DNA from: Nymphaea colorata
Taxonomy: Eukaryota; Streptophyta; Magnoliopsida; Nymphaeales; Nymphaeaceae
Length of the DNA stretch: 64,000 nt
Reading direction: 5' to 3'
Assembly (NCBI RefSeq): GCF_008831285.2
Contig: NC_045142.1
Location: 7,166,713 to 7,230,712, forward strand
Shown: positions 1 through 64,000 of the stretch, piece after piece
How positions within the stretch are numbered: the stretch's first letter is position 1
Layout: every line of letters begins with the position of its first letter
Translations under genes and position numbers: made by a program
Notes under the pieces: generated by a model
What the model saw: only the letters and a program-made list of their open reading frames with translations
The model's database searches: none
What the model was told of the DNA's origin: nothing

Positions 1-870
1 ATTATTTTGTGCGTCTTTCCATTCGGATGTTCTTTTTTTTCTGTTCGGCTGTAATTGTTTAAAAAAAAAAAAAAAAATTAGGTTGAGGGCGTGCGACGAA
101 AGCCGTCGGGCTTCCGTTGCAGCCATCAGGAGGATCGGAGAAGGGGACGAAAGGATCGGCCGGCGTCAGTCGCCGTTGGGCGATGGCGGGCCTCCTACCG
201 TTGGGGCGCGTCCCTGCCTGTGGCCACCCACGCCGTTGGGTGGCCTGTCGGTGCTCTCTGCGTATCCGTTGCAGCCATCTGAAGCCGACGCATAAGGAAA
301 GGGGACGCCGGGTTCCGCCGTTTTGGCGGGCGACGGACGGCCGTTAGGCGACGGCCGGCTTCTGCCGTCCTGGCGGGACTCGCCGGCGATGGCTCCCTTG
401 CGTCGGGCGTTGCAGCCATTGAAGAAGAACGGGAAAGGGGCAGTGGGAAGGCGACGGCAGGGAGAGGTGATGGCCGGCAGAGGGCGACCGCCGGTGACTC
501 AGTTGTCGCCGGACGGGCCCGTGCGACCCGCCGCCATCCACCCATAGTCACCGGCGACCCACCGGTGGCCTCCTCGCCGCTTCAGCAACCGCCCAAATCT
601 TAAAAAGGGGCAGAATGTAGAAGAAGGGGAAACCAACCAGAATCGGCCGGTTTCCGGCGGGCGTCGCCCGCCATCGTGGCGGGCGACATCCGGCGACGTT
701 GGCGGCACCCGCCGGTGGCCACCCATGGTGTTGGGTGGCCTGTCGGTGGAGCTTCACCGCCCGCCTGCCGTTCGGTGGAGGCGACTCGCGCGGTCGAGCA
801 GGCGGGTCGGCCCGGGTCGGGTCTTGACAGACCCGATCCGGATCCATCAGTTTAAAAAAAAAAAACATTT
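1..870 (+). repeat. GC-rich leader of copia family A
   Basis: Untranslated leader between the missing 5' LTR and gag. It is very GC-rich and repetitive, with a recurring module of GGCCACCCA, a short spacer and TGGGTGGCC (for example near 220-255 and 712-742) that can fold on itself. The element at 50000-53972 carries an equivalent leader at 52724-53480 with the same modules. Several open frames cross this stretch on both strands, but they only reflect GC-rich sequence lacking stop codons and are not called as genes. Confidence 0.7.
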
Positions 871-904
871 TGCCGCCTCGCGCCTGAGCCTCTGCGTTTG
901 ATTT

Positions 905-1310
905 TTCGAACCGGGTCGGACCTTTTGAAACGATTCGAACCAATTTAGGACCGGTTCATATAGTTTTGGAACCGATTCGGGCCTTTTCCAAACCGGCTCA
1001 TCCAGTTTTTAAACGATTCGGGCTTTTCCAGACCGCTTCAGTTAGTTTTCGGACCGATTCGGGGCTTTTCTGACCGGTTCATTCAGTTTTGGAACCGATT
1101 TGGGCATTTCAAAACCGAGTCAATTGATTTTTGAATCGATTCGGGCATTTTCAGACCGGTTCACTTGATATTTAGACCTATTCAGGGCTTTTCAGACCGG
1201 TTCATTGAGTTCTGGAACCGTTTTTAGCCAATTTTAACCGGTTCAGTGGGTTTTAGAACCGATACGGTCCATTTTTGACCGGTACGTTCAATTTTTAGAC
1301 TGGTTCAGCC
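905..1310 (+). repeat. degenerate 41-bp tandem repeat
   Basis: About nine to ten diverged head-to-tail units. The unit contains GACCGATTCGGGC, then TTTTC, then GACCGGTTCA and a T-rich end. The cores GAACCGATTCGG, AAACGATTCGG, GGACCGATTCGG and GGAACCGATT start near 969, 1011, 1051 and 1091, giving a period of about 41 bp. It lies in the leader of copia A1 and is absent from the related leader at 52724-53480. The stretch from 1310 to 2028 is A-T rich leader with no recognised feature. Confidence 0.8.
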
Positions 1311-2028
1311 CTATGTAGGGGCATGTGGGTGTTCTAATTGTGGTTTAAGAATGGTACAGGCCATTTTAAGGCCGATTCAGTAGTTCTTGACCCTCTTAAG
1401 CACGATTATGATACTGGTTTATAAATTTTGGATACTTTTGGGCCCCTTTTATTGGATCATTTTGTTTTGGATTCAATGTAGGGCAAATTTGTATGTAATT
1501 TTAATTCATGTATAATGTTTTGCATGTTTTAAATTTGTGGGTATACTTTAGATGAATGTTTGGAATGTGAATTTGAACTTTGGCCATGTCTGTTGTTTCA
1601 AATGAGTAAGTTTGTATTTTATGTCGCGAAAGTGACCTCTGTTGTACGAATTTGCCTGTTTTGAACATTAGATGATAGTATACTTGATCCATGCGGGCAA
1701 TGATCAACCCAAAGGAGGATTGTTGTTTGGTCAGGTTTAAGTATACAAGGCAATGAATATGTGATAATTTTTCAGGTTTCCATGTAAATAGCGAGTCAAT
1801 CCAAAGATAGGCTCGTTGTTTGACAGAGTTAATTATCTATATTCATTGTTGACCAAGAATACCACTTGCAGTTAGTATTTCAATCCAAAGATTGGATATT
1901 AACGTTGCACCAGTACCTTGTGATGGGATTTAGGCCATTGTATTTAAATTCAGTTATATTTGTTAGTACATGTTTTGATTGTGAGCATGTTTGGTATTTT
2001 TGTTCTTTGTACAGTGAGTTCTGCTTCC

Positions 2029-2772
2029 ATGATATCTGCAAATTTGAGTACTGTTCCTGAGTTAAATGGTTCAAATTTTAAGGACTGGAAAGAAACTGTT
2101 ATGATTGTTCTGGGTTGTATGGATCTAGACCTTGCATTTAGGGAGTTATGCCCACCTCATCCAACAGATCAAAGTTCTCATGAGGATAAGCGGTACTTTG
2201 AACGGTGGGAACGCTCAAACCGCATGTGTCTAATGATCATGAAGAGATCAATCCCAGAAAATTTTAGGGGCTCTATTACTGAAAAGGCTAGTGCCAAGGC
2301 GTTCATTGAAGAGATTAAAAAAAGTTTTGCTAAAAATGAAAAGGCTGAAACAAACACTCTTTTGAGTAAACTTGTGACGCTGAAGTATAAAAGTAAAGGG
2401 AACATACGGGAGCACATTATGAAAATGTCTCATCTTGCTTCAAAATTATAGGCGCTAGGTCTGAGGTTACCCGAAGACTTTATAGTGCATATGGTTCTTC
2501 TTTCTCTTCCACCACAGTTTGGACAGTTTAAAGTTAGTTATAACTGTCAGAAGGAGAAATGGACTCTTAATGAGCTCATTTCGCACTGTGTGGAAGAAGA
2601 GGAGAGATTGAAGCATGATAGGATAGAAAGTGCTCACTTGGCTACTACGCCTAAAAGTAAGAAAAGAAAGACTGTTAAAGAAGTTGCAGTTGACCAATCA
2701 TCTGTTAAGAAACAAAAGAAGCATAAGGAATGCCTATCAGGCTGCTTCTTTTGCAAGGTGAAGGTCATATGA
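2029..2772 (+). pseudogene. copia A1 gag, interrupted
   Basis: Gag nucleocapsid precursor of the retrotransposon. The start ATG at 2029 opens a typical copia gag beginning MISANLSTVPELNGSNF, with the NGSNFKDW motif and the long helical gag core. An in-frame TAG at about 2449 breaks it once; the same frame resumes immediately and continues through a lysine-rich tail to the first two cysteines of a CCHC zinc knuckle at about 2742-2757. A one-base frameshift splits the knuckle, the histidine and last cysteine being in the next frame at 2768-2785. Non-functional as it stands. Confidence 0.8.
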
Positions 2773-3425
2773 AGGAGGATTGTACTGAGTATCACGCATG
2801 GCGTGAAATGAAGGGTACATTTCTCACTTTGGTTTGTTCTGAGGTTAATTTAACTTCAGTACCCAGAAACACTTGGTGGGTAGATTCAGGTGCTACTACT
2901 TACATAAGTGTCTCTATGCAAGGCTGCATCAATTGTCGAACGCCAATTGATGCTGAAAGATTCATCTATGAGGGTGATGACATGAAGGCGAATGTTGAAG
3001 CCATAGCAGATTTTCAGTTATTGTTAAAGACTGGTTGCTATTTGAATTTGACAGAAACTTATGTGGTACCATCTCTTATATGGAATTTGGTTTCTTATTT
3101 CCTCATTGGACAAATTCGGTTATTATTGTTCATTTGGAGGAAGTAAATTTAAGTTGTTTCTGTACTCAAATTTGATTGTCACTGGTTGTTTGTCTAGTAG
3201 CGATAACCTTTATTTGCTTGATACGGTTGCTTCATATAATGAAACCTTGCATGTTACGTTTAGTGGTACTAAAAGAAATTAGCCAAAGAGAATTCTGTTA
3301 TGTTATGGCATTGGCGCTTAGGACATTTCTCTGAAAAGAGAATATAAAGGCTTATGTCAAAAGGAATTCTTGAGTCTCTTGATTTTGCAGACTTTAATGT
3401 TTGCATTGAATGCATAAAAGAAAAA
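2768..3425 (+). pseudogene. copia A1 protease and gag-pre-integrase region
   Basis: The aspartic protease motif WWVDSGA lies at about 2875-2894. It is followed by the copia gag-pre-integrase domain with LWHWRLGHFS near 3300-3325 and the paired C..C motif near 3400-3420. A frameshift near 3100 and stops after 3340 break the frame. Downstream the integrase core is missing: the sequence passes through about 300 bp of unrecognisable frame into reverse transcriptase, so an internal deletion removed most of integrase. Confidence 0.7.
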
Positions 3426-3741
3426 TGAACAAACATTAAGGGGTTACAAGTTTTTTAATCCATTCAGTAAGTCTTTCTTTGAAAGGGAAACACCCATTTC
3501 TTTGAGGATATTGAGTTTGGGAGGTGATCAGGTTATGAACATTGCCTTTTGAAGAGGGACCTGAGTCCACTCTATTCAGAAGAAGGCAATGATGGTGATC
3601 TCTATACTGAAGAACAAACTCAACTAGCTCAAGAAAATTAAGTAGAGGTGTCACTAAGGAAATCCATATATGGACTAAAGCAAGTTTTCCAGTCATTACA
3701 AACTTCATCAAGTTATAGTTTCATTTGGTTTCGAAATTAAT

Positions 3742-4600
3742 ATGGTTGATGAATGTGTATACCAAAAGTTCAGTGAGGGCAAATTTATCTTTCTGGTTTT
3801 ATATGTCGATGATATATTGTTGGCAAGTAATGATGTGGGCATATTGCATGAAACTAAGAAATTTTTGTCATCAAAGTTTGACATGAAGGATTTTGGTTGT
3901 GCATCTTTTGTATTAGGAATCCAAATATTTCGAGATCATTCTCGGAGTATTCTTGGATTATCACAAAAGACCTACATTGATAAGGTGCTTCAGCGATATG
4001 GTATGAAAGATTGTAAAGCAGGAGATACTCCAGTTGCTAAAGGAGACAAGTTTAGTCTCAAACAGTGCCCTAAAAGTGAAATCGAATCTAAGGAAATAGA
4101 AATGATTCCCTATTTGTCTGTTGTGGGAAGCCTTATGTTTGTACTCGTTTGGATATTGCATTTATCATTGGAATGTTAGGTAGATACTTAAGTGATCCTG
4201 GTATGGATCATTGGGAAGCAGCCAAAAGGGTATTGAGGTACTTACGAAGAACAAAAGGTTTTATGCTCACATACAGGAAGTCAGACCAGTGGGAGATCAT
4301 TGGGTATTCAGATTCTGACTTTACTGGGTGCCATGATAATGACATTCAATCAGGTTTTGTGATTGCAGAATTTTGTCACGAGGCTGCGCATTATGTATGG
4401 TATAGAAAGACCGCTAAAGTTGTTGTGTGACAATAATTCAACAGTCATGTACTCTTATAACAGCCACAGTTTGTCAAAGTCGAAGCACATTGACATTAAG
4501 TTTTTGGGCTGTTAAAGAGGGGATACAGAATGGTCAGGTGTCTTTAGAGCATATTGGGACAAATTCTATGATTTGCAGATCTGTTTACCAAGGGTTTAAC
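3742..4600 (+). pseudogene. copia A1 reverse transcriptase / RNase H remnant
   Basis: The C-terminal half of RT is open from 3742 to 4179, with the catalytic YVDD at 3802-3813 and the following KKFLSSKFDMKDFG region typical of copia. A frameshift near 4140 moves to 4149-4430, which carries the RT-RNase H connection (GRYLSDPGMDHW, VLRYLRRTKG) and the RNase H start YSDSDFTGC. More frame changes follow before the KHIDIKF segment near 4485. The N-terminal RT half is lost together with integrase. Confidence 0.8.
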
Positions 4601-5060
4601 ACATAAGGTCTTTCACGAACATATTGTTCATATGGAGGTGTTATCCTTGGATGATGTGCTGGTTTAGTGGGAGTTTGTATTTTGTTTGCTCTTATGCATG
4701 GACACATATTCAGTTTTTTCTGCAGAATAAAGTTTAAAGTTCTTTGGTTCCATTCTGTGTTTATGTGCTTATGTTTTTTATCTCCATAAGGTTTTAAAGT
4801 TGGACCAGTTGAGAATAGACATGTTGTAATCACATTACATGTAATTCTCATGCTATACATCCATATCAGATCTATGTCATTGATTATGTTAACATTTGTG
4901 ATCATTGAAAGTTTAGCTAATTTTGATATAGCGAAAGCCGCTTTGGTTCTGTGTTGATATGGTCATGGACGAGATTGGTGAAAATGACGTTTAATAAGAT
5001 AGCAATTATGAGCTCCTAAGGTTTTGTGTAATGTCTGAATGTATCAAGATATATTTGGCC

Positions 5061-5072
5061 CAAGTGAGAGAT
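5061..5072 (+). other. polypurine tract of copia A1
   Basis: CAAGTGAGAGAT abuts the TG start of the 3' LTR and matches the reverse complement of the tract beside the LTR at 50000-50476. It is the expected primer site for plus-strand DNA synthesis. Confidence 0.65.
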
Positions 5073-5547
5073 TGTAAGATCATTTGGTGGGCCGACATAT
5101 GTCAATTAGGAATTTCAGACATTATGGCTGTCTTAACGTAAATATCCGCTTAAGTGATTGCATTTTGGGATATTACGTCATTTTAGATGGTATGGGGTAA
5201 TTTTGAAATGTATAGATACCAGTACACAATTACGGACTCTTTGATGGGCGGAATTCATAATTGTCCTCATTATAAAATGGTAGTGGTCCCTGGGGTCGTG
5301 CAATGGTTGCCTGAAACATTGGTTTCTAGGGTTTTCCTCTTCCCCATCTGAGAGAGACCTCAAGCGATCCGCACGTTTCCTGGAAGACCCTGCTGCGATC
5401 TTCCCGTGCACCAGATCAGATGGATTCAGGTACACTTCCGCTTCAGTTTAAGGTTTCGTTTATCTCAATGATTTAGCATGAGCATGATCCTGTTTTAGGG
5501 TATATACGTTTGGTTTTGTATATGCGTTATGAGGAGAAATCCCAACA
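5073..5547 (+). repeat. 3' LTR of copia A1 (475 bp)
   Basis: Begins TGTAAGATCATTTGG and ends GAAATCCCAACA, with TG..CA termini. It matches the whole length of the two 477-bp LTRs at 50000-50476 and 53496-53972 in reverse complement, defining family A. Small indels and substitutions separate it from them. Confidence 0.9.
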
Positions 5548-5551
5548 GAGG

Positions 5552-6740
5552 ATGGGTTAATTTTGAATGGGAGGCCCGAGCTGGGTTGTGCAGGTGAAGA
5601 GATGAGGGGGGCATGTGTGATGAGGAAGACAACCAATAGCAACAGCTCGTGGAAGGCGAGAAATCGAGTAGGAAATCTATCACCTCAGATAAGGATGGGG
5701 AGGTGGCAGAAATCGACACTAGAAACAAGAACGAAGAGGAGGCTTTGATGGCGCCAAACAGCTAAGGGTGGACGCTTCTTCTTGCTGATCATTTAAGAAG
5801 ATCATGTCGTGGAATATCAAAGGGTTGGTGAGAGAGTCAGTACAGAGAGATTTGATTCTTAAGCTTCAGGAGATGCATCTAACGATCTCCTTCATAGAGA
5901 GATTTGGCTTTTACTCTTCAGGAGATGCATCCAACGATCTCCTTCATCCTTGATCTCTTGATCCTGCAACACTCATTGGCTCAGCTGGAGAATGAACTTA
6001 AGGGCTAAGCACTTTATGCATGGAGTGAGAGTCTTGGAGAGTCAGGTCCAGATAATTTTAGGATGGAATCCTATTGTGGTCAATGCAACAGTGGGATCTG
6101 TTGACTCTTTTTGGTTTAAAGCAGATTGCAAAATCAGGAGAAACAGTTTCATTTTCTCAGTCCTTGGGGTTTACCATCACCCAAACTGTCTTATTCAAAG
6201 AATGTCATTCAGAACTATCAAGTGCTATTCAAATGACTAGAAATCCAGTAACAGTCACTGGTGATTCTAGTGCCCTAAAAGGAGCACAAGACAAAACTGG
6301 ACGAACCCCCAGCAGGGCTTTTGCCAAGATTTTAACTTTCTTATTTTGGATAACAACCTAAATATTGCTCGGCCTGTGGACAGATTTATGTGGTGTAACA
6401 ACAGGAGAGTAGAGGAAAGAGTGAAATGCAGACTTGATTGGGCTCTAGTGAGTGGTCTGTAGTACCTAGACAACCAGCTCCAGCTTTTAGTGACGGTTTT
6501 ACCCCAAGCTACGTCTGACCGTAACGCCATTGTTCTATCTTGTGCTTCTCGAGATGAGCGGGTTTTTGGTAGCTGAATCTTTCGACTGTATAACTGTTGG
6601 TTCCTCTAACCAATTTGTGAGGCTATCATCAAGGAGAGCTGGGAAATGGAGATGAGGGGCTGCACGATGATTCACTTGCTAACCAAATGGAGAACACTAG
6701 AAGGAGACTAGCATGGTGGAACTCACATCTATATGGCAAC
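5552..6740 (+). mobile_element. LINE (L1-type) remnant, endonuclease region
   Basis: Follows copia A1 directly. At 5804-5835 the frame reads MSWNIKGL, the signature opening of plant L1 endonuclease. Near 6370-6450 another frame reads FMWCNNRR followed by RLDWALVS, equivalent to the FTWCNNR...RLDRAL block in the endonuclease C-terminal part. Many stops and frameshifts and a short internal duplication around 5860-5945 show that it is long dead. No RT core is visible downstream. Confidence 0.6.
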
Positions 6741-6989
6741 ATTCCTGTTCCTGAGGATTCATCGGAAAACAGGGGAACCCCGTGTGAAGACATCGCCTGT
6801 AGGCGGTGACCGAATTCTGCCTCTCTTCAGAATTCCAGTGGAAACCAAGCCGACGACGACATCCCTGCCATCAAACATGGTCCCAAATTAGAAAAATCAA
6901 AATTTTTCCTTCCGTATATTATTCTTCGTAAATTTACCGCTCAAAAGTACCCTGCCATTAAGTAAAAAAAACTTAATTTGGTGAGTGCT

Positions 6990-9900
6990 AGAGAAATAAC
7001 ACTTCATAGCTTTTCTAAAATTCCAAAAGTGGGCACAAAATTTTAAGGACTCTCTGTGAAAAGCAATACGACAATCTGCTAAATCATATATTGTTTAAAG
7101 TGATCCAACCTGAATATTTTCAGGTGCCCTCATTTACCAACCCCGCTATGCAAATGACGGGCAAAAAAAAAAAAGGTTCTTTGTTATAAGTTGCCCAGAT
7201 GGTAGCGCGTCCGAGGGGCATTTCTCAATAGGGAGTTAAACATTGTGTTTCATAAATAATCTGTCATACAAATTGGGTTAGATTGACAGTTTGATGAATC
7301 AGCTCCAATGTTTGAAACATATCAAGTGTTAGTATTTTTGTTGCCAAACGCATCATAAGAATTCCAAATCACTTAAAAGTAAGAACAGAAATGGAGAGCA
7401 GATTCTGTCATTTGTTTATCTTTTCATTAGCAAGCATAAACTAAGTGAAATTTGTTTCGGAGGGAGTTGGTGTAAAGGTTGGGGTGAGAGTTGGTAGGCA
7501 GTGTACAGCATTTTCCATTTCAAGTGTAAGAGACATCAACCTCTTGTGCTGCAAAAAAGACTATGTGCAAGTTTAAGTGTAGTGAAAACGGTAACTCTGA
7601 AGCACTAAAAGCAGACCTTGTATCTTAAGGAAACAATGATTTCGTTGAGAACTTGATCTCTCTACCAGACAGTAGGTGGTTCACTCGAAAACTAAGTAGA
7701 ATCTTGGTATAACGCTAGGAATTCTATAAACTAAGTAGAATCTTGGTATAACGCTAGGAATTCTATAGTTGAAATATTGATGATACGCTAGCAACTTCCT
7801 CTCTCAAGGTTAGGTAGGTAGGATCGTGTCAATGACGACGCCTTCCTGTAATGGCTAATTAAATAGTTGCATTTACTTGGGACTTGTCTCTAGTGGACTC
7901 CTTCACCAAACATTTTTGTCAAAAATAAAAAGGGGCAGTTGGTGGTTTAGTAGGAGGTGCTGTAGGTGATATCTGAGGAGGCTTATAAGTTCAAAACCCA
8001 ACCCATATGTGACACCTTGCTCAATAACATTTTCTGGAAACAAGGTGACGTAACGTATAACAATGCCAGTGAAAGTGGTAAGCACAATTTCTTTTAGCGT
8101 CACTAATTAGCGAAGTTAACGAGAAAGCACAACTATCAAGAGAAATATAAAAGAGGAAAGGTTTTGTTTGCTTTGTTTTTACTTTTTTTCTGTAAAGATA
8201 ATCGAAATACTCAGCACGAGCCCCAACGGCTTCTATCTTAAAGGGTCCTACGGCTGGTCTGGATAGCATTCATGACCTCCCTCCTCGTTTTTTTTGGAGA
8301 CTTTGTTTAAAACTCAGCATTTGAGAATTGAGAGGTGGTGTAGGAAGAGGAACACTACTTTAAAAATTTTAAAATGAACATATGTATGGAAAACCGAGTT
8401 TGAAGAAACATAGTTTTTTTTGTCATCAAACACCCGTCCTAAGCCAACAAGTGCTTCATTCACCTAGCTATGGGTTTTGAGCTTAAAGACGTTTAAGGGC
8501 ATTTGCCAATGGTAATAATTTGTTACTATTATATACATATATCTTAAAAATTAGGGTAATATCATAAGACATCAAAATATAGTACTTCGTGAATCAGCCC
8601 AAAAAGTGAACCCTTAAGACATGTCTGGAAAAAAGAAGTTATAGTTGTGTAAGGAATTGTTTGAGAAGTTTGTTTATTTTTCTAAATGTTTATTTAAGAG
8701 AAACAACTTTCAATTTAAAACCCCTAAGGCCATATACTTATGTATCCCTAATATTCTCGTTGCTTTGAGATCTAGGTGGACTTATAGTACATCATTCAAC
8801 ACGGGTGTTGCACTTACTATTGTTTGCAGCCGAGAAAAGTAACACACTAGAGCGTGATAACTACCATAAGATTTGAATCTTAGACTTCTTGAATGTAAGC
8901 GGCTTTGTTGTATATGCCCACAAGTGTTGCAAAACTGATTGGATTGCTGATGACTAAAGAAATCGAAAGGCTGACCCTAATTGAATTGGGTATAGGTAGA
9001 ACAAATAAATGACAAAATACTTAGTAGAAGGTAGAATGTATCAACCGAGACAAGTAGCACCGCCCTTGGCATGGGGCTAAACATTGGGGACAGGTAGTAT
9101 CGCCTACTCTCACTTAATTGGATTCTTTTTAATCTGAAAAGATGAACGAAAACATAGATAACGTTTGATCCGGTCACTAGATAGCGTGTTCAATTATAAA
9201 ATAGAGAAACTCAAACAAATAAATCAGCTAAAAAAGCATATTTTGTGGAAAGATAAATACAAGAAAGATTTTACTGTCAAATTTCAAACAGGATGGAGTT
9301 AGTTAAAAACAATAAAAGACAAAAAACAGAAGACGTGGCAAAATCAGAAAAATTAAAGCAAAAGAAAGGTTCTGATAAAAAAGGTGATAAGAATAAGACA
9401 ACAAATGATAACTTAATTTATATGAACAAAAATTGATACCAGAAGGAAAAACATTGACATATGAAAAGATGTGATCATGTCAGCAGAACGCATATGGAAT
9501 TTCATAAATTTGACCTTCTGTAGGCACTTAGGAATTCAAACTGGGTTGCCCCTGCACCGACCTATGTTATAATTAGCTATCCCAGAACGGTGACGAACTT
9601 AAAGTATTTAAAAATCATAAAATCAGTGTGTTGAGTTTTCCAGTTCTTATGAAATTAATTGTAACAGAAACGAATTATTTAAGTCAGCTAGTGATGTTTA
9701 CAGAACTTAATTTTGATAGGAATTTGTTGTGGATACCGATGTATACCTACTCATCGCATCCTTATTTCAGGAAGTATTCCTACTGGAAGGTATATAGTGA
9801 TATATTTACACTAGAAAATTGCCTGTCCATAAACCAAACGAGTTACAAAGACAGAATTGGCCATTAAACAGGGGGAAAAGAAAGGGGGAGAGATCTCCCA

Positions 9901-10545
9901 ACAGGGAAGAATGATGAAAGTTTTGTTTAATGTCTATTAAAAAAGACAGAAATAAAAGAAGACTAGATTAATCATGAGAATATTATGTTGATTAATTGAA
10001 GGATGCAGACTATATTAAGGATGAGAGTTCTTAATCCGTCAGCTTCTCTACTGGATATAGGCTGTCATTTGTGAGTTTATAGTCACAGAAAACGTATTTT
10101 TTCCCAAAAAAAAAAAACGAAAAAAACGTGATAAATTAACTGGTTGTTTAAAACTTAAAAAAACATTAAAAACGAAAAAAAACGTTTTTATGGCTTTTTT
10201 TTTCAGATTTATCAGTTTTTTAATGTCAAACAGGATTTTTTTTCATCTTCTATTTTTTATTTGTTGCAAATCGACTTATCTTTTCATATTTGTGTTATAG
10301 GTTTCTCACTTATTTTATTTTTCTATCATTTTTAATTTTTTAAAAATTTACCACCCTTTTCTTGGTTTTTCCTGTTTTTATCAAGCTCGCTGTATTATAC
10401 CTGAACAAAATCTCGCCGTTTAAAACTCCAAAATGTTATTTGCGACTATTATATATATATATATTTGCTCATACTAATCTTTTGCGTCAGGCCATTGGGG
10501 ATCTCATTTTTATACCCACTCAAAATATGCTTATTTTGGCTCTAT
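6990..10545. repeat. large direct segmental duplication, copy 1
   Basis: Collinear with 13690-16875 on the same strand. Matching landmarks include AGAAATAACACTTCATA (7000/13700), GCAATACGACAATCTGC (7063/13775), the TGTGACAC block (8003/14947), the block around GAAGAAATCG (8955/15835), ATGAACAAAA with the following A/T run (9420/16118) and GTGTTGAGTTTTCCAGTT (9627/16330). Many indels separate the copies, so it is an old duplication. No gene or TE protein was recognised in either copy. Confidence 0.75.
7691..7768. repeat. two-copy 39-bp tandem repeat
   Basis: A unit beginning ACTAAGTAGAATCTTGG and ending GGAATTCTATA occurs twice in a row with no differences seen. The related stretch in the other segmental copy (about 14480) has only one unit, so this tandem doubling is a later event. 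Confidence 0.85.
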
Positions 10546-10978
10546 GTTGGGAAAATTCTATTTTGTCGTGTGCCAGATAAAATCCATCATTAAGAGCATA
10601 ACAAATTATTTCCAAAATATCATGAACCGTTGTTGCATCATAAACTTTCGGCAATGTTGATGTGATGTTTATTTTTAGTTCCAATGGAAAACCTGGTGGC
10701 GTTAGGTCTCCTACCCATTTATTAAGAACTTACATACAAAGCCAAAACAAAATGAACGAAAAAACAGGCAGCGATGAACTGAGGTTTGACTGGAAGGTTC
10801 AAAAATTAACCCATTTCCTTTGAAGGGCTCTTGGTGCTAAACTAAAGGCATTTCTGCAAGCTTTTGAACAACTGAAAGTTTTCTACCTTCGTGACATTGC
10901 CTCGGACTGATTGCTATCTGTGTCTGACCCAGTTGTAGTTGTTGGAGATCACGTATATGCTATGGCCCTAGCAGTCAT
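10546..10978. other. non-coding spacer
   Basis: AT-rich sequence with no gene, RNA or mobile-element signature that I can recognise. Confidence 0.5.
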
Positions 10979-11204
10979 TTAGCCTCGGCATCGGGCCTCG
11001 GTACCTATCTCGATCAGGATCAGGTACTCACCCCGATTTATTAAAAATATATTTTATATTAAAAAATTTTATTTTATATTTAATTTTTTTTTTTATTTTA
11101 ACAGGGCCGGACCAGGTTGGGCTCGGGCTCGAGTTTCAGGCATCGGCTGGGGCTGGGGCTCCGGATTGGGGCATCATGCCGGCCCGGGTCGATGCCCAGG
11201 CTTA
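10979..11204. mobile_element. hAT-like MITE, GGGCC-rich termini (226 bp)
   Basis: Ends are TTAGCCTCGGCATCGGGCC on the left and, reading inward from the right, TAAGCCTGGGCATCGACCC. The centre is AT-rich. It is flanked by a perfect 8-bp direct repeat GCAGTCAT (10971-10978 and 11205-11212), the length made by hAT transposases. No coding capacity. Confidence 0.75.
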
Positions 11205-11563
11205 GCAGTCATGCTTTTGAAGGCAAGAGTCAAGAACCTCCATTTCATGATAATTATGATCTGTTGCAAAATGAAAAGAAGCACCCTAGATGTCAGATTT
11301 GTTATAAATCTGATCTTTATAAACAATCAACAAAGCAACATAATATCTCTTCTCTTGATGGACTGGAAACATATGTATAATCCAATCATATTTAGGTTGT
11401 GTTTGGTTCCCTACGGATCTCAAATCCAAGGGAATCTCAAATCTATGATAGCTGAAATCCACAATTGTATCAAACTAAGGATTTCAGTATCAACTCCCAA
11501 CATGGATTTCAAATCCACACTTTAATGTAAAAAGTGTGAATTTGAAATCAGATTTTTTATTTT

Positions 11564-11935
11564 TTATTTTTTGGTGGGTGAGTTGGATCTCAGATCCACA
11601 GTGATCGGTGATCGCCACGCCAAGGATCTCAATCGACAGTAATCAAACACAACTAGAGCATTGGAGGACAAAAGCAAGGGCAAAGCCTCTGTTTTAACCC
11701 AAAGTTTAACCTCCCTGGGGTGATCATTCTTCCATTGAAGAAAGTAGAAAGCATCACAACAATCCCTCCGAACTGTGCAGCTCATCTCATGGATGCTGTA
11801 GGCTTCATCTTCAAAGATAACAACGTTCCACCATTCCCAGATTTTCCAAATGACAACAAAACAGTGAATTTCCAGCATCGACTGAGCCAATCCATTCCCA
11901 GTTTTCTTGCTAACCTTCAGTACAACAACTTCCAA
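11564..11935 (-). pseudogene. possible LINE 3' tail fragment
   Basis: An open frame of 123 codons. Its middle (FVVIWKIWEWWNVVIFEDEA) resembles the IW..W..RN..IF tail that follows RT in plant L1 elements. No RT motif was found next to it, and the frame has no other recognisable domain. It may be chance openness or a decayed LINE end. Confidence 0.3.
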
Positions 11936-12759
11936 AGATCTTTAGTAGCTTTACAATCAAAGGAAAGATGATTGTTAGTTTAATCTTCGTGGTCCCTTCA
12001 CAGAACATATTGATTTGCTAGATAGAAATCTCTAAGTTTAAGATTGTCCAATGTGCAAAGCTTACGTTCATTAGCAATGTAAGAGTACCATGTGCGCGAG
12101 GAGGAGCTCTAGAATTCCATGCATAAAGCTTTTCTCGAGGGTGACACCTTTCCTTTTTTCCTAATGTTTCCCAAATCTACCGCAAGAAGCATATTCCCCA
12201 CTTCAGTTCTTCCATGTATCCGAAAAGCTACACTAGGGAGTCTTTGGTAACAATAACATCTCCTTCAATGGGATACAATTAGTGTATCCGAAAGATTACT
12301 ACAGATTCATGGAACAGCACACTCCAATGAGCACAATATTTTTGTTACCGAACGCCCCTTGGTAATAACAATATTTTTAACTGTCAAGGACAAAATCTCG
12401 ATCTAAGATCACTCTTAGAGAAAACAGGACACTGATTCATGGTAAATGATACTTGTTCTTAGTGGTGGCTTAGTTAACATCCTGTAGTCGATGCACAACC
12501 ACGCTCAACTATCTTTCCTTTTTTTTTTTGTCTTAATGAACAAAACTAGTGCGTCCAAAGGTGAAACAGTTGACAGAAACTCTTGTCAAACAACTTCGGC
12601 GATTACTTCTTAAGCTCCTCAAGCTATGCCTAGAGCCATATAATACAATCTTTGATTCAAGAAGCAAAGTATCCAAAACTTGATCCCAAAATTTGATTTG
12701 ATAGAATACATGGTTCTACCGGCTTGTCCCCATGCCACAGTGAACCCTAGAGTCAGGAT
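11936..12759. other. non-coding spacer
   Basis: No gene or element recognised. The stretch contains many short frames only. Confidence 0.45.

Positions 12760-12830
<71 letters not shown>
12760..12830. repeat. compound microsatellite (CT)n(AT)n
   Basis: About 13 CT units run directly into about 22 AT units. Confidence 0.95.
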
Positions 12831-12833
<3 letters not shown>

Positions 12834-13689
12834 GTTTTCCCCAAAACCTAACCTTGCAGTATACTTAAGTATAGATGTGGATCCTTATGAAATTAATCAT
12901 ATTGAAGATCACATGATCTGGAGGTTACTTTCATTAAAAGTATAAAATTGGAATATGAAAAATCATTTCTTGGCTGATGACATACAACTCACAGTGGGAT
13001 AAATAGAATAATATCACACTCAAAGGGAAAGTGGAGACAAGGTATTCATGGTGCTTGTTAAAGTACCGAATATTGCCCACTTAGGAGAGTCCACCTTTTG
13101 AGCCCTTTTTCCCTTTGGTACTGCAAACACTTTTTCTATTGACAACGGAAGAAACCTAACCCTTAGACACCAGCCATGTTTCCTTCACCTCTTTTTATGC
13201 TTTCACTTCAGGAAGAAAAAAAGATTGTGGCTCCATTTATTTTCATTTGAAATTAGTCAAATTTATATACTGCTTTTTTCTTTTTTGTGAATTGAAGCTT
13301 TAAAAGACGGTGGTTTATCTGTTTTTACCCTAACTTTTATTTTATATGGAGCAGGTTATTTGTTATGACATTTCACATGCGACGATATATGATTAAAACA
13401 TTTTATATAGGCAAAATGCCTTAATGCACAAGTCACTCTCCATTTTATATGATAACAAGTGGAGAAAACAAATATGTTTAATTGGAGGGTGAAAAACTTG
13501 CTGAGAATGCAGTAAAAATGAGAGGCCTCTTTAAGAGATTTAATTTTAAGTCAACTAATTTAATGTCCACTGAAAGATGACATTAACTTTAAACGTGCAC
13601 ATCTCAAGTCGGCGATTTATAAATCTGAAAAAAAATAATTTGGTCAGTGCTTTCGTCATAAAAAGAAACGAATGATTCAGAACGGTGAT
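12831..13689. other. non-coding spacer
   Basis: AT-rich sequence lacking recognised genes or repeats. Confidence 0.45.
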
Positions 13690-13959
13690 GGACTCGCTTG
13701 AGAAATAACACTTCATATTTTTTTTCTAAAATTCCAAAAGGGGCACAAAATTCTAAAAGATTCTTTACGAAAAGCAATACGACAATCTGCTAAATTATTT
13801 GATGATGCAACGTGAACATTGTCAGTGTTGCCGTCTTCACCTACTCCCGCTTATGCAAATGGCTGGCACAACAAACACTCGCAAAGGTTCTTTGTAATAA
13901 AATGTTCATCTTAAGGGCGAGGGCATGTGGCAATAAGAACACTAACATGACAGGCAGAG

Positions 13960-14135
13960 ACAGAGTGAAGAAATTTTTCATAAGGTGGGCTGAATTAAAA
14001 TTTTTAAATTTTGATTAGGCTTGAAAAATCATTTTCAAAATTTTTTTCAAAATTTTTATATAAAACAAGTGAAATTTTTAAAATTTACATATCATTTTTT
14101 TTTAAAAAATTTTTGAGGTGGGGCCAGGACCGATG
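13960..14135 (+). repeat. 170-bp interspersed repeat R170, copy 1
   Basis: AT-rich body with TTTTTAAATTTTGA, ACAAGTGAAATTTTT and AAATTTACAT words, ending in GAGGTGGGGCCAGG. Six other copies were found, at 23265, 31139, 35795, 48690, 49690 and 54715. Confidence 0.65.
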
Positions 14136-14659
14136 ATGATAGGAACACTAATATGGTGTTCTATTAATGTGTCACATAGTTTGGGATAGATTGGTAGAAC
14201 ATTGCATTTTAATGTGTCATTAATCTGCTCCAACATTTTTTGGCTGAGGGGCTGCTAAGTCACACTAGCAGTGGTCTAATGTGAGCACTCCATGTAATTT
14301 TTAAGTAGTCATTGATCACAACACCTGTCATGTATCTCCGCCTTCATGAAACATTGTGTTAGTGTTTTTGTTGCCCTACGATTTTCAAATCACGAACAAA
14401 AATGGGAGCAGATTGTATCATTCGTTCATCTTCTCATGAGCAATAGGAAGAAATAGCATCATAATGGAAGCGGAGTCATGGTAGAACGCAAGGAATTCTG
14501 CAGTTGGAATGTTCATGACACAATCGCAACTTCCGCTGAAGGTAAGGTAGGTAGGAGGGCGTCAACGTTTACTTGGAACTTCTCTCTGGTGGACACTTTC
14601 ACCAAACCCTTTTATTAAAGGGCAGTTGGTGGTTCAGTAGGTGATGGGTATTGGGCCAG

Positions 14660-14803
<144 letters not shown>

Positions 14804-16016
14804 TGCTTAAGGAACTGGTGTGGGCAACTGCCCACACCAACCCTCATGTAGGTCTGACATTTAGATTATATGTTTAGAATTAAAAGACCCATGGCTCGGC
14901 CACTGACATTTAGATTATATGTTTAGAATTAATAGACCCAACCCATATGTGACACGTTTCTCAATAGCATCAGTGGAAAACCATACTGTTGGCAACAATG
15001 GTGACATAACAAACAATGACGTCAAGGAAAGTGATGCCTTTAATACCCACACTTTTTTTTTTTGGCGCCAGTAATTAATCAGTAATGAAAGAACACCCCA
15101 TAGAAGCAAAAAGAAGAGGATTTTGTTTTACTATTATTATTATTTTCAGGTAAAAGATCATGGAAAGAACAAGGGCGACAACTCCCACTCACTTGAGCTA
15201 ACAAGTGCTTCTTCATTCACTTGGCTAAGGGGTTAGACTTAAGACCTTTAGGTATATTTTATTATCCCTGATAAAATATTGTAGGATATGAGATTCATGG
15301 ATTTAAGATCAAACTTTCGTATCTGTAAGCTTAAATAAGACATTTTCTCAATGCAAAAAAAGACACAATGAATGAAGATTTCATGTGTAGCTAAGTTTGA
15401 TGAACTATGAATTTTAGCATAGATCTTTTACTAGAATATTAACAAAAGCATGCTACATCAAATTTATGAATTTCAAATATGAAGTAATCAAACGCCTTCT
15501 TAGGGAGCATTTAGCAATATTAATAATTTGTTATAATTCCATGATTCTCTCACAAAAAACGCAGTGTGCAGATCTATGAAACATTATAACATTGTGTCTC
15601 ATGAACCCGCCTCAATCATAGAAGTAAATTAATGAAATAGTTTGTTACTGTCCCATTGTCAAACGGATCCCTAAGATATATAGTGCATGCTCTTTACATG
15701 AACTGGCTGATAAAGTGACGAAACAAGGTTGAAAAACAAGGTTGCATGAAAAGTTAAGACACTACAGTCGTGTAGGGAACTGGCTGAGAAGTTATGATGG
15801 TACTAGACAAACTGACAACCGGATCGCAGATGGCTGAAGAAATCGGAAGGCTGAGAGTTAGAACTGGGCATAAGAAATAAATGATAAAGTAATTATTAGA
15901 AGGCAGAATGTATCGATCGGACAAGCATTACTACACATAATCTAAGTCAAACAGATACTTCTTGTATGGGTACGGGAGCAGGTAAAGAGATACTGGTATA
16001 GATTCCACAATTTCAA

Positions 16017-16020
<4 letters not shown>

Positions 16021-16068
<48 letters not shown>
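16021..16068. repeat. (AT)24 microsatellite
   Basis: Uninterrupted AT dinucleotide run, absent at the same place in segmental copy 1. Confidence 0.95.
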
Positions 16069-16072
<4 letters not shown>

Positions 16073-16767
16073 AAAAGAGTTTATAAAAATGAGACTCCAA
16101 ATGAGAACTTAATTTATATGAACAAAAGTTGATACAATAAGGAAACACATTGACATGAAATGATGGAATTTCATAAATTTGACCTTCCTCAACAACAATT
16201 TTTGTTGCGCGAAATATTTATTGCGCCAAAATTATAACAGCGAGAAAAAAGGCTTTCGGCCCTCCCTCTCTAATTAGATTCAAAATCATAAAATTAGATA
16301 TCATTTAAAGTATTTAAAAATGATAAAATCAGTGTGTTGAGTTTTCCAGTTCTTATGAAATTAATTGTAACAGAAGCGAATTAATTATTTAAGTCAGCTA
16401 CTGATGTTTAGAGATCTTAATTTTGAAAAGTAAGAATTTGTTGTGGATACCGATGTATACCTACTCCCTGCATCCTTATTTCAGGAATTATTCCTATTGG
16501 AAGACATACAGTGATATATTTATACTAGAAAATTGCCTGCACAAGAGTTACAAAGAGGGGAAAAAGAAATGGGGTAGTTGGGAGAGATCTTCCAACAACA
16601 AGGAAGAATGATGAAAGTATTCTTTAATGTTTATTAAGAAAAGAAGGAAATAAAAGAAATCTATATTAGTGGGAATTTTGTGTTGATTAATTGCAGTACA
16701 CAGACTATATTAACGATGAGGTTTCTTAATCTGGAAACTTCTTGACCAGATATAGGCCGTCATTGGT

Positions 16768-16770
<3 letters not shown>

Positions 16771-16800
<30 letters not shown>
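16771..16800. repeat. (TA)15 microsatellite
   Basis: TA run near the right end of segmental copy 2. It replaces ordinary sequence found in copy 1 near 10070. Confidence 0.9.
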
Positions 16801-16804
<4 letters not shown>

Positions 16805-16875
16805 TTTCCCGTACGAATCTGTTCTCCATCCCATTTTTGTACCCACTCAAGATATGCTTATGGGGCTCTAATATA

Positions 16876-18000
16876 ATAATGATAGGAATCATAGAAATAT
16901 TTTAACTATATATATATATATATATTACTGCTGCTTTGAAATTTTGGTGGTCCTATGGTATGCCATTTAACTTGAGTGCTAAATATGCCCCCATGTGCAG
17001 TACTGAAGAAATTGAGTTCCTCGAGGCCAATAAAAGGGTAGTGGCCAAACCTCGTTTTTATGTTTCAAAAGAAAATACACAAAGTGGTTTAAGTATTTAT
17101 TTGGAGAGTAACGTTGGAACAGGGATAGAGGCAGGTGCACGCATTGCTTGGGCAATAGCCCACACAAACCCATAAAAAATGTTTATTTTTGTATCGATAC
17201 TTCATAAATTTTCTCATTATACTTTGTTGCCCCCTTAAAATTTTAAATTTTATAACTAATGCTTCTTTATTTTCTTATTGATACTTTAGGATAATTTTTC
17301 TCATTTATATTTTGGTGCCCCTTAAAAATTTTAAGTTTTATAACTAGTGCCCTTTAACTATAATTTTCTGGGTTCTCCCCTGTTTTGACATGAAAAACAA
17401 TAGTATCTCTACTATGGTTAGTTGTCATGACTCTATATAATATGCTCAGCTTTGATGAGTATTTGTAGTTGTTCAACGATTAAATGAATATTATTGGTGA
17501 AGTGTCGACAACTGTTAGTGCAAAATCTTGCCCAGTTCACAAGTTATATCCATGTGCCAAGCTCACGAAATGACTGTTTTATGCTTTTGAACAGAATTCT
17601 AGATAACGTAAATGCGAGAAATTTTTATCCACCCTGCAGCCCTACATTTATTCATGTGCTTAATTAACATATTTCCAAACTTATAAGCCGATGACTTTAC
17701 ACTCCAATAAAACAATACTTTACTCAACTGAGGTAAAACCTTCTTAAATATTTTAGTTGGAAATCACAAGCTGTTGGGTTAGAACAAGATAGACCAGAAG
17801 TAGGCCTGGTTTTTTTGAAAAAATGGTTCAAATTTAGATCCCCAAACGAGTTTAATATTGCAACAAACGCTTCATTTGTGTCCTCGTTCAATAAGATCAG
17901 TTTAACATTATAATGGGAGCTTAAAATTCCCATTAAAAGGAGATCCGATCAAGATCACCAATGGACTTAATTTAGGAAGGTGGAGTGATAGCGTATTCGG
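16876..18000. other. non-coding spacer
   Basis: Contains a short AT run near 16913 and two similar A/T-rich sentences around 17200-17250 and 17290-17345 that look like a diverged tandem pair. The open frame at 16936-17175 has no recognised domain. Confidence 0.4.
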
Positions 18001-18419
18001 TAAGCCTGGGCGTTGGGCCGGACCGACCTGGCCCGATTGGGCTCGGGCTTGGGTCGAGAAAAACCAGGGCCCGGGAAAAACCTGGGCCCGGGCCTGGGCC
18101 TGGACCGGGAAAAACTTGGGCCTAGGCCCGATAAGCCGGCCCGGGTCAGCCCGGCCCGTCCCGATTGGGCCCGGGCCTAGGCCGGGAAAAACCTGGGCCC
18201 AGGTCAGCCCAGCCTGGCCCGTTAAGTCCATTTAGATTAAAAAATTATTTTTTTATCTTTTTTGTTTTATTAATATATATTTATTATTAATGAATATATT
18301 TTATATTTTAAAAATTATTTTATAATTAAAAAATTATTTTTTAATTTTAAATGGGCCAAGGCCCAGGCAAGGGCCGGATCGGGCTGACCCTTATCGGGCC
18401 AAGCCGATTCCCACCCTTA
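18001..18419. mobile_element. hAT-like MITE, GGGCC-rich (419 bp)
   Basis: Left end TAAGCCTGGGCGTTGGGCC; the right end read inward is TAAGGGTGGGAATCGGC. It is flanked by GTATTCGG (17993-18000) and GTATTCAG (18420-18427), a 7/8 target duplication. The left third is a run of GGGCCGG and CCCGGG words, and the centre is AT-rich. The long frame on the - strand through it is a by-product of the GC-rich end. Confidence 0.8.
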
Positions 18420-19633
18420 GTATTCAGTGGCAAGGTGGTCCGGCTCTTCTAAATACTCAGTTTGAGTTTTAGAGTGGTCACTACTATCACGTTCCAATGT
18501 GCTCTATTTTTGAACCTTAAAAGGTCTCGAAGCATACTATTTAAAAACTCAGAACAGGAAGAGACACGGACCTCGTGGTTGAATGAACCACTCACCTTTA
18601 ATAATAATAAAAAAAAAACGTAAGAGCAGCAGTTTGACTTTTCAAAGTTAAAATGTTAAGGTAACGTGTTATTGGAAAATAAAATAAAAATAAAAAAACT
18701 GGTTTTGTGAAGGCTAGTTTTCTAAACAATTCGTTTTTTAGTCCGTTTTTAAAACGGATTTGTGCATTTGGGCAATGGTGCCAAAACAGATTGTAAATAA
18801 CCTGGCGGTGTCACTCCCTGCTGAGAAACAGTTTCAAAATAAAACTCGCTTTTGATGTCATCGAAAAACACGAGAAATTTGACAGGAGCTTCCCTCACGG
18901 GAGATCCGATTTTATGCTACTCCAAAAGTGGTCTTCATGTGATTTCAAGAGACGATGGCTGTGGCTGTCGGAAGTGTGGAGGCTGGGCCCCCCACTATTT
19001 GTCACTTTCATTTGGAAGCATGTGAAATAGCGTCAATCATGGCAAACCTAGACTCCCCCCATAGGTGGCGTTTTCCCTAGTGGGCAATGATGCAATCTCC
19101 ACGATATCGGCTGCTCCAAAAAGTTGGCTTCCAAATCGCTCTAGTCAGCTTGGATGGTTAATCATGGTTGGCTCGGTTTGCCCCTGGCTTGGCCTGACTC
19201 ACCCTTGACTTGGTCAAACTTGACCCGACCCACCAAAGACTCCGTTCCACTAGCCCCAAACTCGACCCAACCCAGCCTTGTCTCGTTCTATTTACGTTAT
19301 TTTAAAACTCGACCTAATCGATCAGTCAGCTCCTTGACTCGACAATTCAAACATCTGAGTCATGAGTTTGCCAACTATGACCTCCATCTGTCCAAGAAAA
19401 GGAGTAAGGGAGAGAATTAGAAATTTGGTTCTCCCCATTAATCAATCCTGATCCGCTGCCACCCAGGCTTTGATGTCTACTTGGGGATAGTCCTTCAAGG
19501 GAGTGGGTGCATTATCCTTTTTTGTATAACCCCGACTCAGGTTCCCTGATTTGTCGTGGGATCAAAATGATCACATCGTCTAGTCTAAGTACAAGTAGAT
19601 TGGGTGAAGATAGATGTCATACTCTTTCTGGTC

Positions 19634-19806
19634 TAGGCCTGGACATCGGCTGGTTAAAATAAAAAAAAAATAAATATAAAATAATTATTTTGAATATAAA
19701 ATATATTTTTAATAATGTATATATTATTAATAAAATAAAAATAACCCGAGCCCGATCGAGCTAGGTACCAGTACCTGTCAGGTACCGGGGCCGATGCCCA
19801 CCTCTA
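19634..19806. mobile_element. short hAT-like MITE (173 bp)
   Basis: Begins TAGGCCTGGACATCGGC and ends GCCGATGCCCACCTCTA. It is flanked by TTCTGGTC (19626-19633) and TTCTGGTT (19807-19814). Smallest intact copy of the GGGCC-type family here. Confidence 0.75.
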
Positions 19807-20134
19807 TTCTGGTTCCCAATTTTCCCATGGCACCGCCGCATCCGCATATTAGCAGGTCCACAGACCTGGTGACGTAGAATCAATACAGGCCTCTTGCATG
19901 GATAGGGAGATGTTCAAGCAAACTCTATGATTCGTTACCGAAGGAAAACTATTTTGGTCGTCAATTGTAATCCAGCTGGTGATTTTCTTGAACCAATCCT
20001 TGCACCTTGCCAATTTTGTAATTGACGATTTGAGGCTTCAGCATTGTTTCTTAGGAGACTCTTCTAGATAGAAGAAGCCATCTCATCTTTGAACAAGTAT
20101 TTGTCGCTTTTTTCCAACTACTCCACCAAAAAAC

Positions 20135-20138
<4 letters not shown>

Positions 20139-20166
<28 letters not shown>
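20139..20166. repeat. (GA)14 microsatellite
   Basis: Uninterrupted GA run in a non-coding stretch (19815-20539) where nothing else is recognised. Confidence 0.9.
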
Positions 20167-20169
<3 letters not shown>

Positions 20170-20539
20170 AATCTTACTCCAACATTACTAACAGAACCCC
20201 TAACAAGAAGTTAAGGAATTACATCCATAGAGAAGTATTGAAACACCTTCAGTATAGAAACACCATCAGAACCAAAAACAACATCATTTCATCATTCCTC
20301 ATGAGACAAAACCTAGAATCCAATTGAAGGCCAAGAAAAGTCCCCAGTAGCAGTAGTAAAACTCAACAACAAAAGCATAATTCATCAACCGACTTCAATG
20401 AAAAAACCCAATAGTCGGGAGGACAACAACAACCCAATGGTAGATCCAAGTGGACAGTCATAACAAAATAAGGAATCCATACAACTAAATAGTAATTGTA
20501 GTTCTATAAAGGTTACTAAGGAAACCTTTCACATATAAG

Positions 20540-21071
20540 TAGGGCTATTCATGAGCGAGTTCGAGCTAAGTTGAGCCAGCTCAAACTCGGCTTGCCTGTT
20601 TTGAAAGAAACTCAAACTCAGCTCAAGGATGACCCGAGTTCGATTTCAATAGCTTGAGCTTGACTGGGCTCGAGTTCTTAAAAATCAAACTCTGATCGAG
20701 TTCTTAAAACTCAAACTTGGCTCCATTAAGTTCGAGACGAAGATTGCTTGAGCCGAGCCAAACATTTCATTAAAAAAATTAATTTTTTTAAAGGAAAAGG
20801 CAACATATAGACTTTAACATGGAACCTCCTACATACCAGCCACGTGTATTCCCATTTGAGTTATCTACTTTTCTTGATAATTGTATGAGACACATTCCAT
20901 ATATTTTCTTTCTCGAGTTTAACATACGCAGACCCACTTAACTCGAGCTGGACTCGTTTAAGTTGTTGAGTTCATTTCTTAACTCAAACTAGGCTTGTTT
21001 AATAAATGAGTCGAGTTCGAGTCAAGTTTATCGAGCGAGCTCGAGTTAGTTCAACTCATTGAACAGCCTTA
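20540..21071. mobile_element. hAT-like MITE, GAGCTCGAG-type (532 bp)
   Basis: Left end TAGGGCTATTCATGAGCG and right end TGAACAGCCTTA form terminal inverted repeats. Interior sequence is rich in CTCGAG, GAGCTTGA and related words, with a foldback character. Flanks CATATAAG and CGTACAAG agree at 5 of 8 positions, a weak target duplication. Distinct from the GGGCC family, but of the same general hAT-MITE type known in many plants. Confidence 0.6.
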
Positions 21072-21179
21072 CGTACAAGAGATAACGTGAGAGAGTATCC
21101 CCTCCATGGACGTAGACTTCTTTGTGAGTTGAACGCAGCCAAATTTTGAGTTTTTTATATTATTTATTATGGTATTAGA

Positions 21180-22690
21180 GGGGTGAATAGAGGCCTATTG
21201 ATGAGCTTCTCTTTGGTGCAGTGATACAATGGTTGCAGATTTATGTTCTTCTATTGATCAAGGAGGCTCGTACCATGCACTACACATCGTATGACACCAA
21301 ACTGCAACAATTTTTTTACGCCATGCACTGAAGAAGACAAAGTTAAGGTTGGCAATGGCCAAGGACTGAACATTGAACACACCGGTATTTCCATCTTTGT
21401 CTCTTTTGATTTGAGTGATATATTGCATGTGCCTACCATTACTACAAACTTACTTTCAGTCAATCAGTTTGCATGAGATAATCAAGTTTTTCGTAAGTTT
21501 CACCCTCACTCTTGCTATGTTAAGGGCATCAAGACAGGGTAAACCTTTCTTGATCAGGGCAGCAGTGAGCATGAACTTTATAATCCCAATCTTGGAGCAC
21601 AAAAATCGGATCCTGAGGCATTGGTTGGGGAGTAAGTTTCACACCAGCAATGGCACAATCGACTTGGACAACCCTCTATGAAGGTAATTCTGCATGTTCT
21701 TAAAAAAAATAGTATTCCATTTATCTAGATAAAACTAAGTGTGTGAAGCATGTCAATGGGAAAAAGCTATAGTTCACCATTTTATGCTTCTGTTCGTGAA
21801 ATAAAAGAACCATTCGACATTATTTTCTCGTGTATGGGAACATGTACCAATTTCATCAATGCATTGATATTTTTTATGTTAATTTTGTTGATGGTGATTC
21901 TCATTCTACATGGTTATTTGTCATTAAGAGACAATATGAAGTATTGGTTGTGTTTATGAATTTTCATAAGCTTGTGAAAAGAAATCTGTACTACCCATTA
22001 AATCATTCCAAAGTGATTGTGATGGGGAATATATTGACTGAATACTTAAGTCATGTGGATGTGGCTTAGGATGCCAACCCTTTTGCCCACATACCCACAA
22101 CAAAATGGCAGAGTGGAGCGAAAATTGCCATATAGTTAGACTACTCTTGCTTTCTTTGTCATTTTCTCTGCCACCTATCTCATTAATAGACTTCTTTCAT
22201 TTGTAATCCATATGAAAAATTCATTTCAATTCCTCTTTAAGTGTGCCCCTGACTACAACTTTGGTCGTGCCCATTACCTTCACTTGTGTTCCTACAACAC
22301 CCATAAACTTCAATCTCGTAGCACCAAATGTACCTTTACAGGGTACAATCCAATACACAAAGGGTACTTTTGCAAGCCAAAACAGTCTAAGGTATGCATT
22401 TGTCGCAGTGCCGTATTTGTTGGAGAAAATTTCCCCTACAAATCCATTACACCCTCTTCTTCTTCACCTATACCACCTACTATTGATCCCATTCCTACCT
22501 CTCTTCCTTTATGTACCCTACATGATCCCTCACCTATCCCTCTTGATGCTTCTACTCCTATAAACTCCCCAAACCACCTTGTTCTTTCTCAGCCTTTCTT
22601 GTCCCAAGGCTTTATTGACTCTTGTACCAAGGACCTGGTTTCATTGTTTCAGCTCTTTCTTATTTGCTATAGGATTTTGTCTCCTTTGCA
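21180..22690 (+). pseudogene. old copia fragment: gag-pre-integrase and integrase remnant
   Basis: The frame at 21291-21476 reads like copia protease/gag-pre-integrase sequence, including DILHVPTITTNLLSVNQFA at its end. Further along, broken frames carry integrase-like pieces: CEACQWEKA near 21740, then a weak match to the PQQN...VER block at about 22090-22120. The frame at 22212-22694 covers the proline/serine-rich stretch that separates integrase and RT in copia elements. Stops and frameshifts are frequent, no RT follows and no LTRs are visible. Confidence 0.6.
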
Positions 22691-23264
22691 CTGACACTTC
22701 CTTATTCATCAAAACTATTGGATTGATGATATATTAATTACTGGGATATCTTTCAATGTTATATCTATTTTGGTGCAACAATGTTCAAAGACCTTGGTGG
22801 TGTATACTCTTTCCTTGGTAGTTAAAGGCAACATTCACCGATTGAGGCCGTTTCAACCCCACATCGTTATGCCCAGACCATTCAGCTTGAGTGGGGCTGG
22901 CAAGGTTTCACATAAGTTGGACGGATCAGTTGCCATTTAGGGAGATGAAGACACCAAGTATTCGCGTGATCCTGTTACCAAATGTGAAAATAATGTCACC
23001 AAGTATGTTAATATTCTCACTTGGTAAGAAAATCCATGCAATCCTGTAGATTAAAAAGATATAATATCATGTAATATGCGGTGTCCACAAGGTAAGAAAT
23101 CGACACAACTATATAAAGGTTACTATTGAAACATCCCTTCATCAAGTAGACTCCCTTGTGAGTTGAACCAAGACCCATCAGCAACTCATTGACAACTGAT
23201 TAGTAGAACCCACCAGCAGTGACATAACACCCGACTACAACAATACAAACAGGAGCAGAAATTG

Positions 23265-23415
23265 TTCATGAAGGGGGCAGAATTAAAGCTTCTAATTTTG
23301 ACTATAACCGAAATATTATTTTTCAAAATGTTATATAACAAGTGAAATTTTTTAAAATTTGCATGTAATTTTTTTTTTAAGGTGGGGCCAGGGCCCATGC
23401 GAGCCCCCCAAATAC
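23265..23415 (+). repeat. R170 interspersed repeat, copy 2
   Basis: Contains TTTTTCAAAATGTTATATAA, CAAGTGAAATTTTTT and the end GGTGGGGCCAGGGCCCATG. Confidence 0.65.
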
Positions 23416-23419
23416 AACC

Positions 23420-24197
23420 CAACTATACAGCCGCCGACAAAAATGGCAACCGCCATGGGAAAATCCATGTAATAAAAGCATGAAACAAAATTTAGAAAAG
23501 ACATACCAACCAAAATGATGCTCATTCATCTGGGGAGAAATATATACTAGGTCAAAAATATGTCACAAGTCTGCCCTCTATTTGCTCTCTTCACTTATGG
23601 CATCGACATAAAGGAGATATGACCAGCCAATTGGAACTCCACAGCCTGCAGGCTAGAGGTTGCATCAAACGCGTTCAAAGTAGAACAAAGTCCACACACT
23701 ACTGCTTTGGCTTAATTAATAGTCTTCTGCCTAACCGCAACTTATAAAACAAGGAAATGATAAGAAGGTTGAGGAAGCAGAAGCCACTACCTACCAAAGT
23801 CCAAGTCCAGTTTCTTTCATAGTTTGTTTGTTCTCTTTCATTTTTTTAAAAGGCCCACCAGTCGGACCTGGGCACATCAAGTTTTGGTTGCTCAACCACA
23901 TTAATATTCATGAGCAAAACGATGCGATTGGTAAACTCTTTTTCATCAATAAATTGTCTTGGGATTGGAAATCGATGGGAATATTGTCACGTCACTGTTC
24001 GCGACTAAACAAATGGGGCAGAGAGATGAGGGCGACGCAAGCGTGACATCAAACTGAACGATCAGCTCCAAATTCACACGCATCGTCCAGGACATCCCAC
24101 TCTTTTAACATGGGCAAACACTTCTGTCTCCAAAAGAGCACAAAGTAAAAGCCTCTGCCTGCAGAGGGAAGAAGAAGAGGAAGAAGAAGAAGGGAAA
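23420..24197 (+). promoter_or_regulatory. upstream region and 5' leader of the NPF gene
   Basis: Sequence between the R170 repeat and the NPF start codon. A purine-rich run of GAA and GAAGAGG units at about 24166-24196 lies just before the ATG, typical of a 5' UTR. I could not single out a convincing TATA box or transcription start; the promoter is inferred from position only. Confidence 0.35.
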
Positions 24198-27100
24198 ATG
24201 GCTTCTCAAGAATCAGAAGGCAGAGAGCAAGCAGTTGCCGTTGAAGTTCTAGACAACAGCATTGGCCAACCTGCCTGCAAGAAAGGTGGATGGAGCACCG
24301 TGCCTTTTATCATCGGTAATACTCGTCACTGCTTTCATCCTCTAAATAAAGGTTAATTTGTTCACAGGAAATTTTGAGGTGATCAGTTGGGAATGTTGCA
24401 TGTTCAAAGTTATCCTGACAGTTCCCGGATTATCCCACTCTTTGAATAATTTGGTTGATCCTGAAATACCTTGCATAAAACAGGGTGTCTGAAAAAGTTG
24501 GCAGTAGTAACTCTACTTTCAACCAGGTGCTTTACATCTTCGTTATTTTTCCTCTATATCTTTGTAAATAGGTCCCAATTTTTTATGTGTATAAAGGGAG
24601 TTTGTTTGTGTATATTTGACTGAGATAGGAACCCATTGTGTTCCTTTCCTTTCATTTATTCCTCTCAATCTGCTAGTGAGCCATAGTTGCAGAGAAGGTC
24701 ACTATTATGTTGAAAGATGATTCTCTAATAAAAGAAACTTTTAACTTTTAAGGTCGTAGATGGACATGACTTCCCTTCAATTATGGTTCGGACCCACATG
24801 CTTGTCTTCATCTTACTTTGATTGATGAAGGCAGGGAAAACTCGTAAGGTCCTCCTTCGGTACTCATGTGTCCTACAGCCTGAATTTCTCAGCCGGCCGG
24901 CAACGCCTCGCCGGAATGTTGTGGTTGTTGATCTGGAAAATACTGAAAGAACCCAAACCAAATGCAAATCAGAAGTTTTCAAGAAGTATATTCAAGCTGA
25001 TTCAGATGTTTCTCCTAACAATGAGCATCTATTATTTCTGTTCTTTTTCTATTACATTCATATAAAAGTTCTCGTGTTAATTTCATTCATTTTACAGGAA
25101 GCGCGTTGGCTTCAACCGTAGCAATCTATGGAGTGACAACAGATCTCATGCAGTTCCTGGATCACCGGTTCAGCATCAAGAGCATTAAAGCGTCGCAAAT
25201 CACCAACATAATCAACTCTCTCATGAACTTGACGCCGGTGGCCGGCGCGCTCCTGTGCGATTCCTACCTGGGCTGCTTCCTCACCATCTCCATCTTCACA
25301 TTCATCTCTTTCTTGGTATGCACTAATTTTCATGGACAATCTTCTATTCTCCTCTGGTTTTGTTCTTCTTTTAATTCCCCCGTGATTCAAGCATCAGCGC
25401 CATTCAGTGAAGTTGCCAAACCAACCACCAAATCTTATTAAAACCCCCACAAACCCACCGAGCAATTTCACTCCACTGATCAGAAAAGTGGGGCCAAGTG
25501 AATTTGGTCAGGTGGACACAAGGAGAGAGATTTGTTTCTGAGAGCATCAGATTGACCAATTGGTGGTGGTTTAGGAACTTCCTTGTGGGTGGTGAAGATC
25601 ACTACTTTATATGAATTAAATTGTTGATAGGGTCAAACTCTTGGTGGAGACAAGTCAGTGCAGATTAGAATATGCATTATATATTTTGTAGTAATGGTTG
25701 GATGGTTGGAGAAATACAAAAAGTGAGACCAACCCATAGATGTCACCTTGGCTCCACATTATGTCATGTTATAATTTTTTAGTCCAATAGCGTGTCAATG
25801 CAGAGTTTTTAGTTTGCAGGTTGAAGTAGGTTTGGTGAAGCGTATTTTCTTCTTAGAAAAAAAAGGATAAATTTTTTAAGTTTTATCCTTATAGGAAGTC
25901 TCCCTATTTATTTTCCTTTTACCATTTGAGGGGCCATTTACCTTTTCCTACATAGAGCCGCTTCCCTTGCTCCTAAGGTCTAGAGCTGCTTTTTACCACG
26001 ATTAAACGTGTTCAAGACGACTAGATTTTGTTGCAGTTTTTGTTTAGGTCTAAACCTATTTACCTTTTACCTGATCAAGGTCTTACTTATGTAAGCTTAA
26101 TCATAGAGTTTTGAGAAATTCATTTGGATCAGATATCCAATCAAAAAAAAAAATTAACATTTGATTAAGAAACTGAAACAGATTCAAATTTAAGATGTGA
26201 CATCCAAATCAATTTGGGTTCAGACTTGCATTAGACATACATAAATATCCGACGGGATTTGGATTGGATTTATTTTTAAACAAATAACATGTCTAATGCA
26301 TTTACATTTTAAAAATCAGCCAATTCAATTCGGATTGTGAAATCAGATTTTGGATTCAAATTCTGATATAACTTTTCTTTGTTCAATATTTTGAATTTGA
26401 TTCCAATTATTTGAAGATCCTAAAAAATAGATATAATTAAAGGTATATCTAATTCGAATCCGATGTGTTGACATCCCTACTCATTGTGAAGCAAATTGTA
26501 TGTATAGTCTTGTCACTTCCCCCTTCTCCTGTCCGAGAACTTAGATGAACTTATATTACTTTCTTCGACTCGAAAGTTTCCACTATTTGCAGTCGAAATA
26601 AGTAATACAAACTGATGGCTGAGCTTTCATTGGCCCACCAACCCAAGCAGCTGAGCTACGCTCCCCACAGAGGCTCTTTCCAACTCATTTGGTTTGAGAG
26701 TCATGAGTTAAGCCTCTCATTGGACGTGATCAGTAGCAGTATCGTTCTAGAAACTGAACGCGTTGTATCTGTTTCACGTCACCAAGTTGGTCCGAGCTCT
26801 CCTAGTTTACCATGTGATCATGGTTCAAAGAACTAAATGGGTTGAATCTGATTCACATTATTAACTTGGTCCCAAAATGTTTTCTAACTCACAAGATATT
26901 GCAAGAGCACTCCAATTCGGGTCAGGCTCGGTGAGTTGTGACCCAGGTCATGTGGTACACAAGGCTTATGATGTCTACCACCAATTCCTCTACATACACA
27001 TTAGTAAGAGGAATTGAACACGTTCCGCCAGAACAAGCAACAACATCCATGTGCATATAATGAAGTCCGCCACAGTTCCGACGTACCAAAATGTTTTTCT

Positions 27101-30100
27101 ATTGATCAGAAGCTTGCAAAAGTCACCAAGTTGATGAGACAACACCCTGTCAAATTGACGGTGGATAAAATTTGCTCCACAATCAGGCAGGAGGTTAATT
27201 TTTTTTACCGACCAGTGAACCATAGGTACCAACCGGAGCCCGTGATCATCGATTTCTAGCAACCCATGGATGATCTTTTAAGAAATTGTTTTTAGTACAC
27301 CAAAACTCCAACCGCCTTTTAGAAAACTTCCCAAGTTTTTTTTTTTTTTAATTTTATTTTAAAAGGGTTTTGGACAGATTGTTTGTTATGTCATTTCATA
27401 TGACGATGATATTCAAATATGTTTTAAAGAAATTTAGATGAGTTGAGGACTATGTTTCTCTGCCCCCACATGAGATCACTATCATAGAATCTACGGTGCT
27501 TACCTAATGGCAATTCTCCAAATATGCAGGGGACGCTGATGATAACATTGGTGTCAGTAGTTCCATCCTTGGCTCCGCCTTCCTGTGACCATGCACTGGG
27601 CTCATGCCAGCCTCCCTCCATGACTCAGTTTGCGCTGCTGTGCTTAGCCTTTGCAGTGGTCACACTCGGTGCGGCCGGGACAAGTTTTACCTTCGTCACG
27701 GTTGGTGCGAACCAGTTTGACAAGGGCAAGGACCAAGAAGTGTTTGTTAATTGGTTCTTCTTTACGACTACGCTTGCGATGCTCGTCTCGTTCACTGTGG
27801 TCGTCTACGTCCTGGACAATGTGGGCTGGGGCTGGGGATATGGTACCTGTGCGGTGCTGAATGCCATCAGCTTTGCGCTGTTTGTCATAGGCAAATGGCG
27901 CTATCGAGACGTGAGACCAAGGGGAAGCCCTTTGGCTAGCTTGGCTCGCGTGGTGGTAAGCACGGCTCGCAAGGTTAACCTAGAACTGTCCAAGAACGAC
28001 GAGGTCTATTACCGTGGACTTGGTGCACAGGCACAGCCATTAGTACCGACTTCCAGTTTCAGGTATAATTTAACTAGTATTTACCAATTCAATTATAGGG
28101 GTACTGAGTTTAGGGTCAAACACGTTGTGCATGACGCTATGTTCTGAATGGAAATAGTTTTTAACCAGCAATTGACGTGCCTCTTTGCATGCGTCATTAT
28201 CCAAGGGCAAAGATGACGCCACATTATGAATGATTTGAAAGGTTTTAAACATGTTTTCTCATCATTTTTAGTGTGAATTAATAGTTAATACTTTAGAGGT
28301 TGTTTGGAATCGGTAACGGTATTTTATTGTTCACGCACCTTCTTCAAAAAGTGGAATAGATTCATCGAACATTTTTTAAAATATCCAATGAATCTAATCA
28401 TTTTTTGGTTTAGATACATAGGACAGTAACATAATGTTCCTATTCCCAAACCGCTTCTTAAGGTTTCGCTTGTTCCACACATTTGCCCTACCAAAGTACA
28501 GGCCTAACTTATAAATGGGCTTCGTGCCTCTTTCCAAACAAACACATTTTGACATCAAGACTCAATTCTATGATTTTTTTTCTTTTCCTCTCTAATGTTA
28601 TAAATATCGACATATATGGGTATCGTATTAACTTGCTTGAGAACACGGTGTACCGGCTGATATGCATGGTCTTATTTTTAAAATTTTTAATTTAAAACTA
28701 ATGGTAAACTTACTTAAAATTAAAAAATTAAATAAAAACCAAATCGGCAAATTGTTTGTCACTGTCTTCAACTGAAACAAACATGCCTAAGTATTAAATG
28801 TTACGAACTTTTACTAACGTTCTAAGAAAACGTCAGAAAAGCACCGTCGTTGTTTTGTCGGTGACGATTACATAACTTCCTCAGCTTTAGTAATGATTTA
28901 ATCCTTGTCGCCAGTAATGACAGCCTTTACTGATTCTTCCACGATGGCGTCAGTTACGGCCTCATTTTCTGAGGCTATTTTCCTTGGTATGTCAGTAAAT
29001 GGCTCTTTTCTTATATCATTAACCTGACTTTCTGTGTTTTTTTTCCCTTTTTTTACCAAAGAAGCTTCAATAAGTATGATGTGATTTTTAATGGAGAGCA
29101 TAGGAGACTGGTTTCCCACATGAAAGGGCTATTTCTTTTTTGCTTCCTTTGTGTTTTATATTTTTTGTTGTTTCTCATTAATTATATGGTCTCAACCGAA
29201 GTTGGCACATGCTTTTCAAGGGTCAATGGAAAGCCGAGTTACTACATTGATAGGGAAGGGCATGGCAGAAAATAAGTTACAAATACGGGTTTGATGGCAG
29301 ATGCATAGTTTGATGTCGATTTGAAACATAGTTACAAATTTGGGTTAACGGGTTTTAAATGGTAAATTTTTCTCGGGTATTTTTGGATAAAGCTGAAAGC
29401 CTCCAAAAAATATCGAAAGAAATTCATCAAGGTTTTTTAAAAAAAAGGGTCTAAAAGTTAAGAAAAAGTAATATAAATGAAAACGGAAATTGTAAAAAAC
29501 AGGGTGAAGCTAAGCCTCGGCAATGGGCCTGGGTACCCATCTCGTACTTGGTACTTGGCTTGAAAAAACCGATTCGGGTCAATTTGATGGGATTCGATTC
29601 GGCTCGATTAAATTTTTTACTATTTTTGTTTAATAATAATATATTTTTATTATTAAAAAAATATTATATATTAAAAATAAATATTTTTTTTATTGTAACC
29701 AGGCCCAACTTGGGCTTGGATTTCAAGCATCAGGCCTCCTCTGAGGCTTGGTTTCAGATATCGGGCTGGCCCAAACCCAACTTTTATCTGGCCGGGCCGG
29801 GCCGGCTCGAGACTCAAGTCTAGTTGGGGTCCCGGTAGGGACCCTGCCTCCCTCAAAAAAACAAAAAATTGAAACTTATCTATAAATTAAAAAAAATTAT
29901 TTATCTTATATAAAATTTTTTAAACATGATATTTCATCACTGTCAAAATTCTAAATTAAAATTCCACCCCTTCATAACCAAAACGTTTATTTCAGGGATC
30001 AACATATTCTTATAAGTTTCATGCAGATTCATCAACAAAGCAGCTCTCGTAACAAAGGGCGACACTGATTCGGACGGCTCAATCGCAAAGCCATGGAGGC

Positions 30101-30834
30101 TATGCACCATTGAAGAGGTTGAGGATCTCAAGACTCTGCTCAAGCTGCTTCCTCTATGGTCTACCGGAATCTTTCTCACCACAGCTACCGGAATTCAAAC
30201 TAATCTCAACATTCTGCAGTCCCTCACCATGGACCGCAGCCTCAATCGGCACTTCAAGATCCCGGCTGCTTCCTTCCAGGTCTTTGTATTCATCAGCATG
30301 GCTCTCTTTCTACCGATCATTGACCGATTCTTTTACCCGGTTTGGCGGACATTGACTCGCCAGTCCCCGACAATTCTTCACCGGATTGGAGCAGGCCATA
30401 TAGTAAATGCTGTTGGCTTGGCTGCCATGGCATATGTTGAGTCAAGAAGGCTCAAAATGGTGCACTCTCATGGGCTCCAGAGCCGGCCTGACCTTATGGT
30501 GCCAATGTCAGCCCTATGGCTAGTACCGCCCCTTGCACTCATCGGAGCCGGCTCAGCTTTCTACATTCCGGGCCAAGTGAGTCTGTACTACCAAGAATTT
30601 CCGGCGTCTCTTAAGAACACGGGCACGTCGATGATGTCGCTGACGATGGGGATCGGATTTTACTTTAGCACTTTGGTTGTCGATGTGTTGCAAAAGGCCA
30701 CAGGATGGCTGAACGATGATATCAACAAAGGCCGCCTAGACCATGTGTTCTGGATGTTGGCCGTGCTAGGGGGGCTCAATTTTCTTTACTATATTGCATG
30801 TGCTAAGTTGTACAAACTTCAAAGCACGAGATAA
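24198..30834 (+). CDS. NRT1/PTR family transporter, NPF2/NAXT-like, four exons, complete
   Basis: Exons 24198-24315, 25098-25315, 27530-28062 and 30027-30834 join in frame to 558 codons with no stop. All introns are GT..AG. The start is the ATG after the purine-rich leader and gives a hydrophilic N-terminus reaching KKGGWSTVPFI, the family's opening block. Family features: the modified PTR signature ending GANQFD (about residues 171-176), NWFFFTT (186-192), the NPWRLC-like PWRLC block opening exon 4, FKIPAASFQV, QEFPASLKNTGTSM and a C-terminal WLNDDINKGRLDHVFW block. Expected: a 12-helix major-facilitator protein of the plasma membrane moving nitrate or related anions; NAXT members export nitrate. 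The ExxE[R/K] proton-coupling motif of TM1 is absent, as in NAXT-type proteins. Exact substrate is inference. Confidence 0.9.
24316..25097 (+). other. NPF gene intron 1
   Basis: GTAATACTCG donor and TTTTACAG acceptor, phase 1. No element is recognised inside. Open frames at 24822-25121 and on the opposite strand are chance. Confidence 0.8.
25316..27529 (+). other. NPF gene intron 2, carries a repeat block
   Basis: GTATGCAC donor directly after a complete TTG codon and AATATGCAG acceptor, phase 0. At 2.2 kb it is the longest intron. Its 3' part holds the repeat shared with 47125-47700. Confidence 0.8.
26725..27195. repeat. shared repeat block R26, intronic copy
   Basis: Matches 47125-47705 in the same orientation. 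Shared words include GTATCTGTTTCACGT, CCATGTGATCATGGT, AACTAAATGGGTTGAATCT, CAAGATATTGCAAGAGCACT and TTTTTCTATTGATCAG. The two copies differ by a roughly 200-bp length change between the halves. Origin unknown; no coding potential seen. Confidence 0.75.
28063..30026 (+). other. NPF gene intron 3
   Basis: GTATAATT donor, TTTCATGCAG acceptor, phase 2, splitting an AGA codon. Part of it (about 28490-29150) is duplicated at 55980-56450 ahead of the NPF pseudogene. It also carries a MITE. Confidence 0.8.
29511..29822. mobile_element. GGGCC-type hAT-like MITE in NPF intron 3
   Basis: Begins TAAGCCTCGGCAATGGGCC and ends near GGGCCGGCTCGAGACTCAAG then TCTA. The AT-rich centre is like that of the other copies. 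Flanks GGTGAAGC and GTTGGGGT barely match, so the target duplication is lost or my right boundary is a few bases off. Confidence 0.6.
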
Positions 30835-30848
30835 TTGACTTTTTGGTC

Positions 30849-30854
30849 AATAAA
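30849..30854 (+). terminator. polyadenylation signal AATAAA of the NPF gene
   Basis: AATAAA 15 bp after the stop codon. It is conserved as TTAATAAAG in the pseudogene at about 58273. Confidence 0.5.
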
Positions 30855-31138
30855 GGAGATGTTAACTCAAATTTGGCACAATCTTGGCTGTTCAAGGAGC
30901 GATCGAATCTTTTTCTCTATAATTTTTTTGTGGAAACCCTAAGGTTGTATTTGATAACGCTAGATAGTAAACCTATGTTACTTGTTAAAAACTATAAATT
31001 TAATGTCAAATGGAGAGAAACGGGTTCGACCTTAAATCCGTGGATCTGAAATCCTAATCATCTTAAATTGCCACCAATATGAGATCTATGGTGAAAGAAA
31101 CATACCCTAACCTGGCTTTCATGTAGTAGCAGACAGTG

Positions 31139-31318
31139 GCAAGAAATTTTTCATGAGAGAGACCGAATTAAAATTTCTAAACTTTGACAAGAGCTGAAAT
31201 ATCATTTTTCAAAATTTTTATACAAAACAAATAAATTTTTTAAATTTATATGTAAATTAAAAAAAATTGAGGTGGGGCCAAGGCCCATAGAGACCCCCTC
31301 CTTTGGCTCCACCCTTAG
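31139..31318 (+). repeat. R170 interspersed repeat, copy 3
   Basis: Contains ATTTTTCAAAATTTTTATAC and ends GGTGGGGCCAAGGCCCATAG. Lies about 300 bp downstream of the NPF gene. Confidence 0.65.
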
Positions 31319-31637
31319 CAGTAGAGAGTTGGATGGACCTCCTTGGCCCCAAGTAGGGGAGCCACATGTAAATGTAATGAAATTGGTGGGGGATGGCCCC
31401 TCTGGACTGCCAAAATACTTTATATATACATTAAAGATGGCAGCACTTGAATTAAAGATTTACATATATGTGGACCCACCCAAACTTTTGGCTCTTGTAT
31501 GATTTACAAATCTGCAGTTCCTATATGATTTACATGTACAACATTTTGTACTAATAATTCTGTATATAGATAAAGGATCAATAGGCCAGTAAGTTATATG
31601 TTAGGCCCCGCAAACAAGGTGAAAGACGTGAACTTAT

Positions 31638-31765
31638 ACATGTCTTCCTCCTTATATTAATTCTTCACACAAACAATGTTGTTCCTCTAGCCCTCCCCAC
31701 TCAGATGTCATCAAGAGAGTTCTTTCATCCATTTGCCCACAACAAAATTATAAAGTATAAACGGA
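31638..31765. repeat. repeat block shared with the foldback interior
   Basis: Matches 38350-38475 in direct orientation, including AACAATGTTGTTCCTCTAGC, CCCTCCCCACTCAGA and CATCCATTTGCCCACAA. Its presence both here and inside the 37701-39488 inverted repeat suggests part of that element, or its host sequence, was copied. Confidence 0.75.
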
Positions 31766-31904
31766 AGCAAAAAGTATGGAGTATATATGTGGACCCACCC
31801 AAAATTATAAAGTATGGAGAAATGAATTAGAGAAAAAAATAGAAAGAAGCAAAAGAACAAAATGTATTCAAGAAATGAGATAACATGATTCAAGTATGAA
31901 AATA

Positions 31905-32290
31905 AAATATCATCTCATCTTCTCATGCTCCCGGAGCACTCGAGCATAGTTTCTTGACTCTAAAATAAAGATTGAAGGCTATCTCCTTTGGCCATGAGGA
32001 GAGGAAGAAGAGAAAAAAATATGAGAAAATAAGATAACAATAATACTATATTCAAGAAAAAAAATAGCAACAACAACAAGAATATATTCATGAAAAGAAA
32101 GAAGATGAAGAACAATAACATTATAATCAAGAAAAGAAAGAACATGATTTCATCGTGAAATGAATGATCATATCTCTTCTCATGCTCCCGAGCACTCGAG
32201 CATAGCCTCTTGATTCTAAAATAGAAAGTGAGAGATATCTCCTTTGACTATGGAAAGAGGAAGAAGAGATAAAAGTGAAGAAAGAAAGAT
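31905..32290. repeat. two diverged tandem copies, period about 250 bp
   Basis: CTTCTCATGCTCCCGGAGCA-type sentence at 31917 and again at 32177, each followed by CACTCGAGCATAG, CTAAAATA and TATCTCCTTTG. Purine-rich spacer between. No coding sense found. Confidence 0.75.
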
Positions 32291-32299
32291 GTGAGTTAT

Positions 32300-32990
32300 T
32301 GATCACATAACTCTAGTGAGAATGATTTAGGAAAGATGAACACCTTAGCATGCTTCCAAGTGTTGGAGAAGAAGAGAGGGAGTGAGAATAGAAGAGGAAG
32401 AGGGAAATGGAGGAAGATGACTAAAATTTCTAAGTCCTCAAGTTAAAATTTGCTAGAGTTTCTCCAAGGGCTAGCACAAGAGTGGGAAAATGAGGGGTAT
32501 TTATAGATGATTTTAGAGCCAAAATTCAAAATTTGATTTCACAACATTTTCATCCGAATTTCACATAATTGTGAATTATTTTCATTTTTTATATGTTTTT
32601 TTAAATAAAATCAAGTAAAATTATATCGGAAGCATAAAACAATTTTTTTAAATGTTTAGAAAACTGATTGTTTTTGGTATAAAAGAGTGGTCAGCTTCGT
32701 TTTAAGTTTCAGAAATATATTTTGGTGCGAGGACGAAGAGTAGAACAAGCGAGGTCCGTGCACGCACATGCAACGCTTATAGCACCAGACTTTGCCGTTT
32801 TGAACTCGATTTTTTATTTTGAATTTGAAATGTTGATTTGGATTCAATTTTGATCTAATTTGGACTTGAAAGTTTGATCTTCGATTTGAATCTTGCATCT
32901 AAATTTGGGTTTCATGCATGGACAAAACGACATAGTCTTTTGAAAATTTTGGGGTGATTACACAAGGTCAAACAATACTTTTAAAATTTT
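32300..32990. other. non-coding spacer
   Basis: AT-rich with no recognised gene or element. Confidence 0.4.
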
Positions 32991-32992
32991 AG

Positions 32993-33218
32993 TAGGGACT
33001 AAAATATAATTTTTAATTTTTTTATATGAATTGAATAAATTTCTTTAAAAATTACAAGTAATTGTCCTTTTAATTTTGAATGGGTTCATGGTCCCTGCCG
33101 GTCCCCTAAGGCCAAAATATATATTTTTTTAAATTTTTTATATAGATTAAATAAATTTCTTTAAAAATTACAAGTAATTGTCCTTGTAATTTTGATGGGG
33201 GCCATGGCCCCTGCTGCC
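32993..33218. repeat. two-copy tandem repeat, about 120 bp, R170-related
   Basis: AAATTTCTTTAAAAATTACA occurs at about 33037 and 33156, each followed by AGTAATTGTCCTT, and each unit ends with a CATGGTCCCTGC or CATGGCCCCTGC block. The words are similar to the R170 family, so this may be a tandemly doubled relative. Confidence 0.65.
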
Positions 33219-33239
33219 CTTATATATATATATATATGG

Positions 33240-34211
33240 TTTTTTTTCCCTAAACAATGTTTTCTATGGCCCAAGTAATGCTTTTTATGTTGTAAGCATA
33301 ACAACTTAAAATTGCTTCATTTTGCTCAATGTTAACCAAACTAAATGATGCCCTTTTGGGAATTCATGCACAAGAAGGTGGAAGAAATGTCCATCCATGA
33401 GCAAGTTGTGACTCAACAAAAAGCATGACTTGGTAATTGACCAACTTGCTACAGGTTTTCCGAGTTGCAAAACAATCAAAGCTGCAATAGGATTTGGCTG
33501 CAACTTAGCTAAATGATGCAGAGAAATTTGAACCTTTTTTGTGTGGGCAATTTCAACTTCCAAGAGAAACCATTTAAACATAGAAAAATGAAAGATCAAA
33601 AATCATTTCCCTGCCAACAAAGGTATGTCTCTAGTTTAGTTCAATTCCTTTGGGTACCATGCCTTTGCATCTTAAATGTAGGGCACATTAACTAAGTTGA
33701 AGTTGATTCAGATGTAGGAATTTGGAATTCATGGGGAGATCCTTTCGTACGAGGGTTCAAGAGGCCACTGAAGGTGAATTTTCTATTGCTCAAGAGTCAC
33801 TAGAAACTCAAGATTAGTAGGAGAAAAACCCAATGAGGTTAAATCTGAGCAACATCTTCCAAAAAGGTCAAATTATTGCTAGTGGAAGGATTTGAATATG
33901 GTCTCTTTGCATGCCTACGAAACACATATACAAATATAACTAATAATTGTGTGAATAGCTTTGAATCTTTATTTGTTTCGTTATATATAGGTAAGAGTTT
34001 ATAACACTTACGCGACCACCACTCTTTATTATTATACTCATAGTAACAAATAGGTAGAACTTAAATCTACTATCACTCAAATAAACCGTAAAATTCTCCA
34101 AAGATTTAAGTGAGAAAGAGGGGAGAAAAGAAAGTGTGTGTGCATGTGTGAAACTGAGAGTTTCAAGTCTTTGTGCTCTAAGCAAATATGGTCTTTTCTA
34201 AGCATTAAAGG
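33240..34211. other. non-coding spacer
   Basis: Includes a 97-codon open frame on the - strand (33306-33599) without a recognisable domain; I do not call it a gene. Confidence 0.4.
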
Positions 34212-34556
34212 TAGATTTGGGCATCGGACCGGCCTGGCCGTACCTGATAAGAGTTGGATCCAGGCTGGCTTGATGTCCGAAACCCGATCTCTGGTCCGGT
34301 TTGATACTCGAAACTCGATCTCAGGCCCGGCCCGGTTATAATAAAAAAATATTTTTTAAATATAAAATAAATTTTTTGATTATAAAACATATTTTAATAA
34401 TAAAATATATGTTTTTAATAAAATAATTTTTTTATTTGTTTTTGGGCCGAACCGAACCCCTGTTGGGCTTACCGGGGCTGGCCTGATACATTATCAGGCC
34501 AACCTGAGCCGGTTTTTTCGGGCTTGGGCCGGGCTCCGACCTGATGTTGAGGTTTA
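34212..34556. mobile_element. GGGCC-type hAT-like MITE (345 bp)
   Basis: Begins TAGATTTGGGCATCGGACC; the right end read inward is TAAACCTCAACATCAGG. Flanks ATTAAAGG (34204-34211) and ATTAATGG (34557-34564) agree at 7 of 8. AT-rich core with GGCCCGG-rich shoulders. Confidence 0.75.
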
Positions 34557-35794
34557 ATTAATGGTGAATTTGGTGCTTGTGTATCTTTTCAAGAACTTAT
34601 ATAGAGGATATTAATTATGAAAGAATTATATACTCAAAATGATCTAATCGAAATGAAACTTTTACTTAAAAATTTACCTGCACACAATAAATGGGTGTAA
34701 TCAATAATGGATATATATATATATATATATATCACAATATTTGTTCAAAAAGTCAAATGCACATCGTAGGTATCAGGTTGCAAATCACCTTGTGTTGTAA
34801 ATCACATTGGAATCCTAGAAAACTAAGCACATATGGATATGCCTCAAGCTCTACCATATTGTGTCAGTCATAAAATAAGATAGAGATAAATATCTTTGTT
34901 ATTTTCTTAATATATTGGTCAAGATTTTGTAGGGACTGTGTGGACAAATATTGGTAGAAATTTTATATGCATGGACAAAATTCTTAGGCTATTCCATTCA
35001 AATCTCATATTCAGAAATTGGACTCATTATGATATCAGTTTTGATCAATTAAATAATGTTTCACAGCAAAAATTTCTTTAAAATGTCAATATTTTAGGAA
35101 AATGGCAAGACTTTCCATAGAAAATTTAGTTTTGTACCTATTATGAGGAAAAGGTTCTCCCCTCACAACAATTATAAATGGAGAGGACATGGGGGAGACC
35201 AGACACCAAATTGCAAGGCTAAAAAGCTTGTGCTAGAGTTGCGAAAACCCTAACTATGTTGTGCTATCTTGGGTGGAAAAGAGCATGTTGGCCAAAATTT
35301 TGTTCACATAGATCTGTTTTAGGCTAAGTTTTAAGGGTCTAGATCTAGTTTTTTGTTTCCAAGAACTAGTGATGAGCCGTTTTCTTCTATGCAAAGTTTT
35401 CTTGAGACTAAGTAATTCAGAGGCTTCAGGAGATACCATATTAGGTATTTATCTCTCTCTTTTTCCTTTCTTCTTTTTCTTTTCTTTTCTTGCATTATTT
35501 ATTTTTGCTTGTGTAATTGTTTATTTCTTCTTTGGTAAAAGATTAAATCAGTTTCCAATATTTTTTGCCTAGATCTTAATGTTTTTTTAAATTTTATTGT
35601 TTATGTTTGATTTATGTTTGCTTTTTGCCTTATGTTAGGGCATCTGTCCTAAACGCCCAAGGATCCTAAGATATGTTTAGGTTGTTTCCCAGGTGTAGGA
35701 GATTACAAGCATCCACATTCAAATAATATTGGATCAATTTACATACCCAAATGCAATTCCCTCAAATCCCAATGCAGTCTCTCTACCCGAACGG
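34557..35794. other. non-coding spacer
   Basis: Holds a short (AT)n run near 34712 and otherwise nothing recognised. Confidence 0.4.
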
Positions 35795-35965
35795 AGTAAA
35801 AAATTTTCAGAGATGAGCCGAATTAAAGTTTTTAAATTTTGACTAGGGTCAAAGTATTATTTTTCAAAATTTTTATATGAAATAAGTAAATTTTTTTAAA
35901 AGTTACATGTAAATTTTTGAAATTTTTTTTTTTGAGGTCAGACCAAGGCCCATGTGGGCTTTACC
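35795..35965 (+). repeat. R170 interspersed repeat, copy 4
   Basis: Contains TTTTTCAAAATTTTTATATG and ends GAGGTCAGACCAAGGCCCAT. Confidence 0.65.
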
Positions 35966-36019
35966 TTGAGCCTCTCTCCTTCCCTCTCTCTCTCATGTTT
36001 GCACAATCGAAGCATTTTC

Positions 36020-36960
36020 CCACGTGAATGCAAGTTTCTGTAGTGTGTGCACAACACAAAGTAGAGTCTCCAATTGTTTTCCTTTTTGAAAACTAGGGAT
36101 CTGCTCAATTTCTTTAGATTGTAACTCTATTTATTTTTCATTAGTAGGGGTGGGCATCGGGCCGGGTTGACCCGATTACAATAAAAAATATTTTTAATTA
36201 TAAAATAATTTTTTTAATATAATTTGTATTTTAAATAATAAAATATATATTATTAAAATTTAAAAATAATAAAAAATATATTTTTAAATTATTACTGGGC
36301 TCGGGTCGGCCCCCGTCGAGCCAACCCAGGCCCGGTTTTTTGGGCACAGACGAGGGCCCATTACGGGCCGGGTACCAGCTCCCGCCGGCAGCCCAGCCCG
36401 GCGCCCACCCGTACTCATTACTTAGTGCAGCTCACTTTAACCAATTGTTTTTCTGTAAATAATGTATGCACCTTAATATTGTACTCATCATATCCTTGAA
36501 ACGTTTAATACAATGGACTCTTGGGTCCCATTTGAAAGATTCTCCCAAATCTTGAACTAATCCAGTATGGGCATTCAAGAAGGTCTTCAAACGTTCTAAA
36601 TTTTGGAGAATATGGAGAACTTTCACCAATTGGATTTTTGAAGTTCCTCAAGTAGGTTGGTTTTGTAAATAAACATTCTGATCATCAATTTCCAGTGAAT
36701 AGATGAATCTAATCAAGTGTTCCAATTCCAGGAAAAATGAGAAGATTACAAAAAATCATTAAGATGGTTGATGCTCGCCTACCATAAGGAGGAACGTCTT
36801 TGTTTGATGGAAAGTGGATTACTAAATGCAAAGGGAGGGAAGATCACGAAATGCAAAGGGAGGGGTAGGTGCTTATATTATGTCGGGTCTGGATTGGTTC
36901 ACGCATGGTGCATGCTCCATATGTTACTTTCAATTAGTGGGTGGGGGCTCATCCTGGAGC
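36020..36960. repeat. shared repeat block R36, copy interrupted by a MITE
   Basis: Matches 47703-48385 in the same orientation: AAAGTAGAGTCTCCA, GATCTGCTCAATTTCT, TTAACCAATTGTTTTTCTG, CTCATCATATCCT and AGAAGATTACAAAAAATCAT are shared. This copy contains the 269-bp MITE at 36145-36413 that the other lacks. Function unknown; a 65-codon frame on the - strand (36432-36629) partly persists in both copies but has no recognised domain. Confidence 0.75.
36145..36413. mobile_element. GGGCC-type hAT-like MITE (269 bp) with paralogous empty site
   Basis: Begins TAGGGGTGGGCATCGGGCC and ends GCCCGGCGCCCACCCGTA. Flanks TTCATTAG and CTCATTAC share the central TCATTA. The related block at 47703-48385 reads straight through this point (about 47812-47828) without the element, confirming a discrete insertion. 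Confidence 0.8.
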
Positions 36961-37700
36961 CGCCTGGGCCATGGCCCCACTCCAATGAAAATGAAAAAAA
37001 AAAATTCAAAACATTAAAATTTTCTAGTTTGGCCGTCTAGTATTTGGATTTGGGTTTAGTTTAGCCCCACCTAGATCCAACCCACAAAACCCAGCCTGCC
37101 TCCTTTCATTTGCCTTATTCCAAAACCTGGTTTTTGAAAGGGAAAAAACAGAGGATGAGACACAAAGAGAGGGAGATAGAGAATGAAAAGAGTGAGAAAG
37201 TGAGTAAGAGAGACGGAGAGAGCAGGGCTGCAGGAGGAAGGAGGTCAGAAGAGGAGAGGAGAGAGAAAAACGTGAGGAAAAAGAAGGTCACAAAGGCACA
37301 CAGAAGCAGTGGATAAAATAGTTTGAGATTTTCAATTTTCTCTTTTGATCTTTAATTTTTTTTTTTTTTTTGTATTAATGGTTTGGAGAATTAGCTTGCC
37401 ATTGGAATTATGGGATTCGAGCTTTTAATAATTCATAGCATGAGATTTACCGGGACTCCGGTGGATGAGTTTCGTGCATGATGGCCAGACTGTTACTCTT
37501 GCGGACCCATAGTTGGTGTATGGTTTTAGGTTGGCGAAAAGGAAAAAATATCTCAGATAATTTGGAAGGGACACAAAAAAAAATTCGAATTTATTTGTGT
37601 TTATGTGACTTGTGTTTGTGTGTCTCCTATTAGTGAATATGATCACAGCGTCAATTATGCAACGAAAGCTTGTAGCCTCCTTGCAGTGGCTGAACCAATT
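36961..37700. other. non-coding spacer with purine-rich tract
   Basis: A GA-rich stretch at 37130-37300 yields a low-complexity charged frame. I do not regard it as a gene. Confidence 0.4.
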
Positions 37701-38471
37701 CTAAAAGTTGTAAAAGAATTGTATCGAGTACAGCCAATACACGCAACTCCACTAATGGTTGGGCCAAAGTAGACATAGCTTACTTGAAATCGACAAAGTC
37801 CCCAAACTAAACCTGTTTTATCCCCTGTTCATTTCTGTTTTTATGTTGACAACATTGATAGCTACGATTGATTCTATAAGGATTCCATACTTTTAGCTAT
37901 TTAAGTAAGCCTGTTGCCTTTTTGTGAATACATCTCTAGTCCTTTCTCCACAAGCTTTCGTTTCACTCAGCAGTTAGAGGTTTCAATACAGAACTTTTTG
38001 GTTGAAGAAGACGTCATGATACCTAAATCTTCACTGACCAGTCGTGAAATTTCAAATTTCAATTTTTTAAATGTCCGTGACAATCTAATGCACAAAAAGG
38101 CGTATTAAGAATTAGCAACAAAACAAATTTTTTAATCTTATATATTTGCTTTGTTCTATTGGAGATTTTACTGCAGCAAAAGCGATTGCGGATCACAGTC
38201 ATTTACCGTGTGGGATCCAGAAAGAAAAGAAAGAGTAAAAAAAAAGGAAAAAGAGAAGGCATAAGATAAAAAAAGACTGAAAAGGGGAAAGGAGAAGCGA
38301 TGAACGTATAGACACATAGATGCCAGAGGAAGACCGAAAAGGGAAAAGGAGAAGCATCTTCCTCCTTGTGTTAATTATTCACACAAACAATGTTGTTCCT
38401 CTAGCCCTCCCCACTCAGAGATGTCATCAAGAGAGTTTTTTCATCCATTTGCCCACAAAAAAAATTATAAA

Positions 38472-38880
38472 GTATATAAACTATAAACAGAAAGCACATA
38501 CATTTTGTTTCATGTTACACCAAGATCAACGTCTTCCTGCTTACTTTGTGACTTGACCATTGACATTGCACAAAATAGTGTGTCTTTGATATAGTTCCTA
38601 AAGGTTACGTCGATGTTTGTGTGAACAATTAATACAAGGAGAAAGATGTGAACCTGCTTCTCCTTTTCCCTTTTCGGCCTTTTTCCGAAAAGGGAAAAGG
38701 AGAAGCAGGTTCACATCTTTCTTTCATCCATTTGCCCACAAATTGTAAAGTATAAATAGAAAGCACATACATTTTGTTTCATGTTACATCAAGATCGACA
38801 TCTTCCTGCTTACTTTGAGACTTGACAGTTGACATTGCACAAAATAGTGTGTCTTTGAGATGTTTGTGTGAAGAATTAAT
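38472..38880. repeat. direct repeat pair inside the foldback loop
   Basis: GAAAGCACATACATTTTGTT starts two similar blocks, at about 38491 and 38759. Each continues through TCTTCCTGCTTACTTTG and CATTGCACAAAATAGTGTGT. The hairpin lies between them. Confidence 0.8.
38642..38720. repeat. perfect 36-bp stem, 7-nt loop hairpin
   Basis: Left arm 38642-38677 and right arm 38685-38720 are exact reverse complements around the loop CCTTTTT. The arm starts AAAGATGTGAACCTGC. It lies within the loop of the larger foldback but is not centred on it. Confidence 0.95.
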
Positions 38881-39822
38881 AGTGCATCGCTTCTCCTTTT
38901 CCCTTTTCGGTCTTTTTCGTGCTCTGCCTTCTCTTTTTCCTTTTTTTTACTCTTTCTTTTCTTTCTGGATCCCACATGATAAATGACTGTGATTCCCGAT
39001 CTCGCTTTCGTTGCGGTAAATTCTCCAATAGAACAAGCAAATATATAAGATTAAAAAAATTCGTTTTGTTGCTAATTCTTAATATGCCTTTTTTGTGCAT
39101 TAGATTGTCACGGACATTTAAAAAATTGAAAGTTGAGATTTCACGACTGGTCGGTGAAGATTTAGGTATCTCGACGTCTCCTTCAACCTAAAAGTTCTGG
39201 ATTGAAACCTCTAACTGCTGAGTGAAACAAAAGCTTGCCGGAGAAAGGACTAAAGATATATTCGCAGAAGGGCAACAGGCTTACTTAAATAGCTAAAATT
39301 ATAGTATCCTTATAGAATCAAACGTAGCTATCAATGTTCTCAACATAAAAAAAAAAATGAAAAGGGGATAAAGCAGGTTTAGTTTGGGGACTTTGTTGAT
39401 TTCAAATAAGCTACGTCTACTTTGGCGCAACCATTACTGCAGTTGCTTGTATTGGCTGTACTCGATACAATTCTTTTACAACTTTTAGGGGCCGTTTGAT
39501 CGCGTAGAAATCTACTGTAGCAAGAGGAAGAAAGAGGGGGACGACAGCTCTTCGGGAGCAGCTTTTCCGCAGCAGCAAAACGGAAGCAAGGCAGCTGCGT
39601 CTTCTTCAGCGGGACGAGCATGTTTGCTTCTCGACCATCGCCTCTCTCTCTTCCCATCTTTCTGTTGCTTTTTATCTCTTTCTCCATCTTCCTGCCTCTC
39701 TCCCCCTCTTCTTTTTTCTCCTTGTACCTCTCACCGTCTCACAACGACCATGTGTCGCTGCGGGGTTGAGCAGCCAGCGAGCTCTTCTTCATCAACAGGA
39801 AGCTCCTTCACATTGGCTTTGG

Positions 39823-40155
39823 TGTTGGCGTACTACATTCAACTTTCTCTAACAACTATATATAGAAAAACAAAAACTTGATCCTCACGCTAATAACCGC
39901 TGGTCATTCCATGATCTCCTCCATTTCTGCCCTCAAGTCTCGCACTATTTTCTCCATCACCCATGATCTTGGGAACCACACACACATTCACAAGTTCTCC
40001 TCACGTCTTCACTTTTCACTCCCACCAATTTCTCAATTCTTCTTTAACTATACATGATTTGAAACCGATGGAACTCACGTACCCACGAGCTCCTTCACGC
40101 ACTCACACTTACACACGTTCCCATGAGTTCCTCCACAACAGGAGTTAGAGCAACA
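39823..40155 (-). repeat. 3' LTR of copia B (333 bp)
   Basis: On the + strand runs from TGTTGGCGTACTACATTC to GAGTTAGAGCAACA. Same length as the partner at 44354-44686. The internal TATATATAG may be the LTR's TATA region, but on the coding - strand this is inference. Confidence 0.95.
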
Positions 40156-40166
40156 TTCTCCCCCCT
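40156..40166 (-). other. polypurine tract of copia B
   Basis: Read on the - strand as AGGGGGGAGAA immediately before the 3' LTR, a strong plus-strand primer site. Confidence 0.85.
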
Positions 40167-40521
40167 AATCCTGGTGTGGCTCGAGATCTCGAACACCTAG
40201 CAAGTGTCGCATTGTTGCCAACCTTGTCATTGGCAACACCTTCGTCAACAGATCAGCTTGTTGCTCATCTGTTCGCACAAAATCCACAATAATTTGTCCT
40301 CTTTCAACACATTTACGTATGAAATGGAACTTTGTGTCGATGTGTTTGCTACGTCCATGAAAAACTGGGTTCTTTGTTAATAAGATTGCAGACTTATTAT
40401 CCACATATAACTTTACCACCTGCAGCTCTTTTCCAACTAGCTTAGCCAGTAGTCCTCTGAGCCAGAGTGCCTGACATGTTGTCGTAGTTGCTGCCATGAA
40501 CTCAGCTTCGCACGAAGACAA
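40165..40521 (-). pseudogene. copia B RNase H domain, C-terminal end of pol
   Basis: Open for 118 codons. Starts with the SSCEAEFMAA block and contains LYVDNKSAI and KHIDTKFHFIR, the canonical C-terminal RNase H motifs of copia. It ends with DLLTKVLP and the terminal stop just before the PPT. The upstream join to RT is interrupted, so this is part of a dead polyprotein although this segment is itself intact. Confidence 0.85.
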
Positions 40522-40627
40522 AGTAACGGTCTTCTGCTTCTGCGAGTTCCATGAGACTAGGCTTTCATTTACTTAGAATGTCATGCCTCCGGTGCTTTTC
40601 CGGTCATCGACGTCGCCCGCCAAGTCA

Positions 40628-41625
40628 CTATCTGTGAACCCGACAATCACCTCTTCTCCCCTTCCTCTGGTGTATACGAGACCGAAGTGCCTTGTGGTGC
40701 ATCACTGTCGGTCTCTCCATGAATCTACTAGCTACACTGACGGCATACGAAAGATCTGGTCTTGTGTAGAGAAGATACCTCAGACATCCGATGAGTCGTC
40801 GATACTCTGTTGCATCCACTGGCTGTCCTTCGGGATCCTTGTGCAGTTGCGACCTTGGTTCCATGGGAAGTTTTGTGGGATTACAATCAAGCATACCAAA
40901 TTGCATTAACACCTTCTTGACATAGGTTGTTTGCTTGATCTGGATACCGTCTTCACCTTGTGCGACCTCAGTCCCAAGGTAATAGGTGAGCAAGTCGAGG
41001 TCGCTCATCTCAAACTCAGCCATCATCTACTGCTTGAATGCAGCGATCGCCTCCGCATCCTCCCCTATTACAATTATATCATCAACATAAACTCCAACAA
41101 TGACATTGGCGCGGTTTCTTCCCCTCGTATACATGGCTTGTTCCAGCGCGCACTTTGAGAACCCAAGGTGCTTCAGGCTTCGATCCAGCCCCGTGTTCCA
41201 AGCACGAGGTGCTTGTCGGAGACCGTACAATGCCTTGTTTAGAGCACCATATGCTCATTATTCTTCACAGTGAAACCTTCTGGCTGGGCTACATAGACCT
41301 CCTCCTCAAGTTCGACATTGAGGAATGCTGATTTGACATCAAGGTGATGGAGTTGCCACCCACGGCTGGCTGCGACGACAATGATGACTCGTACGGTGTC
41401 GAGCCTAGCGACTGTCGCAAACACCTCCTCGAAGTCGATCCCTTGCCGCTGGACATAGCCTTTCACTACTAATCGTGCCTTGTACTTGATCACCTCTCCG
41501 TCTGAGTTTTTCTTCAATTTGAACGCCCATTTGAGTCTGATTGCTTTGGTTCTGGCTGGTAGGGTTGTCAACGTCCAGGTCAAGTTTTTTTCAATGGACT
41601 CAATCTCCTTGGCCATTGCTTCCAC
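40628..41625 (-). pseudogene. copia B reverse transcriptase, three broken frames
   Basis: Segments 41625-41239, 41230-41027 and 41026-40628 make up the RT domain. The first carries TWTLTTLPA and [10 protein letters not shown], followed by [21 protein letters not shown] and LDVKSAFLN. The second has MYGLRQAPRAWN and catalytic YVDD (41078-41089). The third has the LLTYYLG and YRRLIGCLRYL blocks. A short frame break lies between the first two and a stop between the second and third. Confidence 0.85.
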
Positions 41626-43062
41626 CTATGCTGGCTGATCAGCTGCCTCTTGGTAACATGACGGCTCCTCTGTTGCCACAAGCATGGCCTCTTCTTCGAT
41701 GTCTTGATCGTCAAGCTCGACGCGCTGAACGTCTCTCATGATATCTTCGATATGTCTATATTGAACGGGTCCGTCTTTACTGTCCTCCATTTCTAAGGCT
41801 GTGACATTTTCATCTGCTAGCAATTTCCGAGCTGGCGTCATTGTTGGTGTTGCTTCGCCACCCAGCGGTGTCGATGAAGAAGCCGATTCACCTAGCTCCA
41901 TGGACACCAACCTTCCTGCTTGTCCACCTATAACTAAGTTGCCTATTGCCGACTCAATATTAGACTCCTCCTCAACAGTGAAATTCGACGATTCACTGCC
42001 TCCTGCATCCATGTTTCAATTCTACATTAGTTTTTCTTCAAATTTAGCATCACGACTTACATGGATTTATTCATGCCGTGGATCGAATAGTCGGTGTGCC
42101 TTGCAGCCATCCTCGATGCCGAGATACACCATTGGCTGGCTGCGATCATCAAGCTTATTGATGTATGGCGTCGTCACCATGGCATGCGCTATGCAGCCCA
42201 ACAATGGAAGATGCACAAGATTCGGCTTCCTACGACTCCAAGCTTCATACGGGGTGTGCTCGCCCATGGCCTTCGTAGGCAAGTAGTTTAGCAGGTAGAC
42301 TGCGTGTCGTACTGCCTCTCCCCAAAATCTTCCTGGCATGCTCATGCTCTTGAGTAGAGTTCTTGCCATTGCCATCAGCGTCCTGTTCCTCCTCTCCACC
42401 ACACTGTTTTGTTGTGGTGAGTATGGCGCAGTGAGGTGCCGCGCAATGTCTGCCTGTTCACACACATTGGCGAACTCGAGAGAGAGGAACTTGCCACCCC
42501 GATTGGTCCGGAGCGTCATGCGTTCTCGACCAGCACCTTGATCCTCATAAACGTCGAGCATGCCTGGTCTTTTGTTCTGATCACGCACAACCACATCCAA
42601 CGAATGAAGTCATCAACAATTAATAAGAAACAACTATTACGGCAGGGGTGGGTGGCGTGATCAGGTTGCAAAGATCAGCGTTCAAGAGTTCGAGTGGCTC
42701 CTTCGCTCGATAGTTGGCTGCCAACGGGAACGGTTGTCTCGTCTGCTTCGCCACCAAACACTCCTGACATAACTGAGCGGGATGAGTGATCGGCGGTATT
42801 CCGGTTGCCATCTTCCTGTTTACAAGCATCTTCATTGCTTGAAAGTTGACATGGTGAGACGAGCATGTCACAACCATGCCGGATCCTCGAGATTTGCCAG
42901 GAGACACATTGGCCTTGCAATATGCAGTTCGATGCGATAGAGACGATTTGGCGTGCGTTTCACCTTCATGATCAACTGCCATGGATTTTTGACGAACACC
43001 TCCAGTTTGTCCTCATCCATAACCACCTTGTGGCCTGCCTTAGTGAGTTGCCCGAGACTCAC
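41626..43062 (-). pseudogene. copia B integrase region, frameshifted
   Basis: Gag-pre-integrase sequence (SLGQLTKAGHKVV) opens at 43062, then broken frames lead into integrase. The segment 42600-42067 keeps RHLTAPYSPQQNSVVERRN and the region up to YLGIEDGCKAHRLF. Relative to 50872-52720 this copy has lost bases around 42515-42530, damaging the second catalytic aspartate region, and reads TNRGGKF where the other reads TDRGNEF. The acidic linker frame 42012-41626 joins integrase to RT. Confidence 0.8.
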
Positions 43063-43443
43063 GATATTGCAGCGAAGCCTTGGAATATAATATACTTCCT
43101 AGAGCAGCCATTGATCATCATTTTTGCATCTAAATAGATGATCAGCACTGATGAGCCATTGCCAAACTTCACCTTGTCGGTGATTGCCTCATCCAGCTCC
43201 CGAAACCTAACCTTGTCTATGGTCATGTGGTTGCTGGCGCTGTTTTCCAGGTAACAGGCATTAGTAGTTTTCATGACCTGCTCGGTCCCGTGCAGTTCCG
43301 GCCATACTTGCTCCTCATTCAGCAGAACGACATCCTGCCGATCTTGCCATTCTGGTGGTTCAAGTGCTGCGGACACCACTTCTTCCAAGTTCAGTGTCAT
43401 CAGCTTGTGTAAGATGTGCCTCCTCCTTCCTTTTGGGAGCCTT

Positions 43444-43485
43444 ACACCAGTTCATGTAATGCCTCAATTCTTGGCAATTGAAGCA
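43444..43485 (-). other. CCHC zinc knuckle of copia B gag
   Basis: Spacing CX2CX4HX4C is complete in one frame (CFNCQELRHYMNWC), marking the nucleocapsid end of gag. Confidence 0.8.
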
Positions 43486-43662
43486 ACGGATATGACTTTT
43501 GTCACGACCACCACCCCCAGAGCCACCTGCTCTATCATTGAGTGGGAAGTCGCCGCGTCCGCGTCCACCTCGGCTGCGAACCGCTCCTTCCCCGTGAGTC
43601 CTCTCCTTTCAGGTCAATGATGGGTCGCGGCCGCTTCTCTTCTGTTGTGCCTCCCACTCGGC

Positions 43663-44304
43663 CTAAGTGAGAAGTAGTTGAACATCTCCGTTGCCACCGG
43701 TACCGAATGCTCGGGGACGCGAGCGTTCTTCATAGGTCTTGAGTCGTCCCACGGCCTCTTCAAACAACATTGTGTTGAGGTCACAAAACTGCTCTATGCC
43801 GGCGATTATGCTGAGAAACCGATTTGGAACAGTGTCAAACAGCTTCTTCACCAGGGCGGCGTCACTTAGGGTTCCCCCCAAGTTGGCATATTTGACGGAC
43901 ATTCAAGTGAGTCTGCCCGCATATTGATCCAACGTCTCTCCTTCCTGCATTCGCATGGCGTCAAAGTCGCTCTTCAATGTTTGTAAGCACGCATTCCTCA
44001 CACAATCTGCCCCGACGAATCTCTTCTTGAGGCAATCCCAGACCTCCTTCGTTGTCGCCTTCTTTGCCACCTGCATTAGGAGATCCTCCGGGAGAGCTTG
44101 GAGAAGATGCGACCTTACCTTCTTGTCCTTCCTCGTGTCGACAGCCACACCGGCCGTCGGCTCAACAGACTCCCAGACGCCTTGATCTTCCATCATGGCC
44201 TGGACCCTAATCACCCAGCTGGTGTAGTTGGTCGCCGTGAGCAGCGGGTATTAGAGCGTCCCACTTCCGATCTCCTGCGTTGCCTCGTTTGTGATGATCG
44301 ACAT
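43663..44304 (-). pseudogene. copia B gag
   Basis: The ATG at 44304 opens MSIITNEATQEIGSG. An in-frame TAA follows at codon 18, after which the same frame gives YPLLTATNYTSWVIRVQAMM, the conserved copia gag opening. The helical gag core continues to 43903 (QALPEDLL, WDCLKKRFVGAD), a stop occurs there, and the frame goes on from 43902 to 43663 (LVKKLFDTVPNRF, FEEAVGRLKTYEER). Two stops therefore inactivate an otherwise recognisable gag. Confidence 0.85.
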
Positions 44305-44339
44305 CGGCTTGAATCAAAGGAGCTTTGGCATACAACCTA

Positions 44340-44351
44340 GCTCTAATACCA
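44340..44351 (-). other. primer binding site of copia B (initiator Met tRNA)
   Basis: Read on the - strand as TGGTATTAGAGC two bases after the 5' LTR, one mismatch from the complement of the initiator Met tRNA 3' end. Confidence 0.85.
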
Positions 44352-44353
44352 AA

Positions 44354-44686
44354 TGTTGGTGTACTACATTCAACTTTCTCTAGCAACTATATATAGAAAA
44401 ACAAAAACTTGATCCTCACGCTAATAACTGCTGGTCATTCCATGATCTCCTCAATTTCAACCCTCAAGTCTCGCACCATTTTCTCCATCACCCATGATCT
44501 TGGGAACCGCACACACATTCACAAGTTCTCCTCACGTTCTCATTTTTCACTCCCACCAATTTCTCAATTCTTCTTTAACTACTCATGATTTGGAACCAAT
44601 GGAACTCACGTACCCACGAGCTCCTTCACGCACTCACACTTACACACGTTCCCATGAGCTCCTCCACAACAAGAGTTAGAGCAACA
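44354..44686 (-). repeat. 5' LTR of copia B (333 bp)
   Basis: On the + strand runs from TGTTGGTGTACTACATTC to GAGTTAGAGCAACA. No indels relative to the partner LTR. Confidence 0.95.
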
Positions 44687-44691
44687 TTTGG

Positions 44692-47100
44692 TACGAACCT
44701 TAATTCAATGTCTCATTCCCTGGCCCCTCTCTTTCTCTCTCTCAATCGTTTTCTCCAGCCCTGTATTTTTCCTCATTCCGGTCACAGCTTTATTGGTGCT
44801 CTGTTCAGGACGAGCGATTGGCGTACGATTCTTCTTCAACAGTAACTCTGCTACCGAAAATACGATAAAATGAACCTTCCTTCCCCTCCTTACATCTCAT
44901 GTTCACCGGCCCTTTGTTTTCTCTCTTCTCGCAGTGGTTTAGCCTTGTTTTAATCACTTCACCTGAGGGTAGTTTGATAAGCCGATATTTATGTCTGCCT
45001 CCTTTTTGCCATCGTATCTATTTGACTTGTTCTTTTTTGGCTTGTTGGTGTTCATCTGCTGTCTGATTGATAGACTACTTGAGGTTTTCCCTGCCTTTTT
45101 TTCGCTGCACATACTGGTTAGGTCATATGGTAAACTCTTAAAGGGTCCAAGTTATTCTTAAGCAAACACTTACATATGTAGAGAATGAAACAAAATTGAG
45201 AAACTGAAAGTTATCCACGCTAGATTGTCTCAGTTTGTCCGGTTATGTGCAATTAATATTGAATATACAAAAGATGGTGGTATTAGTACGTGAGGGGTGA
45301 AGTTACCCCCTTCCTTTTGCTTTCATTCATAGCGAATCCCAACGCTAAAGATACCCGTTTCCTCCCATGGCCTTTTCCTTGGCACACTGTCTAGAACGCC
45401 CCTTCTCTCCTCTTGCTTTTCTATCCTCCACATGATGCTCACAGGATCGCAGGTTGGTCCTCTCTCTTCTTCTTCTTTCCAGCCATTGCAGTTTGGTGGC
45501 ATTTCCTTCTCTTTTTTGGTTGGTAGTCTGCGACACTCCTTTGGTGATTCCTGCATGCATAGTTGTGGTTGTTGTCTTGCTTTTCTTTTCTTTTTCTCTG
45601 GTTTTAAATGGTTCAGAATGGTGGTCTGTCCTTTCTGTGTGTTTCCCGTCACCGGCATCTCTTTCTCTATTGCTAGATGGGGCAATGATGGTGATCTAAT
45701 TGCTTTGATATTTATGATTATTGGGTGGCTCCATGAGGTATCTAAACTGTTCTAGCTGTACACGACTATCACTCTCCAACTTGGAGTTGTGAACTATAAT
45801 TTCCCAGTATTGCTTCCACGAATCTACGATCAAATTGCTTATTAACAAATAGTCACTTATCTGACATCTTATGGGAAGTTTGATTGTACAATACTGTTCA
45901 GAAGCAAGTATTCTTTTACATAGAAATAATGCATACCAATTGTTACCTATTAGTGAGTAGGCTTTTAATTTGATGAAATGCTGCCAATGCTATCCTGTAT
46001 ATTCGTCTCTATCCTAGTAGTACTGTATTTTCTATTTGCATTGTTAAATTTTACTAGAATTTGGATATTTTGAATCCACAATGCGAAGAAGGCAAAAAGT
46101 TGGTTCAACAGTTAAAGAGAATGCAGTTGAATACCTAATATATTTCATTTTTCGCAAACTGTTTTGCTATCAATAAGCACTTCTAGTGATTTCGAAGTTT
46201 GCTCACTTTATAAGATAAATCACATATCTATGATCAGTTGTTTTATGGTATATGACTTTTAGCGAGATTCTTGTATCTACTTACTATTCATGCATACTAT
46301 CTTCTTGGAATTGTATTGTAGTAGTTATGAAAGGATCAAGCAACTTCTTAGTTGACAAGTGAATATTGGGACTGCCTCAATATGGAGACTGATTTGGTGT
46401 TTAAACCAATTAGAACCTTGCCCTTCCAAATGTCACCAAACTATTTATTAGTTATCAAATTAAGAAACAGGTTTAAAGAAAATTTGTTTCAGTTACACAC
46501 ATCAAAATGAGAATGGGAAAGATCTTTTCCATTTCTTTATTCCTGGAAACTTATTTCTAACTCCATGTTTCCAATGCATCAAACGGCCCCATGGTGAAGA
46601 AACTTTTAAAAGAAAATTTTAGCTCACAAGCTTAATTTTTTTTTAAAAATAAGTGTTCATTATATATTTTAAACCATTTTACTTGTTTCTTTTTGTCATT
46701 TTAAATGGCTGTGCATCCTGCCATCCCGGTACTGAGTCTTAGCCGTTGCATGGTTCAGTTTTATGCACTACTCATATATGAACCCCATTTCTGATACCTT
46801 TAGTCCAGTTTTCAAGTCGACTACCATTTCAAACTATCTAATCCATTGTAACTGGTAATAAATGGCAAGTCTGGCAATTTCATGTGGCATTGGTTTTCTA
46901 AACAACATACCACACTGAAAAGAAATAGTTATTATGCAGTACATCTCACCTAGACTATGTTTTTAAACTGCACAAGGCCCAAGGCTCTCTACAAGCTCCT
47001 CATGCTTAGTATTAACATCTTAGCCATGTTTTACAGGCAATGGGTTTCCACAACTTATGCATTGACACCTCCTTGTTTACACAGTCTTAGCCGCCATCCC
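44692..47100. other. non-coding stretch
   Basis: Nothing recognised. The open frames at 45323-45755 on both strands have no domain I know. At 46577-46590 the sequence ATCAAACGGCCCC mirrors the GGGGCCGTTTGAT at 39488, a possible old inverted-repeat pair around copia B. Confidence 0.4.
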
Positions 47101-47124
47101 ACCATCCCGGTACACAGTTGGACA

Positions 47125-47705
47125 TGTGATCGGTAGCAGTGTTGTTCTACGAACTAAAGGGGTTGTATCTGTTTCACGTTATTAAGTTGGTCCGAGCTCT
47201 CCTAGCTTGCCATGTGATCATGGTCCAAAGAACTAAATGGGTTGAATCTTTCACATTATCAACTTGGTCACAAATTGTTTTCCAACTCACAAGATATTGC
47301 AAGAGCACTCCAATTCGGGTCAGTCTCGGTGAGTTCTGACCCAGGTCATTTGGTACACAAGGCTTATATATATATGATATTGAACACTCGTTTGATATGA
47401 CCACCTCCATTGATTAGCTAGGGGTTCCATTTAGCGCATAATGCAAAGCTTCATTTGATTTGTGCTGTACTGGTGCTGGGTTTGGAAGCGGTTGGCCTGA
47501 CTGAACCCAGCCCGAAATGTGAAAACGTGGGCTTGGATCTGGCTCGCCTCAAGCTTGAACCAGGCCCAAAGAGCAAGGATTAAAGCCAGAGTGAATAGGC
47601 GTTATCAAGTAACCTGACCCAAAATGTTTTTCTATTGATCAGCAGCTTGCAAAAATCACCAAGCTGTCAAATTAATGGTGGATAAAATTTGCCCCACAAT
47701 CAGTG
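47125..47705. repeat. shared repeat block R26, second copy
   Basis: Matches the NPF intron 2 block at 26725-27195. This copy has a GC-rich insertion (about 47470-47600) with GGCCTGACTGAACCCAGCCC wording between the two shared halves. Confidence 0.75.
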
Positions 47706-48385
47706 AATGCAGGTTTTTTTGTAGTGCATGCACAAGACAAAGTAGAGTCTCCATTATTTTTCCTTACTGAAAACTAGAGATCTGCTCAATTTCTATTGAC
47801 TGTAACCCTAGTTATTTCTCATAAGCTAGTACCAGTTCACTTTAACCATTTGTTTTTCTGCAAATAAAGTATGCACCTTACTATTGTACTCATCATATCC
47901 TAGAAACGTGGAATACAGTGGGTCCTTGGGAGTTGGGTCCCATTTGAAAGGTTCTCCCAAATCTTGTCCTTCTTTCTCTTGTCTTTCAAATTCGTAGTTG
48001 ACAGTATAATCCAGTCTGGGCATTCAAGAAGATGTTCAAGAAATATGCCTTCTAAATTTTGGAGAATACGGAGAACTTTCACCAATTGATTTTTGAAGTT
48101 CCTCAAGTAGGTTGGCATTGTAAATAAACGTTTTGATCGTCAATTTCTAGTGAATAGATGAATCTAATCAAGTGTCAAATTCCAGGAAGAATGAGAAGAT
48201 TACAAAAAATCATTAAGATGGTTGATGCTCACCTACTGTAAGGAGGAACATGATTGTTTGATGAAAAGTAGATTAAGAAATGCAAAGGGAGGTGTCTGTG
48301 CTTATTTCATGTCAGGTCTGGATCAGTTTGCGGATGGTGAATGCTCCATATGTTACTTTCATTTAGTGGGGGCTCATCCTCCAGC
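47703..48385. repeat. shared repeat block R36, uninterrupted copy
   Basis: Partner of 36020-36960 without the MITE. It sits directly after the R26 block. Confidence 0.75.
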
Positions 48386-48529
48386 ACAAACCTCCTTATG
48401 CACTTCCAAATCAGGAACACATGGGAACAACTTTTTAAAGTATACAATAAATACTTATTTTAAAAAAGAAAAAATCTAAAATAGCTCAAAGTGAAGCACT
48501 AGTTGGTTGGTTTGGGTTTTTTGGGAAAA

Positions 48530-48725
48530 TTTTGATTATGGGGTTGACGCAACAACCTGTGCTCCTTGCCTTCAGGCAGTAGACCAGTGGAAGGCTTTGC
48601 TTCGTCGTCATCCATCGTTTGTCGGTTGCTTGATCACGATCAATGGAACCTTGATGGGGAGGAACTTGCAGCTGGTCATGATCGGGAAGGAGATGGGGCA
48701 GAGACAAGGTAGGGCCCATATGGGC
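48530..48725 (+). pseudogene. B3-like array, copy 0 (3' end only)
   Basis: Shares GGAACCTTGATGGGGAGGAA, CTGGTCATGATCGG and GGAGATGGGGCAGAGA with the 3' ends of the later copies. Only the tail downstream of the B3-like domain is present. Confidence 0.55.
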
Positions 48726-48900
48726 CTCGGCCCTACCTCAAAAAAAATTTTTTAGAAAATTTACATGTTAATTTTCGAAAATTTCACTTGTTTTCTATAT
48801 ATTTTTTTAAACAAAATTACAGGTAAACTTACAAAATTTAACTTGTTTTATATAAAATTTTTGAAAAATGATATTTTGGTATCGTTAGTAAGTTGAGAGA
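48690..48900 (-). repeat. R170 interspersed repeat, copy 5
   Basis: Reverse orientation, beginning GGGCCCATATGGGCC then CCTACCTCAAAAAA. Part of the duplicated unit of the B3-like array. Confidence 0.65.
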
Positions 48901-48969
48901 TGTATACGCTTTCTAACAAGTCCTACTTAGCTTGGAGTTTGCATTGTTTCCTAGCTGAATAGATCATCA

Positions 48970-49690
48970 GTAGAGTGTAAAGTTTCTTGGGGTGTCGCTG
49001 ACTAACGTCCTGTTATTGATGAATTCTCAAAAGGCAAAGGGGAAAGGAGTTTGCAGCAACAGAGTAGAAGAAAAGGGCAGCCTCTTTCTGCTGGCCAACG
49101 CAGCCTTAGGAAACAGGTAGAAGCAAAAGGGGATGGAGGTGGACAAGAAGGCGAAAGCATTCCTGTTCCCCTTCCTACGGAGCGTGAGGTACCGGAGCAA
49201 GCCTCGCAGGTGGCCGGAGGTGGTGGCCAGGTGCCATGCCTTGTTGCCCATGGTGAAATATGTTTTTGTGAAGTAGCTAACACAGACAGACGTCCATGGT
49301 CATCACAACCGGCTGTTGATCCGGAAGGACGAGGAGAACAGCTTGCTGAAGGAGTTGAGTGAGGAAGAGAAGCGGATTGTGTGTGACGAAGGTGAAAAGG
49401 GCCTGCTGGTTCCAACACTAGGCGAGGAAGATCAGCCATTGGCGCTCGTCTTCATCTACTGTCGACCTACCGCGCCTATATCTTGAAGAATGACGCGTCC
49501 AAGCTCACCGATTCCAAAGGTTTTCGAGCATGGAACTCCGTGGAGCTCCTCGCCTCAGGCAGCGGACCATTGGAAGGCTCTGCTTCATCGTCATCCGTTG
49601 TCTGCCGGCCGCTTGTACTGATCCCAATCAACAGAACCTTGATGGGGAGGAACCCACATCAGGTCATGATCGAGGAGGAGATGGGGTAGA
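48970..49690 (+). pseudogene. B3-domain-like pseudogene, array copy 1
   Basis: One frame at about 49260-49480 reads LTQTDVHGHHNRLLIRKDE, then EEEKRIV and GEKGLLVPTL. This follows the layout of the small plant B3 DNA-binding family often labelled DUF313 (L-TDV...NRL-I, EE-K--L, then W-N----L-----W). A frameshift near 49470 moves to AYILKNDASKLT and FRAWNSVELL. An in-frame TAG precedes the LTQTDV segment. The N-terminal part is lysine-rich. The family assignment is from memory of the motif pattern and is tentative; the gene is certainly broken. Confidence 0.5.
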
Positions 49691-49890
49691 GACATGGTAG
49701 GGCCCATATGGGCCATGGCCGTACCTCAAAAAAAAAAAAATGTATTTAAATCTTAAAAAATTTCAGTTGTTTTATATCATTCTTTTTTAAACAAAATTAC
49801 ATGCAAATTTTACAAAATTTCATTTCTTGTTTATATAATTTTAGAAAAATGATATCTTGGTATTGTTAGTAAGTTGAGAGATGTATCTGC
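49690..49890 (-). repeat. R170 interspersed repeat, copy 6
   Basis: Second reverse-oriented copy in the B3-like array, with GGGCCCATATGGGCCATGG at its start. Confidence 0.65.
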
Positions 49891-49999
49891 TTTCTAACAA
49901 GTCCTACTTAGCTTGGTGAACAGATCTTATTACTTGCATTGCTTCATTGTTGAACAGATCCTCAGTAGAGTAGAGTGTAGAGTTTCATGGGGTGTCGCT

Positions 50000-50476
50000 T
50001 GTTGGGATTTCTACCCATAATGCATATACAAAACCAAACGTATATACCTTAAAACAGGATCATGCCCATGCTAAATCATTGAAATAAACGAAACCTTAAA
50101 TTGAAGCAGAAGAGTACCTGAATCCATCTGATCTGGTGCATGAGAAGATTGCAGTAGGGTCTTCCAGGGTACGTGCGGCGCACTTGAGGTCTCTCTCAGA
50201 TGAGAAAGAGGAAAACCCTAAAAACCAATGTTTCAGGCAACCATTAGCACGACCCCAGGGACCACTACCATTTTATAATAAAGGACAATTATGGATTCCA
50301 CCCATCAAAGAGTCCGTCATTCCATACCGGTATCTATACATTTCAAAATTACCCCATACCATCTAAAATGACGTAATATCTCAAAATGCAATCACTTAAG
50401 CGGATATTCACGTTAAGACAACCATAATGTCTGAAATTCCTCATAGACATATGTCGGCCCACCAAATGATCTTACA
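50000..50476 (-). repeat. 3' LTR of copia A2 (477 bp)
   Basis: On the + strand from TGTTGGGATTTCTACCC to CCAAATGATCTTACA. Followed by ATCTCCCACTTG, the complement of the PPT. Confidence 0.95.
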
Positions 50477-50490
50477 ATCTCCCACTTGAG
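50477..50490 (-). other. polypurine tract of copia A2
   Basis: Read on the - strand as CTCAAGTGGGAGAT next to the 3' LTR. Confidence 0.75.
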
Positions 50491-50871
50491 CCAAATATGT
50501 CTTTGTACATTCAGACATTACATAAAACCTTAGGAGCTCATAATTGCTATCTTATTAAACGTCATTTTCACCAATCTCGTCCATGACCATATCAACACAG
50601 AACCAAAGCGGCTTTCGCTATAATAAAATTAGCTAAACCTTCAATGATCACAAATGTTAACATAATTAATGACATAGATCTAATATGGATGTATAGCATG
50701 AGAATTACATGTAATGTGATTACAACATGTCTATTCTCAACTGGTCCAACTTTAAAACCTTATGGAGATCAAAACATAAACACAAAATGGAACCAAAGAA
50801 CTTTAAACTTTATTCTGCAGAAAACTGAATATGTGTCCGTACATTAGAGCAAACAAAAAAAATACACAGAT

Positions 50872-51731
50872 GACATACGAAAGATCTGGTCATGTGTGGA
50901 GAAGATACCTCAGACATCCAATGACTCTTCAATACTCTGTTGCATTCACTGGCTGTCCTTCAGGATCCTTGTGCAGCTGCGACCTTGGTTCCATGGGATG
51001 TTTTGTGAGATTACAATCAAGCATACCAAATTGCATTAACACCTTTTTCGCATAGGTTGTTTGCTTGATCCGGATACTATCTTCGCCTTGTGCCACCTCA
51101 ATCCCAAGATAATAGGTGAGCAGGTCGAGGTCGCTCATCTCAAACTCAGCCATCATCTGCTGCTTGAATGCAGCGATCGCCTCTGAATCCTCTCCTGTTA
51201 CAATTAGATCATCAACATAAACTCCAACGATGATGCTGGCGCGGTCTCTTCCCCTCGTATACATGGCTTGTTCCAGCGCGCACTTTGAGAACCCAAGGTG
51301 CTTCAGGCTTCGATCCAGCCGCGTGTTCCAAGCACGAGGTGCTTGTTAAAGACCGTACAATGCACCATTGAGGAATGTTAATTTGACGTCAAGGTGATGA
51401 ACTTGCCACCCACGGCTGGCTGTGACGGCAAGGATGACTCGTACGGTGTCGAGCCTGACAGAGTAAACACCTCCTCGAAGTCGATCCCTTGCCGCTGGAC
51501 ATAGCCTTTCGCTGCTAATCTGGCCTTGTGCTTGATCATCTCTCTGTCTGAGTTTTTCTTCAATTTGAACACCCATTTGAGTCTGATTGCTTTGGTTTCG
51601 GCTGGTAGGGTTGTCAGCGTCCAGGTCGAGTTTTTTTCAATGGACTCAATCTCCTTGGCTATTGCTTCCACCCTTGCCGGCTGACCAGCTACCTCTTGGT
51701 AACACGATGGCTCCTCTGTTGCCGCAAGCAT
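50872..51731 (-). pseudogene. copia A2 reverse transcriptase segment (family B origin)
   Basis: Frames 51731-51378 and 51264-50929 carry the RT blocks [23 protein letters not shown] and LDVKLTFLNGALYGL, then YVDD at 51208-51219 and LLTYYLGIEVAQGED. About 80 bp present in copia B around 41240-41325 are deleted here, and the domain stops near the chimera junction so the C-terminal part and RNase H are missing. No functional RT is encoded. Confidence 0.85.
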
Positions 51732-51855
51732 GGCCTCTTCTTCAATGTCTTCATCGTCGAGCTCGACGCGCTAAGCGTCTCTCATGATATCTTCGATATG
51801 TCTATGTCGAACGGGTCCGTCTTTACTGTTCTCCATTTTTGAGGCTGCGGCATTT

Positions 51856-52923
51856 TCATCTGCTAGCAATCTCCGAGCTGGCGTCATTGTTGGCGTTGCT
51901 TCGCCACCCATCGGTGTTGATGAAGAAGCTGATTCGCCTAGCTCCATGGACACCAACCTTCCTGCTTGTCCGCTTGTAACTGTTGCCTACTGCCGACTCG
52001 ATATTAGACTCCTCCTCAATAGTGAAATTCGACGATTCACTGCCTCCTGCATCCATTTTCCAATTCCACATTAGTTTTTCTTCAAATTTAGCATCACGAC
52101 TTACATAGATTTTTCTACGCCGTGGATCGAATACTCGATGTGCCTTGCAGCCATCCTTGACGCCGAGATACACCATTGGTTGGGTAAAATCATCAAGCTT
52201 CTTGAGGTGTGGCGTCGTCACCATGGCATGCGCCGTGCAGTCGAACAATCGAAGATGAGCAAGATCTGGCTTCCTACGACTCCAAGCTTCATACGAGGTG
52301 CGCTCTCCCATGGCCTTCGTAGGCAAGTGGTTCAGTAGGTAGACTGCTTGTCGTACCGCCTCCCTCCAAAATCTTCCTAGCATGCTCATGCTCTTGAGGA
52401 GAGATCTTGCCATTGCCATCAGGGTCCTGTTCCTCCTCTCCACCACACCGTTTTGTTGTGGTGAGTATGGCGCAGTGAGGTGTTGCGCAATGCCTGCCTG
52501 TTCACACACATTGGCGAACTCGCGAGAGAGGAACTCGTTACCCCGATCGGTCCGGAGCGCCTTGACGTGATGCCCACACGCAATCTCGGCCAGTGCCTTG
52601 ATCCTCATAAACGTCGAGCATGCCTGGTCTTTTGTTCTGATCACACACAACCACATCCAATGAGTGAAGTCATCAATGATTAATAAGAAATAACTATTAC
52701 AGGCAGGGGTGGGTGGCGTGATCCGGATTGGGTCTGTCAGGACTTGACCCGGGCCGATTCGCCCGCTCGACCGCGCGAGCGGTCGCGGGCGTCGTCTCCA
52801 CCGCTCGCCTGCCGAATGGCAGGCGTGCGGTGGTGATCCTCTGGCAGGCCACCCAACTGCGTGGGTGGCCGCCGGTGGGTCCCGCCTCGATGGCCGGCCG
52901 TCGCCGCTGCGATGGCCGACCAT
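51856..52923 (-). pseudogene. leader-integrase fusion frame in copia A2 (355 codons)
   Basis: A long open frame starts in the family A GC-rich leader, crosses the chimera junction at 52720-52723 and continues through the family B integrase core. The first catalytic Asp lies in FLLIIDDFTHW, the second in RTDRGNEF, and the Glu in GVVERRN, with 35 residues between the last two as in the D,D35E signature. It then runs to the YLGVKDGCKAHRVFDPRRRK region. The first about 90 residues are leader-derived and unlikely to be a real domain, and the zinc-binding N-terminus of integrase is missing. Whether the fusion is ever translated is unknown. Confidence 0.6.
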
Positions 52924-53480
52924 CGCCCGCCCAAAACTGGTCGGAATTGACCTGTTTTGGCCATTGCCTGATTTTCTCCCCTTTTCTGATTGTGGGCGCC
53001 TGAAACGTCAGCCAGAAAACCGCCGGCAGGCCACCCTACAGCGTGGGTGGTTGCCGACGGGTCGCGCTAGGATGCGGACGTCCGGCCATCGCCTAAGGGC
53101 CGGCCGACGCCTGCCTGACCGCCGTAAATCGATGCCCTAGCCTGAATGCCCTTCTGCCCGTTCCTGTTCCTTCGCCTTACGGTTGCATCTGAGGCGCAGA
53201 GGGCACCGCAGGCCACCCACAGCATCGGGGTTTCCTCACGACTGCCGGAAGCCTGCTGTCGCCTACCAGCGATGGATGCCCTCCGATCCAGCCGTCCCCT
53301 TGCCCATGCCTCGTCCTCCTGATGCTGCGACGGAAGCCCGACAGCTTCTGGCGCACACCCTCAACCCAAACTTTTTTTTTTTTTGAAAAACTTGCAGCCG
53401 AAGAACCAAATGGGAAACATTCGAACGGGAGGAACGCACAGAAAATCATCCAAAGGATCAACGATTCAACAATAAGCATA
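52724..53480 (-). repeat. GC-rich leader of copia A2
   Basis: Contains repeated GGCCACCCA...TGGGTGG modules (near 52849-52876, 53030-53052 and 53211) like the leader at the left edge of the window, and an oligo-A (T on the + strand) run matching that at 60-77. The 41-bp tandem array of copia A1 is not present. Confidence 0.75.
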
Positions 53481-53493
53481 GACTCTGATACCA
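53481..53493 (-). other. primer binding site of copia A2 (initiator Met tRNA)
   Basis: Read on the - strand as TGGTATCAGAGTC, two bases from the LTR. The first 11 bases fit the initiator Met tRNA complement. Confidence 0.85.
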
Positions 53494-53495
53494 AT

Positions 53496-53972
53496 TGTTG
53501 GGATTTCTTCCCATAACGCATATACAAAACCAAACATATATACCCTAAAACAGGATCATGCTCATGCTAAATCATTGAAATAAACGAAACCTTAAACTGA
53601 AGCGTAAGCGTACCTGAATCCATCTGATTTGGTGCACGGGAAGATCGCAGCAGGGTCTTCCAGAGTACGTGTGGCGCGCTTGAGGTCTCTCTCAGATGGG
53701 GAAGAGGAAAACCCTAGAAACCAATGTTTCAGACAACCATTAGCACGACCCTAGGGACCACTACCATTTTATAATAAAGGACAATTACGGATTCCACCCA
53801 TCAAAGAGTCTGTAATTCCATACCGGTATCTATACATTTCAAAATTACCAAACACCATCTAAAATAACGTAATATCCCAAAATGCAATCACTTAAGCGGA
53901 TATTCACGTTAAGACAGCTATAATGTCTGAAATTCCTAATAGACATATGTCGGCCCACCAAATGATCTTACA
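53496..53972 (-). repeat. 5' LTR of copia A2 (477 bp)
   Basis: On the + strand from TGTTGGGATTTCTTCCC to CCAAATGATCTTACA. Same length as its partner with substitutions only. Confidence 0.95.
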
Positions 53973-54720
53973 TCGCTAGCTAATGTACCGTTGTTGATGG
54001 ATTCTCAAAATGCAAAGAGGAAGCGGCTTTGCAACAGTAGAGCAGAAGAAAAAGGCAGCCTCTTCTTGCTGGCTAACGCAGCTTTAGGAAATCTGCAGAA
54101 GAAAAAGGGGAAGGAGGTGGATGAAAATGAGATTTCTTCCTCGTTCCCATTCCTCAGGAGCGTGAGGTAATGGAGCAAGTAGGCCTGGGCATTGGGTCGG
54201 GCCGTCGGCGGGTACCCGGTAACCAGCTCGGTCAGGCCCGAATCCGGGCCGCCGGCGGGTATCCGGTAACCGGCCCAATGCGCCGGCGGGTACCCCGTAA
54301 CCGGCCCACTCGGGCCCGGATTTGGGCCGAGAAAACCGGGTGCCAGGCCTGGCACGGGTGGCTGCCCAGCCCGACCCGTCCCCCATCCTTCTCCTCTACC
54401 CGTCCCTCCTCCTCCTCCTCCTCCCGTCCCCCATCCTCATCCTCCTCCTCCCCTTCTTCCCCCTTCCCTCCGCCTTCTTCCCCCTTCTCCCCCCGTGCTC
54501 GACTTCATCTATTGGTCGAGCAACAATGCCTATGTCTTGAAGAAGGTCTACTCCAAACTCGCCGATTCCAACGGTTTTCAAGCATGCAATTCAGTGAAGG
54601 TCCTCACCTTGAGGCAGCAAACAGTCGAAGGCTCCGCTTGTATTAGCCACGATCTACAAAACCTTGAGGGGTAGGAACCTACAGCTGGTCGTGATATGGG
54701 AGGAGATGGGGCAGAGAAAA
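53973..54720 (+). pseudogene. B3-domain-like pseudogene, array copy 2 (split by copia A2)
   Basis: Left part of this unit lies before the copia A2 insertion (49840-49999) and the rest after it. The frame near 54105-54168 gives KEVDENEISSSFPFLRSVR and stops. A GC-rich insert and a CT-rich stretch (54180-54495) replace the middle of the domain. The end resumes at about 54497-54605 with AYVLKKVYSKLADSNGF and NSVKVLT, equivalent to the C-terminal strands in copy 1. Confidence 0.5.
54180..54390. mobile_element. GC-rich insert with GGGCC-type MITE end
   Basis: Starts TAGGCCTGGGCATTGGG like the MITE family and contains three GGCGGGTA..CCGTAACCGGCCC-type tandem modules, ending near CCCAGCCCGACCCG. 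It lacks the usual AT-rich core. I could not define a target duplication. Confidence 0.45.
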
Positions 54721-54930
54721 GGTAGGGCCCATATCGGCCATGGGCCTTGGCCCTACCTCAAAAAAAAAAATTGTTTTTTTAAGAAAATTTCCATCTTAAT
54801 TTTAGAAAATTTCATTTGTTTTGTATAAATTTTTTAATATGTAAATTTTACAAAATTTCACTTGTTTTATCGAAAATTTTAGAAAAATATTATTTTGGTA
54901 TCGTTAGTAAGTTGAGAGATGTATGGGCTT
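54715..54930 (-). repeat. R170 interspersed repeat, copy 7
   Basis: Third reverse-oriented copy in the B3-like array, again followed by the TATCGTTAGTAAGTTGAGAG sentence. Confidence 0.65.
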
Positions 54931-55019
54931 TTTAATAAGTCTCACTTAGCTTGGTGAACAGGTCTTGTTGTTTGCATTGTTTCTTAGCTGAACAGATCAT
55001 CAGAAGAGTGCAGAGTTTC

Positions 55020-55215
55020 TTGAAGTGTCGCTAACTAACGTCCTGTTGTTGATGGATTCTCAAAATGCAAAGGGGAAGCCAGTTTGGATCAGTAGAGGAG
55101 AAGAAAAGGGCAGCCTCTTCCTGCTTGCCAACACAGCCTAAGGAAACGGGCACGAGTAGAAGGGGAAGGAAGCATACGAGAAGGAGAAGGCCTCCTTGTT
55201 CCCCTTCCTCAAGAG
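55020..55215 (+). pseudogene. B3-like array, copy 3 (5' part only)
   Basis: Keeps GTGTCGCTAACTAACGTCCT, GTTGATGGATTCTCAAAATG and GAAGAAAAGGGCAGCCTCTT from the start of the unit, then ends at CTCAAGAGCGG. It gives a paralogous empty site for the copia A2 insertion. Confidence 0.55.
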
Positions 55216-55582
55216 CGGTATGGACTCTGTTTAGTGTGAAATAGATAAGACTGTCAGGGCTTGCCCCAGCCCTAACGGATGTTCAATGTATATCAGATGG
55301 GGCCTGACTAGTGTTAGGCGCAAGTTATTTCTGTTTTCTTTCAGTTTCTTTTAATTGTGGTTAAGGGTGTTTTTTGCTTAAATAATTTCTTTTGTTTCGG
55401 GTTGAGTTTGGTTAAAGTATGCAACCCAACCCAGCACGTCATGTACTCAAACCCTCTTGTGAGAAAAGCAAACCCTAATGAAGTTATTATTGATGTGAAG
55501 AGGAGCTGGGCTTCTTGCGGCTGTGTGTGTGAGTGCTACAACGAGCAGTTGTAGTGATCGTTGGCCAACGAGGCTAACAACT

Positions 55583-55925
55583 ATGAGGGTACCTAATGGG
55601 TACCAGTACCTGTCTCGATCGGGCCCGGTCCCGAGCTAGAAAGAATTGGCCTGGGCCGACCCGACAATGTATTGGGCCAGCTTGGTTCGGTCCGATAAAT
55701 TTTAAATATTATTTTTATTTTGTTAATAATATATGTTTTATTATTAAAAAATAGTTTATATTCAAAAAAATTATTTATATTTAAAAAAATATTTTTGTAT
55801 TTTAATCGGGTTGGGCCAGGCCCGTGCTGAAGTTTCAACCATCAGACCCAGACCCGAGCTCGAGTTTCAGACATCCGGTCAGCCCTATCCCAGCTCTCAT
55901 TGGGCTGGCTCGATGCTCAGGCCTA
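55583..55925. mobile_element. GGGCC-type MITE, left end worn
   Basis: Right end read inward is TAGGCCTGAGCATCGAGCC, matching the family. The left end (GGGTACCTAATGGGTACC) is only loosely similar. AT-rich core and GGGCC-rich shoulders as in other copies. No target duplication recognised. Confidence 0.55.
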
Positions 55926-55979
55926 GGCATGACATTAAGAATGGGAGAATTTCCCTCGACCTTTGCAACTTTTCATGGG

Positions 55980-58330
55980 AATGATTATTCCGGCCTCATC
56001 CAAACAAACACTTGTTCACATTGAGACTCAATTGTATGATTCTTTTTTTCCTCTTTAATTTTATAAATGCATGTATACATGGGCATCATGTTGACTTGCT
56101 TGCCAATACGTACCTTTGGCTAGTATCGTCTTTTTTTTTCTTTAATTCTTTCAACTTAAAAGTAATGTTAAGATTACATAAAATTAAAAAGATAAATAAA
56201 TACCATATTGGTGAATTGTTTTCCATTATTTGGAACTGAAACAAACATGCCTTTGCATTAAATGTTACGAACCTTTTACTGACGGACAGGGTCAGGAAAG
56301 AGCCCTTGCTGTTTTAAGTTTAGTAGCTGATGACTGTCAATAAGTATGTTGAGATTTTTGATGGGGACACATAGGAGAATGGTTTCCCACATGAAGGGTT
56401 TTTTGCTTTTTGCTTCTTTTACCCTTTATATTTTTTGTTGTTTTCCATTGTTTATATGGCCTCAACCCAACCGGCCACATACTTTTCTACAGTTAGTTGA
56501 GCGACAGTGAGTTGCGTGCATCAGTCAGTGCTCGTAATGCATACACACCAAAGAAAAAAAGGGAATTGGGATGTTTTGGAAATTATATAAAAAGATATGT
56601 TCTTTCTAATTCTTTTAAGTTTTTTTGTTCTTAAAAAAGAACTATTTTTTATTAATCAGTGGCATTTTTTGTCATTAACCTTACTAGCGTATAAAGGGAC
56701 ATAACCCTCTTTGTAATCGAGCAAAACCATCAAAAGGAAGCAAGTGGAGAGAATAGCCATACCTAATGGCTTTGTCTGCAGATGTTTCTATATGTGGTGG
56801 TTATAGAGAAAACTGAAAATTAGAGAAAATGATGAAAAAAAAATCTACAAATTAGGAAAAGGTAATATAAATAAAAACTAACAATAAAACATAAAAAATA
56901 ATTTCATAAAATGATAAAAATGATTTTTTTGTAATGAAAAACATGAAAATAAAAAATTTTAACTTAAATTTAAAATTTAAAATAAATATAGTTTAAAAAT
57001 ATTGGAGTTTTTAAAAGATGCAAAAAAGCAGTTTTTTTCCATTTTCGTTGTTTTAATGTTTTTATTGGGTCGTTTTAGAAAAAGACCGGCATTTCTAATT
57101 ACGATTGGAAATACCAATGATGCCAACTATTTTTTTGTGCTGTATGGATAAGTGGATAATAAATGGCTGCCATGCCATCTTCCATGACTTATAATCAAGT
57201 GATATCATTCATTCTGATCCCAACAATAAAGTAATGAACGTTTAGATCAGGATTTGGTTAAGTTCAGACTGAACTTCGACATAAAGATTAAGTAAAACTT
57301 GGCCAAAATCCTACTTTACATGACTGGAATCATGATTTCTTGTTTTCCTAAATTTGCAATTCACTAACTTGGGCTTCCCCATTTGCAGGCTCCCTGTAAC
57401 TAGACTGAGAAGTTTATTGCAAGTCTCAACTTATTCTTTTATATATTTCATGCATATTCATCAACAAAGCAGCTCTGGTAACAAAGGGTGACACTTATAC
57501 GGATGGCTCAACTGCCAAGCCATGGAGACTCAGCAACATTGAAGAGGTTGAGGATCTCAATACTCTGCACAAGCTGCTTCCTTTATGGTCTACCCAAATC
57601 TTTCTGGCCGCAGGGCCAACCGAATTCAACCTAATCTCAACATTTTACAGTCCCTCACCATGGACTGCAGCCTTGGTGAGCACTTCAAGATCCCGGCTGC
57701 TTCTTTCCAGGTGTTTGTTTTCATCAGCATGCATGGCTCTCCTTCTACCACTCATCGACCGAATCTTTTACCCGGTTCGCGGGACCTTGCTGGTCACCGA
57801 CAATTCTTCTTCGGATAGGAGCAGGCCATATAGTAAACATTGTTGGCTTGGCCACCATGGCATATGTCGAGTCAAGAAGGCTCAAAATGGTGTGCTCTTA
57901 TGGGCTCGAAAGCGGCCCTGACCTTATGGCGCCAATGTCAGCTCTATGGCTAGTCCTGCCGCTTGCACTTATCGGAACCGGCTCGGCTGCCAAGTGAGTC
58001 TGTACTACCAAGAATTTCTGGCATCCCTTAAGAACACAATGATGATGTTGCCGATCATGGGGATTGGGTTTTACTTGACAACATCGGTTGTGGATGCGTT
58101 GCATAGTGTCGGTTGTGGATGTGTTGCATAGTGTCACAGGATGGCTGAACGATGATATCAACGAAGGGCACCTAGACCTTGTGGTTTGGATGTTGGCGGT
58201 ACTCGGAGGCCTCAATTTTCTTTACTAGCTAAGTAGTACAAACTACAATGGACGAGCTAATTGACTTTCTTGTTAATAAAGAAGATGGTAACTCAAATTT
58301 GGCACAATCTTGGCCACAAGAAGCGACCAA
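55980..58330 (+). repeat. partial duplication of the NPF gene (intron 3 to 3' UTR)
   Basis: Matches about 28490-30890. Shared intron sequence includes the AAACAAACAC and GACTCAATT words near 55999-56040 and GGTTTCCCACATGAA near 56382. The match continues through exon 4 to the 3' UTR sentence TAACTCAAATTTGGCACAAT. Middle intron sequence (about 56450-57440) is diverged. No exons 1-3 are present upstream. Confidence 0.8.
57456..58260 (+). pseudogene. NPF exon 4 pseudogene
   Basis: Closely matches exon 4 of the gene at 24198-30834 but is dead several ways. The acceptor AG is AT (57454-57455). A one-base gain near 57610 shifts the frame. Thirteen bases are missing near 57991, removing the FYIPG segment. 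A 25-bp tandem duplication lies at 58086-58135. The 3' end reads CTTTACTAG, an early stop in the final helix. Recognisable pieces include KIPAASFQVFVFISM and VSLYYQEFLASLKNT. Exons 1-3 are absent, so it never was a complete gene at this site. Confidence 0.92.
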
Positions 58331-58618
58331 AATCTTAAATCTACATTTTGTATTGTTTTGATATTTTTGTGTAAAAAGAAAAAACAATTAAAAAAATCTA
58401 AAAATTTGGCAACAATAAATTGAACGCCCAAGCTTTTTCTGGTCAATTAAAAGTTTGGCATTAGAAACACTTTGTTAGTATTTAATGAATATGCTTCAAA
58501 ATTGAAGTAAATTCAAATAACATGTGTTCTTGTATTTCATGAGTACTCCAATTTTTGGAGCAGATTCATGAGATACTCACATGGTATTCTTAATGCCAAA
58601 CGGTTTCCCAAATGTTGA

Positions 58619-58750
58619 ACTCACGTAGCACACTGTTTTATGAATCTACCCACATCTTCTAAAACAAATTCATGGAACAGAAGTATAAACTCACGTAGCA
58701 CACTGTTTTATGAATCTACCCACATTTTCTAAAACAAATTCATGGAACAG
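58619..58750. repeat. 70-bp tandem duplication
   Basis: A unit starting ACTCACGTAGCACACTG and containing TTCATGGAACAG is repeated at 58689 with one base difference seen. Confidence 0.9.
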
Positions 58751-61080
58751 TCTTGACTGTTCCTATGCAAAATAAACTAACCAGCTTCTGAAATATCAGT
58801 TCCTTGTCATATTCATAATGTCAATTGCTTTTTTCGATGAAAGTGGGCTGGGTGGTCCCCTTTCTTTCATAATTGTCACTTGTTACATTAGTGAAGAGTA
58901 CCAAATCTGAGATTTTGAAACACTTTCTTTAGATTTTCATTATTATGAAAACAAATGAACTAATTACCCTTAATAGCTTCTGACTTGTTTATCTTCAGTG
59001 GCTTTTATTCATTTTAACTAGTTACGGTTAACTGATCAGCTTGTATTAGTGACAGCTAATTGATCAAATTGAACAACAGATTGCTCAAAATTAACTCCGG
59101 CGAAACTTTTGCGATGGCAAGACATTTTCCATTTTTGATTAATAAAGTCAAAAAATATGCATGGGCTATGTCATACTTCACAAACGAAGTTCTAAAGACA
59201 CTACAACAGGCCGAAGGTTCATTTACTGCCAATTAACAAACCTTGTGTCGGAAGTTCGTCGTTATATCTACCATCAGTAAATCCTTCTCCAACAAAGAAG
59301 CGACATTGCATAGGAGAGCCCAACAGTTGGTGCCAAGTTGCCAATCGTGAGACAGCACCTTTTCATGACATGAGAAAGTGAATTTCCGCCCTTGTGCACA
59401 CAACTGACTTATGTACACAGTAAGAGAAGATGAGACATTTTGATAATTAAAAAAAGGTTTTTTTTAATTTTTTTTTTTGTACTTTTATTTTTGTTTATAC
59501 AAAAATTACTGATAGAGAAAAGCATGTGCGGTATTCTTGAAGCTAGATGCTACTCAAAGAACATCAAATGACGGTGAGGATGTACTGCCCTTTAACATCA
59601 TGGGAATTGACAGACAGAGAAAGTAAGGAAAGTAAGGAATGGACGCTGGAATCTATACCAGAATAGAAAAGAAATCTCTTTTGCTCTTCATCCATAATGT
59701 GCTCCAAACAGGCATACTACATGGTCTAAAGCTATTAACCAGTGCTACAACATTTGAATGGGAGAAGGAAAATTTTAACCAGTGCTACATAAGTTGGTTT
59801 GAATCAGTCGAACAGAAATGGAGGGTCAAAAAAAAAAATTCCAACTGAGTGGTTTCCAACCAAAAAAATTAGAAGAAAATTAAGAAACTTAAAGCCTATT
59901 GCAGCACACAGCTAGAGAGCTGTTAGATATATATATAGATATATATATATATAAAGAATCAAAGCCATCCACAGACCTATCGATCACATTTGTACATTGG
60001 TTTCATAGGCATACAAAGAAACCATATTCGTACTCCATTTTTCACGACGGAAAAAAAAAAAAAAGCTTACCAGTTACCAGGGAGAGGGCTTAGAAAAACC
60101 TTACGTAAAAATTCATATTTTAGGCACATTTTGAAAGGTCACCTGAAAGAGCCTCGTGCGTGCATTTCAGATGTCTTGTAGCCATCATGATGATGCATGC
60201 GCCTCAAGCCACAGGTTAATTGGCGCCTTATAAAATGCTTTGATTTGTTTTCTTTGGCGAGTTGGTCTAATGTGCATGACCGAGCCAAGAAAAGCTACAG
60301 CCTTGGACGTTGCGGAGGTGGAGAAAGGAGGGAAGTTTCGGCCTATCTTCACTTGGGTAGTGGGATTTTCTCCCATTCACCCGAACCTCGACCATCGGCG
60401 CCTTATAAAATTTCCTCTCTTCTTTATGAGAAAAAACATCCTAAGTTAATTTAACTATTTTGTTACTTACCATATTCTTTTGGAGGTCAGCTATGGTCTG
60501 ATGAATCAATATTCCTACCATTTTTGCCAAGAGATTACGCTCTCTTGCTAAATCAGACTCCCCATACCTTTCAACTTAATATGAGTCAAGACTCTTCCTG
60601 GAATACATAGATGCAAGTCAACTTTGTCAATTGCTAGTTCCCTCTTCCCCCTGACCAGTGGGGAAGTCCCCAACTAAAGTTGGACAGAAAGAATGAAGTG
60701 ATAAAACAGCCAGCTCGCTATCCGCTTACATTAATTGACTACTCTTGGAGGTTTCTAAGCATTGTCGTTCTCGGAAAAATCTCAGCAGCGCCTTTCTTGA
60801 GTATTTCTTGATGAAGTTGTTTTTCTCGGGTAAATTTTGAGAAAATATGGGTAATTTTGAAAAAATTTAAAAAAAGTAAAAAAACATAAAAAACCTTAAA
60901 ATTTTCAAAAAATAAAAATATTAAAATCTCAGGAAAAATTTGAGAAAAAATTGCCATAAATTCGATAGATTTTTAAAATCTCACAATTTTTTTTGCCTTT
61001 TTTTTATTTGATTTTTTTTGGTAAAAATCACAATCTGGTAATATCTTTGATACTGATTCTATGTGTTCAATAGATTACTA
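58751..61080. other. non-coding stretch between NPF pseudogene and NPF gene
   Basis: Contains a short AT run at 59926-59952 and AT-rich runs near 60850-61020. Small open frames around 60185-60454 and 59639-59848 have no recognised domain. Confidence 0.4.
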
Positions 61081-61083
61081 TCC

Positions 61084-61089
61084 TTTATT
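61084..61089 (-). terminator. polyadenylation signal of the second NPF gene
   Basis: AATAAA on the - strand about 55 bp after the stop codon. Confidence 0.45.
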
Positions 61090-61143
61090 TTCGTGTTACA
61101 TGCTGCTAGCGGAAGCTGCTTGACATACACCACATAACTTAAG

Positions 61144-63774
61144 CTAGCCACTGCTCTGCAATTTGTAAAGCTTAGCACATAAGACGTAGTACAGGAAATT
61201 GAGCCCTTCCAACCCCGCTAGTATCCAGTAGACGTTGTCTACACGTCCACTGTTGATATCATCAGTCAGCCATGGCGTAACCTTCTGCACTGCACGAACA
61301 ACAGTCGTACTCAAATAATATCCGATCCCAACAGCCAACAAGCACACTGACGTGCCGACGTTCTTGAGGGAAGCCGGAAATTCTTGGTAGTACAGGTTCA
61401 CTTGGTCAGGAAGATAGAAAGCCGAGCCTGCTCCGAGGATCGCCAGCGGCAAAACCAACCATAGGGCTGACATTGGAACAACGGCATCAAGGTGGTCGCC
61501 AGCGACGGCAAGGCCACGTTGGTGCATTACCTGAAGCCTTCTTGCCTCAACACAGGCCATGGCAGCCAAGCCAACGATGACGAGCACATGTCCCACGCCA
61601 ATCCTGTGAAGAAGCGTGAGCGGCCGTCGAACCAACATCCTGGAGAACGGATAAAAGAATCTGTCGATGAGTGGTAGGCAGATGCCCATGCTGATGTAGG
61701 AGAAGACTTGGAAGGAAGCTGCCGGAACCTTGAAGCTTGGGCCCAGACTGCGGTCCATGGCGAGAGATTGCAGAATGGTGAGATTGGTCTGAACGGCATT
61801 GGCGATGTTGAGGTAGATTCCGGTGGACCATAGAGGGAACAGCCGGATCAGAGTCTTGAGGTCTTCCACTTCTTGGATGGTGCATAGTCTCCACCGCTTC
61901 GCTATAGAGCCGTCCAAGTGGGTGTCACCTCCCGTGATGAGAGCAGCCTTGTTGACGAAACTGTCGTGGTAAAAGAAAATTGCCCAATTATGATTTAGAC
62001 ACTTTTTTTGGCAGAACAATTTTACCCAGTTGTCTTTGTAATATATAGAAAAGGGAAATATTATAAAACCCACTTAAAATAATTGGCAATAATGGGACAT
62101 GCACTTAACATTTTCTTAGTGGTAAAGAGGAACTAAATTTGTCTAGAAAAGATCCAACATAAGCTTATTTTTTAAATTTTAATTTTCAAATTAGCAAAAA
62201 ACTTTCATTTTTCCATTAAAAGTTAAATAGTACAATTAGCGTTTGTCATGAGAACTTTCTTAAAAAAAGAATCACATAATTATTTTAAGCACTAATAGAG
62301 GAACTAAGTTATTTAGATACAAATAATCAAATAATAGATAAGTAACAAAATGAACCCGAATTAACAATTGTAGCTTACAAATAGTCTCTAGTAAAGGTAT
62401 TTTGATTTTTTTTTTTGTTTGAGGCAAGTTAGTAAAAAGTTATGATCAATAGGAAAATGATTGTCTTTTTATTAAAATACAAAACTTAGCTGTCCTATCA
62501 CTAATATGAAAAAGTTAAGTAGAAATTGGATGACACCTTTAAAAGTGTCGTTTTGCAAAATTATGTCTTATATATTAAAAAATGGTTTTTGGCTAAAAAA
62601 AATTGAAACTTAACAATATTTTGTTAAATGTGTCATCCAAGAACGGCCTAAGTTTATCTGATAACACCAATAATTTTCAATTTTTTTAAGTTAAATGTTA
62701 ATAATAAATTCAACTACAAAAGATTACCTACAATACAACTGAACAGGAACTCGTATAAAGGCAGATTTCTAGTTTGATTCTCGTGAACAATATGTTTATG
62801 TGTTTAAGGTGATAGGATGCGACATCCAAGCTAAAGGGTGCACCGTTGCTATGGTTGATACCAACGTAACTCAAGACACCGAAGGTAACAAAAATGGGTG
62901 GGTCTTTGGGCCTTGCTTCAGGTGATGGATGAACCTCTCATTCGCCCAAATAAAAAAGCAGCTCATTAAACAAGGGTTTGGGTTTTGAATGTTTGTAGTT
63001 GTTGTCCTGCAATGGTGTGCTACTTTTTCTATTTCTATTTGCAAATTGCATGGAACAGACATTATTCTCAAGTTAAAGGGAAGGGAGGGTTTCGACCTCC
63101 GGGTGGTGAGGTCTCTATCACCCCAACAAGAATACAAAATATTCTGGTTAAAATGACTTAATTTCCCTCTTGGGGATGACAACAACGACAAAGAGGGAAC
63201 AAAGAATTATAATAGTGCCAAGGGCTCGTGATTGACGAATTGGAGTATACCTGAAGCTGTCAGTCAAGTCTGAATGCTTGCCACTGCCATGACAGTAGTC
63301 CTCTTTCTTCACTGACAATCTGAACTTGATTTTCCGAGCCGCACTGACCACAACGCGAGCCAAGTTGATGAAAGGACTGCCTTCCGGTCTCGCGTCCCTG
63401 CAGAACCACTTGGCTGGAAGAAATAGGGCCAGACTAATGGCGCTCAGCACCGCACACAGTCCATAACCCCAGTTCCATCCTACGTTGTCCATGACATAAA
63501 CGATCACCGTCGACGGAACGAGCGTCGAGACTGTGGTCGTAATGAAATAGTAGCTAACAAACCTTTCCTGCTCTTTCTTCCTGTCAAACTGGTTCGCACC
63601 CATCGTTACGTAGGTGAACCATGTCCCTGCTCCACCTAGGGTGGTGACGCTGAAGGCCAAGCATAGGAAGGCAAACTGGGTTGGCGAGGAGGGTTTGCAA
63701 GAGCCCAGTTGGCCGTCGCATGAAGGTGGTGCCATGGATGGAAGCCATGCTGCTACTGCTAACATCGAAGTCCC
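61144..63774 (-). CDS. NRT1/PTR family transporter, NPF2/NAXT-like, last two exons (partial)
   Basis: Exon 3 is 63774-63251 and exon 4 is 61960-61144, both on the - strand, joined by a GT..AG intron of 1290 bp in phase 2. Together they encode 446 residues without a stop. Exons 1 and 2, expected to encode about 110 residues including TM1, lie beyond the right edge. Exon 3 holds GANQFD and the YYFITTT block where the other gene has NWFFFTT. Exon 4 holds PWLTDDINSGRVDNVYWILA and the FKVPAASFQVF, NLYYQEFPASLKNVGTS and LYKLQSSG segments. Exon sizes and phases match the gene at 24198-30834, supporting common descent. It is expected to be a membrane anion transporter; the substrate cannot be told. 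The codon across the junction changes Arg to Ser relative to the other copy. Confidence 0.88.
61961..63250 (-). other. intron 3 of the second NPF gene
   Basis: Donor GTATACTCC and acceptor CACGACAG on the - strand. AT-rich, with no repeat element recognised. Open frames at 62871-63191 lie within it and are chance. Confidence 0.8.
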
Positions 63775-64000
63775 CTGAAAGATCATCGGAAAAGTTTGTG
63801 AGCTTGTATACAATTAGATCAGAATTATTTTGTATTTGAAGAGCATGGGAGTAATATTTCATCATGCTATTCAATAAAATGGCTGGAAACCCCTACTCTT
63901 CCCTCCATCTCACCAAGATACCAAGCCTACTTTTCGTGTTTCAAGGTGACATCATTAATGTCCCCTTTTGCAGCATAAAGAGTTTGACATAATGATTTGA

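Follow-up and report, generated by a model that had tools for sequence, protein, structure and literature searches.

The window analysed in this work is a stretch of 64,000 nucleotides of Nymphaea colorata DNA (NC_045142.1, positions 7,166,713 to 7,230,712). On its minus strand, at 50000-53972, lies an LTR retrotransposon in which the shell of one family (A) surrounds an integrase-reverse transcriptase (RT) interior of another (B). Members of both families are found elsewhere in the window, and the relevant features, each with its basis, are the following.

1-5547, plus strand: family A copy A1, with gag and RT pieces, its 5′ LTR lying outside the window (sequence comparison, Pfam)
39823-44686, minus strand: family B element with two LTRs and the target-site duplication (TSD) TTTGG; tree sister of the cassette (sequence comparison, tree)
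49995-49999, unstranded: left copy of the TSD, TCGCT (direct reading, paralogous empty sites)
50000-50476, minus strand: 3′ LTR, family A, 477 bp (93.1% to the 5′ LTR, 92.8% to the 3′ LTR of A1)
50477-50487, minus strand: putative polypurine tract (PPT), sense AAGTGGGAGAT, adjoining the 3′ LTR
50477-50862, minus strand: family A 3′ UTR (95.3% to A1, 95.4% to family A copy L059)
50863-50866, minus strand: 3′ joint of A and B, with TGTA (sense) in common (the window copy is the sole one spanning it among 40 scored)
50867-52719, minus strand: family B cassette from the integrase core to the RT, with stops and frameshifts (B matches; Pfam rve, SH3_retrovirus and RVT_2)
50929-51345, minus strand: C-terminal RT fragment with YVDD (RVT_2, E 6.9e-35)
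51346-51770, minus strand: N-terminal RT fragments, split over two frames (RVT_2, E 4.4e-15 for 51378-51770)
51859-52719, minus strand: integrase core and SH3-like domain (rve, E 1.3e-13; SH3, E 1.9e-20; both in the open reading frame 51856-53007)
52720-52723, minus strand: 5′ joint of A and B, with GATC in common (the window copy is the sole one spanning it among 40 scored)
52724-53495, minus strand: family A leader, GC 62%, with degenerate internal repeats (comparison with A copies)
53483-53493, minus strand: primer-binding site (PBS), TGGTATCAGAG (sequence read), which we take to be that of the initiator-Met tRNA
53496-53972, minus strand: 5′ LTR, family A, 477 bp (93.1% to the 3′ LTR)
53973-53977, unstranded: right copy of the TSD, TCGCT (direct reading, paralogous empty sites)

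The two LTRs have TG...CA ends, are equally long and differ by a K2P distance of 0.074. The surrounding sequence exists in three related copies (48561-55217, 72–80% alike) of which the chimera occupies the middle one, leaving two natural empty sites; at both (48939-49099 and 54938-55132) TCGCT occurs once and uninterrupted, which makes the insertion real. In sense order the integrase precedes the RT (rve in 51856-53007, RVT_2 in 50929-51770), as in Ty1/copia. The integrase/SH3 frame (51859-52719) runs for 287 amino acids without a stop and continues in frame with the A leader; further along, one RT piece (51346-51636) scores just below the curated RVT_2 cut-off (30.3 against 31.6 bits, Pfam), and about 80 bp found in B are absent near 51363-51368. 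A tblastn search (E<=1e-3) with a gag piece from each family gave no match in the element, which is therefore a non-autonomous derivative and not an autonomous copia element. Neither Rfam at gathering thresholds nor a viral-contig scan using the integrase gave any match. The element is dead; found only once and with its RT frames broken, it has no known effect.

Much of what the preliminary description said about structure holds: the LTRs, leader, PBS, PPT and 3′ flank are of family A (with the reservation that the leader diverges strongly from that of A1), the interior is of family B, short identities mark the breakpoints, the LTRs are of the same length and framed by a perfect 5-bp TSD, and gag is lacking. 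It went further in taking the TSD and the equal LTRs as proof that the recombinant itself had been reverse transcribed. Both features are there, but the proof is not, since they would persist even if the interior had been exchanged afterwards.

The parent families share near-identical PBSs, and to judge by their proteins, which are 27–32% identical, they are distinct Copia lineages. Between A1 and the cassette, the RT pieces agree at 25% of residues. A further comparison is offered by copy L060 (C8), a 6.7-kb element with A LTRs at both ends, its own integrase and A1-like sequence on both sides of it; the cassette integrase is 32% identical to this copy over 261 residues (tblastn, 4.6e-43), and the RT 27%. 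A1 itself gave no match to the cassette integrase at E<=1e-3, nor did copy L059 (C11) at E<=1e-2, with which A1 is colinear (90.6% over 2.47 kb), and A1, lacking an integrase core, is thus not a full reference for its family. The family is large (582 first-look LTR candidates in the genome, the best 40 of which were scored), and among the 40 scored LTR matches ten pairs were found, eight spanning about 5.3–6.06 kb and two 6.5–6.7 kb. Taken with these eight short spacings, the lack of integrase in A1 (3282-3679) and L059 suggests that an integrase-deleted, helper-dependent form of family A may be common, although it is directly seen in two copies only.

The borders between the A and B parts are sharp. 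The stretch 50000-50858 matches A1 5547-4680 at 92.8%, and 50863-52726 aligns to B 40733-42665 as two blocks (92.0% and 89.5%), whilst about 845-4675 of A1 has no counterpart in the element. At the 5′ joint A1 and B have exactly GATC in common (52720-52723), and at the 3′ joint exactly TGTA in sense, i.e., TACA on the plus strand (50863-50866). On the B side, among the copies tried from 29 such loci and counting window B, GATC is kept in 9 of 9 and TGTA in 8 of 8; on the A side GATC is kept in five of the ten alignable copies (an eleventh, L014, could not be aligned) and TGTA in the one further copy tried. Four or more shared bases occur in 1.7% of random A/B joints, so that both joints by chance have a probability of about 3e-4. 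They connect the A leader to the B integrase and the B RT to the A 3′ UTR, that is, non-homologous positions of the two families, and therefore look like microhomology jumps and not homologous crossovers. The 3′ joint falls just past a PPT-like GTGGGAG (A1 4665-4680), some 0.4 kb upstream of the LTR-adjoining PPT; by reading of the sequence, this motif follows the end of the A pol in A1.

The recombinant appears to be present once in the 407.8-Mb assembly (783 contigs), in which the window lies on C5. With the 5′-joint query (52650-52790) 112 candidates were found, and among the best 40, which were scored, one spans the joint (the window copy), 34 match on the B side only and five on the A side only; with the 3′-joint query (50820-50920) the best 40 of 212 candidates comprised again the window copy, 38 with the B side only and one with the A side only. 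As any spanning copy is expected at the top of the ranking, the search lends no support to the active, proliferating chimeric family that had been envisaged, no further copy with either joint appearing among the 40 candidates scored for each. Mixing of A and B was likewise seen in none of the 54 other fetched loci (43 B and 11 A, some overlapping the same element) with their flanks of about 1.5 kb.

The long GC-rich leader of family A (window 1-844 and 52724-53495, and copies L010-L020) carries degenerate internal repeats. That of the chimera is 65–67% identical to the A1 leader in the longest permissive alignments, 72–73% over two stretches and 81–83% at the leader ends if gaps are ignored; at non-CpG sites the two elements differ at 36 of 213 positions of the leader ends and at 22 of 435 of the LTR. 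A third donor for the leader, which such figures could bring to mind, is a weakened candidate: in all 11 other A copies the leader is less similar to that of the chimera (73–86%) than the LTR is (88–95%), meaning that the leader is hypervariable. What is left is a suggestive conflict between trees. The leader of the chimera groups with L010 (78/88) and its LTRs with L014 and L017 (82/78), neither grouping being well supported. With the leader constrained to L014 and L017 the p-AU is 0.009; with the LTRs constrained to L010, or to L010, L011 and L013, it is 0.061 and 0.005, respectively. In the best LTR tree the two LTRs of the chimera are not sisters, and constraining them together gives a p-AU of 0.43.

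As to the origin of the cassette, a tree of 30 fragments, built on 1354 of its 1853 bp (the integrase-RT part), places it as sister to window B, only 5.3 kb away (99/94), with L031 and L032 next. Such closeness of the sister is unexplained under random co-packaging; by our own estimate, the chance of the neighbour being the sister is about 1 in 37, if some 37 other integrase-bearing B copies are equally likely donors. The sister relationship is, nonetheless, a near tie, which softens this estimate. The end branches are 0.053 for the cassette and 0.058 for window B, the path lengths from the cassette to L030, L031 and L032 are all 0.11, so that L031 and L032 are as near to it by path length as window B, and L031 has the highest identity (91%). 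BLAST with the integrase-RT part puts window B first at 90% and the next two at 89% (best 40 of 55 candidates), and the alternative in which L031 and L032 group with the chimera is rejected, if only mildly (p-AU 0.023). The cassette and window B have nine substitutions in common against at least 90% of the other copies, five of them exclusive, and no exact gap run exclusive to the pair was found. Window B had earlier been excluded as the donor on the grounds of deletions private to each copy; this is a weak reason, given that deletions can arise later and that this very copy is the tree sister of the cassette. In the sister B copies L031 (C13) and L032 (C7) the RNase H region is lost from a common point, matching window position 40688, and past it the two share about 0.8 kb of AT-rich, repeat-bearing DNA, which could be read as a segmental duplication or as another B derivative whose 3′ end was exchanged.

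If the interior was acquired at about the time of insertion, the cassette should have gathered private changes at the pace of the LTRs, and this is what is observed. Within the 1354-bp integrase-RT part, to which the clock was restricted, the cassette carries private changes at 31 of 1090 non-CpG sites (2.8%) and 22 of 190 CpG sites, against 10 and 12 of 435 (2.3–2.8%) and 4 and 5 of 40 for the chimera LTRs; other outgroups give 20/869 and 22/952 for the cassette and 7–11 of 404–423 for the LTRs. The match suggests that the cassette parted from its B relatives about at insertion. In addition, the A1 LTR and both chimera LTRs form a star with 15, 14 and 17 unique changes, and therefore the insertion of A1, that of the chimera and the parting of the cassette from B seem to lie close in time. 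At the grass rate of 1.3e-8 per site per year, which is uncalibrated for this plant, the LTR divergence corresponds to about 3 million years. Two observations agree less well with this. At 0.053, the raw end branch of the cassette is above the 0.037 expected from halving the LTR distance, an excess for which the higher CpG content of the cassette may account. There are also eight gap events between the cassette and B in the integrase-RT part and none in the two LTR pairs (477 and 333 columns), so some of the cassette indels may predate the insertion, being carried, for example, by a defective donor RNA. The LTRs of window B are 94.9% identical, and the non-CpG split between the cassette and B does not differ significantly from the divergence of these LTRs (95/1591 against 13/311, p 0.23).

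The clock and the structure together favour a switch of templates while reverse transcription was under way, shortly before integration, and we regard it as probable that this non-autonomous mosaic LTR retrotransposon was formed in this way in a single cycle and then integrated. Minus-strand synthesis would run through the 3′ LTR, PPT and 3′ UTR of a family A RNA, jump at TGTA to a family B RNA packaged alongside, entering it in the RT region, copy about 1.86 kb of it as far as the beginning of the integrase core, jump again at GATC onto a family A leader and end at the PBS; enzymes provided in trans would then insert the product and duplicate 5 bp of the target. We infer the co-packaging, the order of the jumps and the source of the helpers, and since the A and B proteins are just 27–32% identical, the co-packaging of RNAs so distant is an assumption. 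Two jumps of the RT at 4-nt identities would explain at once the structure, the sense orientation of the cassette, its want of ends of its own (no LTR, no TSD), the outer TSD, the LTRs and the clock, and switching at microsimilarities is described to insert a limited part of a foreign RNA, there a cellular mRNA, into the cDNA of LTR elements (PMC5408686, partial text). The earlier suggestion of template switching thus remains the best reading, the clock being better evidence for it than the TSD and LTRs, but the same clock fits an early repair patch, and a local DNA donor would explain a tree sister 5.3 kb away. Copy number does not help, for as long as the joints do not recur it provides no proof that the finished recombinant was retrotransposed.

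Such a patch would have arisen in an ordinary A element, already integrated, that underwent an internal double-strand break; synthesis-dependent strand annealing (SDSA) templated by a B copy, perhaps the neighbour, would have mended it, with microhomology at both ends. It would leave the LTRs and the TSD intact, 4-nt joints suit it equally well, and the nearby B element is both tree sister and top BLAST match (best 40 of 55 candidates). Yet the private changes of the cassette, equal to the LTR clock, demand a patch nearly as old as both insertions; no lesion of B is shared with the cassette; and the split between the two is not younger than the LTR divergence of B, although this last comparison is not significant (p 0.23). 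DNA repair patches longer than the fillers of excision sites are known. SDSA filler DNA has been described in plants, but the fillers at excision sites are of 1–123 bp with a mean of 13, which 1.86 kb far exceeds (PMC4423477, partial text). We consider this origin unlikely, although the neighbouring tree sister gives it some weight. Recombination between linear extrachromosomal A and B cDNAs before integration would leave a structure, a clock and a TSD no different from those of template switching, but it requires double joining at 4-nt matches and no feature here demands it, which makes it very unlikely. That a B element was inserted into an A element and later trimmed at both ends would account for B material within A material, but neither an LTR nor a PBS of B nor a nested TSD is found in the element, the cassette does not carry a duplication of its own, both ends are exact 4-nt joints, and about 845-4675 of A1 lacks a counterpart; the idea is highly improbable. 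Hardest of all to believe is that the cassette is normal for family A and A1 the odd copy. A1 indeed has no integrase match, but all 11 other A leader loci fetched (the best leader matches) run on into an A1-type leader and A gag, L059 is colinear with A1, L060 matches A1 around a different integrase, and none of the 43 B loci has an A LTR, leader or 3′ UTR in its flanks; for the copies examined, this reading is refuted.

Mosaic LTR elements formed by template switching are already published (PMC1950507, PMC5668417, PMC4079200, PMC5408686), and the following comparisons go as far as the partial texts of these papers. In the complex LTR elements of Triticeae, attributed to abnormal template switching (Sabot and Schulman 2007, PMC1950507), a TSD and matching outer LTRs likewise point to one event on two RNAs, but there two core sequences of one family lie around a third LTR that they share, whereas here the interior was swapped from another lineage. 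The centromeric recombinants of grasses are also mosaics, ascribed to co-packaging and template switching or to nested insertion and illegitimate recombination (PMC4079200); they join related subfamilies and several have proliferated, in contrast to the 27–32% protein identity and the one copy found here. Onsen recombination in Arabidopsis, too, is ascribed to reverse transcription of two packaged RNAs, within one family and demonstrated in new insertions and extrachromosomal DNA (PMC5668417), whilst here it is between families. In LTR-mediated retroposition and mRNA capture of the Bs1 type, part of a foreign RNA is similarly joined at microsimilarities, the RNA being that of a host gene (PMC5408686) and not, as here, that of another retrotransposon. 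Less usual in the present case are the parental distance and the exchange of an internal pol block through two jumps of 4 nt each; titles and abstract openings, in a search with subscription journals mostly outside its scope, showed no such recombinant between Copia lineages.

It is tempting, if rather doubtful, to speculate that distant Copia lineages shared particles, that many A elements may lack integrase, ride on the enzymes of other lineages and acquire integrase-RT blocks from them, and that the chimera and its sister B element could stem from the same burst. In conclusion, formation of this element during reverse transcription would show that one particle can bring together RNAs from Copia lineages whose proteins are only about 30% identical, and would widen the range across which LTR retrotransposons shuffle their modules; the two joints provide a clean test case.
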